Source: Vibrio hyugaensis (GTDB taxonomy: Bacteria > Pseudomonadota > Gammaproteobacteria > Enterobacterales > Vibrionaceae). Taken from it: a DNA stretch of 64,000 bases. The stretch lies in contig NZ_CP025794.1 in the NCBI RefSeq assembly GCF_002906655.1, positions 62,001 through 126,000 of the forward strand. Reading direction: 5' to 3'. Shown here one piece after another: positions 1 to 64,000 of the stretch. Position 1 is the first letter of the stretch; each line of letters begins with the position of its first letter. The notes below the pieces were generated by a model. It was not told the origin of the DNA. It ran no database searches and saw nothing but the letters and a program-made list of their open reading frames with translations. The translations under genes and the position numbers were made by a program.

Positions 1-105
1 GAGCAGGTAGTAAACATTTTCAAATTGGTTGGTAGTGACTATCCAAGTAATACCAAGATGGTAAGGAACCCTAAAACAGGTGATTGGGACATACAGTCGT
101 GGTGA
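1..105 (+). CDS. 3' end of an unidentified cassette gene (partial)
   Basis: An open frame runs from the first base to a TGA at 103-105 and encodes the last 34 residues of a protein ending DIQSW. It lies directly before the first attC site, where a cassette gene's 3' end is expected. The start is outside the window, and too little remains to name a family. Confidence 0.6.
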   Translation, partial: EQVVNIFKLVGSDYPSNTKMVRNPKTGDWDIQSW

Positions 106-114
106 TAATCGCTA

Positions 115-234
115 TAACAAACTGTTTAAGAGTGATTCGCAACGCGTGGCATTTTTACTATGCGTTGTGTTTAGTGGTTAAGGTGGTATGCGGCGGCATC
201 GGTATAGCGTTGCTCACACCTTAACAGGGCGTTA
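115..234 (+). repeat. attC site, T1
   Basis: 120 bp, TAACAA to GCGTTA. It closes the cassette whose gene ends at 105. Confidence 0.97.
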
Positions 235-694
235 TGTTTACTTGAAATTCAAAGGCTTAAAGGTCTTAGGTTATAGTTCTTTGTCCCTTTCGCAATTCGT
301 TCCAAGTAGACTCAGCAAATCCGCATTGTCGGTCTAAGTTCTTGAATCTATCAGCCCGTAAAACATGCCAATGTTCGTGGGTTGCTTCATTGTCAGGTCG
401 TGGCGGTCGGCTTTTGGTTTAACTGGCTCAAAGTCGCTTTTAGGTTCTTAGCCAATCAGCATTTCAGTTTGGCAGTTGCCTCGGCAATTCAGCATTGTCT
501 TGCGCTTTGGTTGGAAAGATAGGGCGCTAGTTGTTTCTTGGTCGGGTTGCCTCATTGGGCAGGGAAGTGGAATTACTCGTTTCAAGTTGGTCGCCTTTGG
601 CGGTCAAGTAGGTCCATACCGTGTGGTTTGCTTCAGAAAACTAGTCAGAAATAGCAGTTCTTTCTCAAATAAATCAGACGTTTGTGGTAAAACA
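235..694. other. ORF-less cassette family E, copy 1
   Basis: 460-bp cassette body with no convincing gene; same length as, and clearly homologous to, the body at 33337-33796. A minus-strand frame open for 95 codons in the other copy is cut here by in-frame stops, and where both are readable the differences are mostly amino-acid changing. I read it as a gene relic or a non-coding cassette. Its ends are complementary (TTATGTTT / AAACATAA). Confidence 0.8.
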
Positions 695-814
695 TAACAA
701 ACTGTTTAAGAGTGATTCGCAACGCGTGGCATTTTTACTATGCGTTGGTTTTAGTGTTTAAGGTGGTATGCGGTAGCATCGGTATTGCGTTGCTCACACC
801 TTAACAGGGCGTTA
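695..814 (+). repeat. attC site, T1
   Basis: 120 bp; closes family E copy 1. Confidence 0.97.
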
Positions 815-836
815 TAAAGATAGAGGAACATGTTAA

Positions 837-1463
837 GTGACAGAAACAATAATGGCTTACCTTGATGCAGGAAACTATGGTTATGTTTTTCTGTTTATTG
901 CTATATCAATCGTCATTAACTTTGAAAAGATTCTTTCTACGTATTCAACCCATAGAAAACGCCGCTTAGATTCATTGGAGCGTTCAGTATCAATTGAAAG
1001 TTTAGATGAAAGGCTAAAGCGTCATTTGCATTCGGAGATTGAGATAGAAACTTTTTATCTTACTCATGGCGTGAGAGTTAGCCGTGTACTCTTAAACGGG
1101 ATGTTAGATCTTAACGAAATCATTGGCACTCGGGTTTCGTTTAAGCACATAATTCGTTGTAGCCGATTACTTCCCAACCTCAAAGATGTTCATAAAGAGA
1201 ACTTTCAAATTGCTATCGATAAATTTGATAAACTATATGCATATTATAATTTGGGGCTAGGTTTGCCGGGTTTTATTGGAGGGATAATATGGTTTGCTTA
1301 CAGCATATCTCAAATAGTTACGTCGCCAAATTACCCAAGTTTAATCGTCTCTTGTTTCACGGTATTAGTCAGTTTCGCCATGTTGTTCCAAGGTGCTCCG
1401 TATATATCAACCAAAATTATTAATAGAGAGCTGCGTGATTTACCCATGCGTGAGAGCGTTTAG
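837..1463 (+). CDS. Predicted inner-membrane protein, three helices
   Basis: A 208-residue protein of no family I recognise. One hydrophobic helix lies near residues 14-30 and two more at about 137-160 and 167-190, leaving a charged, probably cytoplasmic middle of about 100 residues. GAGG lies 10 bases before the GTG start; an in-frame ATG at 852 is an alternative. It is alone in its cassette, whose ends share a 9-bp inverted match. The topology is a prediction and no function is suggested. Confidence 0.8.
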   Translation: MTETIMAYLDAGNYGYVFLFIAISIVINFEKILSTYSTHRKRRLDSLERSVSIESLDERLKRHLHSEIEIETFYLTHGVRVSRVLLNGMLDLNEIIGTRVSFKHIIRCSRLLPNLKDVHKENFQIAIDKFDKLYAYYNLGLGLPGFIGGIIWFAYSISQIVTSPNYPSLIVSCFTVLVSFAMLFQGAPYISTKIINRELRDLPMRESV

Positions 1464-1472
1464 TCATCTTTA

Positions 1473-1592
1473 TAACAAACTGTTTAAGAGTGATTCGCAA
1501 CGCGTGGCATTTTCACTATGCGTTGGTTTTGGTGTTTAAGGTGGTATGCGGTGGCTTTTGTATTGCGTTGCTCACACCTTAACAGGGCGTTA
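1473..1592 (+). repeat. attC site, T1
   Basis: 120 bp; closes the three-helix membrane protein cassette. Confidence 0.97.
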
Positions 1593-1613
1593 TGCTTACA
1601 AGAAGTTAGGATT

Positions 1614-2723
1614 ATGAAATATACGAAAAATCAACATATGTTGTCTCAGTGGTTTTTAAGAAATTTTCGCAGTGATGACACTGCAAATGCACCAAAAGAC
1701 AAGCAAAGGGTATGGTGTCATAGCGTCAACATATCAGATGAGGGTGAGAATGATATTAAAGAAATTCCGTTACCAATATCATCGATAGCAATTAAAAAAG
1801 ATTGTTTTATGTTAGTTGATTGTGACTCTCAAAAGAAGTTTGATATAGAGGATGAATTATCTGAATATGAGAGAGATACGTCTGTTTTATTTAATGAATT
1901 AGTGCATAAGCACAAATTCCACAAACTGCTTGATGTTAGTAGAAAGGGCAATGCACTGGAGAAAATGGTTAACTTTATGGTTATCCAAATGTTGCTTGGC
2001 TTTTTGAATCCTCAAAATAAGATGGATGGTAAAGAGGGTGTTCTAGAGCATATTTTACCTGATATGGTAAAAAACTATGAAAGCATTAAAGAACTTATAA
2101 CTAATCCACCGACTGAGATTCAACCATTCTATTCTCAAAATATTTTTAAGAAAATGCTAAGAGTGGTTAAGTCTAATTCGGAAGTGTACGAAAAGTGTAA
2201 AGCTCTACTCTTTCTTTCAATGGTAGCTGAAGCTAAAAACCTACCTGCGCCAATAGGCTATTTAGCTAGGCTTAGAAATGGAATGTTCTCAAAAATCCAT
2301 ATCACCGGTATTTTTCATACTGGCTATGAATTCGATAGCACAGAAATAAGACCTGTCTTCACGACGAGCCCTAATGTGGTGATGTTCAATCAGAATAATA
2401 ACTTCAACTTATTGCCAATATCGCACAATTTAGCTATAGGTTTTTCTCTTGGAGTCGCTGAATACTATAACTCGCACTTGAACATATTTAGTGTTTATCC
2501 AAACAAGTTAAAATGCAGAAGTAGCAAAAAGATCAAGATTTATCGTGTATCTCATGATTACATGGATGGTATTACTGGATGGGTAAATTTGATTGGTGTG
2601 GGACAAACAAAAACAATGTATACGCCATATGAATTGAAAGACATTGAGCGTTACCTACAGCATCAAAGTGATAATTACGATCACCACTATTCGCCGGATG
2701 AACCAGAGCTGGTCAAAATATAA
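1614..2723 (+). CDS. DUF4238-like protein
   Basis: A 369-residue soluble protein. The N-terminus has the NQH...FLRNF pattern (residues 6-17) that I associate with DUF4238, a family of unknown function common on mobile elements. A longer in-frame reading begins inside the attC at 1518, but its first 32 residues are translated recombination site, so I place the start at the ATG at 1614. A second protein of this type is encoded at 27510-28496. Family assignment is from memory of the N-terminal motif. Confidence 0.7.
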   Translation: MKYTKNQHMLSQWFLRNFRSDDTANAPKDKQRVWCHSVNISDEGENDIKEIPLPISSIAIKKDCFMLVDCDSQKKFDIEDELSEYERDTSVLFNELVHKHKFHKLLDVSRKGNALEKMVNFMVIQMLLGFLNPQNKMDGKEGVLEHILPDMVKNYESIKELITNPPTEIQPFYSQNIFKKMLRVVKSNSEVYEKCKALLFLSMVAEAKNLPAPIGYLARLRNGMFSKIHITGIFHTGYEFDSTEIRPVFTTSPNVVMFNQNNNFNLLPISHNLAIGFSLGVAEYYNSHLNIFSVYPNKLKCRSSKKIKIYRVSHDYMDGITGWVNLIGVGQTKTMYTPYELKDIERYLQHQSDNYDHHYSPDEPELVKI

Positions 2724-2726
2724 GCA

Positions 2727-2846
2727 TAACAAACTGTTTAAGAGTGATTCGCAACGCGTGGCATTTTTACTATGCGTTGGTTTTAGTGTTTAAGGTGGTA
2801 TGCGGCAGCTTGGGTATTGCGTTGCTCACACCTTAACATGGCGTTA
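2727..2846 (+). repeat. attC site, T1 with arm mismatch
   Basis: 120 bp. The right arm reads CTTAACATGG instead of CTTAACAGGG, which breaks one base pair of the outer stem. Closes the DUF4238 cassette. Confidence 0.96.
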
Positions 2847-2908
2847 GCTGAATACATTGACTTACAGCGTGTGGAATAATAGAGGCAAATTAGAACGAGA
2901 ATAACTCT

Positions 2909-3568
2909 ATGAAATCAGATAACCTTTTTCCTATCAAAGACTTCAAAAATACTGTCTTTTTGAAGCCACTAATCGCTGAAAGCGAAGTGACTAATGTTCA
3001 TGCCGGTGACTTTAGCTATTACAGCGACTTTGACGACCCGACAGAGTTCCTGACTAAAAATGTTCTATATAACTTTGGTATTTCGGGCAACTCACTTCAT
3101 ATAGGCAAATTTTGCGCGTTTGCTAATGGGGTTCAATTCATCATGCCTGACGCAAACCATGCAACTTCAGGCATCACAACGTATCCATTTGCTGTTTTCG
3201 GTGAAAGGTGGGCTGAAGCTCTACCGTTAGCAGAGTACCCATTTAAAGCATACAAAGACACAGTGATTGGAAATGATGTCTGGCTTGGTTATGACGTAAC
3301 AATCATGCCTGGAGTAAACATTGGTCATGGGTCAATTATTGGCGCTAAATCAGTCGTTTCCACAGATATTCCCCCGTATAGTATTGCGGTAGGTAACCCT
3401 GCAAAAGTCGTTAAAACTCGGTTCAGTGAAGCTGACCAAGAAGTGCTTTTAGAGCTAGCATGGTGGGACTGGGAAGTTGAGTTAATCGAGAAAGCAATGC
3501 CAATTCTAGTCAAAGGTGACATTCCTAAAGTACTTGAATTTGCAAAACAAAATGGCTTGGTAGTATAA
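2909..3568 (+). CDS. Vat/CatB-like xenobiotic O-acetyltransferase
   Basis: 219 residues, the usual size of the hexapeptide-repeat acyltransferases that acetylate streptogramin A (Vat) or chloramphenicol (CatB). The isoleucine-rich hexapeptide repeats of a left-handed beta-helix are clear at about residues 55-80 and 110-150 ([17 protein letters not shown]). The family's catalytic histidine fits H84 in PDANHAT, and the C-terminal WWDWE segment is typical. It ends in a helical tail. Such genes are frequent in Vibrio integrons. Substrate cannot be set from sequence, so resistance is an inference. Confidence 0.9.
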
Positions 3569-3575
3569 ATTCAGC

Positions 3576-3697
3576 TAACAAAGCATTTAAGAGTGATTCC
3601 CAACGCTTGGCATCTTTCATTCCATCGTTGGGTTTAGTGTTTACGGAGGTATGGTTGTGTTTCGTGGTAGCGTTGCTCACACCTTAATGCGGCGTTA
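3576..3697 (+). repeat. attC site, T2
   Basis: 122 bp; closes the acetyltransferase cassette. Ends TTAGCTGAAT / ATTCAGCTAA match over 10 bp. Confidence 0.97.
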
Positions 3698-3715
3698 TAC
3701 GTTTCGGAGGGAAAT

Positions 3716-4117
3716 ATGCCTAAGTATTTAGTTTCTAACATTGCGGATCGGCGCCATGCGAAGATATATGGCGCGGGTGCATTCTTTGACTTAGAAAGCT
3801 CTCAACATGGCTGGGAGGAATATAGCCAAGTTCAAGTCGGTGATAGTGTTTATGTAATAAACAAAAATAGAAACGTAGCTGTGGAATACAAAGTAACAGA
3901 AATTAAAGATAATCTGTTGCTAGAGGCAGATCCAGTTTGGGGGCATAAAGTTATTGCAATGCAAGGTGGCAACACGCGTGTATTGTTTGGAAAGCCATTA
4001 AACCGTATCGACCAAGAATACTCTTCATTTGTTAAACAGAACAAAGTCAGTAACAGCAAAATAAACAACGAAACAGGGTTGATGCTACAAGGTTTTAACT
4101 GCGCAGCCTTTGAGTAA
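3716..4117 (+). CDS. Hypothetical protein, possibly PUA/EVE-like
   Basis: 133 residues with a strong GGAGGG ribosome binding site. The N-terminal half (KYLVSN..., then GDSVYVINKNRNVAVEYKV at about residues 43-60) resembles the beta-barrel core of EVE/PUA-type nucleic-acid-binding domains, where a short basic region follows a GD-V-Y-V pattern. The resemblance is weak and I would not assign a function on it. Confidence 0.75.
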   Translation: MPKYLVSNIADRRHAKIYGAGAFFDLESSQHGWEEYSQVQVGDSVYVINKNRNVAVEYKVTEIKDNLLLEADPVWGHKVIAMQGGNTRVLFGKPLNRIDQEYSSFVKQNKVSNSKINNETGLMLQGFNCAAFE

Positions 4118-4122
4118 ACGTA

Positions 4123-4242
4123 TAACAAACTGTTCAAGAGGGATTCGCAACGCGTGGCATTTTCACTATGCGTTGGTTTTGGTGATTAAGGTGGTTTGCG
4201 GCGGCTCCGGTATTGCGCTGCTCACCCCTTAACAGGGCGTTA
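4123..4242 (+). repeat. attC site, T1b
   Basis: 120 bp; closes the PUA-like cassette. Ends match over 10 bp (TTATACGTTT). Confidence 0.97.
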
Positions 4243-4258
4243 ACTGGCAAGGAGAAAA

Positions 4259-4756
4259 ATGGAAGTTCAGCTAGTAAAAATAGAACGAGAAGAGCGGCAT
4301 GTACTTGAGAATTTGTTCTGCTACTACGTATACGACATGTCAGAGTATATGAAATGGAATCCAGCTAAAGATGGTACGTTCGGAGGGTACGATGTCTCAA
4401 AGTTCGACCCTTATTGGAATCAAGATGATCATATTCCATATTTCATAAAGGTGAATAACGAACTCGCAGGTTTTGTTCTGATTCGTCGTTACCCTAGTGA
4501 CTTAACACTTTACGACGTTGCCCAATTTTTTGTTCTACGTAAGTTTAAAGGTCAGGGTGTAGGAACGCTTGTTTTGGCGCAAATCGTTAAAGCTTTTCCG
4601 GGTAAATGGCAAATCCGAATTCTTTTGGAAAACTCAGGGGCACTCAGTTTCTGGAAGTCTGCTGTTTCCAATATCGTAGGCGAAGACTATACACTGTCAA
4701 AAGCGAATGACGTGGATCTTGTCATGTTCTTTATCCACTTTGAGGCAGCCAGTTAA
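4259..4756 (+). CDS. GNAT family N-acetyltransferase
   Basis: 165 residues. The acetyl-CoA pyrophosphate-binding loop is KGQGVG at 97-102, preceded by the expected beta strand (AQFFVLRKF) and followed by a helix; an aromatic-rich N-terminal third probably shapes the acceptor site. The acceptor (aminoglycoside, polyamine, protein or other) cannot be told. AGGAG precedes the ATG, and the stop codon is the TAA of the next attC. Confidence 0.9.
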   Translation: MEVQLVKIEREERHVLENLFCYYVYDMSEYMKWNPAKDGTFGGYDVSKFDPYWNQDDHIPYFIKVNNELAGFVLIRRYPSDLTLYDVAQFFVLRKFKGQGVGTLVLAQIVKAFPGKWQIRILLENSGALSFWKSAVSNIVGEDYTLSKANDVDLVMFFIHFEAAS

Positions 4757-4873
4757 CAAACTGTTTAAGAGTGATTCGCAACGCGTGGCATTTTCACTAT
4801 GCGTTGCGTTTGGTGTTTAAGGTGGTATGCAGGAGCTTTGGTATTGCGTTGCTCACACCTTAACAGGGCGTTA
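4754..4873 (+). repeat. attC site, T1
   Basis: 120 bp; its TAA is the stop of the GNAT gene at 4259. Confidence 0.97.
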
Positions 4874-4907
4874 TACGCTTTATGAAAAATGAAACAAAAA
4901 GGATGTT

Positions 4908-5192
4908 ATGAAGTTATTTGAGTTACAAAGTCATATAAAAGAATTCGATTATGCGCCAGAACAATCTGGACATTATTTTTTAAAACTAATCGAAGAAGTT
5001 GGCGAATTATCGGAATCTATTCGCAAAGGTAAAAGTGGGCAACCAACGCTAGATGAGCTAAAAGGTTCAGTCGCAGAAGAGTTATATGACGTTTTGTATT
5101 ATGTTTGTGCTTTAGCCAATATTCACGGTGTAAACCTTGAGAAAACGCATGAACTAAAAGAAATTTTGAATAAAGTTAAGTACAACCGATAG
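4908..5192 (+). CDS. MazG-like nucleotide pyrophosphohydrolase
   Basis: A 94-residue all-helical protein with the metal-binding signature of the MazG/dUTPase-like superfamily: EEVGEL at residues 29-34 and EELYD at 57-61 supply the ExxE and ExxD acidic residues. Members hydrolyse NTPs or dNTPs to NMP and pyrophosphate and often clean modified nucleotides. The length matches stand-alone single-domain MazG proteins. AAGGATGTT precedes the ATG. Confidence 0.85.
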   Translation: MKLFELQSHIKEFDYAPEQSGHYFLKLIEEVGELSESIRKGKSGQPTLDELKGSVAEELYDVLYYVCALANIHGVNLEKTHELKEILNKVKYNR

Positions 5193-5200
5193 GACGCGTA

Positions 5201-5320
5201 TAACAAATTGTTCAAGAGGGATTCGCAACGCGTGGCATTTTCACTATGCGTTGGTTTTAGCGTTTAAGGTGGTATGCGGCGGCATCGGTATTGCGTTGCT
5301 CACCCCTTAACAAGGCGTTA
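5201..5320 (+). repeat. attC site, T4-like
   Basis: 120 bp; outer arms TTGTTCAAGAGGG / CACCCCTTAACAA, but with the GCAACGCG inner stem of T1 sites. Closes the MazG-like cassette. Confidence 0.96.
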
Positions 5321-5809
5321 GTTTGCAAGAGGAAAAACGCAGCTATATCGCAAGATCTATTGGTAAAAGCTGAAAGTCTAAATTGTCATATCGGTGTTCA
5401 ATTTCAGTGTTAACTTGCGTGGTGAAAATCCAAAATTGGCATCGTTTCAATGGTTGATTTGTTCTTTGGTGCGGTGACTTTTGGGTTAACTGAGTTGATT
5501 TTTTTGCTGAAACTCTGCTCGTTGAGTTTGTTGGTACAAAAGCCGATTTATTCGTTGAAAGGACGTTTTCTCTGGTGTGGAAAGTTCACGTGGTTTCAGT
5601 GGCTTTGTTGAAAGTCCGCATTGTGAGATTGGTTTTCCAAAAGCGCTTTTTGGTGTTGTAAGTTCGTTTTCTGCGGCGTTGTTTGTTCCAAGTGGTTTCA
5701 TTGACTAGCTGCTTTGAGACTAAGCCTGACTTAAGTGCATCAAAGCACATAAAGCTTATTGTTTTAAAAATTTAAAATAACGTAAAATCAACGTGTTGGG
5801 TTTGCAAAC
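5321..5809. other. ORF-less cassette family B, copy 1
   Basis: 489-bp body beginning GTTTGCAAGAGG and ending TTTGCAAAC, so the cassette ends are an 11-bp inverted match. The 3' half is homologous to family C. Short frames exist on both strands (minus 5486-5701 is the longest) but lack ribosome binding sites and are not kept in one frame between copies. Confidence 0.85.
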
Positions 5810-5929
5810 TAACAAACTTCTCAAGAGGGATTCGCAACGCGTGGCATTTTTACTGTGCGTTGAATTTAGTGATTAAGGTGGTTTGCGGCGGCTTCGGTAT
5901 TGCGTTGCTCACCCCTTAGCAGGGCGTTA
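5810..5929 (+). repeat. attC site, T8 variant
   Basis: 120 bp; left arm CTTCTCAAG has T where the other T8 sites have G. Closes B copy 1. Confidence 0.96.
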
Positions 5930-6355
5930 GTACGGGTTTGACATCAAAGGTCATCAGTTTTGGTGTTCATCTGTTTTAGCGCTCATATTTACACCTTTAA
6001 ATTAGTGCCTTTCACGTTCTTTCCGGTGGCACTATATGCGGAGTGTTCGCTTTGATATCACTGTTTACGGTTTCTAACTCTTAGCCTATTTCACAGGCTC
6101 TTCTTCGCTTTCGCTGCACTTTCTAAGTTAATCTTGTCGTTCATTGGGTGCTGCCATCAAAGTGCGAGGATCGAATCCTTTTCTAAATTGAAGCTTGCAA
6201 GTAGGGCAGTTCAGTACGTTTTTCTTCTAGCCAACTTTCGTCTTTCAATCGAGGTAAAGTTTTGTAGCTGCCAGTCTCACTTCAGTGTTCAAAGTCTTTC
6301 ATGTCATGCCACTTTTCAATATCTTGGAGTACATAAATAGAATTAGCGCATGTAC
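5930..6355. other. ORF-less cassette family A, copy 1
   Basis: 426-bp body starting GTACGGGTTTGACATC and ending GCATGTAC. It shares a middle variant (GCTGCCATCAAAGTGCGAGG) with copies 7 and 8. GGGCAG and CTGCCC segments near 6203 and 6258 could pair. No gene is supported. Confidence 0.85.
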
Positions 6356-6475
6356 TAACAAATTGCTTAAGAGTGATTCGTAACGCGTGGCATTTTTACT
6401 TTGCGGTGGCTTATGTGATTAAGGCGCTGTGCGGTAGCTTTTGTATTGCGTTACTCACACCTTAGCAAAGCGTTA
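6356..6475 (+). repeat. attC site, T7
   Basis: 120 bp; closes A copy 1. The right end reads AGCAAAGCGTTA rather than AGCAAGGCGTTA. Confidence 0.97.
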
Positions 6476-6504
6476 GCTGTATCTCAAATATTAAGGAATT
6501 AAAC

Positions 6505-6741
6505 ATGTACGCAAGAAGTGATGATGGTGATTTGTTTTACGATCACAAAGGAAACCTTTGCTCATTCGATGATTTGTTTTATGACTATAAAGACAACCTA
6601 TGCAGTAAAGGCGACCTTTTCTATGATAGTAAAGGTAATCTGTGCTCCGATGATGACCTTTTTTACGATGGTAAAGGGAACCTTTGCAGCCCAGATGACT
6701 TATATTATGACTGTAAAGGTAACCTTTGTTCACCAGGCTAA
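6505..6741 (+). CDS. Small cysteine- and aspartate-rich tandem-repeat protein
   Basis: 78 residues built almost wholly of five copies of a 14-residue unit with the core DLFYDxKGNLCS. Cysteines fall at 19, 33, 47, 61 and 75, exactly 14 apart, with one extra at 70; each unit also has two or three aspartates and two aromatics. AAGGA lies 7 bases before the ATG. There is no signal peptide or membrane helix. The unit could bind metal or form a small solenoid; I do not recognise the family. Confidence 0.8.
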   Translation: MYARSDDGDLFYDHKGNLCSFDDLFYDYKDNLCSKGDLFYDSKGNLCSDDDLFYDGKGNLCSPDDLYYDCKGNLCSPG

Positions 6742-6748
6742 ATACAGC

Positions 6749-6868
6749 TAACAAACTGTTTAAGAGTGATTCGCAACGCGTGGCATTTTCACCATGCGTT
6801 GGTTTTAGTGTTTAAGGTGGTATGCGGCGGCATCGGTATTGCGTTGCTCACACCTTAACAGGGCGTTA
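6749..6868 (+). repeat. attC site, T1
   Basis: 120 bp; closes the Cys-repeat cassette; 10-bp end match TTAGCTGTAT. Confidence 0.97.
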
Positions 6869-6894
6869 TATTTAATATAAGTAGGGAGTACTTG

Positions 6895-7236
6895 GTGTTT
6901 ATTAAGCGAGCATGGAACGGCGAAATTGCAGTTTGGCAATCCGTCGTCTTGGTAAGTATTGTTGGTTATATTCTTACGTTTGCAGTGGTTACAGCTATTA
7001 ATATGGCTTTACTGCAGATGAAGTTAGTTGGTTGGATTGATAGCTACTCTATAATTTTCATGAAAATCTCAATGTCTATATTCTTCTTAATATTTGGTAT
7101 TTTTACCACTAGATCTTTATGGAGATCTGCGAATAACCCTAAAGCAAAAATCGGGCATGCAATAGCTCGATTTTGGGCGATTTGTTTAGGTTTGTATATC
7201 GCCGGACTCATAATGAGATGGTTATCTATCGTGTAA
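6895..7236 (+). CDS. Small membrane protein, three helices
   Basis: 113 residues with hydrophobic helices at about 16-38, 50-74 and 91-110. The frame opens at a TTG at 6892, but GGGAG at 6884-6888 is better spaced for the GTG at 6895. No family recognised. Confidence 0.75.
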   Translation: MFIKRAWNGEIAVWQSVVLVSIVGYILTFAVVTAINMALLQMKLVGWIDSYSIIFMKISMSIFFLIFGIFTTRSLWRSANNPKAKIGHAIARFWAICLGLYIAGLIMRWLSIV

Positions 7237-7245
7237 TATCAAATA

Positions 7246-7365
7246 TAACAAACTGTTTAAGAGTGATTCGCAACGCGTGGCATTTTCATCATGCGTTGGA
7301 TTTAGTGTTTAAGGTGGTATGCGGCGGCTTTGGTATTGCGTTGCTCACACCTTAACAGGGCGTTA
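7246..7365 (+). repeat. attC site, T1
   Basis: 120 bp; closes the three-helix protein cassette. Confidence 0.97.
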
Positions 7366-7572
7366 TACGCTTAAAGAAGTCATGTACCTCAATGATTAGT
7401 ATCAATAACCTTGTTTTCTACTGAAGTATCTTTCTGATTCAGTTGTCATCGAAAGCGTAATTTACAACTAAAGTTTAAATTTTGTTGTATCGCCGTCTGG
7501 TTTAATTATAGCTTATGCGCTGGGGTGAGTATGTTCTTGCTCTCTAGTTACCTAAATATAGAGTGTATAGTT

Positions 7573-7863
7573 ATGAAAGAGCTAATTGTTCGTGCAATCC
7601 AAGAAAAACTGAAGCTTGAGTTTACCTACGATGGGTACCTACGAGAAGTTTTACCACATTGTTATGGCAGAACAACTGCTGGGAATGATGCAATTCGTTG
7701 CTATCAGATTTCTGGCGGTAGTGCTTCGGGTACTGTTCCGGGATGGCATTTGATGACAGTAAACAAAATGGTTGGTCTAAAAGCTACGACTCACTTTGAA
7801 TCGGCTTCTGCTGGTTATAAGCCTGGTGATCGTGGAATGAGTCATATTTATTGTGAGCTCTAG
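7573..7863 (+). CDS. Stand-alone WYL-like domain protein
   Basis: 96 residues from the ATG at 7573 (a longer frame from 7525 lacks a ribosome binding site). The pattern (AI..K..LEF.YDGYLREVLPHCYG...RCYQISGGS...GWHLMTVNKMVGL) resembles the SH3-like beta-barrel of WYL domains, which sense nucleic-acid or nucleotide ligands in transcription and defence regulators. Here it is alone, with no DNA-binding domain. The cassette has an unusually long 207-bp leader in which I could not settle on a promoter. Confidence 0.65.
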   Translation: MKELIVRAIQEKLKLEFTYDGYLREVLPHCYGRTTAGNDAIRCYQISGGSASGTVPGWHLMTVNKMVGLKATTHFESASAGYKPGDRGMSHIYCEL

Positions 7864-7909
7864 CTTAGTTGATATGTACGCTTTACTTTAGTTATCGAGA
7901 AAAAGCGTA

Positions 7910-8028
7910 TAACAAACTGTTTAAGAGTGATTCGCAACGCATGGCATTTTTACTATGCGTTGCGTTTAGTGCTTAGGGTGGTTGCGGCGGCTTTAGTATT
8001 GCGTTGCTCACACCTTAACAGGGCGTTA
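7910..8028 (+). repeat. attC site, T1
   Basis: 119 bp, one base short in the GGTGGT-TGCGG segment. Closes the WYL-like cassette. Confidence 0.97.
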
Positions 8029-8052
8029 TACCGCTCTCAATAGAGGAAAACT

Positions 8053-8601
8053 ATGAAGGTAAGTAACCCTTTGACGATTATTGCGATTTTCGCAGGAGTC
8101 GCCGAAACTCTTGCTACAGTGGCATTGATAAAACTGCCTCTAGAGATTCAATCCATATTTGTATATTTTGTAATGGCTTTCCCTGCAGCGATTGTCTTAC
8201 TTTTCTTTTTTGTATTGTACTTCAAGAACACCGCTCTTTACGCCCCAAGCGATTTCGAGAATCAAAACCACTATTTAGAAGCTAACCAAATCAAAGAAAG
8301 TGTTGGAACTCAGCTAGATAAAATATTTGCGGACTTAAATAAAAGTGGAAAAACGCTATCTAAAGCCGATCTTGAAAAAGCTAAATCAACGGTCAATGAG
8401 TCAGTTGATATCATTAGTCGGTTGAACGCTAAAGAGTTGGAAATTTACAATATTTTGAGCAAGGCACCTAAAAAGATCTCCGATATTAGTAATGACCTAG
8501 GTATGTCAATGATGACTACCACAAGGTACTTAGCCAAAATGCGAGATAAAGGAGCTATACGGATTACGGACGATGGTGTATTGGCAGAGTCCGCGGTATA
8601 A
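8053..8601 (+). CDS. Membrane protein with a cytoplasmic winged-helix domain
   Basis: 182 residues. Two N-terminal membrane helices (about 8-26 and 33-57) form a hairpin. A charged linker follows, then a C-terminal domain (about 122-178) with the helix-turn-helix pattern of MarR/ArsR-like winged helices (LEIYNILSKAPKKISDISNDLGMSMMTTTRYLAKMRDKGAI). This looks like a membrane-tethered DNA-binding protein. GAGGAAAA precedes the ATG; the stop is in the attC. Confidence 0.75.
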   Translation: MKVSNPLTIIAIFAGVAETLATVALIKLPLEIQSIFVYFVMAFPAAIVLLFFFVLYFKNTALYAPSDFENQNHYLEANQIKESVGTQLDKIFADLNKSGKTLSKADLEKAKSTVNESVDIISRLNAKELEIYNILSKAPKKISDISNDLGMSMMTTTRYLAKMRDKGAIRITDDGVLAESAV

Positions 8602-8689
8602 CAAAGCATTTAAGAGTGATTCCTTACGCTTGCTGGTTTCGCTTCGCTCACAGTATGGCAAGCGTGCGTCACACCTTAATGCGGCGTTA
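8599..8689 (+). repeat. attC site, T2s
   Basis: 91-bp short form; its TAA is the stop of the gene at 8053. Confidence 0.96.
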
Positions 8690-8715
8690 TGTGCGTATTC
8701 AATAGAGGGTGTTTT

Positions 8716-9165
8716 ATGCGAATTAGAAAGTATAAGAAATCTGATTTTAAAGCAATTGATTCTCTTTTCTATACTTGCAGACCCGATGAGTTCAAAAATG
8801 AAAATGTGAGAGTACTGCCTACATATTTAAGTGAATCACCAAAAGAGCTTAAAAAGTTTAATGAATCCAGCGTGTATGTATTCGAAAAAAATGAGTGTGT
8901 TGTTGGCTTCATAACTGTTAAAAATGGCTATATTGGCTGGTTGTATGTAAACCCTGATTTTCGTCGCTTAGGAATAGGAAAAAAACTATTAAGCTTTTTA
9001 AAAATAGAGGTAAATGAAAATTTAGCTCTATTTACGTTAAAATCGAACGTTACTGCTATAGATTTGTATACTAAACATGGTTTTATAATTGTTGAAGAGT
9101 TTATCGATCCAACTCTAGAAAATGAAATATGGATTGTTAAACTAAAGTGCAATGAGAGCACATAA
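8716..9165 (+). CDS. GNAT family N-acetyltransferase
   Basis: 149 residues from the ATG at 8716, with GAGGG upstream; a frame opening at 8689 reads through the attC. The acetyl-CoA motif is VNPDFRRLGIGKKLL at about residues 76-90, and the closing YTKHGF motif is present. The acceptor is unknown. Its stop is the TAA of the atypical attC that follows. Confidence 0.88.
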   Translation: MRIRKYKKSDFKAIDSLFYTCRPDEFKNENVRVLPTYLSESPKELKKFNESSVYVFEKNECVVGFITVKNGYIGWLYVNPDFRRLGIGKKLLSFLKIEVNENLALFTLKSNVTAIDLYTKHGFIIVEEFIDPTLENEIWIVKLKCNEST

Positions 9166-9254
9166 CAAGTTGTTTAGACGGGCGTGTAACAGTTGGCTCT
9201 CGCTCGTTTCTCGCAAGTTTAGCCAACAATTTCACGCCGTTTAGTCAGTTAGGC
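9163..9254 (+). repeat. Atypical or degenerate attC-like site
   Basis: TAACAAG start, imperfect stem (GGGCGTGTAACAGTTGGCT against AGCCAAC...CACGCC) and a GTTAGGC right end instead of GCGTTA. The cassette after it does not start with bases complementary to its own end, unlike almost all others here, so the site may be inactive. Confidence 0.65.
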
Positions 9255-9302
9255 GACTTTCAAAATAGAAGTGTCGTCGAATATGCAACTATTCATGTAT
9301 GT

Positions 9303-9611
9303 GTGAGAAATGAGCTTTTGCCAAAAAATTTGCGCTCATACCACTGGGAGCATGATGAAAACTCAATGATTACAGTCAGTGTTTCTCCAACTGGACGATT
9401 ACGAGGAAAAAGTATTTATCTGGAATCTTTAGAGTTAGCTGAAGAATTTTCCACATACCTTCATCAACTGTTCCGCCAGCGAAAATACAGGTCAGATTAT
9501 ACTTTGGAAGTAGTTGTTGAAATGTCTTCTAGGGGTAAGACAATATCTCGATGGAAAGCTGATGATTCTGAGCAAGTTAAGGACGTGCTCCAACTTCAAG
9601 CACGCACATAA
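9303..9611 (+). CDS. Hypothetical protein
   Basis: 102 residues, soluble, basic in the second half; no family recognised. The start is uncertain: the GTG at 9303 has no clear ribosome binding site, and the frame is open upstream through the atypical attC. The stop is the TAA of the next attC. Confidence 0.55.
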   Translation: MRNELLPKNLRSYHWEHDENSMITVSVSPTGRLRGKSIYLESLELAEEFSTYLHQLFRQRKYRSDYTLEVVVEMSSRGKTISRWKADDSEQVKDVLQLQART

Positions 9612-9728
9612 CAAACTGTTTAAGAGTGATTCACAACGCGTGGCATTTTTACTATGCGTGGCGTTTAGTGTTTAAGGTGGTATGCGGGAGCTTCGGTATT
9701 GCGTTGCTCACACCTTAACAGGGCGTTA
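9609..9728 (+). repeat. attC site, T1
   Basis: 120 bp. The preceding CGCACATAA matches the cassette start at 8687 (TTATGTGCG, 9 bp) rather than 9249. Confidence 0.97.
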
Positions 9729-10155
9729 GTACGGGTTTGGCATCAAAGGTCATAAGTTTTGGTGTTTATCTGTTTTGGCGATCATATTTACACCTTAAAG
9801 TTAGTGCCTTTCACGTTCTTTCCGGTGGCACTATATGCGGTGTGTTCGCTTTGATTTCACCGTTTACGGTTTCTAACTCTTAGCCTATTTCTTTGGCGCT
9901 TCTTCATTTTTGTGGCGGCTTTTGAGAGAACCTTGGTTACTTTTGGTGTTGCTGTTGAAGTACGAGGAACGAATCCTTTTCTAATTTGAAGCTAGTGAAA
10001 GTAGGGCAGTTCATTGCGTTTTTCTTCTAGCCAACTTTCGTCTTTCAATCGGGGTAAAGTTTTGTAGCTGCCCGTCTCACTTCAGTGTTCAAAGCCTTTC
10101 ATATCATGTCACTTTTCAATATCTTGGAACGCATAAATAGAAGTAGTGCATGTAC
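9729..10155. other. ORF-less cassette family A, copy 2
   Basis: 427-bp body, closest to copy 4 (19596): both have TTGGCA where most have TTGACA near the start, and both share GATCATATTTACACCTTAAAG. No gene. Confidence 0.85.
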
Positions 10156-10275
10156 TAACAAATTGCTTAAGAGTGATTCGTAACGCGTGGCATTTTTACT
10201 TTGCGGTGGCTTATATGATTAAGGCGCTGTGCGGTAGCTTTTGAATTGCGTTACTCACACCTTAGCAAGGCGTTA
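10156..10275 (+). repeat. attC site, T7
   Basis: 120 bp; closes A copy 2. Confidence 0.97.
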
Positions 10276-10311
10276 TGTGTTTTCTCCAGATACTAGAGGT
10301 GGAACTAATAA

Positions 10312-10743
10312 TTGAATATTGAACTGGTTAAGAAATTTAAAGATGCTCTCGCAATGGAGCTTAAAGAGGCAGATCGTGTGCCTGCAGAGCTTTCTAGCTT
10401 TCCTTTTGGCTCATGTGAAGAAACGAGCAAGATGCTTGCCTTATATCTAAGCGATAATGATATTAGTGATGTTGTTTATACGCGCAATAACACGATAAGT
10501 GAAATGTCAGGATCCGGAGTTCATTATTGGGTGGTCGTTGATGGAACTTGGGTCATTGATTTAACGGCACATCAATTTGATGAATGTGATGATGATTTTA
10601 TAGTGTCACAATCATCTGACTTTCATTCTAACTATGAACTAGAGTCTGCACATATCGCTGACATAAATGATCTTGATGGCTTTGGATCAAACGATATTAG
10701 TAAGTTTTATAAGAAACTTACTATACGTTTAAAAAACACATAA
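10312..10743 (+). CDS. Transglutaminase/papain-like fold protein
   Basis: 143 residues from a TTG start with GAGGTGGA eight bases upstream. A Cys-His-Asp arrangement is visible: C35 in PFGSCEE at a helix start, H71 in the strand VHYWVVVD, and D83 in VIDLTAHQF. This is the order and spacing of small papain/transglutaminase-like enzymes. A relative at 19058-19507 keeps the same residues (GCCDD, HDW, DITASQF). Activity (peptidase, amidase or transferase) is not predictable. Confidence 0.65.
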   Translation: MNIELVKKFKDALAMELKEADRVPAELSSFPFGSCEETSKMLALYLSDNDISDVVYTRNNTISEMSGSGVHYWVVVDGTWVIDLTAHQFDECDDDFIVSQSSDFHSNYELESAHIADINDLDGFGSNDISKFYKKLTIRLKNT

Positions 10744-10861
10744 CAATAAATTTAAGAGTGATTCACAACGCTTGGCGCTTTCACACCAAGCCAGTTTAGT
10801 GTTTATGGCACAATGGTTTAGGTAAGGTGGTTAGCGTTGTTCACACCTTAATTTGGCGTTA
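10741..10861 (+). repeat. attC site, T6
   Basis: 121 bp; closes the transglutaminase-like cassette, whose ends match over 11 bp. Confidence 0.96.
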
Positions 10862-10886
10862 TACGCTTTTGAGGAAACAATCCAAT

Positions 10887-11315
10887 ATGAACAAGGTAGT
10901 GTTCAGAAATTGCGATGAAAAGAGTGAGTATTGGGGTGCTCTAGAGAAGCTGTTTCAAACGGAATGGTCTGACTTTCTGTTTGTAGATACCTATAAACTA
11001 GAATCTAACCTTCCACCGGTAATTGTTGCTCTCAGAGAGAACCAAGTTATTGGTGGTCTCGCTTATTCGCGCTTTAAAGAACCTCATGGTGACTCAGAAG
11101 TTATTTAGCTTAACGCAGTCTTTGTATCCAATGATTGGCGTGGTCAAGATATTGCGAGTGAACTGATCAATCGAGGTGTTAGGCAGGTATTAGCAACAAC
11201 TCAAAGTAACCTGTACGCTTACACGAATGTACCATCGTTGTATGAGTCTTTAGGTTGGTTAGCGGTTGACATTGAAAGTGAGCCAAATCATAAGGTTATG
11301 AAAGTTCCGTTGTAG
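10887..11315 (+). pseudogene. GNAT acetyltransferase split by an amber codon
   Basis: The ATG at 10887 (GAGGAAAC upstream) opens a frame that meets TAG at 11106-11108 after 73 codons and then continues in the same frame to a TAG at 11313. The part after the stop carries the acetyl-CoA motif (FVSNDWRGQDIASELI) and the closing YESLGW motif, so the 73-residue product lacks the catalytic core. A single change (for example TGG to TAG) explains it. Confidence 0.85.
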
Positions 11316-11329
11316 TGTCAGCACGCGTA

Positions 11330-11449
11330 TAACAAACTGTTTAAGAGTGATTCGCAACGCGTGGCATTTTCACCATGCGTTGGCTTAAGTGATTAAGGTG
11401 GTATGCGGGAGTTTCGGCATTGCGTTGCTCACACCTTAACAGGGCGTTA
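11330..11449 (+). repeat. attC site, T1
   Basis: 120 bp; closes the broken GNAT cassette. Confidence 0.97.
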
Positions 11450-11489
11450 TGTAGCCGCGAGAGCGGCGGTAAGTTAAAAGGATTTATAT

Positions 11490-11960
11490 ATGCTAAATAT
11501 TCGTCAAGCTCGCATTGAAGATATCTGCGTTCTTAAGAAGCTACAGTTTCAGCTTACTGAGTATCATAAAGCAAATTTACCTGATGACTTTTTATCACCG
11601 GAAGAAATTGAACAAAAAATAGATCTACACAAGATAATCGAAAGTGAAAGCTCAATTTTTCTGGTAGCCGAAAGCAATGGGCACTTAGTAGGTTTTGTTT
11701 TTGGTGAGTTATGGGTTCGCAAGTCTTGGACGCTCAAACAGCGAAAAATCGCGAGCATTGAACAAATAGTTGTGGATTCATGCTTTAGAAGCCAAGGCGT
11801 TGGACTGGCGCTAATAGAGGCATTTGAGGAAAGGGCTATTTCTAACGGCGGAGAAGAGCTGTTTTTAGAAGTATATACCTTCAATGAATCTGCTTTAGGT
11901 TTGTATCGCAAAGCCGGTATTGCACCCAAAATCCTAATTGGGCAGAAAGCACTAAGCTGA
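11490..11960 (+). CDS. GNAT family N-acetyltransferase
   Basis: 156 residues. IEQIVVDSCFRSQGVGLALIEAFEE at about 93-117 is a textbook acetyl-CoA-binding strand-loop-helix with the SQGVG loop, and LFLEVYTFNESALGLYRKAG at about 124-143 is the closing motif. It resembles RimI/phosphinothricin-type members. AAAAGGA precedes the ATG. Confidence 0.9.
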   Translation: MLNIRQARIEDICVLKKLQFQLTEYHKANLPDDFLSPEEIEQKIDLHKIIESESSIFLVAESNGHLVGFVFGELWVRKSWTLKQRKIASIEQIVVDSCFRSQGVGLALIEAFEERAISNGGEELFLEVYTFNESALGLYRKAGIAPKILIGQKALS

Positions 11961-11972
11961 AAGTCGGCTACA

Positions 11973-12092
11973 TAACAAATTGTTCAAGAGTGATTCGGCA
12001 CGCGTGGCATTTTTACTATGCGTTGGTTTTAGTGGTTAAGGTGTTATGCGGAAGCTTCGTTATTGCGTGCCTCACACCTTAACAAGGCGTTA
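11973..12092 (+). repeat. attC site, T4
   Basis: 120 bp; cassette ends match over 11 bp (TTATGTAGCCG). Confidence 0.97.
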
Positions 12093-12109
12093 ACTGCCAG
12101 AGGAAAATT

Positions 12110-13429
12110 ATGGCGAACAAAAAATATTCAGCGTTTGAAAAACATGAGTTTATTGGTGAGTTTTTCGCTAGTGAAGACACCTACACAACTAGATTCGCTG
12201 GTAAGATCGCTTATGACATCGAAGTAGGTTTAATTTTAACCTTTTCTATTGCAGATTGCGATTTTCCCAAAAAAGCAGATGTACTATATGGGGTGTTGGA
12301 TAACGGGCAAAAGTGTACATTGATTGGTCCTTTTGATTTCTCTCAGACAGGTATGAGGTTTGGGAAGATACATACCCGCTATGGTAAGAGAGGCTTCAAA
12401 TTTCTTGTAATTGGTGAGTTTGTAGATCTGAACCAACTTTATGACCATGCTCGGTTTACTTTTTCACATATGCAGGAGTTCTTTTATCCGCAAGGCTGGC
12501 TGGACAATGTAAAGTACGAAGAGGGAGTCATCGAGACGATCAAGGGAAAGGACTGGTACATTGAAATCGAGAATAGAGCGACGTTCTCTGACGTTACAGA
12601 TAGTCTTGAAAACCTGTTATTAACAAATGATGATGCCGTAGCGAAACAAATCGTAGAAAGTGTCAGTTCAATTCTATCTAATTACGAAAATGAGCATTTG
12701 CTAATTAGACAATCATTAGAGTTCCTATTTAAATTTCAGCCATCAGCTCCAAATGAAATTAGTGACATATACAATAGCTTATATCGAATATCTTCGCTAT
12801 TTTCTATTTTTATGAACATTCCAACATTTCCAGACGAAATCAAACTATACATTGATGGTAATGATTCGGTTCATGTTTTAGCTAGTCAATCTCTGGAGTT
12901 AAGAACTGTTAATTTGGCTAAAAGTGCACCGAATAATTACTTTATGCCGATAAACAGATCTGCTGTCGACTTATCGAGTGTTTTAAGTAAGTGGCTAGAG
13001 TTATTTGATAGTTATCAAGTATTATCAACGACGTTTCAATATGAGACAAACTTTAGAACTCTTCATGCTGCCTACAGTGACATCATTTTGTATCTTACTA
13101 ATGTTGAATCTATAGCAATTGACTTAGGTAAGCATAAAGAGTCCAAGTATGTTTCGGCAATAGATGAATACGCTTCCACCGAACTAAGTTCAGCTTTCAA
13201 TACTATGTTTGCAAATGTTAATACTAATGATCTTGGAAAAAATCTGTCAGACTTGAGAGGCGAGCTTGCCCATGAAGGAAGACCTAAAAAACTGATGAAA
13301 TGTTTAAACATCGGTGATTATGTTAAGGTTGGTAGTTATTTGAAGCTGATTGTTGTATCGCATCTGCTAGATAAACTTGGACTTAGCCGAACCATTATTC
13401 ATGAGTATCAGCGAAAATTGATGCAGTAG
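12110..13429 (+). CDS. apeA: ApeA-like HEPN abortive-infection protein
   Basis: 439 residues in two parts. The N-terminal half (to about 170) is a beta-rich domain matching what I know of the ApeA N-terminal domain (FIGEFF, then a central YEEGVIETIKGKDWYIEIENRA segment). The helical C-terminal half ends in a HEPN ribonuclease motif, R383-GELA-H388 (Rx4H), in LRGELAHEG. ApeA is a single-gene antiphage system thought to cut RNA on infection. The start has AGAGGAAAA. Family name by pattern recognition; antiphage role by analogy. Confidence 0.75.
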   Translation: MANKKYSAFEKHEFIGEFFASEDTYTTRFAGKIAYDIEVGLILTFSIADCDFPKKADVLYGVLDNGQKCTLIGPFDFSQTGMRFGKIHTRYGKRGFKFLVIGEFVDLNQLYDHARFTFSHMQEFFYPQGWLDNVKYEEGVIETIKGKDWYIEIENRATFSDVTDSLENLLLTNDDAVAKQIVESVSSILSNYENEHLLIRQSLEFLFKFQPSAPNEISDIYNSLYRISSLFSIFMNIPTFPDEIKLYIDGNDSVHVLASQSLELRTVNLAKSAPNNYFMPINRSAVDLSSVLSKWLELFDSYQVLSTTFQYETNFRTLHAAYSDIILYLTNVESIAIDLGKHKESKYVSAIDEYASTELSSAFNTMFANVNTNDLGKNLSDLRGELAHEGRPKKLMKCLNIGDYVKVGSYLKLIVVSHLLDKLGLSRTIIHEYQRKLMQ

Positions 13430-13442
13430 AGTAAATGGCAGT

Positions 13443-13564
13443 TAACAAAGCATTTAAGAGTGATTCCCAACGCTTGGCATTTTTCATTCCATCGTTGGGT
13501 TTAGTGTTTATGGTGGTATGGTTAAGTTTCGTGGTAGCGTTGCTCACACCTTAATGCGGCGTTA
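13443..13564 (+). repeat. attC site, T2
   Basis: 122 bp; closes the ApeA-like cassette, 10-bp end match. Confidence 0.97.
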
Positions 13565-14054
13565 GTTTGCAAGAGGAAAAACTCAGCTATATCGCAAGAT
13601 CTAGTGGTAAAAGATCAAAGTCTAAATTGTCATATCGGCGTTCAATTTCAGTGTTAACTAGCGTGGTGAAAATTCAAAATTGGCATCGTTTCAACGGTTG
13701 ATTTGTTTTTTGGTGCGGCGACTTTTGGGTTACCTGAGTCGAACTTTTTTGCTGAAACTCTGCTCGTTGAGTTTGTTGGTACAAAAGCCGATCTACTCGC
13801 TGAAATAGCGTTTTCTCTGGTGTGGTAAGTTCATGTGGTTTCAGTGGCTTTGTTGAAAGTCCGCATTGTGAGATTTGTTTTCCAAAAGCGCTTTTTGGTG
13901 TTGTTAGTTCGTTTTCTGCGGCGTTGTTTGTTCCACGTGGTTTCATTGAGTAGCCGCTTTGAGACTACGCCTGACTTAAGTGCATCAAAACACATGAATT
14001 TTATTGTTTGCAAAGTTTAAAATAACGTAAAATCAACGCTTTGGGTTTGCAAAC
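13565..14054. other. ORF-less cassette family B, copy 2
   Basis: 490-bp body. Three overlapping frames of 60-90 codons are open (two minus, one plus), an effect of few stop triplets and not of coding selection I can show. Ends TTTGCAAAC. Confidence 0.85.
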
Positions 14055-14174
14055 TAACAAACTGCTCAAGAGGGATTCGCAACGCGTGGCATTTTTACTA
14101 TGCGTTGATTTTAGTGACTAAGGTGGTTTTCGGCGGCTTCGGTATTGCGTTGCTCACCCCTTAGCAGGGCGTTA
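14055..14174 (+). repeat. attC site, T8
   Basis: 120 bp; closes B copy 2. Confidence 0.97.
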
Positions 14175-14210
14175 TACGAAATCATCATTTACTTAGTTAA
14201 GAGTTAACAA

Positions 14211-14660
14211 TTGGATATCTTAGGAATTTTTAAAGACTACATATTTGCAGTCTTAATGGCGCTGTTTTTAGCTTACATTGCTTATCAGCAGTTGGTAACT
14301 AACCGTCAGAAACTCAAACTAGACCTCTACAATAAGAGATTCGAGGTATATACAACTACGTTAAAGTTTTACCAAGAATTAATAGGCGATGGTGTTACCT
14401 CCGAAACTCACAAGGACTTCATCGAGAAAAAGGAAGCTGCCAAGTTCTTGTTCTCAGAAGATACATCAATTTACGAACTACTCAATGAATTGCACGAAAG
14501 GTCATTTAAGGTAAAAGCTTTCAAAGGGCATCGTGACGAACTCGAGTCCAACCCTGAAATATTCAGCAAAGCGGCACAAGAGTCTCTAGAAGTAGTTAAC
14601 TGGTCAGTTGAAGCAGTCAAATCTCTAAGCAGTAAATTAGAGAAATATTTAAACATGTAG
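14211..14660 (+). CDS. Membrane-anchored helical protein
   Basis: 149 residues starting at TTG with a weak ribosome binding site. One membrane helix (about 9-28) is followed by a charged, almost entirely helical cytoplasmic domain that probably forms coiled coils. The architecture resembles the product at 28615-29313, but clear sequence similarity is not evident. No function assigned. Confidence 0.7.
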   Translation: MDILGIFKDYIFAVLMALFLAYIAYQQLVTNRQKLKLDLYNKRFEVYTTTLKFYQELIGDGVTSETHKDFIEKKEAAKFLFSEDTSIYELLNELHERSFKVKAFKGHRDELESNPEIFSKAAQESLEVVNWSVEAVKSLSSKLEKYLNM

Positions 14661-14671
14661 CAAGTTTCGTA

Positions 14672-14762
14672 TAACAAAGCATTTAAGAGTGATTCGCAAC
14701 GCTTGGCAGTTTCGCTTCGCTCAAGTATAGCCAAGCGCTGCTCACACCTTAATGCGGCGTTA
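14672..14762 (+). repeat. attC site, T2s
   Basis: 91-bp short form; 10-bp end match TTATACGAAA. Confidence 0.96.
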
Positions 14763-14786
14763 TGGTAATCGAAAGTTAGGTGGAAA

Positions 14787-15368
14787 ATGGAAGATTTTGA
14801 GTCTTTAGTATCTGAACTAGAAAGTAATAGTTCTATAGCAAGTATTTTTGGTGTTTTAATATATACAGATTCTCATCCTAATATCAAAAAGGTAATGAGA
14901 GATGAAGATTACTGGAGGGCTTTTGATGAGATTACAGGTGAAAAATTCGCAGTTCTATCTGTTAAACCGACTTTAGGAAAATATCGGTATCCTCCTTCAC
15001 CTCCGGGAGTTTTATGTCAAATGGTAGGAATTTGGAAAGAACCGAAAGATAACCTGCGTTTGATAGACGCTTTTGAAATAGGAAGTACTGAAAAGCTTCC
15101 AATGCTACTAATCTTCACTCGTATAGAAGGCGAAGTATTAAAAATTGAAATTGATTTAAAAGAGGATGATGTTTCTTCTGCATATAATTCCATCAGAGAG
15201 AATCTTGAGTTTTGTTCAAAAGTAATTTCAAGGATAAAAATTGAAAACTTAAAGAATCCTGAAGGGCTTTATGCCGCATTCGCAATGGAAAACGACCACC
15301 GAATGAGAATTAAAAATATTAAGAATAGCTTAAATTTATATCAGTTTGTCAAGAGCCTATTACCATAA
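14787..15368 (+). CDS. Hypothetical protein
   Basis: 193 residues, soluble, with a proline-rich turn (YRYPPSPPGVLCQM) near residues 72-85 and an alternating charged C-terminal helix. AGGTGG precedes the ATG and the stop is the attC TAA. I do not recognise a family. Confidence 0.75.
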   Translation: MEDFESLVSELESNSSIASIFGVLIYTDSHPNIKKVMRDEDYWRAFDEITGEKFAVLSVKPTLGKYRYPPSPPGVLCQMVGIWKEPKDNLRLIDAFEIGSTEKLPMLLIFTRIEGEVLKIEIDLKEDDVSSAYNSIRENLEFCSKVISRIKIENLKNPEGLYAAFAMENDHRMRIKNIKNSLNLYQFVKSLLP

Positions 15369-15485
15369 CAAACAATTTAAGAGTGATTCAGCACGCTTGG
15401 CACTTTTGGTTTGGGTTAAGTTCAGTGTTTATGGTGGTCAAATTAGGTATCGTGGTCGCGTGCTTCACACCTTAATTGGGCGTTA
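15366..15485 (+). repeat. attC site, T5
   Basis: 120 bp; 10-bp end match TTATGGTAAT. Confidence 0.96.
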
Positions 15486-15502
15486 TGTGGCTAAGAGGAA
15501 AT

Positions 15503-15973
15503 ATGAAAATTTCATTACTAGCGGATTTTCCACATGAAGCACCAAATATAGCGAAATGGTATTACGATGAGTGGGCTAGCATGGCTCCAGATTTCACGGA
15601 AGCTATGGTGCTAGAAAAAGTTATAGAGAAATCAGTTAATCGAAATGAGATTCCTTTGTCGCTAGTTGCTCACATAGATAAAGAACTTGTCGGTGTCATA
15701 GAACTTAAGTTTCGTGAGAACAAGCACTATCCAGAATATGAACATTGGGTTGGTGGTGTGTATACGCACCCTGGTCATCGGGGTAAAGGTGTTGCACATA
15801 GTTTGTTGAACTCTGCGAAAGAAAAAGCAATTAGCTTGGGAGTTAAACAGTTGTATCTTCAGTGTGAAAGTTTCAATGTCGAGCTGTATTTACATCATGG
15901 TTTTAAAGTTCTGCATGAGGCGAAACACCACGAAATAGAAACAACTATCATGGTGTGGGAAGCCACCACATAA
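15503..15973 (+). CDS. GNAT family N-acetyltransferase
   Basis: 156 residues from the ATG at 15503 (AAGAGG upstream; the earlier frame start at 15476 lies in the attC). The motif VYTHPGHRGKGVAHSLL at about 86-102 binds acetyl-CoA, and LYLQCESFNVELYLHHGFKV closes the fold. The N-terminus (WYYDEWASM) recalls GNATs acting on small amines. Stop in the attC. Confidence 0.9.
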   Translation: MKISLLADFPHEAPNIAKWYYDEWASMAPDFTEAMVLEKVIEKSVNRNEIPLSLVAHIDKELVGVIELKFRENKHYPEYEHWVGGVYTHPGHRGKGVAHSLLNSAKEKAISLGVKQLYLQCESFNVELYLHHGFKVLHEAKHHEIETTIMVWEATT

Positions 15974-16091
15974 CAAACAATTTAAGAGGGATTCCCCACG
16001 CTTGGCATTTTTGGTTTGGGGTTTAGTTCAGTGTTTAAGGTGTCCAAATTGAGTGTAGTGGTAGCGTGGCTCACCCCTTAATTGGGCGTTA
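15971..16091 (+). repeat. attC site, T5 (GGG variant)
   Basis: 121 bp; arms CAATTTAAGAGGG / CACCCCTTAATTG, a compensated variant of T5. Confidence 0.96.
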
Positions 16092-16518
16092 GTACGGGTT
16101 TGACATCAAAGGTCATAAATTTTGGTGTTTATCTGTTTTGGCGCTCGTATTTACACCTTTCAGCTAGTGCCTTTCACGTTCTTTCCGGTGGCACTATATG
16201 CGAAGTGTTCGCTTTGATTTCATCGTTTACGGCTTCTAACTCTTATCCTATTTCTTTGGTGCTTCTTCATTTTCGTGGTGGTTTTTGAGAGAACCTTGAT
16301 CACTTTTGTTGTGGCTGTTGAAGTACGAGGAAAGAATCCTTTTCTAATTTGAAGCAAGTGAAAGTAGGGCAGTTCAGTGCGTTTTTCTTCTAGCCAACTT
16401 TCGTCTTTCAATCGGGGTAAAGTTTTGTAGCTGCCCGTCTCACTTCAGTGTTCAAAACCTTTCATATCATCTCAGTTTTCAATATCTTGGAGCGCATAAA
16501 TAGAAGTAGCGCATGTAC
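16092..16518. other. ORF-less cassette family A, copy 3
   Basis: 427-bp body; keeps TTGACA near the start and the GGGCAG/CTGCCC pair. Frames on both strands here are not kept across copies. Confidence 0.85.
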
Positions 16519-16638
16519 TAACAAATTGCTTAAGAGTGATTCGTAACGCGTGGCATTTTTACTCTGCGGTGGCTTATGTGATTAAGGCGCTGTGCGGTAG
16601 CTTTTGTATTGCGTTACTCACACCTTAGCAAGGCGTTA
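16519..16638 (+). repeat. attC site, T7
   Basis: 120 bp; closes A copy 3. Confidence 0.97.
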
Positions 16639-16658
16639 GCCCTTTTCGAGGAAATGAT

Positions 16659-17180
16659 ATGGAAATCGTACAAGAAATAGATGTTTCAGAATTGCATCAT
16701 AAGGCAATCGAAGCATTAAGAAACCAAGCTTTTCCAGACAGCCAAATAAGTCGCTCTTACTTTAAGCAGCTACCTCATATGCGTGCTCTTCATTTTCAAG
16801 GTGAACAGTTGGTTGGTTATCTTGGACTAGACTATCGAGTCGTTAGCGTCGGTGAAGAAATACATAAGGTTCTTGGGGTAATCGACTTCTGTGTTGATGA
16901 ACGTTATCGAGGACAAGGTATTGGCTCTTTAATGTTGTCAGAAGTATCGGCATTTGCCGAAACTAAAGATGTAGATTTCATAATCCTTATATCGGAGTTA
17001 CACGATTTCTACTCTTCAAATGGTTTCTACAAAGTTCAGTGTATGCAGTCTTGGCTAAGGCTCCATGAGCACACTAACTTTGGTGTCGCTGTAGAGCATA
17101 TTGATGAACTGTATGTGAAACCACTCAGAGGTAAACAGTGGGGCGTTGGACATTTTGATTGGCTAGGTTATATGTATTAG
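16659..17180 (+). CDS. GNAT family N-acetyltransferase
   Basis: 173 residues. The acetyl-CoA motif is FCVDERYRGQGIGSLML at about 84-100, followed by VDFIILISELHDFYSSNGFYKV. A C-terminal extension of about 45 residues past the usual fold (ending GHFDWLGYMY) is shared by some aminoglycoside-type GNATs; that link is only suggestive. CGAGGAAATG gives the ribosome binding site. Confidence 0.88.
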   Translation: MEIVQEIDVSELHHKAIEALRNQAFPDSQISRSYFKQLPHMRALHFQGEQLVGYLGLDYRVVSVGEEIHKVLGVIDFCVDERYRGQGIGSLMLSEVSAFAETKDVDFIILISELHDFYSSNGFYKVQCMQSWLRLHEHTNFGVAVEHIDELYVKPLRGKQWGVGHFDWLGYMY

Positions 17181-17193
17181 TCAACCACAGGGC

Positions 17194-17313
17194 TAACAAA
17201 CTGTTTAAGAGTGATTCGCAACGCGTGGCATTTTTACTATGCGTTGCGTTTAGTGTTTAAGGTAGTATGCGGTGGCTTTTGTATTGCGTTGCTCACACCT
17301 TAACAGGGCGTTA
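17194..17313 (+). repeat. attC site, T1
   Basis: 120 bp; 8-bp end match TTAGCCCT. Confidence 0.97.
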
Positions 17314-17812
17314 GTCGCCAGAAAAAGCTAGTAGTCAAAATCATGCTTATGAGCTCAAGATTTGACTGCTGATTGTTCGGTTCACAGGTTCATCGTCTTT
17401 GGTCTAAACTCATTTTCAGCTGTTTTAAGTCCAAAGTTTTGTAACCATCCCAGTGTTTGTTTTGTTCTTTGGTGTTGGTAGAGCTGTGCAATCGAGAGTC
17501 TGTTTTGGGTTGCAACTCTGCTCGGTGAGTTTGTTGGTTCAAAGCTGATTTATTCGCTGAGATGACGCTTTCTCTGGTGTGGTAATTTCCACGTGGTTTC
17601 AGTGACTTTGTTGAAAGTCCGCATTGTGAGATTGGTTTTCCAAAAGCGCTTTTTGGTGTTGTCAGTCCCTTTTCTGCGGCGTTGTTTGTTCCAAGTGGTT
17701 TTATTGAGTAGCCGCTTTGAGACTGCGCCTGACTTAAATGCATCAAAGTACATAAAGTTTGTTGTTTGCAAAGTTTAGTTCGGCTTAAAATTGTCGCACG
17801 GTGCCTCGCGAC
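17314..17812. other. ORF-less cassette family C, copy 1
   Basis: 499-bp body from GTCGCCAGAAAAAGC to GTCGC-ACGGTGCCTC-GCGAC, a short hairpin touching the attC. A 145-codon minus frame (17390-17827) reaches into the attC and is not kept in other copies, so I do not call it. Confidence 0.85.
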
Positions 17813-17932
17813 TAACAAACTGCTCAAGAGGGATTCGCAACGCGTGGCATTTTTACTATGCGTTGAATTTAGTGATTAAGGTGGTATGCGACTGCTTCGG
17901 TATTGCGTTGCTCACCCCTTAGCAGGGCGTTA
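17813..17932 (+). repeat. attC site, T8
   Basis: 120 bp; closes C copy 1. Confidence 0.97.
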
Positions 17933-18423
17933 GTTTGCAAGAGGAAAAACGCAGCTATATCGCAAGATCTAGTGGTAAAAGCTCAAAGTTTAAGTTGTCG
18001 TATTGGCTTTCAATTTCAGGGTTAACTAGCGTGGTGAAAATCCAAAGTTGGCATCGTTTCAACGGTTGATTTGTTCTTTGATGCGGCGACTTTTTGGGTT
18101 AACTGAGTTGAACTTTTTTGCTGAAACTCTGCTCGTTGAGTTTGTTGGTACAAAAGCCGATTTACTCGCTGAAATGGCGTTTTCTCTGGTGTGGAAAGTT
18201 CACGTGGTTTCAGTGACTTTGTTGAAAGTCCGCATTGTGAGATTGGTTTTCCAAAAACACTTTTTGGTGTTGTGAGTTCGTTTTCTGCGGCGTTGTTTGT
18301 TCCACGTGGTTTCATTGAGTAGCCGCTTTGAGACTACGCCTGACTTGAATGCATCAAAACACATAAAGTTTATTGTTTGCAGAGTTTAAAATAATGTAAA
18401 ATCAATACTTTGGGTTTGCAAAC
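17933..18423. other. ORF-less cassette family B, copy 3
   Basis: 491-bp body directly after a family C cassette. Unlike most B copies it is closed by a T1b attC, which suggests the attC has been exchanged or has diverged. Confidence 0.85.
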
Positions 18424-18543
18424 TAACAAACTGTTCAAGAGGGATTCGCAACGCGTGGCATTTTTACTATGCGTTGGTTTTAGTGTTTAAGGTGGTATGC
18501 GGCGGCTTTGGTATTGCGTTGCTCACCCCTTAACAGGGCGTTA
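18424..18543 (+). repeat. attC site, T1b
   Basis: 120 bp; closes B copy 3. Confidence 0.97.
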
Positions 18544-18583
18544 TACATCAGGACACATCTAGAAGTAAAAGGAGAAGTAGAAA

Positions 18584-18913
18584 GTGAGTTCTATTGAGTT
18601 TGAAGATATTTGGGTTTACAGAAACGACGATACTCAGAAGTGTTTTCTATGGGCAGTAGAAAGTAACACCCACAAGCATCACAAACTAGAGTCAAATATA
18701 CAACCAGCCTACGTCACTGGCTCACACGAAGTGTTTTTTTCATCGAATCTTAAGAAGTTTGTTTTTTCTTTGGTTGCTGAAACCGAAGTTGAAGCGAAAA
18801 ACTATAGGGGTCATATAGAAGATCTAGTTATTAAATGCAGTAGTATTAATGCATTTGATCGAGACTTAGATAAGAAAAATGCAATAAAATTGAGCGCTTT
18901 AATTGCTTCATAA
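18584..18913 (+). CDS. Hypothetical protein
   Basis: 109 residues from a GTG with AAAGGAG about ten bases upstream. Soluble and mixed alpha/beta, with a histidine-rich stretch (NTHKHHKLE) near residues 28-36. No family recognised. Confidence 0.7.
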   Translation: MSSIEFEDIWVYRNDDTQKCFLWAVESNTHKHHKLESNIQPAYVTGSHEVFFSSNLKKFVFSLVAETEVEAKNYRGHIEDLVIKCSSINAFDRDLDKKNAIKLSALIAS

Positions 18914-18920
18914 AGATGTA

Positions 18921-19040
18921 TAACAAGCTGTTTAAGAGTGATTCGCAACGTGTGGCATTTTTACTATGCGTTGCGTTTAGTGTTTAAGGTGGTATGCGGC
19001 GGCTTCAGTATTGCGTTGCTCACACCTTAACAGGGCGTTA
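18921..19040 (+). repeat. attC site, T1
   Basis: 120 bp, starting TAACAAG; 9-bp end match TTATACATC. Confidence 0.97.
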
Positions 19041-19057
19041 TGCCATTAGGAGATATT

Positions 19058-19507
19058 TTGCAAAATTTAGAGTCTTTGGTTCATGAGTTTCGTAGTGTTC
19101 TTGAAGTCAGTAAACCTAGTGATTTCACTTATACTTCTTTAGCTTTCAGTCAGTTTCCTGGCGGGTGCTGTGATGATGCATCCATCTTATTAGGACTATA
19201 TTTGAAAGAGCATGGTTTCGAAAACATTATCTTAATCCACGGTGTCAACGGTGGCGATGAAGAAGAGTTATCATCACACGATTGGTTGCGAGTTGGTTCT
19301 ATGGTTGTAGATATAACAGCTAGTCAGTTTGACTGGCGAGGCTACGATTGTGAAGAAATCATAATTGCAAAAAGTTCTAGTTTTCACGACAAATTTGAGC
19401 AACCAGTTGATAATCAAGTTGCTCCTTGGTTATCCGAACGGTATTTGAATTTAGTGGCAGAATTTCAACATACTTATGAATTGATCATTAGTAAACTAAA
19501 GGCATAA
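19058..19507 (+). CDS. Transglutaminase/papain-like fold protein
   Basis: 149 residues from the TTG at 19058, five bases after GGAG; the ATG at 19040 overlaps the attC and has no ribosome binding site. The residue triad matches the relative at 10312: C37/C38 in GGCCDD, H74 in SSHDWLRV and D85 in VVDITASQFDW, followed by a shared SSSFHDKF segment. The two are distant paralogues with the same likely active site. Substrate unknown. Confidence 0.65.
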   Translation: MQNLESLVHEFRSVLEVSKPSDFTYTSLAFSQFPGGCCDDASILLGLYLKEHGFENIILIHGVNGGDEEELSSHDWLRVGSMVVDITASQFDWRGYDCEEIIIAKSSSFHDKFEQPVDNQVAPWLSERYLNLVAEFQHTYELIISKLKA

Positions 19508-19595
19508 CAAAGCATTTAAGAGTGATTCGCAACGCTTGGCAGTTTCGCTTCGCTCAAGTATAGCCAAGCGTCACTCACACCTTAATGCGGCGTTA
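19505..19595 (+). repeat. attC site, T2s
   Basis: 91-bp short form; its TAA stops the gene at 19058. Confidence 0.96.
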
Positions 19596-20023
19596 GTACG
19601 GGTTTGGCATCAGAAGGTCATAAGTTTTGGTGTTTATCTGTTTTGGCGATCATATTTACACCTTAAAGTTAGTGCCTTTCACGTTCTTTCCGGTGGCACT
19701 ATATGCGGTGTGTTCGCTTTGATTTCACCGTTTACGGTTTCTAACTCTTAGCCTATTTCTTTGGCGCTTCTTCATTTTTGTGGCGGCTTTTGAGAGAACC
19801 TTGGTTACTTTTGGTGTTGCTGTTGAAGTACGAGGAACGAATCCTTTTCTAATTTGAAGCTAGTGAAAGTAGGGCAGTTCATTGCGTTTTTCTTCTAGCC
19901 AACTTTCGTCTTTCAATCGGGGTAAAGTTTTGTAGCTGCCCGTCTCACTTCAGTGTTCAAAGCCTTTCATATCATGTCACTTTTCAATATCTTGGAGCGC
20001 ATAAATAGAAGTAGCGCATGTAC
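19596..20023. other. ORF-less cassette family A, copy 4
   Basis: 428-bp body, nearly the same as copy 2; one base longer near the start (CAGAAGG for CAAAGG). No gene. Confidence 0.85.
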
Positions 20024-20143
20024 TAACAAATTGCTTAAGAGTGATTCGTAACGCGTGGCATTTTTACTTTGCGGTGGCTTATATGATTAAGGCACTGTGC
20101 GGTAGCTTTTGTATTGCGTTACTCACACCTTAGCAAGGCGTTA
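20024..20143 (+). repeat. attC site, T7
   Basis: 120 bp; closes A copy 4. Confidence 0.97.
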
Positions 20144-20151
20144 TACCGCAA

Positions 20152-20442
20152 TCAATCATCTAACCTTTTCATAGCTTTACGGTAAACATCGCTACGTTCG
20201 CGTTTTCCGACTGCTAAGACGGTTACAATGATGACATCGTCTTCAACTTTGTAGACGAGACGGTAGCCCGATTGGCGCAGCTTAATCTTATACATGTTGT
20301 CAGATCCAGAGAGTTTTGAAGCCTGAACATGCGGGTTATCTAAACGCTCGATTAGCTTTTTCTTAAATTGTTGTTGAATCGTTGAGCCAAGCTTTTTCCA
20401 CTCTTTGAGTGCGCTCTTTTTAAAGTCGAGTTTATAGGTCAT
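20152..20442 (-). CDS. relE: RelE family mRNA interferase toxin
   Basis: 96 residues, a typical RelE/ParE-fold toxin: N-terminal helices (FKKSALKEWKKL), then SGSDNMYKIKLRQSGYRLVYKV and a C-terminal VLAVGKRERSDVYRKA with the basic and aromatic residues expected of ribosome-dependent mRNA cleavage. Start at the ATG at 20442, overlapping the antitoxin gene by 11 bases. It closely resembles the RelE/StbE toxins known from Vibrio integrons. Reversed in the array, read away from its own attC. Confidence 0.93.
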   Translation of the reverse strand: MTYKLDFKKSALKEWKKLGSTIQQQFKKKLIERLDNPHVQASKLSGSDNMYKIKLRQSGYRLVYKVEDDVIIVTVLAVGKRERSDVYRKAMKRLDD

Positions 20443-20680
20443 CAATATTTACCGAAATGCTCTCTTCAGATTCACGCTCCTTCGCAATAGTAAGTAGTTC
20501 AAGATCTTCGAGTCTGTCCATCATCATTTCGTACGCTTCGGCTGGTACGCAATAAAATGCTGGCTCATTTCGGTTCAGTACAGCGACAGGTTGACCGTAA
20601 GCGCTAGTTGCAACTTTCATAGGGTTAGCTTTCAACTCAGTAATGCTTGCAGCAACATCGGCTAAAATTCTAGTGGTCAT
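20432..20680 (-). CDS. relB: RelB/StbD antitoxin (Phd/YefM type)
   Basis: 82 residues. The N-terminal DNA-binding part (ADVAASITELKANPMKVATSAYGQPVAVLNRNEPAFYCVP) is of Phd/YefM type, and the acidic tail (LLTIAKERESEESISVNIDDL) should wrap the toxin. It is upstream of relE, the classical order. The pair should be autoregulated by the antitoxin-toxin complex; the promoter is at 20715-20743. Naming varies (stbD, relB). Confidence 0.92.
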   Translation of the reverse strand: MTTRILADVAASITELKANPMKVATSAYGQPVAVLNRNEPAFYCVPAEAYEMMMDRLEDLELLTIAKERESEESISVNIDDL

Positions 20681-20714
20681 CTAATGGGTCTCTTAAGTGG
20701 TCTTTGTTTTGGTC

Positions 20715-20743
20715 ATTTTAGCCTCAACCAAGCGGTATAACAA
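20715..20743 (-). promoter_or_regulatory. relBE promoter with attC-derived -35
   Basis: On the minus strand TTGTTA (20738-20743) is followed by a 17-bp spacer and TAAAAT (20715-20720), 35 bases before the relB start. The -35 is the reverse complement of the first six bases of the cassette's own attC. Confidence 0.7.
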
Positions 20744-20857
20744 GTTGCTTAAGAGTGATTCGCAATGCGTGGCATTTTTACTATGCGTTGGTTTATGTGT
20801 TTAAGGTATTATGCGGAGGCTAAGGTATTGCGTAGCTCACACCTTAGCAAGGCGTTA
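20738..20857 (+). repeat. attC site, T7
   Basis: 120 bp, TAACAAG start; arms TTGCTTAAG / CTTAGCAA. Closes the reversed relBE cassette; 9-bp end match TTATACCGC. Confidence 0.97.
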
Positions 20858-20875
20858 GCAATATAAGGAGGAGTC

Positions 20876-22273
20876 GTGATACTCAAAGTAAAAGAAATAG
20901 AAATTATTGAGGAAAACCCTTTTCAAAACGATAAGTTAAATCGTAAGGAAAATGCAGAAATTCTTACCGAATTTGTCTGTTCATCTAGTGAACCAATGGT
21001 TGTCTGTATTGACGCACCTTGGGGGCAAGGTAAAACAACATTTCTGAGAATGTGGGAACAACATTTGAAAAATAGCGATGTGCCTACTCTTTATTTCAAT
21101 GCTTGGGAGAATGATTTTACAGAGGATGCGTTTGTATCATTGATTGGTGAAATCGGCTCAGCTATTGAAGCCCTCACAAATGCCGAAAATGAAGGAACTG
21201 CAAAGGAGTATTATCAAAAAGCCAAAAAAGTTGGCTTAGGATTAGTGAAACGTTCCATTCCAGTGGCGACTAAAGTTGCTACAGCAGGAGTGTTAGATCT
21301 AGACAAAATGACAGAGCAAGCGTTGAGCTCATTTGCTGAATCTGTAGCTAACGATCAAATAGAAAAATATGAAAATGCTAAAAAAGCACTTGGTGCTTTT
21401 AGGGAACATTTAGCAAACTTTGCGAACAATCTTTCCTCTGAAAATGATAAACCACTGGTTTTTATAATTGATGAACTAGATAGGTGTCGACCTAACTTTT
21501 CTATTGAAATATTGGAAAAAGCAAAACATTTTTTCAATGTGCCAAATATTATCTTTGTTTTAGGAGCAGATAAGGAGCAATTAGGTCATTCAATTAAAGC
21601 TGTCTATGGTCGAGATATAAATGTAAATGGATATTTAAGACGATTTATTGATTTTGATTACTTACTACCATCCCCAGAGAAAGGACAATTTATTAGAGCA
21701 TTATTTGATAAATATTCATTCAATGAGTACTTTTCAACTAAACAAGCAGACAGTACTAGGTATGAAGGTGAGCAAGCATTAAAAATATTTACAGAGTTAT
21801 TTGACATTTACCAATTAACGTTACGTGAACAAATTCATTGTTGTTCTCTATTAAGCCTTTCCATTCGGACAACGCCTTCTAATCATAAGTTGTATCCATT
21901 GTTTTTATGTTTACTGATTGTACTGAAAGTAAAAGAGCCTAAAACGTATAAAAAATTTATTTTTGGGGAATTGTCTCCTATACAGTTTATCGATACGATA
22001 AAGAGTGCAGATAGTTCGGATGTATTCTTTGAAAGTAACTATGGTGCAGTTTTAGAAGCATATATTGTCGCTAGTCGAACAAATCATTACGCTGGTGAAG
22101 AGTTAACTGCACCATACGTTATGATTCGAGATTCTGAAGACTCCACAGATAATCAAAAGCGCCGTGCTGACCGAATATTAAAAATATTGTCACAGTTTGA
22201 ATGGGATGGTGGAATAGGTGTATTAGATTCTCTAGTTAAAAAAATAGAGGTCGCTTCTCGGTTTAGTGCTTAA
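20876..22273 (+). CDS. KAP family P-loop NTPase
   Basis: 465 residues from GTG with a near-perfect AAGGAGGAG. Walker A is APWGQGKTT (47-55), and Walker B with its acidic follow-on is LVFIIDELDR (194-203), then CRPNFSIEILEKAKHFF, the KAP signature. A segment at about 120-142 is the usual KAP insertion and is only mildly hydrophobic here. KAP NTPases include PifA, the T7-exclusion protein, and are common in defence islands. An antiphage role is inferred. Confidence 0.9.
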   Translation: MILKVKEIEIIEENPFQNDKLNRKENAEILTEFVCSSSEPMVVCIDAPWGQGKTTFLRMWEQHLKNSDVPTLYFNAWENDFTEDAFVSLIGEIGSAIEALTNAENEGTAKEYYQKAKKVGLGLVKRSIPVATKVATAGVLDLDKMTEQALSSFAESVANDQIEKYENAKKALGAFREHLANFANNLSSENDKPLVFIIDELDRCRPNFSIEILEKAKHFFNVPNIIFVLGADKEQLGHSIKAVYGRDINVNGYLRRFIDFDYLLPSPEKGQFIRALFDKYSFNEYFSTKQADSTRYEGEQALKIFTELFDIYQLTLREQIHCCSLLSLSIRTTPSNHKLYPLFLCLLIVLKVKEPKTYKKFIFGELSPIQFIDTIKSADSSDVFFESNYGAVLEAYIVASRTNHYAGEELTAPYVMIRDSEDSTDNQKRRADRILKILSQFEWDGGIGVLDSLVKKIEVASRFSA

Positions 22274-22280
22274 ATATTGC

Positions 22281-22400
22281 TAACAAACAATTTAAGAGTG
22301 ATTCAGCACGCTTGGCATTTTGGGTTTGGGCTAGGTATGGTGATTACGGTGTTCCAGTTAAGTTTTGTGGGCGCGTGCTTCACACCTTAATTGGGCGTTA
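22281..22400 (+). repeat. attC site, T5
   Basis: 120 bp; closes the KAP cassette, 10-bp end match TTAGCAATAT. Confidence 0.96.
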
Positions 22401-22527
22401 TGCTTCCGAGCTCAGCTCAATACAAAGCAGTTCTATTTACAAAATTACATTATTCATCAAGAGGCCTTGTTTATTTATACAGTCCTCCCCATATGTATAA
22501 GTAGGTAAATTGATAATAGGTCTATGA

Positions 22528-22827
22528 ATGTCTTGCGCGATCAAAATCAGTAATAGCAGTAATTGCTCATTTATAAATGTCGGGATCAGTGGGTTTGATG
22601 TGGGTATTGATGCTGAAAATTCAGATGGTCTTTCGTTAAATCAAGTTGATTTTGGAAATTGTAGTACTGGGTTACGTGGAAGACAGTTAAAAGGCTTGAA
22701 TGCGCGAGGCTGCACTCACGGTGGAAGTCTAAGTTTCTCTGCTGCCTCTTTTCAAAAAGGAAATAATGTTTGCTTTCATTATGCTCTTTTGTATCTAAGA
22801 GTTTTTGGTTACAACCCTTATAAGTGA
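22528..22827 (+). CDS. Short parallel beta-helix-like protein
   Basis: 99 residues, first gene of a two-gene cassette. Residues 4-65 show the N-x-S/G-I-x rhythm of right-handed parallel beta-helix rungs (SNCSFINVGISGFDVGIDAENSDG, then LSLNQVDFGNCSTGLRG). The tail from about 80 is hydrophobic and aromatic. The TGA is ten bases before the next start, so the two are probably translated together. The leader (22401-22527) has no promoter I would defend. Confidence 0.6.
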   Translation: MSCAIKISNSSNCSFINVGISGFDVGIDAENSDGLSLNQVDFGNCSTGLRGRQLKGLNARGCTHGGSLSFSAASFQKGNNVCFHYALLYLRVFGYNPYK

Positions 22828-22837
22828 GGTAATTAAA

Positions 22838-23218
22838 ATGACAGGACCGATGTTTGATTTAGAAGGCTGTGAAGATGCAGTATTAATTGATAATGAAACC
22901 ATTTCAGAACAATTTATTAAAGCCCGAAATTGCCCCCGTATACATTTAGAGGGAAACAAAGCGGGTTTGAACGCACTTGGAAAGTTGGGTTTACCAATAG
23001 AAGCTCTAAATGAAGAGCAAGTTAATACGCTACTATCTGAGATAATCGAAAGAGAAGGTAAGTTTTCTGATACAGGCAATAGCTGGTTAACTAATTCAGC
23101 TACGTTCGCTACTTTAGCGGCAGACGTACAATCTACAATTATTGGTGTTCTCGCGGCAACCGGGGTGTCATGTTATAAAACGATTAAATCTAAGCTACTA
23201 AAAGAGCAGGCTATTTAG
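22838..23218 (+). CDS. Beta-helix-like protein with hydrophobic C-terminus
   Basis: 126 residues from the ATG at 22838 with GTGAGGT upstream. The N-terminal 40 residues (FDLEGCEDAVLIDNETISEQFIKARNCPRIHLEGN) look like two or three beta-helix rungs. A helical linker and a hydrophobic helix (about 93-112, ATFATLAADVQSTIIGVLAATG) follow. The layout parallels the single-gene protein at 34399-34854. Confidence 0.65.
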   Translation: MTGPMFDLEGCEDAVLIDNETISEQFIKARNCPRIHLEGNKAGLNALGKLGLPIEALNEEQVNTLLSEIIEREGKFSDTGNSWLTNSATFATLAADVQSTIIGVLAATGVSCYKTIKSKLLKEQAI

Positions 23219-23243
23219 AGGCTTTCAGGTGTAATCAGAAGCA

Positions 23244-23365
23244 TAACAAAGCATTTAAGAGTGATTCCCAACGCTTGGCATTTGCCATTCCATCGTTGGA
23301 TTTTGTGTTTAAGGTGGTATGGTTAGGTGCAGTGGTAGCGTTGCTCACACCTTAATGCGGCGTTA
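23244..23365 (+). repeat. attC site, T2
   Basis: 122 bp; closes the two-gene beta-helix cassette, 9-bp end match TTATGCTTC. Confidence 0.97.
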
Positions 23366-23387
23366 GCATACTTTGATAGGAGTTCAG

Positions 23388-23789
23388 ATGACTACGATAG
23401 TCGAACAAGTTGTTAATCGTGAAATTGACTCGGTCATCGTGTACGAATCTGACCAAGTTATAGCTTTTGCAGACCATGACCCAATCAACTTTGGACATAT
23501 TTTAATTTGTCCTAAGAATCAATACCGCACTTTCATCGACCTGCCTGAGTCTGTGTTTTTAGAGATCACCGACGTCGCAAGAGATTTATATAAGCGTATA
23601 GAAGCTAAGTTCAATCCCGATGGTATCGGCTTTATGCAAAACAATGGAGAGGCACCTCATTTCAACGAGCTCGACCACTACCATTTGCATATTTTCCCTA
23701 GGTTCCATGGCGACCAGTATGGTTGGGTTAGTAGTGAACTTGGAATTCAAACGATGGATAAACTTAGAGAATCACTTAAAGAACTATGA
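23388..23789 (+). CDS. HIT family hydrolase
   Basis: 133 residues from the ATG at 23388 (ATAGGAG upstream). The histidine triad HYHLH (97-101) in HYHLHIFPRF is complete, and FADHDPINFGHILICPK (27-43) is the conserved HIT core. Members hydrolyse or transfer nucleotides on phosphoramidate, dinucleoside polyphosphate or adenylylated substrates. The tail ends in a short helix. Confidence 0.93.
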   Translation: MTTIVEQVVNREIDSVIVYESDQVIAFADHDPINFGHILICPKNQYRTFIDLPESVFLEITDVARDLYKRIEAKFNPDGIGFMQNNGEAPHFNELDHYHLHIFPRFHGDQYGWVSSELGIQTMDKLRESLKEL

Positions 23790-23806
23790 GCGTTGAAAAA
23801 GTATGC

Positions 23807-23926
23807 TAACAAATTGTTCAAGAGTGATTCGGCACGCGTGGCATTTTTACTATGCGTTGGTTTTAGTGGTTTAGGTGTTATGCGGAGGCTTCGGTATCGC
23901 GTGCCTCACACCTTAACAAGGCGTTA
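23807..23926 (+). repeat. attC site, T4
   Basis: 120 bp; the HIT cassette has the longest end match seen here, 12 bp (TTAGCATACTTT). Confidence 0.97.
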
Positions 23927-24426
23927 GTCGCCAGAAAAAGCTAGCAATCAAAATCATGTTTCTAAGCTTAAAATTTGGCTGATGATTGTTTGCTATACAG
24001 GTTCTTCATCGATGGTCAAAACTCAGTTTCAGCTGTTTTAAGTCCAAAGCTTTGTAAGTGTACTAGCGGTTGTTTTGTTCTTTGGTGCTGACAGAGCAGG
24101 GCAATCAAGCGTCTGTTCTTGGTTGCAACTCTGCCCGGTGAGTTTGTTGGTTCAAAAGCGGATCTACTCGCTGACAAGTCGTCTTCTCTGGTGTTGTAAG
24201 TTCCACGTGGTTTCAGTGACTTTGTTGAAAGTCCGCACTGTTAGATTGGTTTTCCAAAAGCGCTTTTTTGTGTTGCAAGCCCGTTTTCTACGGCGTTTTA
24301 TGTTCCAAGTGGTTTCATTGAGTAGCTGCTGTGAGACTACGCCTGACTTAAATACATCAAAGCACATAAAGTTTGTTGTTCGCAAAGTTTAGTTCGGCTT
24401 AAAATGGTCGCTCGGTGCCTCGCGAC
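23927..24426. other. ORF-less cassette family C, copy 2
   Basis: 500-bp body. It ends with the GTGCCTCGCGAC hairpin arm, but its attC is T1 rather than the T8 of most C copies. Confidence 0.85.
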
Positions 24427-24546
24427 TAACAAACTGTTTAAGAGTGATTCGCAACGCGTGGCATTTTTACTATGCGTTGGTTTTAGTGTTTAAGGTGGTA
24501 TGCGGCGGCTTCGGTATTGCGTTGCTCACACCTTAACAGGGCGTTA
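24427..24546 (+). repeat. attC site, T1
   Basis: 120 bp; closes C copy 2. Confidence 0.97.
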
Positions 24547-24581
24547 TGTAACACCAGCACTCGGATATTAAGGAAGATTTG

Positions 24582-25217
24582 ATGGTTAGACATATTATTG
24601 TTCTTCTTACGTTAATCACAACTAGCTTTGCAAGTAACTCAAGTCAGTTAACATCCGAGATTTTTAGTGAGGTACTCAACACGACTGCCTATGAACTGCA
24701 TGACAACTTAGAGAGGCTTGAAAAAGAAGATAGCTGTGAAGCTAATTACATTAAGGGTATGTTCTACTTTCGTGGAATTGTGTTTGAACCTGATTTGGAT
24801 TTAGCCATTAAACACCTAACAAATGCTGGTGAATGTGGAAACATTTACGCAGTAAGACAGCTTGTATCCCACTATTTTTCAACGTTACCTAACTCAAGAA
24901 ATGCTTTGCTTAAATGGTATAAAACAGGTGAGGCATTAAATGATCCGATCACCATCGGAAATTATGCTTATTTCCTATACGGTGAGGGTAACTACGACCG
25001 AGCACAGGTAATAAGCCTCTTGAAACGACGGCTCAGTTACACAAAAGCTTCGCTTGTTTTACCTCATTACACGCTCAGTCGAGTGTATGAAAAGACAGAT
25101 AAGTGCAAGGGGCTTTATCATTTACAGCTAGCTCTAGAGAATGGTGGTGTAGAGTATGTAAACGAGTATATAGTTCGTTCCAAAGGCGTTGAGTGCACGG
25201 CGCATACTGTTGAGTAG
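24582..25217 (+). CDS. Exported Sel1/TPR-like repeat protein
   Basis: 211 residues. A signal peptide is clear (about 1-18, ending TSFA-S). The mature part is helical, with the tandem helix-pair rhythm of Sel1-like repeats (ANYIKGMFYFRGIVFEPDLDLAIKHLTNAGECGN, then NYAYFLYGEGNYDRAQVISLLKR). Such periplasmic solenoids scaffold protein contacts. Start at the ATG at 24582, six bases after AAGGAAG. Confidence 0.75.
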   Translation: MVRHIIVLLTLITTSFASNSSQLTSEIFSEVLNTTAYELHDNLERLEKEDSCEANYIKGMFYFRGIVFEPDLDLAIKHLTNAGECGNIYAVRQLVSHYFSTLPNSRNALLKWYKTGEALNDPITIGNYAYFLYGEGNYDRAQVISLLKRRLSYTKASLVLPHYTLSRVYEKTDKCKGLYHLQLALENGGVEYVNEYIVRSKGVECTAHTVE

Positions 25218-25224
25218 TGTTACA

Positions 25225-25344
25225 TAACAAACTGCTCAAGAGGGATTCGCAACGCGTGGCATTTTCACCATGCGTTGAATTTAGTGACTAAGGTGGTTTG
25301 CGGCAACATCGGCATTGCGTTGCTCACCCCTTAGCAGGGCGTTA
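25225..25344 (+). repeat. attC site, T8
   Basis: 120 bp; a T8 site closing a gene cassette rather than a B or C cassette; 11-bp end match TTATGTAACAC. Confidence 0.97.
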
Positions 25345-25359
25345 GTTGGCAGGGGGAAC

Positions 25360-25917
25360 ATGTTAGAACATCAACTAGAAAAGTTAATTAGAAATACTCC
25401 TGAGCTAATGGAAACTGCTCAAGCATGTATTGAGGTTGGATTACCTGACTACTTCATTGCCGGTGGTTCAGTCACACAACTGATTTGGAACTCACTTTCA
25501 GGTGAAAGGTCACTCAAGAACGTTAAGGACTTCGATATTGTTTACTTCGATAGCGCTAGTACATCTAATGAAGAAAGCTACAAACGCAGAATTAACAGTA
25601 CCGTGAAGCATGAAGTCCCAATTGATGTGGTAAACCAAGCACGTGTTCATGAATGGTACCCTTATAAATTTGGTCAAACTATACCTGCATATACAAAAGT
25701 AGAGCAGGGCATTGATTCTTGGCTATCTGCATTTGCGATCGGATTTAGGTTAAATTCACACGGTACCATGCGTATTTATTCACCTTATGGGCTATCTGAC
25801 GCATTCAATAAAAGGGTAAAGCCAAATCCCATTGCAATGACGCGCGAAAGCTACAATCAAATGGTCGGTGGTTATCGTAAGCGTTGGCCTGACATTACAG
25901 TGGAACCTTGGGAATAG
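25360..25917 (+). CDS. Nucleotidyltransferase family protein (NTP_transf_6-like)
   Basis: 185 residues from the ATG at 25360 (GCAGGGGGAA upstream). AGGSVTQLIWNSL (34-46) and VKDFDIVYFD (55-64) are the glycine-rich and D-x-D motifs of the DUF925/NTP_transf_6 nucleotidyltransferases, and GIDSWLSAFAIGFRL and the C-terminal KRWPDITVEPWE also fit. A paralogue is at 46482-47039. Substrate unknown. Confidence 0.85.
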   Translation: MLEHQLEKLIRNTPELMETAQACIEVGLPDYFIAGGSVTQLIWNSLSGERSLKNVKDFDIVYFDSASTSNEESYKRRINSTVKHEVPIDVVNQARVHEWYPYKFGQTIPAYTKVEQGIDSWLSAFAIGFRLNSHGTMRIYSPYGLSDAFNKRVKPNPIAMTRESYNQMVGGYRKRWPDITVEPWE

Positions 25918-25922
25918 CCAAC

Positions 25923-26043
25923 TAACAAAGCGTTTAAGACGGATTCCCAACGCTTGGCATTTCCGGTTTGCTTTGGCTTAAGTGTTTACGGCACAATGGT
26001 TTAGGTAAGGTGGTAGCGTTGCTCACCACTTAACGCGGCGTTA
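25923..26043 (+). repeat. attC site, T3
   Basis: 121 bp; 9-bp end match TTAGTTGGC. Confidence 0.96.
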
Positions 26044-26076
26044 TGTGCTTAGGGCGAATATCTTACGGAGGAGATA

Positions 26077-26352
26077 ATGAAAGACCCAGATATCGAGTTC
26101 TCGAAGTGGAAGCTAGAGAGACAAAAGGGGAGTCTTAGCTTTACTGTCCGCACTTCTTTTCCTGCGGTTTTAGGTATGATGATAGGTCGAAGTATTGAAC
26201 CGTTGTTTTTGTCAGAAGCGGCTTGGGGTTGGGCTCAAACTACTGATGTATTAATGAGTGGTGTTTGGTGCTCCATTGGTGCTATTCCTGTAAGTTTTCT
26301 GATTTGGTGCTGGCGTGAAGAAAAGTATAAACGTCATATAGCAAGATTTTAG
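26077..26352 (+). CDS. Small membrane-associated hypothetical protein
   Basis: 91 residues with an excellent GGAGGAGATA ribosome binding site. Two moderately hydrophobic stretches (about 28-45 and 57-77) suggest membrane insertion between a charged N-terminus and a basic C-terminus (EEKYKRHIARF). No family recognised. Confidence 0.7.
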   Translation: MKDPDIEFSKWKLERQKGSLSFTVRTSFPAVLGMMIGRSIEPLFLSEAAWGWAQTTDVLMSGVWCSIGAIPVSFLIWCWREEKYKRHIARF

Positions 26353-26361
26353 CAACGCACA

Positions 26362-26483
26362 TAACAAAGCATTTAAGACGGATTCTCAACGCTTGGCGAA
26401 TTCAGTCTAGGTCGGCTTCAGTGTTTTATGTGGCAAGGTTTAAGGTTAGGTGGTCGCGTTGTTCACCACTTAATGCGGCGTTA
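26362..26483 (+). repeat. attC site, T3/T2 hybrid
   Basis: 122 bp; outer arms GCATTTAAGACGG / CCACTTAATGC combine the T2 tip with the T3 body, still fully paired. Confidence 0.96.
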
Positions 26484-26513
26484 TACGAATTGTTGAGATT
26501 GTAGGTAGTTAAA

Positions 26514-27362
26514 ATGGAAACAAAACAAAAACAGGCTAATGTTTACCCTCTAAATATAGAGCTTCCTTCTCTAAAGTCTCTATTTATCGAAATGTATTTT
26601 GGTGACCAGTTATTGAGCACGGGCACCGCAACACTAATCTCCAACACTCATCAATCTCACTGTGCTTTAGTAACTAATAGACATAACGTTACAGGTAGAC
26701 ATCAAGAAACAGGAGAGTGTTTAAGCTCGACCCTGGGTGTTCCTGATAATATTGTTATTCATTTTCATCGACCTGAGGATGATATTGGGGACTGGATTAA
26801 GGTTAAGTTACCATTATATCGAGAGGACGGTTCTCCATTTTGGATTGAGCATCCCAAGTTAGGTGAAAAAGCTGATATTGTTGCTCTAAATCTAAACTGG
26901 GGTAGTGATGTGCTTAAATTACCGTACTATCTCCAGCTTGATCTTGACCGTGTTGGCATGGTTGTTAGTCCAGCAGAACCTGTGAGTGTAATTGGTTTCC
27001 CGTTTGGTATGTCTACAAGCGGAAAATTGCCTGTTTGGGCGACAGGGTTCTTAGCACAAGAACTAAGTTTGATCTCAGAAGACAATCCTGTATTTCTAAT
27101 TGACTGTCGAACGAGACAGGGTCAATCGGGTTCGCCAGTTATCGCTTTTAGAACGTCTGGTTACAGAACAATAAAAGATAACCGAATTAGTGCAAGTTTG
27201 TCGGGTAATGTTGCTTGGGAGTTTCTAGGAATTTATTCTGGTCGAGTAAACGCGCAATCAGATCTAGGTCGCGTTTGGCACGTATCCGCACTAGAAGAGC
27301 TATTGAATGCTGCTGAATATGATTATAACTCACGTAAGAAAATTAAAGAGACCGAGGAATAA
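26514..27362 (+). CDS. Cytoplasmic trypsin-like serine protease
   Basis: 282 residues, no signal peptide. The chymotrypsin-fold triad is readable: H57 in VTNRHNVTG, D121 in KADIVALNL and S205 in RQGQSGSPV. The Gly before the serine and the P after SGS are conserved. Without a signal sequence it should act inside the cell; proteases of this kind appear as effectors in some bacterial defence systems, but here there is no partner gene in the cassette. Confidence 0.85.
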   Translation: METKQKQANVYPLNIELPSLKSLFIEMYFGDQLLSTGTATLISNTHQSHCALVTNRHNVTGRHQETGECLSSTLGVPDNIVIHFHRPEDDIGDWIKVKLPLYREDGSPFWIEHPKLGEKADIVALNLNWGSDVLKLPYYLQLDLDRVGMVVSPAEPVSVIGFPFGMSTSGKLPVWATGFLAQELSLISEDNPVFLIDCRTRQGQSGSPVIAFRTSGYRTIKDNRISASLSGNVAWEFLGIYSGRVNAQSDLGRVWHVSALEELLNAAEYDYNSRKKIKETEE

Positions 27363-27368
27363 TTCGTA

Positions 27369-27490
27369 TAACAAAGCGTTCAAGACGGATTCCCAACGCA
27401 AGGCGTTTTCGGCATACTTTGGGTTAAGTGTTTATGTCACAATGGTTTAGGCAGGGTGGTTGGCGTTGCTCACCACTTAACGCGGCGTTA
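27369..27490 (+). repeat. attC site, T3
   Basis: 122 bp, left arm GCGTTCAAGACGG; 11-bp end match TTATACGAATT. Confidence 0.96.
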
Positions 27491-27509
27491 TAAAAACCTA
27501 GGAGGATAT

Positions 27510-28496
27510 TTGGAAAGTAATACAATCAATCAACACTTTTTGTCACAGGCTGAACAAAGGTTGAACTCATTTAACCCTTCAGCGCGCTTAAGAAATCAAA
27601 AGCTCTTCTCTTATGACGTTCTTTCACATGATGATGGTACGTTAGCTAATCCAAAGAGTGTCAGTATTTCTCGGAATTTGTCTGACTTAGATTTGTATAG
27701 TTTCAATGTTTTAGATAAAACCGTCAGGCTCAATTTTGAAAGCGAGTTTGGTCGATATGAATCTGATATATCGAATGCAACTGAAGCACTATTGTGTAAG
27801 GTATCTAACGGAGACACCGACTGCTCCGCTGAACTCCAAAAAGTATTCATTCTTAAATTTTTGAACAGTATTAGAAATCCTTATTCATATAAAAATACGC
27901 TTTCATTTCTGGGAAGTTATGTCACTTATCACCCTACTGAACCGAAGCTCAAAGCTGTTTACGATAGTATTGAAAACAGCAATAAACCGCACTTATCTGC
28001 CATTTGTGAACGATATGGGTTTACACCCCAAGAGTATGTTAATTGGTTAAAGGCAATCTATTTGCTCTTGTTTGTTCGCGACCAGCATGGCGTAAACATT
28101 CTTGAAGCATTAGCTAGAAGCTTCTATGAAAATCAGAATGCTTATATTTATGTGATTATTTCTACTTACACTAAAGGGCAAGCAGTTTTATTATCAGACC
28201 GTGGTTACAATCAGTTTGATGATTCTGGTAGCAGCATAAACTATGAATTTAACTTGAACTCAAATGCTCATATTGCATACTATTTTGCTGATATAACAAA
28301 GGCTTTACCACTAGAGCACCCACTGCATGGGAATGAGAGAGTGCAAGAGTTATTCAGAACTCTGCCAAAAGAAATCAATGTTTCTTTGGTTAACGATGAT
28401 GAAGAAATACTTAGCGCCTACAATTCGAGAACAATAATGCAAAGTGCTAACAAGGTCTTTTGTAAGTCAGGTGATCTTATCGAAAACGGTTTATAA
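27510..28496 (+). CDS. DUF4238-like protein
   Basis: 328 residues from the TTG at 27510, five bases or fewer after AGGAGG. The N-terminus has the NQHFLSQ pattern (7-13) shared with the DUF4238-like protein at 1614-2723, although the two diverge strongly afterwards. Soluble. The stop is the attC TAA. Function unknown. Confidence 0.65.
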   Translation: MESNTINQHFLSQAEQRLNSFNPSARLRNQKLFSYDVLSHDDGTLANPKSVSISRNLSDLDLYSFNVLDKTVRLNFESEFGRYESDISNATEALLCKVSNGDTDCSAELQKVFILKFLNSIRNPYSYKNTLSFLGSYVTYHPTEPKLKAVYDSIENSNKPHLSAICERYGFTPQEYVNWLKAIYLLLFVRDQHGVNILEALARSFYENQNAYIYVIISTYTKGQAVLLSDRGYNQFDDSGSSINYEFNLNSNAHIAYYFADITKALPLEHPLHGNERVQELFRTLPKEINVSLVNDDEEILSAYNSRTIMQSANKVFCKSGDLIENGL

Positions 28497-28584
28497 CAAA
28501 GCATTTAAGAGTGATTCGCAACGCTTGGCATTTTCGCTTCGCTCAAGTGTAGCCAAGCGTCGCTCACACCTTAATGCGGCGTTA
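28494..28584 (+). repeat. attC site, T2s
   Basis: 91-bp short form; its TAA stops the gene at 27510. Confidence 0.96.
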
Positions 28585-28614
28585 TGAGCATCGTCAGTTT
28601 AGAGGTAAATATTA

Positions 28615-29313
28615 GTGTTTGATTTAATTTTGAACAATATTGGAGAGTCATTGACAGTTGGTGGAGTTGTAATTGCCTTGTCAGGGTTTCTTAGCAAGTT
28701 TTTATCAACCCGCTTCATTGAAGGGTATAAATCGAAGTCATTAAAAGAACTCGAAAAGCTTAAGAAAGAATATCAAAGAGAGTTGCGAGATTTAGATGAT
28801 AAGTTTCAGCTAAATTTACTTAAGGTAGAAAATCAGCTTCAAATATCTAAATCTACTTATGAGTTATTGTTTGACAATAAAGTTAACACGTATAGGTCTC
28901 TATCCGCGTTGAGACTAAAATACTTACGCTATAAACATGAAAATGCAATGCATGAAGAGGATCCAGTAGATGCTATTGAAACTTTTTATCAGTATTTTGT
29001 TCAATGTAAAGTTCTATTAGAAGATAACGCATTATATATAAGTCCGGAGTTATCTGTACGATATGATAAATGGATGGTTAAGGCGTCAAAATGTTTTAAA
29101 CAAGCAAGTATTGATGGTTTAGAGGTTCACGGATTGGCATATACTGAACATGAAAATGACATGAATGTTCATGATGCTCAGTTTCCTGCTCGAAATGCAC
29201 TAGTAAATGATACACAAGATCTAATGGAAAGCATATTTGAGCAGATCAACACTGACTTAGATATTATAAGGAGTGTCAGCAACCGCCCATTGGAAAATCG
29301 AAAATGCTCATAA
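28615..29313 (+). CDS. Membrane-anchored coiled-coil protein
   Basis: 232 residues from GTG, AGAGGT nine bases upstream. One N-terminal membrane helix (about 12-32), then a strongly charged coiled coil (about 38-78, KSLKELEKLKKEYQRELRDL), then a helical domain to the end. Similar layouts occur in several integron and prophage proteins of unknown role. Stop in the attC. Confidence 0.75.
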   Translation: MFDLILNNIGESLTVGGVVIALSGFLSKFLSTRFIEGYKSKSLKELEKLKKEYQRELRDLDDKFQLNLLKVENQLQISKSTYELLFDNKVNTYRSLSALRLKYLRYKHENAMHEEDPVDAIETFYQYFVQCKVLLEDNALYISPELSVRYDKWMVKASKCFKQASIDGLEVHGLAYTEHENDMNVHDAQFPARNALVNDTQDLMESIFEQINTDLDIIRSVSNRPLENRKCS

Positions 29314-29431
29314 CAAAGCGTTTAAGACAGATTCGCAACGCTCGGCACTTTCGGTTTGATTCACCTTTAGTGTTTACGGCACAATGGTTTAGGTAGGGTG
29401 GTGGCGTTGCTCACTACTTAACGCGGCGTTA
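29311..29431 (+). repeat. attC site, T3
   Basis: 121 bp; left arm reads AAGACAG for AAGACGG; 10-bp end match TTATGAGCAT. Confidence 0.96.
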
Positions 29432-29513
29432 TGTTCTCTTTCCTAAAAAATACCCATGCGCACGACCACTTTACGTCGTAAACTGAAGTTAATTAATAAC
29501 TTAGGTAACAGAT

Positions 29514-29861
29514 ATGGCATTCTCTGAAATCGAACAAAAACGATATGAAAAAGCAGTTGAGAGTTATCTTGATTCTCGTCGACCACCAGTAGAAATTAGG
29601 AGCGAGTTGGATCTTGGGTATCGAATGGATGGGCAGGCAATTGAAATATTCGAAGTTCGTCCAAAATGGAATAACCCAAGTGAAAAAATGGAAAGTCCTA
29701 TAGCTAAAGTGAAGTACTACAAATCACGTAACGAGTGGGCAATCTATTGGATGAAATCCGATTTAAAATGGCACATTTATGAACCAACACCAGAAGTGAA
29801 GAATCTAGAGTCATTTTTTGAGGTTCTAAATGAGGATATTTATGGAAGCTTTTGGGGATAG
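29514..29861 (+). CDS. DUF3024 family protein
   Basis: 115 residues. The sequence fits what I know of DUF3024: RRPP...R..LDLGYRMDGQAIEIFEVRPKW (22-52), KVKYYKSRNEWAIYWMKSDLKWHIYEP (66-92) and a final FWG. Function unknown; it is frequent in Vibrio integrons. The 82-bp leader holds two small inverted repeats (ACGAC/GTCGT; AAGTTA/TAACTT) of unclear meaning. Confidence 0.88.
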   Translation: MAFSEIEQKRYEKAVESYLDSRRPPVEIRSELDLGYRMDGQAIEIFEVRPKWNNPSEKMESPIAKVKYYKSRNEWAIYWMKSDLKWHIYEPTPEVKNLESFFEVLNEDIYGSFWG

Positions 29862-29874
29862 TTAGCCCCGTACA

Positions 29875-29996
29875 TAACAAAGCGTTTAAGACGGATTCCC
29901 AACGCTCGGCATTTTAAGCTTATTTTGGGTTAAGTGTTTATGTCACAATGGTTTAGGTAGGGTGGTTGGCGTTGCTCACCACTTAACGCGGCGTTA
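29875..29996 (+). repeat. attC site, T3
   Basis: 122 bp. The cassette ends match over only 6 bp (TTATGT / ACATAA), the weakest ordinary case here. Confidence 0.96.
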
Positions 29997-30073
29997 GCTT
30001 TCTAAGTGCACATCATTGATTTTTATACACTTTTTGATGCTGTTGCACCATAGAAAGCCTAGACTCTAGCAGC

Positions 30074-30361
30074 TCATTTTCGTAGTTTTGTTAAGCGCTT
30101 TTCAACTTCTTTTTGCTCCCAGTCATCCCCTAAAAAATTGAATATCTCAAATGCCTTGATAGCGTGTGAAACCATAAATATTCCCCAGCCTAAAGCAGGA
30201 TAAATTGCCCAAAGTTCCTCAGTACCAGTTACGAAATTAATGACAAACAATAGGCATATTACCGACAAGTATTTGGTTAAGTGGACATAAAATTCTTTTA
30301 CCTTTTTAACTTGAGCCCGTATGTGTTCTTGTTGATTAGTTGTGTGCATTGTTTGATCCAT
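30074..30361 (-). CDS. 2TM-domain protein (reversed cassette gene)
   Basis: 95 residues from the ATG at 30361 (AAAAAGGATAGTGAA upstream); a longer minus-strand frame to 30472 lacks a ribosome binding site. Two hydrophobic helices (about 34-50 and 56-72, with a GWGIFMVSHAIKAF turn) and a closing EKRLTKLRK helix match the small 2TM domain family. It is one of three reversed cassettes and must carry its own promoter; none is obvious within 100 bp. Confidence 0.75.
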   Translation of the reverse strand: MDQTMHTTNQQEHIRAQVKKVKEFYVHLTKYLSVICLLFVINFVTGTEELWAIYPALGWGIFMVSHAIKAFEIFNFLGDDWEQKEVEKRLTKLRK

Positions 30362-30556
30362 TTCACTATCCTTTTTTAACGTAAGTATCGAATACGGAGT
30401 AATGATAAATGTAGTTGTAGGGCTTGAGGTTTCTTTGCGATGAAATGCTGAAAAGGGGAAGTGAAGTGTCAATAACTAGGATAAAGTGTCCACGCCTAAG
30501 GGATACGAACCCAAAAGTGGCATTCTTGAGTGTCTAGTTCTCCCAAGCTCGTAAGC

Positions 30557-30678
30557 TAACAAAGCGTTTAAGACGGATTCCCAACGCTTGGCATTTTCGG
30601 TTTGATTCAGCTTTAGTGTTTACGGCACAATGGTTTAAATGTGGTGGTCTGCGTTGCTCACCACTTAACGCGGCGTTA
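30557..30678 (+). repeat. attC site, T3
   Basis: 122 bp; closes the reversed 2TM cassette, 7-bp end match TTAGCTT. Confidence 0.96.
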
Positions 30679-30695
30679 TATTTTAGGAGGATAAG

Positions 30696-31454
30696 GTGCA
30701 AGTAAATAATACCTTTCGGCTTCAAATTGAAGAGGCCCTTTGTAAAACACAGTTCAGCTTAGAGGATGTGGAAATAACATATCCTTCTTATGGTGAATTG
30801 GTCTCCATTAAGTTTAAGCATCATGACGGGTTCAAGATCTCGCTTGAAGAGATTGAATACCAAGAAACGTTACAGCTTCACAGGGATATGGAAGACGAAA
30901 TGCTTGCTCCTATGCGCGGTACGCATTATGGTGAGCCTGATACTAAAACCGTCACAAAGAATAAGTATGTCTCGACGGAATCTCCGGGTTCTGTAAAAGC
31001 TACAGATACGATTTCTTTTCTCAACTTAACTAGCTTTATCCAGCGATTGCCTGTTTGGGCTAATAATATAGAAGCTGAGTTGTTATCAATCTACAACCAA
31101 ACAGAATACAGCGATGCGGAACTAGAAAAACAAGTAGAAGCGATTTTTCCGCATGATATTGACAAACCTAATCAGAAGTTCACAGAGAATGAAGTGACCT
31201 CGTTAAAGGAGAACCTTGAAAGGTTGTACCAACGTGTTGAAGAGCTTCAAGAACAGTGCGATATTTCTCAGGCAAAAATTGAAGCACTGCGCTCAGCCAT
31301 AGATAAAGCCAGTGAAAATGCACCTAAGTATCCTAAGTCAATGTGGTTAAAACTTAATAAAGGAAAGATTAAGGAGACCTTGATCAATATATTTAAGTCC
31401 GAGGAAGGGCGTAAATTCCTTCTAAAGGTAGTTGAAAAGATTGCGTTGAATTAA
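30696..31454 (+). CDS. Hypothetical protein with C-terminal coiled coil
   Basis: 252 residues from GTG, AGGAGG five bases upstream. The first 125 residues are mixed alpha/beta; residues 160-212 form a strong coiled coil (ENEVTSLKENLERLYQRVEELQEQ); the end is basic and helical. It may be an oligomeric scaffold or sensor. No family recognised. Confidence 0.7.
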   Translation: MQVNNTFRLQIEEALCKTQFSLEDVEITYPSYGELVSIKFKHHDGFKISLEEIEYQETLQLHRDMEDEMLAPMRGTHYGEPDTKTVTKNKYVSTESPGSVKATDTISFLNLTSFIQRLPVWANNIEAELLSIYNQTEYSDAELEKQVEAIFPHDIDKPNQKFTENEVTSLKENLERLYQRVEELQEQCDISQAKIEALRSAIDKASENAPKYPKSMWLKLNKGKIKETLINIFKSEEGRKFLLKVVEKIALN

Positions 31455-31459
31455 AAATA

Positions 31460-31550
31460 TAACAAAGCATTTAAGAGTGATTCGCAACGCTTGGCAGTTT
31501 CGCTTCGCTCAAGTACAGCCAAGCGCTGCTCACACCTTAATGCGGCGTTA
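31460..31550 (+). repeat. attC site, T2s
   Basis: 91-bp short form; 9-bp end match TTATATTTT. Confidence 0.96.
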
Positions 31551-31977
31551 GTACGGGTTTGACATCAAAGGCCATTAGTTTTGGTGTTTATCTGTTTTGG
31601 CGCTCGTCTTTACACCTTTCAGTTTGTACCTTTCACGTTCTTTCCGGTGGCACTATATGCGGAGTGTTCGCTTTGATTTCACCGTTTACGGCTTCTAACT
31701 CTAGTCTATTTCTTTGGCGCTTATTCATTTTCGTGGTGGCTTTTGAGAGAACCTTGATTACTTTTTGGTGTGGCTGCTGAAGTACGAGGAAAGAATCCTT
31801 TTCTAATTTGAAGCAAGTGAAAGTAGGGCAGTTCAGAGCATTTTTCTTCTAGCCAACTTTCGTCTCTCAATGGCGATAAAGTTTTGTAGCTGCCCGTCTC
31901 ACTTCAGTGTTCAAAGCCTTTCATATCATCTCAATTTTCAATACCTTGGAGCGCATAAATAGAAGTAGCGCATGTAC
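31551..31977. other. ORF-less cassette family A, copy 5
   Basis: 427-bp body, TTGACA kept. Small indels relative to other copies (for example CTCTAGTC for CTCTTAGCC) change frames. Confidence 0.85.
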
Positions 31978-32098
31978 TAACAAATTGCTTAAGAGTGATT
32001 CGTAACGCGTGGCATTTTTACTTTGCGGTGGCTTATGGTGATTAAGGCGTCGTGCGGTAGCTTTTGTATTGCGTTACTCACACCTTAGCAAGGCGTTA
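31978..32098 (+). repeat. attC site, T7
   Basis: 121 bp, one base longer (TTATGGTGATT); closes A copy 5. Confidence 0.97.
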
Positions 32099-32132
32099 GG
32101 GCTTACTACAAAAAATTTGCAAGGATGGCGAA

Positions 32133-32453
32133 ATGGTAAGGTTTTATCTAGTTCTTACTTTGTTAGGTATATTGCTACCGTATGGAGCGTTGGTTCCTTG
32201 GCTAGTTGCTAATGGCTTAGATATTAGTCTTTTGTTCAGTGAAGCGGTGGCAAACCCCATTAGTATAATGGCCTGGCTTGATGTCTTGGTTGGTGCGATT
32301 GCTCTGATAGGCTTTATTTTAGTGGACGGGCAAAAACATAAAGTGAAGTATCGATATTTTGCAGTGTTGGGAACTTTGTCAGTTGGTGTGTCGTTTGGGC
32401 TCCCAATGTACCTTTATTTCAAAGAAAAACAGTCCCTTCAGCCACAGCCCTAA
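32133..32453 (+). CDS. DUF2834 family membrane protein
   Basis: 106 residues with three hydrophobic helices (about 4-24, 44-66 and 77-97). LLPYGALVPWLVANGLDISLLF...NPISIMAWLDVLVGAIALIGFILVDG matches DUF2834. Stop in the attC. Role unknown. Confidence 0.85.
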   Translation: MVRFYLVLTLLGILLPYGALVPWLVANGLDISLLFSEAVANPISIMAWLDVLVGAIALIGFILVDGQKHKVKYRYFAVLGTLSVGVSFGLPMYLYFKEKQSLQPQP

Positions 32454-32570
32454 CAATAAATTTAAGAGTGATTCACAACGCTTGGCGCTTTCACTTCAAG
32501 CTAGTTTAGTGTTTATGGCACAATGCTTTAGCTAAGGTGGCGGCGTTGTTCACACCTTAATTTGGCGTTA
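32451..32570 (+). repeat. attC site, T6
   Basis: 120 bp; the second T6 site, one base shorter than that at 10741. Confidence 0.96.
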
Positions 32571-32627
32571 GCGGAAATGAAAACGCGTTATTAATGATTA
32601 AGTTGAGTAAATACAGGAGTTAAACTG

Positions 32628-32798
32628 ATGTGTAATGAAAATTCTACAGAAGAGATGAGAAAGTTTATTGATATTGCTGATGAGGCATATCCAGATATGC
32701 CCAGAACACCTGAAGAGCATGATATGTCAATCGAGCAGATTCGATTACAGGTGACAGAAAATATTGATGACAATAAAACAAACGATGAAGAAGATTGA
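32628..32798 (+). CDS. Small acidic protein preceding a GIY-YIG gene
   Basis: 56 residues, very acidic (tail NIDDNKTNDEED), with GGAG before the ATG. It is first in a two-gene cassette, three bases upstream of the GIY-YIG gene. Size, charge and order recall an antitoxin or inhibitor, but no family is recognised and the role is a guess. Confidence 0.65.
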   Translation: MCNENSTEEMRKFIDIADEAYPDMPRTPEEHDMSIEQIRLQVTENIDDNKTNDEED

Positions 32799-32801
32799 AA
32801 G

Positions 32802-33248
32802 TTGTTAAACTGTATTGATTTTGATGAATTAATGTTGTCATCACCCAGCAGTGCTATCAAAGCTTTTGAAAGTAAGTTAAGTAAATCAACAGCTTCATTT
32901 TCTAATATGAGCTCTTTCCCCCTTTATCATGGATTGTACTTTGTATATTTAGAAAATCAGGTCATTTACATTGGGAAAGCAGACAAGCAACCAATAAGAA
33001 AGCGTTGTGAACAATATGTGGGGACAAGTACTGGTGCAACTCTACGTCTCAAGATAGAGAAAGCTACGGGTAGTGATAAGCAAGGATCAATAGCTTATAT
33101 TTCTAAAAATCTTAAAGCTCGTTTTATTGAGTTAGGAAATTTAGAGCAAATTCCTGTTTTGGAAGAGATTGCAATATGGGCATTCCAACCAAAGTTAAAC
33201 GTCATTAAACCAAAAACATTTAGATATGAGTTAACAAATTTCAGCTAA
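32802..33248 (+). CDS. GIY-YIG nuclease-like protein
   Basis: 148 residues from TTG. GLYFVYLENQVIYIGKADKQPIRKRCEQY (45-73) is the GIY-YIG motif with its following arginine (R69 or R71), and a glutamate late in the domain (EEIAIWAF, about 127) fits the metal-binding position. It could be an endonuclease. The stop is the attC TAA. Confidence 0.8.
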   Translation: MLNCIDFDELMLSSPSSAIKAFESKLSKSTASFSNMSSFPLYHGLYFVYLENQVIYIGKADKQPIRKRCEQYVGTSTGATLRLKIEKATGSDKQGSIAYISKNLKARFIELGNLEQIPVLEEIAIWAFQPKLNVIKPKTFRYELTNFS

Positions 33249-33336
33249 CAAAGCATTTAAGAGTGATTCGCAACGCTCGGCATTTTCGCTTCGCTCAAGT
33301 ATAGCCAAGCGCTGCTCACACCTTAATGCGGCGTTA
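33246..33336 (+). repeat. attC site, T2s
   Basis: 91-bp short form; end match 10 of 11 with the cassette start at 32568. Confidence 0.96.
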
Positions 33337-33796
33337 TGTTTACTTGTAATTCAAAGGCTTAAAGGTCTTAGGCTCTAGTTCTCTGTCCCTCTGGTAATTC
33401 GTCCCTAGTAGACTCAGCAAATCAGTATTGTCGGTCTAAGTTCTTGAACCACTCAGCCTGTAAAACATGCCAATATTCGTGGGTTGCTTCATTGTCAGGT
33501 CGTGGCGGTCGGTTGTTTGTGTAACTGGCTTTAAGTCGCTTTAGGGTTCTTAGCCAATTAGCATTTCGGCTTGGCAGTTGCCTCGGCAACTCATCATTGT
33601 CTTGCGCTTTTGTTGGAAAGAAAGGGCGCTTGTTGTTTCTTGGTCGGATTGCCTCATTGGGCAGGGAAGTGGAATGACTCGCTTCTAGTTGGTCGCCTTT
33701 GGCGGCCAAGTTGGTTTCAGCCTTGTGGTTTGCTTCAGAAAACTAGTTAGAAATATCAGTTCTTTCTCAGTTAAATCATGTATTTGTGGTAAAACA
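33337..33796. other. ORF-less cassette family E, copy 2
   Basis: 460-bp body matching 235-694. A 95-codon minus-strand frame from a TTG (33709-33422) is open here but has no ribosome binding site and is broken in copy 1. I leave it uncalled as a possible relic. Confidence 0.8.
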
Positions 33797-33916
33797 TAAC
33801 AAACTGTTTAAGAGTGATTCGCAACGCGTGGCATTTTTACTATGCGTTGCGTTTAGTGTTTAAGGTGGTATGCGTGAGCTTCGTAATTGCGTTGCTCACA
33901 CCTTAACAGGGCGTTA
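33797..33916 (+). repeat. attC site, T1
   Basis: 120 bp; closes family E copy 2. Confidence 0.97.
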
Positions 33917-33927
33917 TAAGGTATTTG

Positions 33928-34191
33928 ATGATAGAGCTTACAGATAAGATTATTGGTCCCAAATACAGAGTTCTTAATCCAATTCTTGAATTGCTCTTGG
34001 AAAGCGGGAATGAAGTTTTTACTGACTATACGTGGAGCTCTAATCCTACTGGTTATCTTTGTATTTTAAAAAAGCCAATAGACTTTGATTTAATTGAAAG
34101 CCGATTTGTATTGCCAAAAAGCATCCACTTAAACAAAAGATTTGGTGAAGTTAATTATGGGTTAGGCACAGTAATCATTCGTTGTGCGTAA
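33928..34191 (+). CDS. Hypothetical protein
   Basis: 87 residues from the ATG at 33928, six bases after AAGGT. Mixed alpha/beta and soluble; no family recognised. Cassette ends match over 9 bp. Confidence 0.65.
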   Translation: MIELTDKIIGPKYRVLNPILELLLESGNEVFTDYTWSSNPTGYLCILKKPIDFDLIESRFVLPKSIHLNKRFGEVNYGLGTVIIRCA

Positions 34192-34196
34192 CCTTA

Positions 34197-34316
34197 TAAC
34201 AAATTGTTTAAGAGTGATTCGGCACGCGTGGCATTTTTACTATGCGTCAAGTTTAGTGATTAAGGTGGTATGCGGAGGCTTCGGTATTGCGTGCCTCACA
34301 CCTTAACAAGGCGTTA
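34197..34316 (+). repeat. attC site, T4
   Basis: 120 bp, left arm TTGTTTAAG. Confidence 0.97.
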
Positions 34317-34398
34317 GGTGCCACAAAAGTTTAGTCATCTCATTGAAACATAAATATGCAACCCCAATTATATTAGTGCTATTCCAAAGGAGCGATAT

Positions 34399-34854
34399 AT
34401 GACTAATGTGATTCCATTTCGTAGAAAAAAAGTTGTAGAAACAGAGCCTAAAAAGAATTCTCCTATGGGGGCGTCAATCAAAATGACAGATTGTCATTTA
34501 GAAGGAAATGGGATTGGGATGCTGCTTGGAGATGGCGTCGAAGTTGATATGGATAACACACAGTTTGTGAATAATGGTGCAGGAATCGTCGCAGGCAGTT
34601 TAGACGATCAGTTTTTACAAATACTAAAAACTGCAACCGCAACAGAGCGCTTCAAGTTTGCTAATGAGTTATCAGGTATTGTTGGTGAGTCGGATACCCA
34701 AAAACGGCAGGAGCTAATTAAAAAGTCTAGCTTAGGTCAAAAACTATCTACGGTGGCAAATGTTGCAACGGTAGGGTCTTGGCTAGGTGAGGTTATCGAA
34801 GGTGTTAGTTCTATGGATCTAAATACAGTTATGCAAACTATCATGGGAGGCTAG
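34399..34854 (+). CDS. Short beta-helix protein with helical C-terminus
   Basis: 151 residues with AAAGGAG upstream. After a basic N-terminus (PFRRKK), residues 25-67 carry beta-helix rungs (KMTDCHLEGNGIGMLLGDG, then VDMDNTQFVNNGAGIVAG). A helical domain and a mildly hydrophobic segment (about 115-135) follow. It resembles, in layout, the pair at 22528-23218. Function unknown. Confidence 0.65.
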   Translation: MTNVIPFRRKKVVETEPKKNSPMGASIKMTDCHLEGNGIGMLLGDGVEVDMDNTQFVNNGAGIVAGSLDDQFLQILKTATATERFKFANELSGIVGESDTQKRQELIKKSSLGQKLSTVANVATVGSWLGEVIEGVSSMDLNTVMQTIMGG

Positions 34855-34858
34855 CACC

Positions 34859-34978
34859 TAACAAACTGTTTAAGAGTGATTCGCAACGCGTGGCATTTTT
34901 ACTATGCGTTGCGTCTAGTGTTTAAGGTAGTATGCAGCGGCATCGGTATTGCGTTGCTCACACCTTAACAGGGCGTTA
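34859..34978 (+). repeat. attC site, T1
   Basis: 120 bp; 8-bp end match TTAGGTGC. Confidence 0.97.
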
Positions 34979-35478
34979 GTCGCCAGAAAAAGCTAGCAAT
35001 CAAAATCATGTTTTTAAGTTCAAAATTTGGCTGATGATTGGTTGCTATACAGGCTCTTCATCGATGGTCATAACTCAGTTTCAGCTGTTTTAAGTCCAAA
35101 GTTATGCAAGTGTCCTAGCGGTTGTTTTGTTCTTTGGTGCTGACAGAACAGGGCAATCGAGAGTCTATTTTTGGTTGCAACTCTGCTCGGTGAGTTTGTT
35201 GGTTAAAAAGCAGATCTACTCGCTGAAAAAACGTTTTCTCTGGTGTTGTAAGTTCCATGTGGTTTCAGTGACTTTGTTGAAAGTCCGCACTGTTAGATTG
35301 GTTTTCCAAAAGCGTTTTTCGGTGTTGTCAGTCCGTTTTCTACGGCGTTGTTTGTTCCAAGTGGTTTCATTGAGTAGCCGCTTTGAGACTACACCTGACT
35401 TAAATGCATCAAAGCACATAAAGTTTGTTGTTCGCAAAGTTTAGTTCGGCTTAAAATTGGCGCTCGGTGCCTCGCGAC
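34979..35478. other. ORF-less cassette family C, copy 3
   Basis: 500-bp body closed by a T1b attC, another C copy without the usual T8 site. Confidence 0.85.
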
Positions 35479-35598
35479 TAACAAACTGTTCAAGAGGGAT
35501 TCGCAACGCGTGGCATTTTCACTATGCGTTGTTTTTGGTGATTAAGGAGCTATTCAGCGGCTTCGGTATTGCGTTGCTCACCCCTTAACAGGGCGTTA
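35479..35598 (+). repeat. attC site, T1b
   Basis: 120 bp; closes C copy 3. Confidence 0.97.
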
Positions 35599-35615
35599 TG
35601 CATTAGAGGACTTCA

Positions 35616-36008
35616 ATGGATTTAGAGTACCAAAAAGCTTGCAAGAAATACTCTGTAAGGTATATGAGTAATTCGAAGTGGTTTAAGTTGTTTGCAGCTT
35701 GGGCTGATGCTGGAATTGAGGTGGAAGTATCATATTGGAGGTTTATCGACTCTGAGCATGAAGAAGTTCAGCGCTTACCCAGAAGCTATGACTTACTGCC
35801 ACATAGGTTTGCAGACGGTAGGTTTCAACCATTCGAATACAAGTGGATATTGTCAGTATCTATCCCGCAGAATTATAGACCAAAATCGAATGTAGCATTT
35901 GAACGTAGCCAAGATGTAGATCAGCTTAAATCAATAGCTAAAGAATTGGGTCACTTTCCAATCTTTGATCTCGAGAACGGTATCGAAGTTAGAGGCTACG
36001 AAGAATAA
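35616..36008 (+). CDS. Hypothetical protein, possibly DUF6678-like
   Basis: 130 residues, TAGAGGA upstream. The YMSNSKWFKLFAAWADAGIE segment (16-35) recalls DUF6678, with later strands RFQPFEYKWILSV and a C-terminal LGHFPIFDLENGIEVRGY. The family link is tentative and the function unknown. Confidence 0.65.
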   Translation: MDLEYQKACKKYSVRYMSNSKWFKLFAAWADAGIEVEVSYWRFIDSEHEEVQRLPRSYDLLPHRFADGRFQPFEYKWILSVSIPQNYRPKSNVAFERSQDVDQLKSIAKELGHFPIFDLENGIEVRGYEE

Positions 36009-36012
36009 TGCA

Positions 36013-36132
36013 TAACAAATTGTTCAAGAGTGATTCGGCACGCGTGGCATTTTTACTATGCGTTGGTTTTAGTGGTTAAGGTGTTATGCGGCGGCTTCGG
36101 TATTGCGTGCCTCACACCTTAACAAGGCGTTA
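36013..36132 (+). repeat. attC site, T4
   Basis: 120 bp; 10-bp end match TTATGCATTA. Confidence 0.97.
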
Positions 36133-36198
36133 TGTAACCTATTGAAAATAAGTGTATATTTCGATAGTCACTTTGTTGCTGATAGTTTTGGAGGAAGT

Positions 36199-37188
36199 AT
36201 GTTAGGGCCTAAATATTCGCCATCGGCTAAGAAAGGGGAAATAGGTGTTCATCTTGTATCAAGTGTATTACTTGAAAGCTTAGATTGGTTACTTGAGCGT
36301 ACACCGCAAGAATGTGATTTCGGGATAGATGGGCAGGTTCATGTCATTGACAGTAATCGAACTGTCACAGGACAAACTTTCGCAGTTCAGATCAAGTACG
36401 GAGATTCATTTCTCAAAGAAGAAACGCGTTGGGGGTATACCTATAGAGGTGAAATGAAGCATCTCAATTATCTTATGAACTATCCTTTACCGATTTTCAT
36501 ATTGCTATGTGATCCTAAGTCAGGTGATATCTATTGGGAGATGTTTGATGCATCTAAAACGAATAGAACAAGGTCTGCTTGGAAAATGACAATACCAAAA
36601 ACTCAGCAACTAGCTAGTAGTAAAGAGGCCATTCTATCCCTCCTGCCTCCTGCCAAAGATTATAGTGAAGAACTAGAGAATTATTGGCTTATAAATAAAG
36701 TTGTAACGGAGCTAACGGATGACCTGCACATTGTGATAGCTAAGGAATGGGTTGAGTCTGCTGATATTTCTCATGTAATAACCCAATTTGAACGTTTGAA
36801 AGTTTCAAAGGAAATGGCATTTGAGAAGCAAGGGAAAGTGGAGCTATCATTTTTTGGTTATGATACTGACCCTCGTGAGTTGCACGAAATTCAAGAAGTT
36901 GTTCATTTTTGTCATGCACTTGTTGAAAGAGTTCCGTTATTTTTCTTCTGTAACCCAAATACACATGGTTTTAAAGCCATAGTCCTGTGCGTTTGTAACG
37001 CGCAAAGAGTTGGGGTTAGTCCATCACCTGTAAGAATAGATAACAACGCTATGCGTTATTTTATGCACTTACAACATATGCGCCTAAATGAAATATCTAA
37101 CTGGTTAGGGCTTAGTGAGCTAGAAAACAAAGACATATGTATGCCTATTTATGATGTTCTAGAGGGACGAAGTACGCCGGTTACATAA
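36199..37188 (+). CDS. DUF4365-containing protein
   Basis: 329 residues from the ATG at 36199 with a strong TGGAGGAAGT. The N-terminal 160 residues fit DUF4365: KGEIGVHLVSSVLLESLDWLLERTPQECDFGIDGQV (about 10-45) and GQTFAVQIKYGD (about 54-65) with the D...QxK layout of PD-(D/E)xK nucleases. The C-terminal half is unlike anything I know. DUF4365 proteins often sit in defence loci. Stop in the attC. Confidence 0.8.
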   Translation: MLGPKYSPSAKKGEIGVHLVSSVLLESLDWLLERTPQECDFGIDGQVHVIDSNRTVTGQTFAVQIKYGDSFLKEETRWGYTYRGEMKHLNYLMNYPLPIFILLCDPKSGDIYWEMFDASKTNRTRSAWKMTIPKTQQLASSKEAILSLLPPAKDYSEELENYWLINKVVTELTDDLHIVIAKEWVESADISHVITQFERLKVSKEMAFEKQGKVELSFFGYDTDPRELHEIQEVVHFCHALVERVPLFFFCNPNTHGFKAIVLCVCNAQRVGVSPSPVRIDNNAMRYFMHLQHMRLNEISNWLGLSELENKDICMPIYDVLEGRSTPVT

Positions 37189-37307
37189 CAAAGCATTTAA
37201 GAGTGATTCCCAACGCATGGCATTTTTCATTCCATCTTTGAGTGCGGTGTTTACGGTGGTATGGTTGGGTTTCGTGGTAGCGTTGCTCACACCTTAATGC
37301 GGCGTTA
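37186..37307 (+). repeat. attC site, T2
   Basis: 122 bp; 10-bp end match TTATGTAACC. Confidence 0.97.
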
Positions 37308-37325
37308 GGCAAATACGAGGTTAGT

Positions 37326-37742
37326 ATGTACATAACAATAAAAATCGACTTAGTTTCGGGTATTTATGCCTTTGAAGACTGGGGCTGCGAAATTGAGATT
37401 GCGCAAAACACGTCATTGCGTGAGTTGCACACAATAATTCAGAGTGCCGTTGGCTTTGAAAATGATCATCTCTATGACTTTTTCATATCTCGACGCGAAT
37501 TCGGGTCCAGCAGAGAGACGTTTGATGATAGTCAGTACTCTCTGGACACTCAATTGTATGGATTATTTCCACTTCCTAAAGGTAAGAAACTTTTTTATTG
37601 GTTCGATTTTGGTGATGATTGGAAGTTCCAAATCTCTAAAACACGCAGTAAACCAAAGTCATTCGTTGATGGGGTTGAATATCCAAGGCTTGTAAAAGAA
37701 ATTGGAGAAAAACCAGAACAGTACGCCGAGTCAGATTGGTAG
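37326..37742 (+). CDS. pRiA4b ORF-3-like protein
   Basis: 138 residues. SLRELHTIIQSAVGFENDHLYDF (30-52) and LFYWFDFGDDWKFQI (89-103) are the hallmarks of the pRiA4b ORF-3 family, common on plasmids and integrons with no proven function. CGAGG precedes the ATG. Confidence 0.88.
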   Translation: MYITIKIDLVSGIYAFEDWGCEIEIAQNTSLRELHTIIQSAVGFENDHLYDFFISRREFGSSRETFDDSQYSLDTQLYGLFPLPKGKKLFYWFDFGDDWKFQISKTRSKPKSFVDGVEYPRLVKEIGEKPEQYAESDW

Positions 37743-37749
37743 ATTTGCC

Positions 37750-37869
37750 TAACAAATTGTTCAAGAGTGATTCGGCACGCGTGGCATTTTTACTATGCGT
37801 TAGGTATGGTGGTTAAGGCGGTATGCGGAGGCTTCAGTATTGCGTACCTCACACCTTAACAAGGCGTTA
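37750..37869 (+). repeat. attC site, T4
   Basis: 120 bp; 10-bp end match TTAGGCAAAT. Confidence 0.97.
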
Positions 37870-37891
37870 TATTTTTTTGATTGGAGAGTAC

Positions 37892-38992
37892 ATGAAAGCT
37901 TTAGAAAGTCGTTTCGTATTTGTTGATACATCAATGTATCAGAGTAAAAATTTTCAGTTTCATCAATATAGCCTTGGTCGTTTTAATGAACTGTGTAGTG
38001 AACGTGCTATTAACTTATTAATGAGCCCTGTCGTAGAACAAGAAGTTCGTTCGCACCTTTTAGCTCAAGGGACAGATGCCGCACGGCATATCAAAGAGTT
38101 CAAGAAAACGATAAAAATCTTGCGTAATTTACCAGATTTAGAACAACATTCCATTTTTTCTGAATTAAGCAAGGAAACAATTAATGAACTCCTTGTCGAA
38201 AAGTTTGATAGCTTTCTTGATGATGCAGTATCAGAGGTAGTGCCTGTAGAAGGTGCTTCTTTAGATAAAATAGTAAATAGTTACTTTAATAAAGTTGCTC
38301 CATTTAGCGACAAGAAAAAAGATGAGTTCCCTGATGCTATTATTCTTGAATCATTAATTAATTGGGCAAAGAAAAATCAATCTGAAGTCTATGTGTTAAG
38401 TACCGACGGAGATATGGAACAGTTTTGTCAAAATTCTGGTGGTTGGCTAACGTATGTCGGAGATCTTGATCAATTTATAGGGCGAGTAATTATTACTGAG
38501 GAGAAATTAACGGATTTATCATCATTTGCTTTAGAGCAATATAAGGAGCTTGAAAAGGATATTGAGTCTCAGTTGGAGGAACAAATTAGTTTAATTGAGT
38601 ATTCTTCTGTTGGTTATGATGTAGATGATGAAGTATCTGAAGTTCATCCTTCTGACTTTTCGATTGAAAGTGTCAATGTAATCAAAGCAGATCGTGAGTA
38701 TGCAGAGTTCGCATTAGATCTTAAGTTTGATGTTGAAGCTTGGCATTCATTTGCTGACTATGACCGCTCTATATGGGATTCTGAAGATAAGAAATATATG
38801 TTTGTTGCACAATCAAGTCGACATGTTCGTAACACTGTAAAGTGTAATGCTTATGTGACTATTGATTTTGAAGATGGGCTTGCAGTCAATGCTATCTTGG
38901 GTGATATCGAAATTGAAGACTCATATATTGAACTTGATCCAAACGATGGTGAAGAGCTGGAGTTTATTGAGCATGATATTTTCGCGCATTAA
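37892..38992 (+). CDS. PIN-like (DUF4935) domain protein
   Basis: 366 residues from the ATG at 37892 (TTGGAGAG upstream). Residues 8-195 form a PIN-like nuclease domain: D12 in FVFVDTSMY, the KKDEFPDAIILESL segment near 145-158 and STDGDMEQF near 171-179 supply the acidic metal ligands. The C-terminal 170 residues are acidic and beta-rich, of unknown kind. DUF4935 PIN proteins are suspected RNases in stress or defence. Confidence 0.82.
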   Translation: MKALESRFVFVDTSMYQSKNFQFHQYSLGRFNELCSERAINLLMSPVVEQEVRSHLLAQGTDAARHIKEFKKTIKILRNLPDLEQHSIFSELSKETINELLVEKFDSFLDDAVSEVVPVEGASLDKIVNSYFNKVAPFSDKKKDEFPDAIILESLINWAKKNQSEVYVLSTDGDMEQFCQNSGGWLTYVGDLDQFIGRVIITEEKLTDLSSFALEQYKELEKDIESQLEEQISLIEYSSVGYDVDDEVSEVHPSDFSIESVNVIKADREYAEFALDLKFDVEAWHSFADYDRSIWDSEDKKYMFVAQSSRHVRNTVKCNAYVTIDFEDGLAVNAILGDIEIEDSYIELDPNDGEELEFIEHDIFAH

Positions 38993-38997
38993 AAATA

Positions 38998-39117
38998 TAA
39001 CAATCTGTTTAAGAGTGATTCGCAACGCGTGGCATTTTCACCATGCGTTGGTTTAAGTGATTAAGGTGGTATGCGGCGGCTTATGTATTGCGTTGCTCAC
39101 ACCTTAACAGGGCGTTA
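38998..39117 (+). repeat. attC site, T1
   Basis: 120 bp, TAACAATCTG start; 10-bp end match TTATATTTTT. Confidence 0.97.
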
Positions 39118-39607
39118 GTTTGCAAGAGGAAAAACGCAGCTATATCGCAACATCTAGTGGTAAAAGCTCAAAGTTGAAATTGTCGTATCGGCGTTCAATT
39201 TCAGTGTTAACTAGCGTGGTGAAAATTCAAAATTGGCATCGTTTCAACAGTTGATTTGTTTTTTGGTGCGGCGACTTTTGGGTTACCTGAGCCGAACTTT
39301 TTTGCTGAAACTCTGCTCGTTGAGTTTGTTGGTGCAAAAGCCGATCTACTCGCTGAAATGGCGTTTTCTCTGGTGTGGTAAGTTCATGTGGTTTCAGTGG
39401 CTTTGTTGAAAGTCCGCATTGTGAGATTGGTTTTCCAAAAGCGCTTTTTGGTGTTGTTAGTTCGTTTTCTACGGCGTTGTTTGTTCCAAGTGGTTTCATT
39501 GACTAGCCGCTTTTAGACTACGCCTGACTTAAATGCATCAAAGCACATAAAGTTTGTTGTTTGCAAAGTTTAAAATAACGTAAAATCAACGCTTTGGGTT
39601 TGCAAAC
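39118..39607. other. ORF-less cassette family B, copy 4
   Basis: 490-bp body, very close to copy 2; closed by the usual T8 attC. Confidence 0.85.
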
Positions 39608-39727
39608 TAACAAACTGCTCAAGAGGGATTCGCAACGCGTGGCATTTTTACTATGCGTTGGTTTAAGTGATTAAGGTGGTATGCGGCGGCTTGGGTATTG
39701 CGTTGCTCACCCCTTAGCAGGGCGTTA
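39608..39727 (+). repeat. attC site, T8
   Basis: 120 bp; closes B copy 4. Confidence 0.97.
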
Positions 39728-39810
39728 TGTTTGTGCGCAGTTGGACAGAACATATAATTACAGCTGTGGTAACATGCTGAATTTGAAATATTTTAATAAC
39801 TAGATTGAAA

Positions 39811-40230
39811 ATGGCATCTATTAAAGAAAAATTTGAAAGTCATCCAGTTATATTTGGAGGCTTTTTACTTATTGTTGGCTTTAGTGCTGGCTATAAAGTT
39901 TACCCCGAATTGCATCCGATAAGTGAGCAGAAAAAGCTAGAGCCTATCGTGAAAGTTGAAAAAGTTCGTGAAGTTATTGGTTGTGAAGTTGTTGGCTTCG
40001 AAACTTTGGAGAAGAATCACCATAATAGACTTAGTGTACTACAGACGCAATTGATGCAACTAGAATCGGATGCGGCAGACAAGAATAACTATGTCTACAG
40101 TAATGGGTATCGAGATGCAGCTAAGCGAGTAAGAGACGATATAACTGTTCAAATACAAGACTATGAAAAGTCTCTTTCTATGCTTAAGGCTGTTTGCTCA
40201 AAAGTTGACTCTTCAGAAAAACAAACATAA
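39811..40230 (+). CDS. Single-helix membrane-anchored protein
   Basis: 139 residues from the ATG at 39811 (TTG at 39805 is an alternative; neither has a good ribosome binding site). One membrane helix (about 13-28, VIFGGFLLIVGFSAGY), then a helical periplasmic or cytoplasmic part with a likely coiled coil near 70-130. A TATAAT hexamer in the 83-bp leader could be a -10, with only a poor TTTGTG at -35. Confidence 0.65.
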   Translation: MASIKEKFESHPVIFGGFLLIVGFSAGYKVYPELHPISEQKKLEPIVKVEKVREVIGCEVVGFETLEKNHHNRLSVLQTQLMQLESDAADKNNYVYSNGYRDAAKRVRDDITVQIQDYEKSLSMLKAVCSKVDSSEKQT

Positions 40231-40347
40231 CAATCTGTTTAAGAGTGATTCGCAACGCGTGGCATTTTTACTATGCGTTGCGTTCAGTGTTTAAGGTGGT
40301 ATGCGGCGGCTTCTGTATTGCGTTGCTCACACCTTAACAGGGCGTTA
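40228..40347 (+). repeat. attC site, T1
   Basis: 120 bp, TAACAATCTG start; 10-bp end match TTATGTTTGT. Confidence 0.97.
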
Positions 40348-40745
40348 GTCGCCAGAAAAAGCTGGCAATCAAAATCATGTTTCTGAACTAAAAATTTGGC
40401 AGTTTCTTGTTTGGTACAAAGGTGCGTCGTCGATGGTCAAAACTTAGTTTCAACTGTTTTAAGGTCAAAGTTTTGCAAGTGTCCTAGCAGTTGCTTTGTT
40501 CTTTGGTGCTGACAGAGCAGGGCAATAGAGAGTCTGTTTTTGGTTGCAACTCCGCTCGGTGAGTTTGTTGGTACAAAAGCCGATTTACTCGCTGAAATGA
40601 CGTTTTCTCTGGTGTTGTAAGTTCCACGTGGTTTCATTGAGTAGCCGCTTTGAGACTACGCCTGACTTGAGTGCATCAAAGCACATAAAGTTTGTTGTTC
40701 GCAAAGTTTAGTTCGGCTTAAAATTGTCGCTCGGTGCCTCGCGAC
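40348..40745. other. ORF-less cassette family C, copy 4 (internal deletion)
   Basis: 398-bp body. Compared with copy 5 it lacks 102 bp, from one CCACGTGGTTTCA to the related CCAAGTGGTTTCA, two imperfect direct repeats present in every other full C copy. This looks like slippage or recombination between the repeats. Confidence 0.85.
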
Positions 40746-40864
40746 TAACAAACTGCTCAAGAGGGATTCGCAACGCGTGGCATTTTACTATGCGTTGATT
40801 TTAGTGATTAAGGTGGTGTGCAGCGGCTTTTGTATTGCGTTGCTCACCCCTTAGCAGGGCGTTA
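40746..40864 (+). repeat. attC site, T8
   Basis: 119 bp (one T fewer in the loop); closes C copy 4. Confidence 0.97.
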
Positions 40865-41154
40865 TTTCCGCAACGGATCTCTCAGGCTGAATGTACGTGG
40901 TTGTAGCCTAAGAGTGAAAGTGGCGGGGTAATAGGTTGGAAAAGCGGCGAAAAGGGCGAATATTGGTCATTTCCATGCTAGCCTTAAAGCGCTTTAAGCG
41001 CACCTTAATATGGCGCAGCAATTAAAGAGTGACGCTAAAGCGATTTAAGGTAGTGAGCTGCCAAATACTTCGGCTTCGATTTTTGCCTGCATACCGAAAA
41101 TTCCTCGTCATATCAAAAGATTAGGCGTAAACATAGCCGACTTTAGTTGCGGAA
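40865..41154. other. ORF-less cassette family D, copy 1
   Basis: 290-bp body from TTTCCGCAACGG to GTTGCGGAA, so the ends pair over about 11 bp. It has internal palindromes (AAAGCGCTTT, GCGCTTTAAGCGC). Only tiny minus-strand frames of 15-29 codons exist. By eye it is identical to copies 3 and 4. Confidence 0.85.
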
Positions 41155-41277
41155 TAACAAGACGTTCAAGGCGATTCGAAACGCATTGGGGTTTTAGTGC
41201 CTAAATAGGCACGGATTTATCAGAGTTTATTTTAGGTTAGGGTGGATCTGCGTCTCTCACACCTTAACTGCGCGTTA
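41155..41277 (+). repeat. attC site, T9
   Basis: 123 bp; loop hairpin GTGCCTA-AA-TAGGCAC. Its final TTA is also the reverse-strand stop codon of ccdB. Confidence 0.96.
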
Positions 41278-41592
41278 TATGCCAGTAATCAAAAAGTCGA
41301 TAGCGGCGATAATTTCGTTTCTAAACGTGCTTAGCTCGTTGACTGGAGTCGTGAGGATTTTAGTTGGTACACTAGCCATTTGTTGAGTAAGAATCACAAA
41401 GTCACCTTCATCAATATGGATCGTAGGGCACAGATGGCTAGGGGCTTTTTTCTCTAGCAGCCCGATAGGAGTTAAGGGAATGACCAAGCGAGTATTCAGT
41501 GAATCGAGCAACTCGCTTTGGACATCAACAAAATATGGGTAAGCGCTTGCGGTGCTCTTATCGTTGTTTTTATAAAGCGTAAATTGAGACAT
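41275..41592 (-). CDS. ccdB: CcdB gyrase-poisoning toxin
   Basis: 105 residues. The fold-defining segments are present (YFVDVQSELLDSLNTRLVIPLTPI, then CPTIHIDEGDFVILTQQMASVPTKIL), and the C-terminus ends in GI like F-plasmid CcdB, but the gyrase-contacting Trp three from the end is Thr (LITGI). As I recall, the Aliivibrio fischeri homologue has the same ending and is still a gyrase poison. The stop codon is inside the preceding attC. Confidence 0.93.
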   Translation of the reverse strand: MSQFTLYKNNDKSTASAYPYFVDVQSELLDSLNTRLVIPLTPIGLLEKKAPSHLCPTIHIDEGDFVILTQQMASVPTKILTTPVNELSTFRNEIIAAIDFLITGI

Positions 41593-41837
41593 TAGAATAC
41601 TCGGTATGAATCGGAAAATAGTCCGTGTTTTGCAGTTAAGTCGTTACAAGCTTCAATAGCTTCGGCATTTTGTTCTAACCATTCGGCTTTCAATTGCTGT
41701 TTTACTTCTTTTTCCAAAGCCTTTTCCATTGTTGCTGATAGGTTTATGTTTAGGCGCTTAGCTTCGGCAAGTAACTCACTGTTTAGACTAAGGTTTGTAG
41801 CCTTTTTAGGTGCATGTGTGCTATATGTATTTCTCAT
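41592..41837 (-). CDS. ccdA: CcdA antitoxin
   Basis: 81 residues: a ribbon-helix-helix N-terminus (KKATNLSLNSELLAEAKRLNINLSATMEKALEKEV) and a C-terminal toxin-binding region (WLEQNAEAIEACNDLTAKHGLFSDSYRVF). Stop and ccdB start overlap by one base (TAATG), which implies coupled translation. CcdA-CcdB should repress the promoter at 41872-41900. Confidence 0.93.
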   Translation of the reverse strand: MRNTYSTHAPKKATNLSLNSELLAEAKRLNINLSATMEKALEKEVKQQLKAEWLEQNAEAIEACNDLTAKHGLFSDSYRVF

Positions 41838-41871
41838 AAAGTAATCCTATGCGTATCGATGATGCGCATTG

Positions 41872-41900
41872 AGTATAGGCGAAAGCTAGGCATATAACAA
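41872..41900 (-). promoter_or_regulatory. ccdAB promoter with attC-derived -35
   Basis: On the minus strand TTGTTA (41895-41900), 17-bp spacer, TATACT (41872-41877), 35 bases before ccdA. The -35 is the reverse complement of the attC start. Between promoter and gene an ATGCG...CGCAT inverted repeat may be an operator. Confidence 0.75.
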
Positions 41901-42014
41901 ACTGTTCAAGAGGGATTCGCAACGCGTGGCATTTTTGCTATGCGTTAAATTTAGTGGTTAAGGTGGTTTTCGGCGGCTTTCGTATTGCGTTGCTCACCCC
42001 TTAACAGGGCGTTA
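41895..42014 (+). repeat. attC site, T1b
   Basis: 120 bp; closes the reversed ccdAB cassette, 9-bp end match TTATATGCC. Confidence 0.97.
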
Positions 42015-42030
42015 GGCTAAAAGGTAATCT

Positions 42031-42669
42031 ATGAAGTGTGTATACTGCTGTAATGAGATTAAAGAAGAGGAGTTTGCGCGTGAGCACGTTCCTCCAAAGT
42101 CTTTCTTTAAGAAAGGTACCTCTAGTCTGATCACTATTCCCGCTTGTCGAGCCTGCAATAATAAAAAGTCATCAGATGACGAATTTGTTTTGAATATACT
42201 TTCTATGTCGGACCTAATTTCTATCAATCCTCAACATCAATTCCACATAGATAAAATGTTACGGGCAGTTAAGCGCCCGCAGAAAGTGGGTTTTATTAAA
42301 GAAGTAATGAGCTCTACTCATACAGCGATAACCCCTGAGGGATCGAAGAAAGCATTTACTTTTGACGAGAGTAAAGTTTCAGGTTGGGCAGGGATAAATG
42401 CTCAGGGCTTATTGGTTCATGAGGAGCACATAGAGCATTGTAATTACAAGCACTCTACTATCATGTTGAACCTACTTAAGGTTGAGCTTCCTGAAGAGAA
42501 GCAGTTACTTGAACAGATACTTTCATTTACTAAATCGACTCCAAGTAAACGCGTCGGCTATTCGGAGTTTGAGTATTGGATTCAAACTCAAGATGAGGGT
42601 TATGTTGTTATTCAATGCTTTTATCAGGAATTGTTCTTTTTAACGATGGTCGAGCGCTGCAAGATTTAG
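42031..42669 (+). CDS. HNH endonuclease-like protein
   Basis: 212 residues. The N-terminus has C3xxC6 zinc ligands, EHVPPKS (18-24) at the HNH first-histidine position, and PACRACNNKKSSDDE (37-51) with the second CxxC and the N of HNH. Stand-alone HNH proteins of this type are frequent in mobile and defence regions. The remaining 150 residues are unassigned. Confidence 0.8.
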   Translation: MKCVYCCNEIKEEEFAREHVPPKSFFKKGTSSLITIPACRACNNKKSSDDEFVLNILSMSDLISINPQHQFHIDKMLRAVKRPQKVGFIKEVMSSTHTAITPEGSKKAFTFDESKVSGWAGINAQGLLVHEEHIEHCNYKHSTIMLNLLKVELPEEKQLLEQILSFTKSTPSKRVGYSEFEYWIQTQDEGYVVIQCFYQELFFLTMVERCKI

Positions 42670-42671
42670 CC

Positions 42672-42791
42672 TAACAAATTGTTCAAGAGTGATTCGGCAC
42701 GCGTGGCATTTTTACTATGCGTTGATTTTAGTGGTTAAGGTGGTATGCGGAGGCTTAGGTATTGCGTGCCTCACACCTTAACAAGGCGTTA
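42672..42791 (+). repeat. attC site, T4
   Basis: 120 bp; 10-bp end match TTAGGCTAAA. Confidence 0.97.
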
Positions 42792-43218
42792 GTACGAGTT
42801 TGACATCAAAGGTCATCAGTTTTGGTGTTTATCTGTTTTGGCGCTCGAATTTACACCTTTCAGTTAGTGCCTTTCACGTTCTTTCCGGTGGCACTATATG
42901 CGAAGCGTTCGCTTTGATTTCACCGTTTACGGTTTCTAACTCTTAACCTATTTCTTTGGTGCTTCTTCATTTTCGTGGTGGCTTTTGAGAGAACCTTGGT
43001 TGTAATTGATGCTGTCTTCGGAGTACGAGGACCGAATCCTTTTCTAATTTGAAGCTAGTGAAAGAAGGGCAGTTCAGTGCGTTTTTCTTCTAGCCAACTT
43101 TCGTCTTCCAATCGGGGTAAAGTTTTGTAGCTGCCCGTCTCACTTCAGTGTTCAAAGCCTTCCATATCATGCCAGTTTTCAATATCTTGGAGCGCATAAA
43201 TAGAAATAGCGCATGTAC
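42792..43218. other. ORF-less cassette family A, copy 6
   Basis: 427-bp body; start reads GTACGAGTTTGACATC. The middle (GTTGTAATTGATGCTGTCTTCGG) differs from other copies. No gene. Confidence 0.85.
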
Positions 43219-43338
43219 TAACAAATTGCTTAAGAGTGATTCGTAACGCGTGGCATTTTTACTATGCGGTGGCTTATGTGATTAAGGCGCTGTGCGGTAG
43301 CTTTTGTATTGCGTTACTCACACCTTAGCAAGGCGTTA
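43219..43338 (+). repeat. attC site, T7
   Basis: 120 bp; closes A copy 6. Confidence 0.97.
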
Positions 43339-43371
43339 TGTTTTTGAGCCGAAATTCGTACAAATTTCAAA

Positions 43372-43400
43372 TTGATAACTGTATTTATAAACAGTATCAT
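43372..43400 (+). promoter_or_regulatory. Predicted sigma-70 promoter containing a LexA box
   Basis: TTGATA (43372-43377), 17-bp spacer, TATCAT (43395-43400), about 30 bases before the ATG at 43430. The spacer is almost filled by the LexA-type box, so a bound repressor would block RNA polymerase. Confidence 0.75.
43379..43394 (+). promoter_or_regulatory. LexA (SOS) box
   Basis: CTGTATTTATAAACAG is a perfect CTGT-N8-ACAG with an AT-rich centre and a flanking TA on the right, the gammaproteobacterial LexA operator. It predicts DNA-damage induction of the downstream gene. Confidence 0.78.
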
Positions 43401-43429
43401 TTCTCTTTAATCCTTTAAAGTGATACAAA

Positions 43430-43705
43430 ATGAAGTTAATTATTGGTGATTTGGAGTTTTCCATCGGTGGAATCAGAGTTACATCTCAGCAGCGATTTTC
43501 TGCGACATACCAGTTATGGGGAATCGACGATGTTTTAGTTCAATGGGCTGAAAATGCATTGCTTTCTAAATCTGAATTTAATCTAGAGATTGTTAATGGT
43601 TCAGATGTTGTTCTAATCGGAGAGCATTGTCTCTTTAATAGACCCGATCGCCTAAATAGAAGTACGGATTTAATCGTTAACTGGGTAGAAAAATCCTTAA
43701 TCTAA
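43430..43705 (+). CDS. Hypothetical protein, predicted SOS-controlled
   Basis: 91 residues, mostly beta (KLIIGDLEFSIGGIRVTS..., then FNLEIVNGSDVVLIGEH), soluble, unknown family. A weak AAAGTGA precedes the ATG. Its own promoter carries a LexA box, so it is probably made after DNA damage. A small damage-induced protein could be a toxin, inhibitor or repair factor; sequence alone does not say. Confidence 0.75.
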   Translation: MKLIIGDLEFSIGGIRVTSQQRFSATYQLWGIDDVLVQWAENALLSKSEFNLEIVNGSDVVLIGEHCLFNRPDRLNRSTDLIVNWVEKSLI

Positions 43706-43722
43706 TGCTGATAAAATAAACA

Positions 43723-43844
43723 TAACAAAGCATTTAAGAGTGATTCCCAACGCTTGGCATTATTCATTCCATCGTTGGGTTTCGTGTTTACGGTGGTCTG
43801 GTTAAGTTTCGTGGTAGCGTTGCTCACACCTTAATGCGGCGTTA
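43723..43844 (+). repeat. attC site, T2
   Basis: 122 bp; closes the LexA-box cassette, 8-bp end match TTATGTTT. Confidence 0.97.
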
Positions 43845-43871
43845 GCCGTCATTGAATTCAGCAGGTATTAA

Positions 43872-44423
43872 ATGAAAATTGACTTAAGAAAGTCTCCGTT
43901 ACAAATGTTTAGTCGCCAGTTAGTGCGGTTAAAGTATGTACAACACATACAAAATGATCTGGATATCGAAACAACACATAAATTTAATAGCAAAATTAGA
44001 TATTTAAACCAAACTTACGTGTTTCATTTGGTTGCGTATTGGCAAGATTTTGTTGAGTCTCTCGTGCGTCGAAAACTAGCGGATATCACGCCAGATTGTG
44101 GGGCTGATCCTTTAGATGATTCACTTCCTCAGAATGTCGAAAATAAACTGAGATGGTTTAATACTCCTAATACAAAAAATATTGACCAATTACTTAAAGA
44201 TACTCTCGGGTTAACGGAGGCTACGACTTGTTGGAATTCTGAAGGTCTTTCACGTGATGAAGCAAAGGAAAGGCTTGATGGGATCTTATTGTCTCGGCAT
44301 CAAATAGCACATACAGGAGTGACTTCAAAAAAATTGAGCTATGAATCAAACTTTGGAGACATGGAGTTTATTTTTCAGTTAGCTACTCATCTTCAAAAAG
44401 CAGTTGATGAGCACATAGTCTAA
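43872..44423 (+). CDS. RiboL-PSP-HEPN-like protein
   Basis: 183 residues, helical. LSRHQIAHTG supplies the HEPN Rx4H motif (R142-H147), preceded by ERLDGILL, and upstream YVFHLVAYWQDFVESLVRRKL plus FNTPNTKNIDQLLKDTLGL fit the RiboL-PSP-HEPN family. These are predicted RNases of toxin or defence systems. There is no partner gene in the cassette. Confidence 0.8.
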   Translation: MKIDLRKSPLQMFSRQLVRLKYVQHIQNDLDIETTHKFNSKIRYLNQTYVFHLVAYWQDFVESLVRRKLADITPDCGADPLDDSLPQNVENKLRWFNTPNTKNIDQLLKDTLGLTEATTCWNSEGLSRDEAKERLDGILLSRHQIAHTGVTSKKLSYESNFGDMEFIFQLATHLQKAVDEHIV

Positions 44424-44433
44424 AAGTGTCGGC

Positions 44434-44553
44434 TAACAAACTGTTTAAGAGTGATTCGCAACGCGTGGCATTTTTACTATGCGTTGGTTTTAGTGTTTAA
44501 GGTGGTATGCGGCACCTTCGGTATTGCGTCGCTCACACCTTAACAGGGCGTTA
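44434..44553 (+). repeat. attC site, T1
   Basis: 120 bp; inner stem GCGTCGCTCAC differs by one base from most T1 sites. Confidence 0.97.
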
Positions 44554-44980
44554 GTACGGGTTTGACATCAAAGGTCATAAGTTTTGGTGTTTATCTGTTT
44601 TGGCGCTCGTCTTTACACCTTTCAGTTAGTGCCTTTAACGTTCTTTCCGGTGGCACTATATGCGGAGTGTTCGCTTTGATTTCACCGTTTACGGTTTCTA
44701 ACTCTTAGCCTATTTCTTTGGCGCTTTTTCGCTTCCGCTGTACTTCCTAAGTGAATCCTATCTTTCTTTGAGTGTTGCCATCAAAGTGCGAGGATCGAAT
44801 CCTTTTCTAATTTGAAATTTGCAAAGTAGGGCAGCTCAGTGCGTTTTTCTTCAAGCCAACTTCCGTCTTTCAATCGGGGCAAAGTTTTGTAGCTGCCCGT
44901 CTCACTTCAGTGTTCAAGTCCTTTCATATCATGCTACTTTTCAATATCTTGGAGCGCACAAATAGAAGTAGCGCATGTAC
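44554..44980. other. ORF-less cassette family A, copy 7
   Basis: 427-bp body with the same middle variant as copy 1 (TGTTGCCATCAAAGTGCGAGG). No gene. Confidence 0.85.
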
Positions 44981-45100
44981 TAACAAATTGCTTAAGAGTG
45001 ATTCGTAACGCGTGGCATTTTTACTTTGCGGTGGCTTATGTGATTAAGGCGCTGTGCGGTAGCTTTTGTATTGCGTTACTCACACCTTAGCAAGGCGTTA
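44981..45100 (+). repeat. attC site, T7
   Basis: 120 bp; closes A copy 7. Confidence 0.97.
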
Positions 45101-45173
45101 GCTATTAAAGTTGAGTATCACGAAACTACTATGATCTATACTGATGTAAGTCGATGATTGATAGAGGTAAAGT

Positions 45174-45719
45174 ATGAAAAAGTTTTTGACGAAAAGTGCA
45201 GTATTATTAGCTGTGATATCACCTATCGCTTATTCTGCTGACAATACTAATCTTGCGGAAGTTATGTTGTCTTCGCCTTTGGATGACTCACGAGGCTATT
45301 GCTTGGATATCGCTGGCGGAAAAGGATCGAATGCACCAGTAGAAAGAGGATTGCAGGCACATACTTGTTATAACTACACCGGTGAAATACTCGAAGATCA
45401 AGGCTTTGAGGTTTCTCTAATCTCATCAGGTAGCTTTAAAATTTCATATTTCGACGTTTGTATGTCTGCATCGGCTATCGAGGCAGGAGCTTCACTTGAC
45501 CTAGAAGAGTGTAAGGCTTCTGACAATCAAAGCTTTTCTTTGAAGGGTAATGGTCAAATTTCTCCTAATAGCAATCCAAGCCTGTGTATTACTGTCGATA
45601 GTGAAAATAAAAGAGAGGGTCGTGGTGGCTCACCAGTTCATGTGATGAGACCAGTATCTTTACAGCTATGTGACAATAGTGAAAGTGATTATCAGCACTG
45701 GATAATCAAGTCCTTATAA
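45174..45719 (+). CDS. Secreted ricin-type beta-trefoil lectin-like protein
   Basis: 181 residues. Signal peptide 1-22 (ends AYSA-DN). The mature part fits one beta-trefoil: SRGYCLDIAGG, VCMSASAIEAGASLDLEEC and CITVDSENKREG repeats and a closing QLCDN...YQHWIIK with the QxW motif. Six or more cysteines could form disulfides outside the cell. It probably binds glycans. AGAGGTAAAGT precedes the ATG. Confidence 0.82.
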   Translation: MKKFLTKSAVLLAVISPIAYSADNTNLAEVMLSSPLDDSRGYCLDIAGGKGSNAPVERGLQAHTCYNYTGEILEDQGFEVSLISSGSFKISYFDVCMSASAIEAGASLDLEECKASDNQSFSLKGNGQISPNSNPSLCITVDSENKREGRGGSPVHVMRPVSLQLCDNSESDYQHWIIKSL

Positions 45720-45729
45720 AATTAATAGC

Positions 45730-45851
45730 TAACAAAGCATTTAAGAGTGATTCCCAACGCATGGCATTTTTCATTCCATCGTTGGGTTTTGTGTTTACGG
45801 TGGTATGGTTAGGTTTAGTGGTAGCGTTGCTCACACCTTAATGCGGCGTTA
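45730..45851 (+). repeat. attC site, T2
   Basis: 122 bp; 11-bp end match TTAGCTATTAA. Confidence 0.97.
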
Positions 45852-46351
45852 GTCGCCAGAAAAAGCTAGCAGTCAAAATCATGTTTCTAAGCTTAAAATT
45901 TGGCTGATGATCGTTTGATACGCAGGTGCGTCGTCGATGGTCAAAACTTAGTTTCAACTGTTTCAAGTCTAAAGTTTTGTAACTGTCCTAGCGGTTGTTT
46001 TGTTCTTTGGTGCTGACAGAACAGGGCAATCGAGAGTCTGTTTTTGGTTGCAACTCCGCTCGGTGAGTTTGTCGGTACAAAAGCAGATTTACTCGCTGAG
46101 ATGACGCTTTTTCTGGTGTTGTAAATTCCACGTGGTTTCAGTGACTTCGTTGAAAGTCCGCACTGTGAGATTAGCTTTCCAAAAGCGCTTTTTGGTGTTG
46201 TCAGTCCGTTTTCTGCGGCGTTGGCTGTTCCAAGTGGTTTCATTGACTAGCCGCTTTGAGACTACGCCTGACTTAAGTGCATCAAAGCACATAAAGTTTG
46301 TTGTTCGCAAAGTTTAGTTTGGCTTAAAATTGTCGCTCGGTGCCTCGCGAC
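45852..46351. other. ORF-less cassette family C, copy 5
   Basis: 500-bp body, full length. Its two direct repeats end at 46140 and 46242, 102 bp apart, and define the deletion seen in copy 4. Confidence 0.85.
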
Positions 46352-46471
46352 TAACAAACTGCTCAAGAGGGATTCGCAACGCGTGGCATTTTCACTATGC
46401 GTTGAATTTAGTGATTAAGGTGGTTTGCGGCGACTTCGGTATTGCGTTGCTCACCCCTTAGCAGGGCGTTA
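46352..46471 (+). repeat. attC site, T8
   Basis: 120 bp; closes C copy 5. Confidence 0.97.
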
Positions 46472-46481
46472 GTAGGTCAGG

Positions 46482-47039
46482 ATGAATAAACAAAAACTAA
46501 AGCATCTCATTCAGCAAGTTCCTGAGTTGATCGAAACAGCTGAAGTGTGCCAGGAAGTAGGGCTGCCAAACTTCTATATCGCAGGCGGTGCTATTACTCA
46601 AATCATCTGGAACAGTATCGACAGTAAACCGTTTCTTGCTCAAGTTAAAGACTTCGATGTTGTCTATTTCGACAGATCTAATTATATCACTGAAGATGAG
46701 TTCAAAAATCGTATTGGTTCACGGTTGAGTCATAGTGTCGACGTTGATGTAAAAAACCAAGCATTAATACATGAGCGCTATTCTAAGAAGTTTGGTTGTT
46801 CCATCCAGGCATACGAGCGAGTTGAACAAGGTATCGATTCTTGGCTTTCTGCCTTTGCTATTGGGTTCACGCTAGATAGATTAGGAAACATTAAATTGTT
46901 CGCCCCCTATGGGTTAGATGATGCATTTAATATGTTGATCAAACCTAACAAAAAGGCAATGACAGAAGCTAACTACAACAAAATGACCGATGGCTATAAG
47001 GCTAGGTGGCAGAGAGTACAGGTGCTCCCTTGGAGTTGA
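46482..47039 (+). CDS. Nucleotidyltransferase family protein (NTP_transf_6-like)
   Basis: 185 residues, clear paralogue of 25360-25917 along its whole length. AGGAITQIIWNSI (34-46) and VKDFDVVYFD (55-64) are the conserved motifs; RVEQGIDSWLSAFAIGF is nearly the same in both. GTCAGGATG overlaps the start region. The two cassettes have different flanking attC types, so they need not come from a recent duplication. Confidence 0.85.
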   Translation: MNKQKLKHLIQQVPELIETAEVCQEVGLPNFYIAGGAITQIIWNSIDSKPFLAQVKDFDVVYFDRSNYITEDEFKNRIGSRLSHSVDVDVKNQALIHERYSKKFGCSIQAYERVEQGIDSWLSAFAIGFTLDRLGNIKLFAPYGLDDAFNMLIKPNKKAMTEANYNKMTDGYKARWQRVQVLPWS

Positions 47040-47044
47040 CCTAC

Positions 47045-47164
47045 TAACAAACAATTTAAGAGTGATTCGGCACGCGTGGCATTTTTACTATGCGTCGGTT
47101 TTAGTGTTTAAGGTGGTATGCAGAGGCTTAGGTATTGCGTGCCTCACACCTTAATTGGGCGTTA
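47045..47164 (+). repeat. attC site, T5/T4 hybrid
   Basis: 120 bp; outer arms CAATTTAAG / CTTAATTG (T5) around a GGCACGCG / CGTGCC inner stem (T4). 11-bp end match TTAGTAGGTCA. Confidence 0.96.
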
Positions 47165-47186
47165 GGCTATTGAGGAGAATTTGAGC

Positions 47187-47582
47187 TTGAAAACAGTTTG
47201 CGTAGCTCTAAGTATGTTGCTTATTTCATCGCTTGCATATGCAGCAGTCGTTCCTGGTTTTCAGGGGCATTATGAGCGGTATAACAATGATCAATTGGAT
47301 ACTGACACTGCCTTTATTGACTTAACTAAGGTGGGTTCGAACACATACGAACTATCAGGGACATCAGTTTGGGTAGGTGACTCTTCTTCTGGCCTTGTAA
47401 ATTTTGGAGAAATCGACGGAGTTGTAACGTTAAAAGGTAATCAAATAGACTATGACGTTGACGGCTGTACTCTCCAAATTTTATTAGATCAAGATACCCT
47501 CGTAGTTAGCAAAGACAACGGTTGTGGCGGGCTAAATGTCACCTTCAATGGGACGTACGTGAGAACCTCAGATAGTCAATAG
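47187..47582 (+). CDS. Exported hypothetical protein
   Basis: 131 residues from the TTG at 47187, nine bases after GAGGAG (the TTG at 47181 is only three away). A signal peptide (about 1-19, ends LAYA-AV) leads a small beta-rich domain with two cysteines (C94 and C113 or nearby) that may pair. No family recognised. Confidence 0.75.
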   Translation: MKTVCVALSMLLISSLAYAAVVPGFQGHYERYNNDQLDTDTAFIDLTKVGSNTYELSGTSVWVGDSSSGLVNFGEIDGVVTLKGNQIDYDVDGCTLQILLDQDTLVVSKDNGCGGLNVTFNGTYVRTSDSQ

Positions 47583-47584
47583 CC

Positions 47585-47704
47585 TAACAAACTGTTCAAG
47601 AGGGATTCGCAACGCGTGGCACTTTTACTATGCGTTGGTTTTAGTGGTTAAGGTGGTATGCGGCAACTTCAGTATTGCGTTGCTCACCCCTTAACAGGGC
47701 GTTA
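47585..47704 (+). repeat. attC site, T1b
   Basis: 120 bp; 10-bp end match TTAGGCTATT. Confidence 0.97.
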
Positions 47705-47721
47705 GGCATCAAGGAGGATGA

Positions 47722-48168
47722 ATGAATCGTCGAGAGAACAAATGTCTCATAGCATCTTCAGCGTGTTGCTTTTTGGCAGCATTAGCTCATTTTGGGTGTA
47801 TTGTGTTTGGAGCTGACTGGTATCGAATGTTCGGGGCTGGAGAAGCGATGGCACAAATGGCGGAGCAAGGACTTTGGTACCCTACATTGGTCACGCTTAC
47901 AATTGCAGCAGTTTTGTGTATCTGGGGCACTTTTGCGTTGGCGGGAGCGGGCGTAATAAAGACACTTCCATTTACGCGTTCCATTTTAGTAGTGACAACA
48001 AGTGTTTTTCTCCTGAGAGCATTTTCATTTCCGGCACTAATGCCAAGCTTTCCAGATAATTCCTTAACTTTTTGGCTGGTAAGTTCAGGTATCTGTTTGT
48101 TAATAGGTAGCTTGTTTGCAGTGGGTACGAAACAAGAGTGGTCTAGGCTCACTCAGGCAAATGCCTAA
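47722..48168 (+). CDS. Four-helix membrane protein
   Basis: 148 residues, AAGGAGGATGA upstream. Hydrophobic helices at about 9-30, 53-77, 84-106 and 117-134. The first is cysteine-rich (SSACCFLAALAHFGC). Similar small integral proteins are widespread in proteobacteria; function unknown. Stop in the attC. Confidence 0.82.
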   Translation: MNRRENKCLIASSACCFLAALAHFGCIVFGADWYRMFGAGEAMAQMAEQGLWYPTLVTLTIAAVLCIWGTFALAGAGVIKTLPFTRSILVVTTSVFLLRAFSFPALMPSFPDNSLTFWLVSSGICLLIGSLFAVGTKQEWSRLTQANA

Positions 48169-48285
48169 CAAACTGTTTAAGAGTGATTCGCAACGCGTGG
48201 CATTTTCATTATGCGTTGGTTTAAGTGATTAAGGTGGTATGCGGCGGCTTCGGTATTGCGTTGCTCACACCTTAACAGGGCGTTA
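48166..48285 (+). repeat. attC site, T1
   Basis: 120 bp; 8-bp end match TTAGGCAT. Confidence 0.97.
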
Positions 48286-48322
48286 GGCATACAAGGTTAT
48301 TTTTAGCTTACAGGTCAAGTTT

Positions 48323-48757
48323 ATGAGTTGGGCAAAATTAAAAACGGGTATTATTATAGTTTTGGTCATCCTCATTTCTGAGGCAATTAGGCTATACACT
48401 GGGCTTCCTATAACAATAATTGATATTGGGGTGCTGCCTATCACATGTTTGCTAATTTATTGTATGAAATATTATAGGTCTCCTTTTAGTAAAACATATA
48501 AAGATACGGATAATCACCAACAACAAACGCCTTTGCAGCTAATTGGGTTCTTGCTTTTTACAATTATCTTAGCAGCAATGGGTAGCTGGATAGCTTGGCT
48601 TGGAATTCAAGCTCCTCTACAGTACTTCTCGAGTGTTAAAGGAGCTGCCCATGGATATACATTAATTCAAATTGGTGGTTTAACTGCTTTATACAGTATG
48701 TGGGGAGCACTTGTTTTCCTATTTAGGCTAGTTAGCTTACGTGATAAGTCTGCCTAA
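48323..48757 (+). CDS. Four-helix membrane protein
   Basis: 144 residues with helices at about 7-24, 29-47, 71-95 and 114-136. It is unrelated by eye to the preceding cassette's membrane protein. Stop in the attC. No function. Confidence 0.78.
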   Translation: MSWAKLKTGIIIVLVILISEAIRLYTGLPITIIDIGVLPITCLLIYCMKYYRSPFSKTYKDTDNHQQQTPLQLIGFLLFTIILAAMGSWIAWLGIQAPLQYFSSVKGAAHGYTLIQIGGLTALYSMWGALVFLFRLVSLRDKSA

Positions 48758-48875
48758 CAAACTGTTTAAGAGTGATTCGCAACGCGTGGCATTTTTACTA
48801 TGCGTTAGGTTTTAGTGATTAAGGTGGTATGCGGCGGCATCGGTATTGCGTTGCTCACCCCTTAACAGGGCGTTA
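48755..48875 (+). repeat. attC site, T1/T1b mixed
   Basis: 121 bp; left arm CTGTTTAAGAGTG with right arm CACCCCTTAACAG, so the two arms come from different subtypes and the stem has mismatches. Confidence 0.95.
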
Positions 48876-48892
48876 TGTGCTTGGGAGGAAAA

Positions 48893-49396
48893 ATGTCAGT
48901 TTGGCAAAAAATCATTAGTGAAGTTGAAACAAAAGTTAATAATCAAAAGCTTCACACACTAGGCGAAATGAAGGAAATAGTATCGAATAAAGATTCTGGC
49001 TTTTACTGGATTTACACAAGGATACCGGCTCAAAAGTTCCTTGATTGTTCTGCTCCAGATAATTTAGTTCATATTGACTTCGCTGAACTAGCAAAAGTAA
49101 ATCTTCCTTTTGAGTGGACTATAAAGCAATTTGACGATGATTATTGGTGTGTCTACAACGGTAAAGGTAAAGCTTTGCGAGATAGATTGGCGGCAGCATT
49201 TACTAATACTCAAGGCGCAACAGGAAAACTCGCTTTAGAGCGATGTTTTGAGGTTGATGAGTTTCGCGTTAAGTTTGTAATTTGTGATAGTTCAGATGAG
49301 CAGTATGGTATTAGGTGGGCATATGCGGGCATTGAACGAGACTTAGAGAGGGTTTGGCGATTGAATAATGGTTGGCCATTTTTGTGTCGCACATAA
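48893..49396 (+). CDS. Divergent GIY-YIG-like protein
   Basis: 167 residues from the ATG at 48893 (GGGAGGAAAA). GFYWIYTRI (about 36-44) and WCVYNGKGKALRDRLAAAF (about 85-103) resemble the two halves of a GIY-YIG fold with a long insertion, including the arginine after the second motif. This is a weak match; the fold is plausible, catalysis is not shown. Stop in the attC. Confidence 0.65.
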   Translation: MSVWQKIISEVETKVNNQKLHTLGEMKEIVSNKDSGFYWIYTRIPAQKFLDCSAPDNLVHIDFAELAKVNLPFEWTIKQFDDDYWCVYNGKGKALRDRLAAAFTNTQGATGKLALERCFEVDEFRVKFVICDSSDEQYGIRWAYAGIERDLERVWRLNNGWPFLCRT

Positions 49397-49513
49397 CAAA
49401 CTGTTTAAGAGTGATTCGCAACGCGTGGCATTTTCACTATACGTTGCGTTTAGTGTTTAAGGTGGTATGCGGCGGCTTAGGTATTGCGTTGCTCACACCT
49501 TAACAGGGCGTTA
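49394..49513 (+). repeat. attC site, T1
   Basis: 120 bp; 8-bp end match TTATGTGC. Confidence 0.97.
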
Positions 49514-49940
49514 GTACGGGTTTGACATCAAAGGTCATAAATTTCGGTGTTGATCTGTTTTGGCGCTCGTCTTTACACCTTTCAGTTTGTACCTTTCACG
49601 TTCTTTCCGGTGGCACTATATGCGGAGTGTTCGCTTTGAATTCACCGTTTACGGTTTCTAACTCTTAACCTATTTCTTTGGTGTTTCTCCATTTTTGTGG
49701 CGGCTTCTGAGTGAACCTTGCTTGCAATTGGTGCTGCCATCAAAGTGCGAGGAACGAATCCTTTTCTAATTGGAAGTCAGTAAAAGTAGGGGAGTTCAGT
49801 GCGTTTTTCTTCTAACCCACTTTCGTATCTCAACGGAGGTAAAGTTTTGTAGCTGCCCGTCTCACTTCAGTGTTCAAAGCCTTTCATATCATCTCAGTTT
49901 TCAATATCTTGGAGCGCATAAATAGAAGTAGCGCATGTAC
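49514..49940. other. ORF-less cassette family A, copy 8
   Basis: 427-bp body; its middle joins a copy-3-like left part to the GCTGCCATCAAAGTGCGAGG of copies 1 and 7, a sign of mosaicism. No gene. Confidence 0.85.
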
Positions 49941-50060
49941 TAACAAATTGCTTAAGAGTGATTCGTAACGCGTGGCATTTTTACTTTGCGGTGACTTATG
50001 TGATTAAGGCGCTGTGCGGTAGCTTTTGTATTGCGTTACTCACACCTTAGCAAGGCGTTA
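49941..50060 (+). repeat. attC site, T7
   Basis: 120 bp; closes A copy 8. Confidence 0.97.
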
Positions 50061-50109
50061 TGTGTCCGAGTAGCGCGACCAAATTTTTTTACTAACTAAT
50101 GAGAAATCT

Positions 50110-50571
50110 ATGAAATTAAGAAATACTGTATTCCTGCTATTTTTTAGTACGTTTTTTTCGTTTCCCTCATTTTCAAATCCATGTGCATATATGATTCCTG
50201 TCGTTAGTTCTGGGTTTAAATTATCGTATTTTCGAGGTCTAGCTGCTGCTGCGGATAGTTGCATGCCCATAAATGAGTATAAGTCACCAGCATGTCCATC
50301 CCTTGAATCCAAGTTTGGTGTCGACTTAAACCGTTTCAAAAGTGATGATGATTATCGAGCATATATAAAACTATTAGCGCATGAACCGATACGAAAACAT
50401 GTAAATAATTCATTAGTAAGTGCAAGGCTTATGCTAGAAGAGTTGGAAAGTTCCGGAAATGAATTGGTCGTTGATGAAATGTTAAAGCTTAAAAGGTTAG
50501 GTCCTAACATTTCAATTGATGCTATTGGGAGTTCAATGTCTCGTATAAAAGGGGCAGGGCTCTGCCTATAA
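50110..50571 (+). CDS. Exported hypothetical protein
   Basis: 153 residues. Signal peptide about 1-22 (VFLLFFSTFFSFPSFS-NP). The mature protein is helical with several cysteines (NPCAYM, DSCMP, PACPS, final GLCL). Its cassette ends match over 7 bp. No family recognised. Confidence 0.75.
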   Translation: MKLRNTVFLLFFSTFFSFPSFSNPCAYMIPVVSSGFKLSYFRGLAAAADSCMPINEYKSPACPSLESKFGVDLNRFKSDDDYRAYIKLLAHEPIRKHVNNSLVSARLMLEELESSGNELVVDEMLKLKRLGPNISIDAIGSSMSRIKGAGLCL

Positions 50572-50581
50572 GGATCGCACA

Positions 50582-50672
50582 TAACAAAGCATTTAAGAGT
50601 GATTCGCAACGCTTGGCATTTTCGCTTCGCTCAAGTATAGCCAAGCGTTGCTCACACCTTAATGCGGCGTTA
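50582..50672 (+). repeat. attC site, T2s
   Basis: 91-bp short form; closes the exported-protein cassette. Confidence 0.96.
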
Positions 50673-50953
50673 TTTCCGCAACGGATCTCTCAGGCTGAAT
50701 GTACGTGGTTGTAGCCTAAGAGTGAAAGTGGCGGGGTAATAGGTTGGAAAAGCGGCGAAAAGGGCGAATATTGGTCATTTCCATGCTAGCCTTAAAGCGC
50801 ACCTTAATATGGCGCAGCAATTAAAGAGTGACGCTAAAGCGATTTAAGGTAGTGAGCTGCCAAATACTTCGGCTTCGATTTTTGCCTGCATACCGAAAAT
50901 TCCTCGTCATATCAAAAGATTAGGCGTAAACATAGCCGACTTTAGTTGCGGAA
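50673..50953. other. ORF-less cassette family D, copy 2 (9-bp deletion)
   Basis: 281-bp body. It lacks TTTAAGCGC from the AAAGCGCTTTAAGCGC palindromic segment; otherwise I see no difference from the other D copies. Confidence 0.85.
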
Positions 50954-51076
50954 TAACAAGACGTTCAAGGCGATTCGAAACGCATTGGGGTTTTAGTGCC
51001 TAAATAGGCACGGATTTATCAGAGTTTATTTTAGGTTAGGGTGGATCTGCGTCTCTCACACCTTAACTGCGCGTTA
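50954..51076 (+). repeat. attC site, T9
   Basis: 123 bp; closes D copy 2. Confidence 0.96.
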
Positions 51077-51094
51077 TGCATATTAGAGAGAATA

Positions 51095-51607
51095 ATGAAC
51101 TCATACACGAGCGAATGTAAAAGGTTGTCTATCAATGCACGAGCTGCAATTGGTCTGCTTGTCTTTGAGCGCTTCTGTGTTCTTCATGATTTAAAACTTC
51201 ATGATAATCAGGAGTTTTTAGAGCACTTATGGGATTGGTTTCTCGTTGATGGTCCAGACGAATTCGAGCCTTGGGAATCTAAACGACCAACTTTAGTAAA
51301 TTGCGGGCTAGGTGACGAATTTTCCGAGGATTTACTGCTTTCCCTTGCTCAAAACGGTATCGGCGAGAGTCAATTTAGGACTATTGTCAGTGGGGTGACC
51401 GATATTTTATGGGGTAGTTTTTGGGGATCGGCTGAAAACGAACAATCAATGGTTGCACTTGAAAATGTCATTTCAGCTAGTGGTATAGAACAAATGCCGG
51501 TTTTGACACCCTTCAAGTTCTCATTGTTTTCACAAAACGATGGTTGGGGTGACAAAATCACACCTCAAGATTTGGAGTTTTGGCGCACCTGTGTGAAATA
51601 TGCATAA
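51095..51607 (+). CDS. Hypothetical protein, immunity-like size
   Basis: 170 residues from the ATG at 51095 (AGAGAG upstream). Soluble, acidic and helical, with many tryptophans and phenylalanines (LWDWFLVDGPDEFEPWE). The composition recalls polymorphic-toxin immunity proteins, but I cannot assign a family. Stop in the attC. Confidence 0.7.
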   Translation: MNSYTSECKRLSINARAAIGLLVFERFCVLHDLKLHDNQEFLEHLWDWFLVDGPDEFEPWESKRPTLVNCGLGDEFSEDLLLSLAQNGIGESQFRTIVSGVTDILWGSFWGSAENEQSMVALENVISASGIEQMPVLTPFKFSLFSQNDGWGDKITPQDLEFWRTCVKYA

Positions 51608-51724
51608 CAAATTGTTCAAGAGTGATTCGGCACGCGTGGCATTTTTACTATGCGTCAGGTTTCGTGGTTAAGGTGGTATGCGGAGGCTTCTGTATTGCGT
51701 GCCTCACACCTTAACAAGGCGTTA
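51605..51724 (+). repeat. attC site, T4
   Basis: 120 bp; 11-bp end match TTATGCATATT. Confidence 0.97.
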
Positions 51725-52223
51725 GTCGCCAGAAAAAGCTAGCAATCAAAATCATGTTTCTGAGCTTAAAATTTAGCAGCTGTTTGCTTGGTACACCGAT
51801 TAATCGTCGATCATCAGAACTTAGTTTTAGCTGTTTTAAGTCCAAAGTTTTGTAACTGTCCTAGCGGTTGTTTTGTTCTTTGGTGCTGACAGAGCAGGGC
51901 AATCGAGCGTCTGTTCTTGGTTGCAAATCTGCTCGGCGAGTTTGTCGGTACAAAAGCCGATTTACTCGCTGAAATGACGTTTCTCTGGTGTTGTAAATTC
52001 CACGTGGTTTCAGTGACTTTGTTGAAAGTCCGCACTGCGAGATTGGCTTTCCAAAAGCGCTTTTTGGTGTTGTCAGTCCGTTTTCTACGGCGTTGTTTGT
52101 TCCAAGTGGTTTCATTGAGTAGTCGCTTTGAGACTACGCCTGACTTAAATGCATCAAAGCACATAAAGATTGTTGTTCGCAAAGTTTAGTTCGGCTTAAA
52201 ATTGTCGCTCGGTGCCTCGCGAC
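51725..52223. other. ORF-less cassette family C, copy 6
   Basis: 499-bp body. A one-base loss (GACGTTTCTCTGG) shifts the minus frame so that two frames of other copies fuse to 122 codons here, evidence against selection on one frame. Confidence 0.85.
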
Positions 52224-52343
52224 TAACAAACTGCTCAAGAGGGATTCGCAACGCGTGGCATTTTTACTATGCGTTGAATTTAGTGATTAAGGTGGTTTGC
52301 GGCGGCTTCGGTATTGCGTTGCTCACCCCTTAGCAGGGCGTTA
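52224..52343 (+). repeat. attC site, T8
   Basis: 120 bp; closes C copy 6. Confidence 0.97.
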
Positions 52344-52366
52344 TACACTTATAAGGAAGTAATAGA

Positions 52367-52975
52367 ATGAGTCAGATTTCATCGATAGAACAGCTACTGG
52401 ATATATACCCTAAGCCGAATGACAAAGCTAAAAATAAGGTATTAAGTAAGTTAGATCGTCATTCGATAACAATGATCGAAAATTGCCATTTTTGTATCCT
52501 TTCAAGTACAGACGTTTATGGCTTTACAGATATATCACCAAAAGGTGGTGCTCCTGGATTTGTTAAAGTTTTGGATCAGTCAACAATCTTGATACCAGAT
52601 AGTAGTGGTAACAACCGAATTGATAGCCTTAAGAATATTGTTAGTAACCCTAAAGTGGGGATGATGTTCATGGTTAAAGGGATCGATGAAGTCGTACGTT
52701 TAAAGGGTCATGCAACTATCCATACAGAAGCTGAACTATTTGCTCTTTGTCCCGATGGTAACAAAGAACCTAAGGTCGTTGTGAAAGTTGTAGTTGAAAG
52801 CGCGTACTTCCATTGTGCTAAAGCTATTATGCGTGGGAAGTTGTGGTCTAACGATTTTCAAGTTGACCGTTCAATATTGCCATCATTAGCTGAAATCATA
52901 AAAGAACAGCAGAAGTTAGGTGGAGACTACGTTAGCCAAGAACAAATGCTGACTTACTACGAGTCTAGCCTTTAG
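52367..52975 (+). CDS. Pyridoxamine 5'-phosphate oxidase-like flavoprotein
   Basis: 202 residues. HFCILSSTDVYGFTDISPKGGAPGFVKVLDQSTILIPDSSGNNRIDSLKNIVSNPKVGMMFMVKG (about 41-104) is the split-barrel FMN-binding core of the PPOX family (MSMEG_1061-like subgroup). It probably binds FMN or F420 and reduces or oxidises a small molecule. AAGGAAG precedes the ATG. Confidence 0.88.
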   Translation: MSQISSIEQLLDIYPKPNDKAKNKVLSKLDRHSITMIENCHFCILSSTDVYGFTDISPKGGAPGFVKVLDQSTILIPDSSGNNRIDSLKNIVSNPKVGMMFMVKGIDEVVRLKGHATIHTEAELFALCPDGNKEPKVVVKVVVESAYFHCAKAIMRGKLWSNDFQVDRSILPSLAEIIKEQQKLGGDYVSQEQMLTYYESSL

Positions 52976-52983
52976 CACGTGTA

Positions 52984-53103
52984 TAACAAACTGTTCAAGA
53001 GGGATTCACAACGCGTGGCATTTTTACTATGCGTTGGCTTATGTGTTTAAGGTGGTATGCAGCAGCTTCAGCATTGCGTTGTTCACCCCTTAACAGGGCG
53101 TTA
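52984..53103 (+). repeat. attC site, T1b
   Basis: 120 bp; 8-bp end match TTATACAC. Confidence 0.97.
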
Positions 53104-53144
53104 GCTATTTTGGTTAAAATTGGTACACATAATAAGGTAAAAAT

Positions 53145-53681
53145 ATGAAACGAATGTTGGTATTGGGCGCATCTATTGTCGTAGCGTCAGGGTTACTAGG
53201 CATAGAGCAAATTAATAATTTTAAGCAGTTCGGTAATGTTATTGAATTAACTTCTGGAAAAATTAGACTTGGTGAAGTCTATCGTGAAACACTGAGTTCA
53301 ACATACGAAGTCACATTTGTTGGTGATGATCGTGCATCCACTTCAGTTTATGCAAACACTAAAAACCTTTACTCTTCTGCTTATGAAGACCTCAAGAATA
53401 CTATTGATGAAGTTAATAAGAGTAGAGAGAAAAATAAAGAAGAGCCATTATCAATCGACACTGTAACTTGGACTAAAGATGCAACGATTAACTTAACTAC
53501 TAAAGTTACCTATCAATCAGAGTTCCACCCAAGCTTTGTTCTTACCATTGATGAAACAACGATAGACTATATTGCAGGTAAAGATGATTCAAAAAATATT
53601 TCACATTATTTGTCTGAATTAAAGTCGTACTCTAATAAAATGGAAACGAAGTATGAGGCAAGTAATTCATTTATCAAATAG
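53145..53681 (+). CDS. Exported or membrane-anchored hypothetical protein
   Basis: 178 residues. The N-terminus (KRMLVLGASIVVASGLLGIEQ) is a signal peptide or short anchor. The rest is mixed and polar, with beta strands near 50-65 and 115-145. AAGGTAAAAAT precedes the ATG. No family recognised. Confidence 0.72.
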   Translation: MKRMLVLGASIVVASGLLGIEQINNFKQFGNVIELTSGKIRLGEVYRETLSSTYEVTFVGDDRASTSVYANTKNLYSSAYEDLKNTIDEVNKSREKNKEEPLSIDTVTWTKDATINLTTKVTYQSEFHPSFVLTIDETTIDYIAGKDDSKNISHYLSELKSYSNKMETKYEASNSFIK

Positions 53682-53682
53682 C

Positions 53683-53773
53683 TAACAAAGCATTTAAGAG
53701 TGATTCGCAACGCTTGGCAGTTTCGCTTCGCTCAAGTATAGCCAAGCGTCGCTCACACCTTAATGCGGCGTTA
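53683..53773 (+). repeat. attC site, T2s
   Basis: 91-bp short form; 10-bp end match TTAGCTATTT. Confidence 0.96.
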
Positions 53774-53792
53774 GTTTTATGGAGGAAATATT

Positions 53793-54410
53793 GTGGAAAT
53801 CTGGAAGTTATTGTTCTTTATACCTGCGTGTTTTGCGCTCAATATGACTCCTGGTCCAAACAATCTATTGTCCATGAACAACGCTCGCTGTTACGGTTTC
53901 AAGTCCGCTCTTATTGCTGGGCTTGGTCGTATTGCTGCATTCGCTGTAATGATTGCCTTGGCTGCTTCTGGCTTAGCAGTCGTGCTCTATGCTTCTGAGA
54001 CTCTATTTCTAACGATTAAAATTGTGGGCGCGGCTTACTTGTTGTGGATTGCCTTTAATCTTTGGCGTTCGGAAGCAAGTCCTGTTTCTGAATTAGAAAA
54101 TACTCGCAACCGATTAGGTTTGGCTAAACAAGAATTTCTGCTAGCCGCCGGTAATCCAAAGGCGATCTTAATCTTTACCGCCTTTCTACCACAGTTCGTC
54201 GATGTTTCAGCGAGTGTAAATGAACAGTTCTTTGCTTTAGGGGCTACGTTCCTCATTTTAGAAATGGGTGCAATATCGATTTATGCGATATTTGGAATTT
54301 ACTTAAGGCAATGGTTTACGAAGCCGAAAATGGCAAAGCGCTTCAATAGAGGTTGTGCAACTTTTTTGGCTATGTCTGGAGCAAGCTTGTTACTGAGTCG
54401 CCAGCAATAA
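53793..54410 (+). CDS. LysE/RhtB family exporter
   Basis: 205 residues from GTG with GGAGGAAA upstream. TPGPNNL (19-25) is the hallmark of LysE/RhtB amino-acid exporters, with NPKAILIFTAFLPQFV and about six membrane helices. These pump out lysine, homoserine, threonine or related solutes. The specific substrate is unknown. Confidence 0.92.
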   Translation: MEIWKLLFFIPACFALNMTPGPNNLLSMNNARCYGFKSALIAGLGRIAAFAVMIALAASGLAVVLYASETLFLTIKIVGAAYLLWIAFNLWRSEASPVSELENTRNRLGLAKQEFLLAAGNPKAILIFTAFLPQFVDVSASVNEQFFALGATFLILEMGAISIYAIFGIYLRQWFTKPKMAKRFNRGCATFLAMSGASLLLSRQQ

Positions 54411-54413
54411 AAC

Positions 54414-54533
54414 TAACAAACTGTTTAAGAGTGATTCGCAACGCGTGGCATTTTTACTATGCGTTGGTTTTAGTGGTTAAGGTGGTATGCGGCGGCATCG
54501 GTATTGCATTGCTCACACCTTAACAGGGCGTTA
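54414..54533 (+). repeat. attC site, T1
   Basis: 120 bp; 10-bp end match TTAGTTTTAT. Confidence 0.97.
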
Positions 54534-54556
54534 GTATGAGTGGTCATACATTATGG

Positions 54557-54585
54557 TTGACTACTGTGACCTTCTTGGTCATAGT
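54557..54585 (+). promoter_or_regulatory. Predicted promoter of the P63C-domain gene
   Basis: TTGACT (54557-54562), 17-bp spacer, CATAGT (54580-54585). The -10 lies inside the left arm of the inverted repeat at 54578-54605, as expected of a repressible promoter. Confidence 0.65.
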
Positions 54586-54605
54586 TATGCGGTAATAACT
54601 ATGAC
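54578..54605 (+). promoter_or_regulatory. 11-bp perfect inverted repeat, putative operator
   Basis: GTCATAGTTAT and ATAACTATGAC, separated by GCGGTA, end 12 bases before the ATG. GGTCATA also occurs at 54542-54548. It may be an operator or an mRNA hairpin near the ribosome binding site. Confidence 0.7.
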
Positions 54606-54617
54606 TTAGGTGAAAGA

Positions 54618-55478
54618 ATGGAAGTTTTTGAGTGTACTCATAAGGGTGAACTAGAATTAGGTAACAAGACTATTGCCTGTGCCATACTTAGCAATGGCAA
54701 GCGTATTATTACGCAAACAGCATTGTTCGATGCATTTGACAGACCAAGAAAAGGTGAAAAACGACTAGAAGGTTTTCCATCTATCATTGGTGCAAAAAAC
54801 TTATTGCCATTTATTAGTGATGAGCTAAAGGAAGTTGCTACTCCTGTAAATTATTATCAGCAAAATGGTAAAGTTACTTCTGGTTACGATGCCAACTTAA
54901 TTCCTATGATCTGTGATCTGTACCTAGAAGCAAATGATCATGATGCTCTTCTTGATAGCCAGCTAAAAATTGTTACACAAGCTGGTATTTTGGTTCGAGC
55001 GCTAGCTAGAGTTGGTATTGCTGCATTAATTGATGAAGCGACAGGCTATCAATACGATCGAGAAAACAACGCCTTACAAACAATTTTAAAGGCTTACATC
55101 TCTGAAGAATACCTTAAATGGCAGGCTCGTTTTCCAAGAAAATATTATCAAGAAATATATCGTCTCTATGATTGGGAATTTGATCCACAGAGTATGAAGC
55201 ATACACCGTACTTGGGACGATTCACTAATGAGTATGTATATGATTATTTGCCCGAAGGTGTTCTAGAAGAACTGCGAATTAAAAATCCAAAAAACTCTAA
55301 AGGTGTTCGTACCAAAAAGCATCACCAGTACTTAACAGGTGATATCGGTTTACCACATCTTGAAAAACATATTACGAAGCTAATTACTGTTATGGAGCTA
55401 TCTGATAACCCTGAGCAGTTTAAAGTCAATTTCAAACGCATTTTTGACACATCAAATCAATTGGAAATGAAGCTGTAA
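54618..55478 (+). CDS. P63C domain-containing protein
   Basis: 286 residues. The C-terminal part fits the P63C domain of phage-type proteins: LARVGIAALIDEATGYQYDRENNALQTILKAYISEEYLKWQARFPRKYYQEIYRL (about 133-187). The N-terminal 120 residues may bind DNA or regulate. P63C proteins are linked to phage antirepressors and mobile elements. The short operator-like leader suggests regulated expression, perhaps autoregulation. Confidence 0.88.
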   Translation: MEVFECTHKGELELGNKTIACAILSNGKRIITQTALFDAFDRPRKGEKRLEGFPSIIGAKNLLPFISDELKEVATPVNYYQQNGKVTSGYDANLIPMICDLYLEANDHDALLDSQLKIVTQAGILVRALARVGIAALIDEATGYQYDRENNALQTILKAYISEEYLKWQARFPRKYYQEIYRLYDWEFDPQSMKHTPYLGRFTNEYVYDYLPEGVLEELRIKNPKNSKGVRTKKHHQYLTGDIGLPHLEKHITKLITVMELSDNPEQFKVNFKRIFDTSNQLEMKL

Positions 55479-55484
55479 TCATAC

Positions 55485-55606
55485 TAACAAAGCATTTAAG
55501 AGTGATTCCCAACGCTTGGCATTTTTCATTCCATCGTTGGGTTTCGTGTTTATGGTGGCACGGTTTAGTTTCGTGGCAGCGTTGCTCACACCTTAATGCG
55601 GCGTTA
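55485..55606 (+). repeat. attC site, T2
   Basis: 122 bp; 9-bp end match TTAGTATGA. Confidence 0.97.
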
Positions 55607-55896
55607 TTTCCGCAACGGATCTCTCAGGCTGAATGTACGTGGTTGTAGCCTAAGAGTGAAAGTGGCGGGGTAATAGGTTGGAAAAGCGGCGAAAAGGGCG
55701 AATATTGGTCATTTCCATGCTAGCCTTAAAGCGCTTTAAGCGCACCTTAATATGGCGCAGCAATTAAAGAGTGACGCTAAAGCGATTTAAGGTAGTGAGC
55801 TGCCAAATACTTCGGCTTCGATTTTTGCCTGCATACCGAAAATTCCTCGTCATATCAAAAGATTAGGCGTAAACATAGCCGACTTTAGTTGCGGAA
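55607..55896. other. ORF-less cassette family D, copy 3
   Basis: 290-bp body, by eye identical to copies 1 and 4. Confidence 0.85.
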
Positions 55897-56019
55897 TAAC
55901 AAGACGTTCAAGGCGATTCGAAACGCATTGGGGTTTTAGTGCCTAAATAGGCACGGATTTATCAGAGTTTATTTTAGGTTAGGGTGGATCTGCGTCTCTC
56001 ACACCTTAACTGCGCGTTA
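55897..56019 (+). repeat. attC site, T9
   Basis: 123 bp; closes D copy 3. Confidence 0.96.
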
Positions 56020-56041
56020 TGTGCTTAGAGGAAAATCGGTA

Positions 56042-56470
56042 GTGATTAGAGAAATGCATATCTCAGATTACTCGCAAGTAATCGGCTTGTGGTCAACAAC
56101 TGAAGCGATGTTGCTACGAGATGCAGATTCAAAGGAAAACATAGGTAAGTACCTAAAACGCAATCCAAACCTTAGCTTCGTCGCATTGGATGGTGACAAT
56201 ATTGTTGGTGCTATTCTAGTTGGGACTGATGGGCGTCGAGGTTATGTGCAGCATCTGGCTGTTGATTCAACTTTTCGAGGTAAAGGCGTTGGTGCAAAGC
56301 TCATATCGTCAGCAGTGGAAGCGCTATCGAAAGTAGGCATAGCCAAAACGCATCTATTTGTCGCAAATGAAAACATTAATGCGCAGTCTTTCTACGAAAA
56401 ATTAGGTTGGTTTCCTCGCGACGAAGTTCGTATGTTTTCTTTCAATTCTTCTAACAGTGGCAACGTTTAG
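56042..56470 (+). CDS. GNAT family N-acetyltransferase
   Basis: 142 residues from the GTG at 56042, nine bases after AGAGGA; a GTG at 56021 in the same frame overlaps the ribosome binding site. VQHLAVDSTFRGKGVGAKLISSAVEAL (about 70-96) is the acetyl-CoA motif, and FVANENINAQSFYEKLGWFPRDEVRMFSF the closing half, close to acetyltransferases of the YpeA type. Confidence 0.9.
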   Translation: MIREMHISDYSQVIGLWSTTEAMLLRDADSKENIGKYLKRNPNLSFVALDGDNIVGAILVGTDGRRGYVQHLAVDSTFRGKGVGAKLISSAVEALSKVGIAKTHLFVANENINAQSFYEKLGWFPRDEVRMFSFNSSNSGNV

Positions 56471-56478
56471 TACGCACA

Positions 56479-56598
56479 TAACAAACTGTTCAAGAGGGAT
56501 TCGCAACGCGTGGCATTTTCACTATGCGTTGCTTTTAGTGTTTAAGGTGGTATGCGGGAGCTTTTGTATTGCGTTGCTCACCCCTTAACAGGGCGTTA
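56479..56598 (+). repeat. attC site, T1b
   Basis: 120 bp; 8-bp end match TTATGTGC. Confidence 0.97.
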
Positions 56599-56615
56599 TG
56601 TGGTAGGGAGGATTT

Positions 56616-56969
56616 ATGACCCTAGTAGCAGTTCTTGTTTATCTCCCTGATGTGGAAATAGGGCTTCAGTGGTATCAGCAAGCGTTCCCAGAAGCTGTTC
56701 CAATGCATCTTCCAGACTTCGATTTCACAGTACTCGATGTAAACGGGTTTTCTATCGAAATTGTTCAATCTGATTACAAAGTCTCTGAAGGTAAAAAGGG
56801 AACTGTACTCTATTGGTCTGTGCGTCACTTATCTGTTGAATTATCTCGTTTCGAAGCTCTTGGGGCATCTTTATATCGTGGTCCTATAGAGATCGAAAAT
56901 GGACTCTCTATGTGCCAACTCGAAGATCCTTTTGGAAACTTAATCTGTCTACGTGGGGCAACCACATAA
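56616..56969 (+). CDS. VOC (glyoxalase/bleomycin-resistance) family protein
   Basis: 117 residues. VAVLVYLPDVEIGLQWYQQAF at the start and EDPFGNLICLRG at the end mark the paired beta-alpha-beta-beta-beta modules of the VOC fold. Members are metal enzymes or antibiotic-binding proteins; the substrate is not readable. Stop in the attC. Confidence 0.87.
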   Translation: MTLVAVLVYLPDVEIGLQWYQQAFPEAVPMHLPDFDFTVLDVNGFSIEIVQSDYKVSEGKKGTVLYWSVRHLSVELSRFEALGASLYRGPIEIENGLSMCQLEDPFGNLICLRGATT

Positions 56970-57087
56970 CAAAGCGTTTAAGACGGATTCCCAACGCTTG
57001 GCATTTTGGGTTTGCTTTGAATTTAGTGTCTACGGCACAATACTTTAGGTCAGGTGGTAGCGTTGCTCACCACTTAACGCGGCGTTA
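56967..57087 (+). repeat. attC site, T3
   Basis: 121 bp; 9-bp end match TTATGTGGT. Confidence 0.96.
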
Positions 57088-57121
57088 GGCATTCAGTCAG
57101 GGATTGGAGTTAATTTAGGAT

Positions 57122-57736
57122 ATGAGTAAAGAACAAGAATACGTTTCAGGGTTAGGAAAAGATTCAGTAGTGCCACCAGAAATTAAAGGTTGGAACTGGG
57201 GAGCTTTTTTACTAAATTGGATTTGGGGTATAGGAAATAGTACGTATATAGCACTGTTAATGTTCGTACCTTTAGTAAATATTTTTATGTTTTTTATTCT
57301 TGGCGCAAAAGGAAATGAATGGGCATGGAGAAATCGAACTTGGAGAAGTATCGAACACTTTAAACAGACACAAAAGAAATGGCGTAACGCAGGTTTAATA
57401 ATATTTTTTGTCATTTTCCCTTTGTTTTTTATTTTGATTGGAAACATGCTTAAAGGTGAAGCTTTCGATCAATCGATGGTTGCGATATCTCAGAACTCCG
57501 AAGTTATTGAGATTGTTGGTGAACCTATTGAAGCCGGATATTTTGTTATGGGTAGTATTCAAACATCAGGAGAAAATGGAGAAGCATCTCTACAATATGC
57601 TATATCAGGCCCTAAAGGTGAGGCTGATGTTTATGTGCAAGCATACAAAGAAATGGAAGCGTGGGAGTTATATAACGTTATAGTTCATTGGCCTGAATCG
57701 GACAAAAGCATAAACGTTGTAATGCCGGTTGAATAA
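57122..57736 (+). CDS. Coa1-like membrane protein
   Basis: 204 residues. The N-terminus GWNWGAFLLNWIWGIGNSTYIAL (23-45) and two further helices (about 48-62 and 90-112) anchor it. The C-terminal domain (VIEIVGEPIEAGYFVMGSIQTSGENGEASLQYAISGPKGEADVYVQAYKEMEAWELY) fits the cytochrome oxidase assembly factor Coa1/Tim21 fold. In bacteria these are of unknown function. Short leader, weak ribosome binding site (TTAGGAT). Confidence 0.82.
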   Translation: MSKEQEYVSGLGKDSVVPPEIKGWNWGAFLLNWIWGIGNSTYIALLMFVPLVNIFMFFILGAKGNEWAWRNRTWRSIEHFKQTQKKWRNAGLIIFFVIFPLFFILIGNMLKGEAFDQSMVAISQNSEVIEIVGEPIEAGYFVMGSIQTSGENGEASLQYAISGPKGEADVYVQAYKEMEAWELYNVIVHWPESDKSINVVMPVE

Positions 57737-57741
57737 ATGCC

Positions 57742-57862
57742 TAACAAAGCGTTTAAGACGGATTCACAACGCTTGGCATTTTTAGTTTTAATCGGCTTTT
57801 GTGTTTACGGTACAATTATTTAGGTTGGGTGGTCGCGTTGTTCACCACTTAACGCGGCGTTA
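57742..57862 (+). repeat. attC site, T3
   Basis: 121 bp; 9-bp end match TTAGGCATT. Confidence 0.96.
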
Positions 57863-58289
57863 GTACGGGTTTTACATCAAAGGTCATAAGTTTTGGTGTT
57901 TATCTGTTTTGGCGCTCGTCTTTACACCTTTTCGTTTGTACCTTTCACGCTCTTTCCGGTGGCACTATATGCGGAGTGTTCGCTTTGATTTCACCGTTTA
58001 CGGTTTCTAACTCTTAGCCTATTTCTTTGGTGCTTCTTCATTTTTGTGGTGGCTTTTGAGAGAACCTTGGTGACTTTTGGTGTTGCTGTTGAAGTGCGAG
58101 GAACGAATCCTTTCCTAATTTGAAGCCAGTAAAAGTAGGGCAGTTCAGTTCGTTTTTCTTCTAGCCAACTTTCGCCTCTTAACCGAGTTTAAGTTTTGTA
58201 GCTGCCCGTCTCACTTCAGTGTTCAAAGCCTTTCATATCATCTAATTTTTCAATATCTTGGGGCGCATAAATAAAAGTAGCGCATGTAC
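57863..58289. other. ORF-less cassette family A, copy 9
   Basis: 427-bp body; TTTACA replaces TTGACA near the start. Shares CGAGTTTAAGTTTTGTAGC with copy 10. No gene. Confidence 0.85.
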
Positions 58290-58409
58290 TAACAAATTGC
58301 TTAAGAGTGATTCGTAACGCGTGGCATTTTTACTTTGCGGTGGCTTATGTGATTAAGGCGCCGTGCGGTAGCTTTTGTATTGCGTTACTCACACCTTAGC
58401 AAGGCGTTA
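58290..58409 (+). repeat. attC site, T7
   Basis: 120 bp; closes A copy 9. Confidence 0.97.
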
Positions 58410-58434
58410 GGGCTCATAGGATGATTCGGTGTAA

Positions 58435-59022
58435 ATGAATGAAATGATAGAAAAGTTGGGCTTCGTTTTACTAGGAGCTCTCATTACGGGCATTGGTTAT
58501 CTTATAAAGCGAAAAATCGAATCAAAGCCTGAATTAGAAATTTTGGATAAGCATCAAAAAGTTCTAGATATACATAAAAAAATGAGTGAGCAAGGTTTAG
58601 ATATCTCAGGCTTAAACCAGTTTGCTTCTATGCTCACAGAAAAAAGTAGTGCGGTGCAGAGTCATGTTTTAGATTTAAACACTAAATCGGTTTCTCATAT
58701 GCAGACGAGTAGCATTGAGCATATTACTCAAACTGAAATGAACCAAATGGCTTCGGATAGTTATAATCGTTCATTAGTTAAAATGAACGAGGTTTACGCT
58801 CAATTAATGAGTAAGCTAGATAGTGACCGCACCGAAGCATACGGGTCTGCACAGGTAAAGTGGAACGAGTATATCGAAGCCCATGCGAGATCAGTAGCTG
58901 ATATGTACAAAGGGGGCTCTATATACCCATTGATATATTACTCGGAACTCGAAACTTTAGTTTTTGAACGAACTGCTCGCTTGCAGAGTGAGCTAGACGA
59001 ACTAGTATCGCAGGGTAACTGA
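58435..59022 (+). CDS. Membrane-anchored LprI-like domain protein
   Basis: 195 residues. One N-terminal membrane helix (about 7-24), a helical linker, then a C-terminal segment resembling the LprI/DUF1311 lysozyme-inhibitor domain (TQTEMNQMASDSYNRSLVKMNEVYAQLMSKLD...AQVKWNEYIEAHARSVADMYKGGSIYPL...RTARLQSELDEL), but without its usual cysteines. Inhibitor function is therefore doubtful. Weak ribosome binding site. Confidence 0.72.
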   Translation: MNEMIEKLGFVLLGALITGIGYLIKRKIESKPELEILDKHQKVLDIHKKMSEQGLDISGLNQFASMLTEKSSAVQSHVLDLNTKSVSHMQTSSIEHITQTEMNQMASDSYNRSLVKMNEVYAQLMSKLDSDRTEAYGSAQVKWNEYIEAHARSVADMYKGGSIYPLIYYSELETLVFERTARLQSELDELVSQGN

Positions 59023-59026
59023 GCCC

Positions 59027-59146
59027 TAACAAACTGTTTAAGAGTGATTCGCAACGCGTGGCATTTTCACTATGCGTTGTGTTTAGTGTTTAAGGTGGTA
59101 TGCGGCGGCATTGGTATTGCGTTGCTCACACCTTAACAGGGCGTTA
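59027..59146 (+). repeat. attC site, T1
   Basis: 120 bp; 10-bp end match TTAGGGCTCA. Confidence 0.97.
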
Positions 59147-59155
59147 GGTGAAAAT

Positions 59156-59716
59156 ATGGATGACGATAGAACAACAAAAGAGCTAATAGAGATTCTTGGT
59201 ACTGATTACGAGTACTTTCATGGGGAAATAATTTCAAGATTAGATGAGGGTGAAAAAGGTCAAGATGGTTTGACTAGTGCAGATTTCCAGTTTGAGGCTC
59301 GTCAACTTGTGCGGGCTGCGTTTGCATACATCGAGGCTGTAACTTTTTCTGTGAAAGTACATTCTGCAATGGTCTGTGATAGGAACGATGTTTACCTTTC
59401 AGATGCAGAGCGAAATTTTATCGGTGAAATTCAATTTAGTTTGAACGACAAAGGTGAGGTGGTAGAGCGAGCGGCTCAGATCAAATTAACTCAAAACATA
59501 CGCTTTGCTTTTAATTTATTAGCTCGTTCAAGACAAATCGAATCCAAATTTGACCCTTCCACAGAGTGGTGGTCATGCTTACGCAGTTCGATAAGGGTTA
59601 GAGATAGGTTGATGCACCCCAGGGTACCAGTTGACCTAGATATTTCGATTAAAGAGTTACTCGATGTTATGAAAGCCAAACATGGTTTTGATCAGCTTTT
59701 AATGGAGTACCCTTAG
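59156..59716 (+). CDS. HEPN-like helical protein
   Basis: 186 residues from the ATG at 59156; GGTGA at the cassette start is the ribosome binding site. All-helical, with RDRLMHPRVP placing R149-x4-H154 after a helix (WWSCLRSSIRV), as in HEPN RNases. The N-terminal helix pair (FEARQLVRAAFAYIEAVTFSVK) also fits HEPN. No partner gene is present. Family by motif only. Confidence 0.68.
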   Translation: MDDDRTTKELIEILGTDYEYFHGEIISRLDEGEKGQDGLTSADFQFEARQLVRAAFAYIEAVTFSVKVHSAMVCDRNDVYLSDAERNFIGEIQFSLNDKGEVVERAAQIKLTQNIRFAFNLLARSRQIESKFDPSTEWWSCLRSSIRVRDRLMHPRVPVDLDISIKELLDVMKAKHGFDQLLMEYP

Positions 59717-59726
59717 AAAATTCACC

Positions 59727-59846
59727 TAACAAACTGTTCAAGAGGGATTCGCAACGCGTGGCATTTTCGCTATGCGTTGGTTTTAGTGTTTAAGGTGGCA
59801 TGCGGCGGCATCGGTATTGCGTTGCTCACCCCTTAACAGGGCGTTA
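59727..59846 (+). repeat. attC site, T1b
   Basis: 120 bp; 9-bp end match TTAGGTGAA. Confidence 0.97.
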
Positions 59847-59871
59847 GCAAAATAAATTGAGTGTTGAGAAA

Positions 59872-60552
59872 ATGACGAGTGATGAATTAGCATATTGGAC
59901 AATGATCGGTACATGGTTTGCGGGATTGGCTACTTTCTCTGCTGTTGTCCTATCACTTTATCTATCAGCATCAGCGAGTAAATGCAAAATCAAATCGGTT
60001 TTGAAGCAGGAAGACAGTCGCAGCATAAAGCTGACGGTTCTCAATCGTGGTCACATGTATGTTGAAATCGATCGGATTGATCTTGTTGTAAAAAAACTTT
60101 TCAAACAATGTATTAACCACGATAGCCAAGACTTGGGAGATTTATCCGGATATTACTTTGAGAGTAATCAAGAGGAGAATGAGCAATATATTTTACCAAT
60201 AAGCAGCCCATCAAAGTCTATAGAAATTGATAACAGTATGCTTTATCTGCAGTACCATTCATTTGTACCATACAAAAATGGTACTCTTGACAAGCCTTTT
60301 AAATTACCAAAGTGTCACATTGGTATATTCCTAAAATCAGGTGAAGTTTTCTATGTGAAAATGCCGGTAAATTTTTATAGAAACTATCGCGATTTCGTAG
60401 GGTCACAGTTTGATGAGGAGCTCTATCGTCTTTCAGTACACCCCGAAAGATATTATGCGTATTGCGACTATGAAGAATTGCGAACTAAGCAGGAGAGAAT
60501 TCTAGAGCGCTACTCTCAAGCTAGGAAAAACTATCATTTGTTATTTTGCTAA
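59872..60552 (+). CDS. Single-helix membrane-anchored protein
   Basis: 226 residues from the ATG at 59872 (an in-frame TTG at 59857 is the alternative). One membrane helix (about 11-31, IGTWFAGLATFSAVVLSLYL) anchors a beta-rich cytoplasmic domain that opens with an immunoglobulin-like LTVLNRGHMYVEI segment. The C-terminus is helical and charged. Proteins with this tethered layout are common in accessory islands; function unknown. Stop in the attC. Confidence 0.75.
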   Translation: MTSDELAYWTMIGTWFAGLATFSAVVLSLYLSASASKCKIKSVLKQEDSRSIKLTVLNRGHMYVEIDRIDLVVKKLFKQCINHDSQDLGDLSGYYFESNQEENEQYILPISSPSKSIEIDNSMLYLQYHSFVPYKNGTLDKPFKLPKCHIGIFLKSGEVFYVKMPVNFYRNYRDFVGSQFDEELYRLSVHPERYYAYCDYEELRTKQERILERYSQARKNYHLLFC

Positions 60553-60669
60553 CAAATTGTTCAAGAGTGATTCGGCACGCGTGGCATTTTTACTATGCGT
60601 TAGTTTTAGTGGTTAAGGCGGTATGCAGGGGCTTAGGTATTGCGTGCCTCACACCTTAACAAGGCGTTA
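60550..60669 (+). repeat. attC site, T4
   Basis: 120 bp; 11-bp end match TTAGCAAAATA. Confidence 0.97.
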
Positions 60670-61159
60670 GTTTGCAAGAGGAAAAACGCAGCTATATCGC
60701 AAGATCTAGTGGTAAAAGCTCAAAGTCGAAACTGTCATATCGGCGTTAAATTTCAGTGTTAACTAGCGTGGTGAAAATCCAAAATTGGCATCGTTTCAAC
60801 GGTTGATTTGTTCTTTGGTGAGGTGACTTTAGGTTAACTGAGTTGAACTTTTTTGCTGAAACTCTGCTCGTTGAGTTTGTTGGTACCAAAGCCGATTTAC
60901 TCGCTGAAATGACGTTTTCTCTGGTGTGGTAAGTTTCACGTGGCTTCAGTGACTTTGTTGAAAGTCCGCACTGTGAGATTGGCTTTCCAAAAGCGCTTTT
61001 TGGTGTTGCCAGTCCGTTTTCTGCGGCGTTGTTTGTTCCAAGTGGTTTCATTGAGTAGCCGCTTTGAGACTAGGCCTGACTTAAGTGCATCAAAACACAT
61101 AAATTTTGTTGTTTGCAAAGTTTAGCTCGGCTTAAAATTGGCGCTCGGTGCCTCGCGAC
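60670..61159. other. ORF-less cassette, family B/C hybrid (B copy 5)
   Basis: 490-bp body. It starts like family B (GTTTGCAAGAGGAAAAACGC) but ends like family C (TTAAAATTGGCGCTCGGTGCC, then TCGCGAC). Its cassette ends match over only about 5 bp, unlike pure B or C copies, so it is a recombinant through the shared 3' half. Confidence 0.88.
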
Positions 61160-61279
61160 TAACAAACTGCTCAAGAGGGATTCTCAACGCGTGGCATTTT
61201 CACTATGCGTTGAATTTAGTGACTAAGGTGGTGTGCGGCAACATCGGTATTGCGTTGCTCACCCCTTAGCAGGGCGTTA
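61160..61279 (+). repeat. attC site, T8
   Basis: 120 bp; closes the hybrid cassette. It reads GGATTCTCAACG for GGATTCGCAACG. Confidence 0.97.
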
Positions 61280-61311
61280 GTTGCCTTATCAATATTGCAT
61301 GTTCAATTTAC

Positions 61312-61358
61312 TGTACAAGTAGATTAGTGAAGACTATACTTGTTCCATTAAATGTACA
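61312..61358 (+). promoter_or_regulatory. yefM-yoeB promoter and operator
   Basis: TATACT (61335-61340) is a good -10; TGTACA at 61312-61317, 17 bp upstream, stands at the -35. A second TGTACA is at 61353-61358. The TGTACA hexamer is the core known to be bound by YefM in E. coli, so both are probable operator half sites. Confidence 0.7.
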
Positions 61359-61371
61359 TGTGGAGGTTCTT

Positions 61372-61626
61372 ATGAGAATCGTATCTTTTACTGAAGCTAG
61401 AAATGGTCTGAAAGCTGTTTTGGATGGTGTAGTTAATGATGCTGATACAACAGTTATTACACGCCGTGATTCTGAAGATGCAGTGGTTATGTCTTTAGAC
61501 TATTACAATAGCCTTATGGAGACAGTTCACTTACTACGCTCTCCTCAAAACGCTGAACACCTAAACCGTTCGATAGCACAGTACCGCGCTGGTAAAACAA
61601 CAGCACGAGAGTTAATTGATGAGTAG
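61372..61626 (+). CDS. yefM: YefM antitoxin
   Basis: 84 residues from the ATG at 61372 (GGAGG upstream); a longer frame from 61327 covers the operator. MRIVSFTEARNGLKAVLDGVVNDADTTVITRRDSEDAVVMSLDYYNSLMETVHLLRSPQNAEHLNRSI is a full Phd/YefM antitoxin: dimerising DNA-binding domain, then a toxin-binding tail (IAQYRAGKTTARELIDE). Confidence 0.95.
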   Translation: MRIVSFTEARNGLKAVLDGVVNDADTTVITRRDSEDAVVMSLDYYNSLMETVHLLRSPQNAEHLNRSIAQYRAGKTTARELIDE

Positions 61627-61888
61627 TAGTCAACGTTTACTATCGTGGACTGATGATGCTTGGGATGATTACCTGTATTGGCAAACTCAAGACAAGAAAA
61701 CACTCAAGCGCATCAACAAACTCATCAATGATGTTAAGCGCTCTCCATTTGAGGGCATCGGTAAACCAGAGCCGTTAAAAGAGAACTTATCCGGTTTTTG
61801 GTCTCGTCGTATTGATGACACTAATAGGCTTGTTTACGCAGTCGATAATCAAGCGATAACGATAATTTCGTGTCGTTACCACTACTAA
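61619..61888 (+). CDS. yoeB: YoeB mRNA interferase toxin
   Basis: 89 residues from the ATG at 61619, overlapping yefM by eight bases. LSWTDDAWDDYLYWQTQDKKTLKRINKLINDVKRSPFEGIGKPEPLKENLSGFWSRRIDDTNRLVYAVDNQAITIISCRYHY has the Txe/YoeB core, with E47 or E52, R65 or R66 and the final HY that form the ribosome-dependent RNase site. Translational overlap fits antitoxin-first control. Confidence 0.95.
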   Translation: MSSSQRLLSWTDDAWDDYLYWQTQDKKTLKRINKLINDVKRSPFEGIGKPEPLKENLSGFWSRRIDDTNRLVYAVDNQAITIISCRYHY

Positions 61889-61911
61889 ATCAGATTCAGC
61901 GTTCTGGCATC

Positions 61912-62033
61912 TAACAAACAATTTAAGAGTGATTCCCAACGCTTGACATTTTTCATTCCATCGTTGGGTTTTGTGTTTAAGGTGTAATGGTTCCGTTTCG
62001 TGGTAGCGTTGCTCACACCTTAATTGGGCGTTA
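61912..62033 (+). repeat. attC site, T5/T2 hybrid
   Basis: 122 bp; outer arms CAATTTAAG / CTTAATTG (T5) around a T2 body (TTTTTCATTCCATCGTTGGG). Closes yefM-yoeB; end match 8 of 9. Confidence 0.95.
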
Positions 62034-62460
62034 GTACGGGTTTGACACCAAAGGTCATAAGTTTTGGTGTTTATCTGTTTTGGCGCTCGTATTTACACCT
62101 TTCAGTTAGTGCCTTTCACGTTCTTTCCGGTGGCACTATATGCGGAGTGTTTGCTTTGATTTCACCGTTTACGGTTTCTAACTCTTAGCCTATTTCTTTG
62201 GCGCTTCTTCTCTTTCGTGGCTTTTACTAAGTCAGAATTGTCTTTCTTTGGTGTTGCTGTCGAAGTGCGAGGATCGAATCCTTTTCTAAGTTGAAGTCAG
62301 TAAAAGTAGGGGAGTTCAGTACGTTTTTCTCCTAGCCAACTTTCGTCTCTTAACCGAGTTTAAGTTTTGTAGCTGCCCGTCTCACTTCAGTGTTCAAGTA
62401 CTTTCATATCATCTCAATTTTCAATATCTTGGAGCGCATAAATAAAAGTAGCGCATGTAC
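62034..62460. other. ORF-less cassette family A, copy 10
   Basis: 427-bp body; first of three gene-less cassettes in a row that leave 62034-63613 without a gene. TTGACA kept. Confidence 0.85.
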
Positions 62461-62580
62461 TAACAAATTGCTTAAGAGTGATTCGTAACGCGTGGCATTT
62501 TTACTTTGCGGTGGCTTATGTGATTAAGGCGCCGTGCGGTAGCTTTTGTATGGCGTTACTCACACCTTAGCAAGGCGTTA
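62461..62580 (+). repeat. attC site, T7
   Basis: 120 bp; reads TATGGCGTTACTC for TATTGCGTTACTC. Closes A copy 10. Confidence 0.97.
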
Positions 62581-63080
62581 GTCGCCAGAAAAAGCTAGCA
62601 ATCAAAATCATGTTTCTAAGCTTAAAATTTGGCTGATGATTGTTTGCTATACAGGCTCTTCATCGATGGTCAAAACTCAGTTTCAGCTGTTTCAAATCCA
62701 AAGTTTTGCAAGTGTCCAAGCGGTTTTTTTGTTCTTTGGCGCTGACAGAACAGGGCAATCGAGCGTCTGTTCTTGGTTGCAACTCTGCCCGGTGAGTTTG
62801 TTGGTTCAAAAGCAGATCTACTCGCTGAAAAGTCGTCTTCTCTGGTGTTGTAAGTTCCACGTGGTTTCAGTGATTTTGTTGAAAGTCCGCACTGTGAGAT
62901 TGGTTTTCCAAAAGCGCTTTTTGGTGTTGTCAGTCCGTTTTCTGCGGCGCTGTTTTTTCTAAGTGGTTTCATTGAGTAGCCGCTTTGAGACTACGCCAGA
63001 CTTAAGTGCATCAAAACACATAAAGTTTGTTGTTTGCAAAGTTTAGTTCGGCTTAAAATTGTCGCTCGGTGCCTCGCGAC
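62581..63080. other. ORF-less cassette family C, copy 7
   Basis: 500-bp body, full length, with both direct repeats and the terminal GTCGC/GCGAC hairpin. Confidence 0.85.
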
Positions 63081-63200
63081 TAACAAACTGCTCAAGAGGG
63101 ATTCGCAACGCGTGGCATTTTTACTGTGCGTTGAATTTAGTGATTAAGGTGGTATGCGGCGGCTTCGGTATTGCGGTGCTCACCCCTTAGCAGGGCGTTA
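63081..63200 (+). repeat. attC site, T8
   Basis: 120 bp; inner stem GCGGTGCTC for GCGTTGCTC. Closes C copy 7. Confidence 0.97.
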
Positions 63201-63490
63201 TTTCCGCAACGGATCTCTCAGGCTGAATGTACGTGGTTGTAGCCTAAGAGTGAAAGTGGCGGGGTAATAGGTTGGAAAAGCGGCGAAAAGGGCGAATATT
63301 GGTCATTTCCATGCTAGCCTTAAAGCGCTTTAAGCGCACCTTAATATGGCGCAGCAATTAAAGAGTGACGCTAAAGCGATTTAAGGTAGTGAGCTGCCAA
63401 ATACTTCGGCTTCGATTTTTGCCTGCATACCGAAAATTCCTCGTCATATCAAAAGATTAGGCGTAAACATAGCCGACTTTAGTTGCGGAA
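63201..63490. other. ORF-less cassette family D, copy 4
   Basis: 290-bp body, by eye identical to copies 1 and 3. Confidence 0.85.
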
Positions 63491-63613
63491 TAACAAGACG
63501 TTCAAGGCGATTCGAAACGCATTGGGGTTTTAGTGCCTAAATAGGCACGGATTTATCAGAGTTTATTTTAGGTTAGGGTGGATCTGCGTCTCTCACACCT
63601 TAACTGCGCGTTA
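63491..63613 (+). repeat. attC site, T9
   Basis: 123 bp; closes D copy 4 and is the last attC in the window. Confidence 0.96.
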
Positions 63614-63639
63614 TGCGTTTTTACGAATATTGGTAGAGT

Positions 63640-64000
63640 ATGAAATTATCAGATTTTTCTATTGAGGCTCTAAAAGGTTTTGTCACAGGTGACGACTCAG
63701 ACGCTCCATATATGTCGGGTCCTGATCTGGTGAAGTTCTTCAATTTATTTGGTGTTAGGGACGTTTATTCTTTTCAAAATGGTGGTTTACCTGAATCAGC
63801 AAGCCGAAAAGATTATGCTCTGAAAACTGTAAAGTCTCTTAATGGGACTAATCAAATGAAGTTAATGGTTGAGGGGTTAGTTGATAGTCGGCGTTCAGAA
63901 AATTATGCAGAACTAGCCGTTGGCATTAACGAGATCATTAAGCACGAAGGTTACTCGTTAGAACAAAACTCTCTCGGTGTTTTTATTGTCTCAGGCTCTA
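63640..64000 (+). CDS. AbiJ-like N-terminal domain protein (partial)
   Basis: The frame opens at the ATG at 63640 and is still open at the window end after 120 codons. LKGFVTGD..., then YMSGPDLVKFFNLFGVRDVYSF (about 24-45), and a later LNGTNQMKLMVEGLVDSRR resemble the helical N-terminal domains that precede effector domains in AbiJ-type abortive-infection proteins. The effector part is outside the window. Weak ribosome binding site (TGGTAGAG). Confidence 0.6.
   Translation, partial: MKLSDFSIEALKGFVTGDDSDAPYMSGPDLVKFFNLFGVRDVYSFQNGGLPESASRKDYALKTVKSLNGTNQMKLMVEGLVDSRRSENYAELAVGINEIIKHEGYSLEQNSLGVFIVSGS

Follow-up and report, generated by a model that had tools for sequence, protein, structure and literature searches.

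Can a cassette stored in a Vibrio superintegron carry, along with its gene, a promoter that is switched on by DNA damage? The question is raised by a locus of Vibrio hyugaensis for which a preliminary description had proposed that a cassette gene is transcribed from a promoter of its own under LexA control. The window analysed here, a stretch of 64,000 nucleotides to which all coordinates without a contig name refer, corresponds to C1:62001-126000 of a genome that comprises two contigs and 5.61 Mb, and its relatives and cassette matches are from Vibrio. The genome harbors 172 attC-end-like sites, all of them on the plus strand, and the gene of interest, 91 codons long, lies about 60 kb into the superintegron array, in the same orientation as the array. 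The cassette itself spans positions 43336..43841 of the plus strand and is bounded by attC sites on both sides, its borders being set by a cut between the G and the TT of the two GTTA boxes, which we take to be the cut position. On the left, it begins at the 3' end of the attC of the preceding cassette (TAACAAA...GGCGTTA, 43219..43338, plus strand), and its own attC follows at 43723..43844 (plus strand). Both attC sites were read in the sequence; the folding test supports the downstream one only, with a z value of -2.36 for its folded bottom strand, the bottom strand of the preceding attC folding no better than shuffles (z 0.15). The organization is that of an integron gene cassette, with one gene plus attC, a flanking attC, and an array accompanied by an integrase gene. 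No plasmid record contained 80% of the whole cassette, and among 20 of 209 records listed the query coverage was at most 26%, mostly at the attC end. Elsewhere in the array, a neighboring cassette (42031-42669) encodes an HNH protein (HNH_5) with a weak match to PtuB (E 6.3e-7), and a cassette protein encoded at 45174-45719 carries a ricin-type beta-trefoil lectin domain and, as judged by eye, an apparent signal peptide.

The gene occupies 43430..43705 of the plus strand (ATG at 43430, stop codon at 43703-43705), and its ribosome-binding site appears weak by eye. Its codon score is 0.216, compared with 0.084-0.365 (median 0.175) for 27 array genes, and none of 135 wrong frames reached this value, so the frame is probably a real gene. 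The preliminary description had called the 91-residue gene unknown, and its product is an orphan in all searches. No family was found in Pfam, NCBIfam, PHROGs or PADLOC; among 5.8 billion proteins the only match was the protein itself, in 3 contigs; 195 other Vibrio genomes gave no match; no relative was confirmed in GTDB contigs or viral contigs; and none was found among PDB sequences. A single-sequence AlphaFold model was unusable, with a mean pLDDT of 36.8. A toxin-antitoxin cassette was also considered and set aside, as there is a single ORF with coding bias and no match to any family. Most likely, the protein is a small effector that is useful during damage.

The protein might also matter little, the cassette acting mainly as a damage-inducible promoter for the cassettes downstream. 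The first of these encodes a protein of the HEPN RiboL-PSP family (43872..44423, plus strand; PF18735, E 2.3e-7), the terminator-like sites listed include none between 43705 and 43872, and gene-less Vibrio cassettes are described as serving downstream cassettes as promoters in the available part of PMC11014356. Such a role nevertheless accounts poorly for a 91-codon frame that lies directly behind the promoter, occupies most of the cassette and has the codon bias of a real gene, and we regard it as unlikely.

The reading that the cassette holds a LexA-controlled gene begins with its candidate operator, CTGTATTTATAAACAG (43379..43394, plus strand), an exact CTGT-N8-ACAG box. All elements of the preliminary description are at their places, the box lying inside TTGATA-17-TATCAT, 35 bp ahead of the 91-residue gene. 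The perfection of the box had been offered as an argument, and by itself it is too weak: the bare motif occurs twice in the window, as often as in 20 of 100 shuffles, and at 74 places in the genome, compared with 53 for a backward control, so that an exact box alone proves little. The other exact site of the window, at 27104, scores 5.5 with the matrix described below, and the bare motif was rejected as standalone evidence.

A more demanding measure comes from the genome itself. At C1:2334890 it encodes a LexA protein (TIGR00498 match of 268 bits), and a box lies directly 5' of this gene. An operator matrix was built from eight boxes of the genome. Two of these stand ahead of recN, and one each ahead of lexA, recA, sulA, imuA, a GNAT gene and a 71-aa ORF; family models identified lexA and recA, a Pfam match the GNAT gene, and inspection by eye recN, sulA and imuA. 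With this matrix, which favors exact sites because its boxes were picked from exact-motif sites but does not include CTGTATTTATAAACAG, the cassette box scores 24.06 over core and flanks and fits the motif of the host LexA. This is above the recA, lexA, recN, sulA and imuA boxes of the genome: the leave-one-out scores of the eight matrix boxes are 24.9, 22.6, 21.9, 21.7, 21.3, 19.6, 17.1 (recA) and 13.0 (lexA), and only the first of them exceeds the cassette box, which ranks second among the 30 exact sites scored of the 74 in the genome. In AT-rich DNA, a resemblance to a LexA box can arise by chance, as the frequency of the bare motif and the 14 exact sites within long open frames (>450 bases) of the genome illustrate, and the gene would then not be LexA-regulated. 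Yet those 14 sites all score at most 16.6, the second-best site in the 141,701 bases of the array reaches only 13.7, and none of 40 simulated arrays (first-order Markov) attained 24.06. Chance is thereby made very improbable, all the more as the box stands in register with a -35 and a -10 hexamer. Palindromic operators within promoters are common, and the palindrome could in principle belong to another repressor with a LexA-like motif, for example one of a mobile element; this is the least credible of the alternatives considered, given that both half-sites, the core and the flanks match the SOS boxes of the genome, and that no second gene was seen in the cassette as a possible repressor.

Other LexA-like boxes of the genome were recorded alongside. 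The top score among the exact boxes scored (24.9) belongs to the 71-aa ORF (L007:1455-1667, near C1 position 195454), whose product has no match in Pfam or NCBIfam. The xerD gene (TIGR02225, 378.9 bits; L016:512-1426, minus strand) has a LexA-like box, CTGTAAATATAAACAG, at C1:1691240, 14 bp ahead of its start and with a score of 17.3; xerD is absent from the available section of the V. cholerae SOS table (PMC5963079 Table 1). Two further boxes of fair score, at C1:1241669 (16.8) and C2:1524546 (15.1), have no ORF longer than 60 codons listed close downstream.

The promoter scan placed the -35 hexamer TTGATA at 43372..43377 and the -10 hexamer TATCAT at 43395..43400, both on the plus strand. 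Together they match 10 of 12 consensus bases, and their 17-bp spacer is filled by the LexA box, the operator thus overlapping the promoter as in LexA (SOS) regulons. This is the sole promoter-like pair in 42600-44600; shuffles of the region contain 5.1 on average, so its presence alone is ordinary. When 4000 stretches of 36 nt were drawn at random from the window, 5 contained an equally good pair. LexA bound at SOS promoters blocks RNA polymerase, and LexA bound at the cassette promoter would be expected to do the same. In undamaged cells, the gene, driven by its own sigma-70 promoter, would be kept shut by LexA occupying the box between the -35 and -10 hexamers, in the style of the recA promoter. 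Upon DNA damage, RecA filaments would form and LexA would cleave itself, after which RNA polymerase would start near 43407 on the plus strand, 7 bases past the -10 hexamer, and transcribe the 91-residue gene, with read-through perhaps reaching the HEPN cassette downstream. Resemblance and function do not always coincide: several LexA-like sequences near promoters of V. cholerae are reported, in the part of PMC5963079 available, to lack LexA binding, and a LexA-like site at intI2 is described as not functional, with no SOS control, in the corresponding part of PMC8876359. We consider it likely that this superintegron cassette gene has its own LexA-repressed, damage-inducible sigma-70 promoter. 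The central proposal of the preliminary description is, to this extent, well supported by the sequence, through the score of the box and the promoter in register with it.

That description had also drawn a link to recombination: integron integrases being SOS-controlled in vibrios, expression of the gene would coincide exactly with cassette shuffling. The general premise stands. As far as the sections at hand go, V. cholerae intIA belongs to the SOS regulon and mitomycin C raises its expression 14.4-fold (PMC5963079 Table 1), LexA boxes were found at intI in all Vibrio species then sequenced (PMC3108266), and integrase regulation is mentioned in a description of the Vibrio SOS regulon (PMC3323433). 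Its application to this genome is unsupported. The intIA gene (C1:44413-45360, minus strand; 507 bits against a cut-off of 265) has an open frame, but the box upstream of it (C1 near 45380), CTGTACAAATACCCAT, scores 7.2 and has one half-site destroyed, so that SOS control of intIA is doubtful in this V. hyugaensis genome. Eleven other genomes contributed 13 integrase loci, whose best upstream scores lie between 0.3 and 26.2; at 8 of these loci the score is at least 13.

Whether the cassette is a solitary case was addressed in 227 Vibrio genomes. A first search combined the attC end GGCGTTA, a gap of 20-50 bases and CTGTNTNNNNANACAG; it returned 18 matches in 18 genomes, compared with 4 for a backward control (own count). 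Eight of the 18 are attC cassettes, including that of the 91-codon gene. The others encode a glyoxalase (L041), a lipoprotein recognized by eye (L044, where the contig end truncates the upstream attC), a GNAT acetyltransferase (L051), a DUF6500 protein (L052) and, in three cases, an alpha/beta hydrolase (L053, L057 and L058, the upstream attC of L057 being less typical). Among the matches that are not cassettes, L048 and L054 are lexA itself, L042 is umuD-like by eye, and L043, L045, L046, L047, L050, L055 and L056 have no attC by eye, the box lying within a long open frame in 6 of these 7. A second search of the same genomes with a gap of 51-81 bases gave 9 matches (control 1), two of which were read: L065 has no attC, and L060 is an attC cassette encoding a Kiwa system. 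In total, 8 further attC cassettes of the 227 genomes carry a LexA-type box ahead of their gene. From the 9207 attC-end-like sites of these genomes, 0.30 boxes would be expected by chance in the first gap class, an estimate that uses the base composition of the V. hyugaensis genome and allows one mismatch in the attC ends; 8 cassettes of 6 families were observed (Poisson 1.3e-9 and 7.9e-7, respectively). The pattern was chosen after the 91-codon-gene cassette had been seen, and without that one, 5 families against 0.30 give about 1.6e-5 (calculated by hand). None of the 8 other cassettes has a convincing sigma-70 pair at its box: the 5-9 of 12 promoter bases found there are ordinary for random stretches, which counts against LexA control.

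How such cassettes acquire their boxes seems to differ from one to another. The alpha/beta hydrolase was found at 17 loci in 16 of the 227 genomes, and 10 of the 17 have a box scoring at least 16.6 at -64 to -73, the remaining 7 having no box. Three of the box-bearing loci lie directly behind an attC end (L068, L069 and L072, which are the three hydrolase cassettes), and the other 7 have no attC end within 250 bases. Between L068 and L069 the core of the box differs and both half-sites are kept. For the GNAT protein, whose gene in the V. hyugaensis genome (L021) is also box-bearing, 46 matches were obtained in 44 of the 227 genomes; 30 loci were fetched, and 26 of them have a box scoring at least 15. 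Four GNAT loci have attC marks on both sides, namely L100, where the box is intact, and L102, L103 and L104, where attC marks rather than a whole attC were seen and one half-site is changed (14.3, 17.3 and 17.3, respectively); in these three, the LexA switch seems to be decaying. Since hydrolase and GNAT relatives outside arrays bear boxes, operators can travel with captured genes, and some box cassettes would be SOS genes captured with their operator. The Kiwa cassette presents another picture. In Vibrio G141, a complete Kiwa system (L060:82-1500, minus strand; KwaA E 1.1e-75, KwaB E 2.7e-123) forms one cassette with attC on both sides and a LexA box just 5' of kwaA. Outside Vibrio, none of 22 kwaA relatives, all of them close, has a box (best score 6.3), so Kiwa as a generally LexA-controlled system is unsupported and the L060 cassette seems to have gained its box.

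These comparisons suggest, tentatively and with somewhat less than even confidence, that LexA-switched cassettes form a small class that recurs in Vibrio integrons. Its members would be either SOS genes taken up together with their operator (GNAT, hydrolase) or unrelated cargo that gained one (Kiwa, the 91-codon orphan), and cassette exchange would rewire the SOS regulon strain by strain. In V. cholerae, the superintegron of which extends from VCA0291 to VCA0506 (PMC11551772, available part), intIA is the only entry of the SOS table within the superintegron, and toxin-antitoxin cassettes whose expression increases with mitomycin C are described as lacking direct LexA control (both from the accessible text of PMC5963079). 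The Pc promoter shows no mitomycin C or SOS induction there and is even 2.1-fold down, according to the part of PMC3948777 at hand. As damage does not induce Pc, a LexA operator within the cassette itself would allow expression in damaged cells regardless of where in the array the cassette sits. If so, such cassettes may lend their switch to neighboring ones, part of the SOS regulon would become mobile and strain-variable, and in L060 a phage-defence cassette would be tied to the damage signal. The available portions of PMC6557892 and PMC8946536 contain no LexA-controlled cassette gene, and no report of one, or of Kiwa with LexA or SOS, was recognized by title or abstract in the openly licensed literature, which does not prove absence.

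A close parallel to the cassette promoter is that of recA. The recA promoter of E. coli K-12 reads TTGATA-CTGTATGAGCATACAG-TATAAT and, as in the cassette, the box fills the spacer and the -10 hexamer directly follows ACAG; in the recA gene of the V. hyugaensis genome, the box is likewise directly followed by TATAAT. The cassette differs from the E. coli promoter by a spacer of 17 instead of 16 bp, by TATCAT instead of TATAAT, and by the unrelated gene that it serves. Cassettes with their own promoter include cmlA1, qnrVC1, Vibrio toxin-antitoxin cassettes and cassettes of V. rotiferianus DAT722, none of which is described as LexA-controlled in the accessible part of PMC8876359. By the same part of that source, qnrB is likewise an accessory gene that LexA represses at a promoter of its own, but it is tied to ISCR1 in complex class 1 integrons and is not described as an attC cassette. 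Finally, integrons are also described as carrying a LexA operator at the intIA and intI1 promoters (PMC3108266, PMC3948777, in their available sections). Whereas in these cases it is the recombinase that is controlled, in V. hyugaensis the stored cargo carries the box and the box of its own integrase is degenerate.
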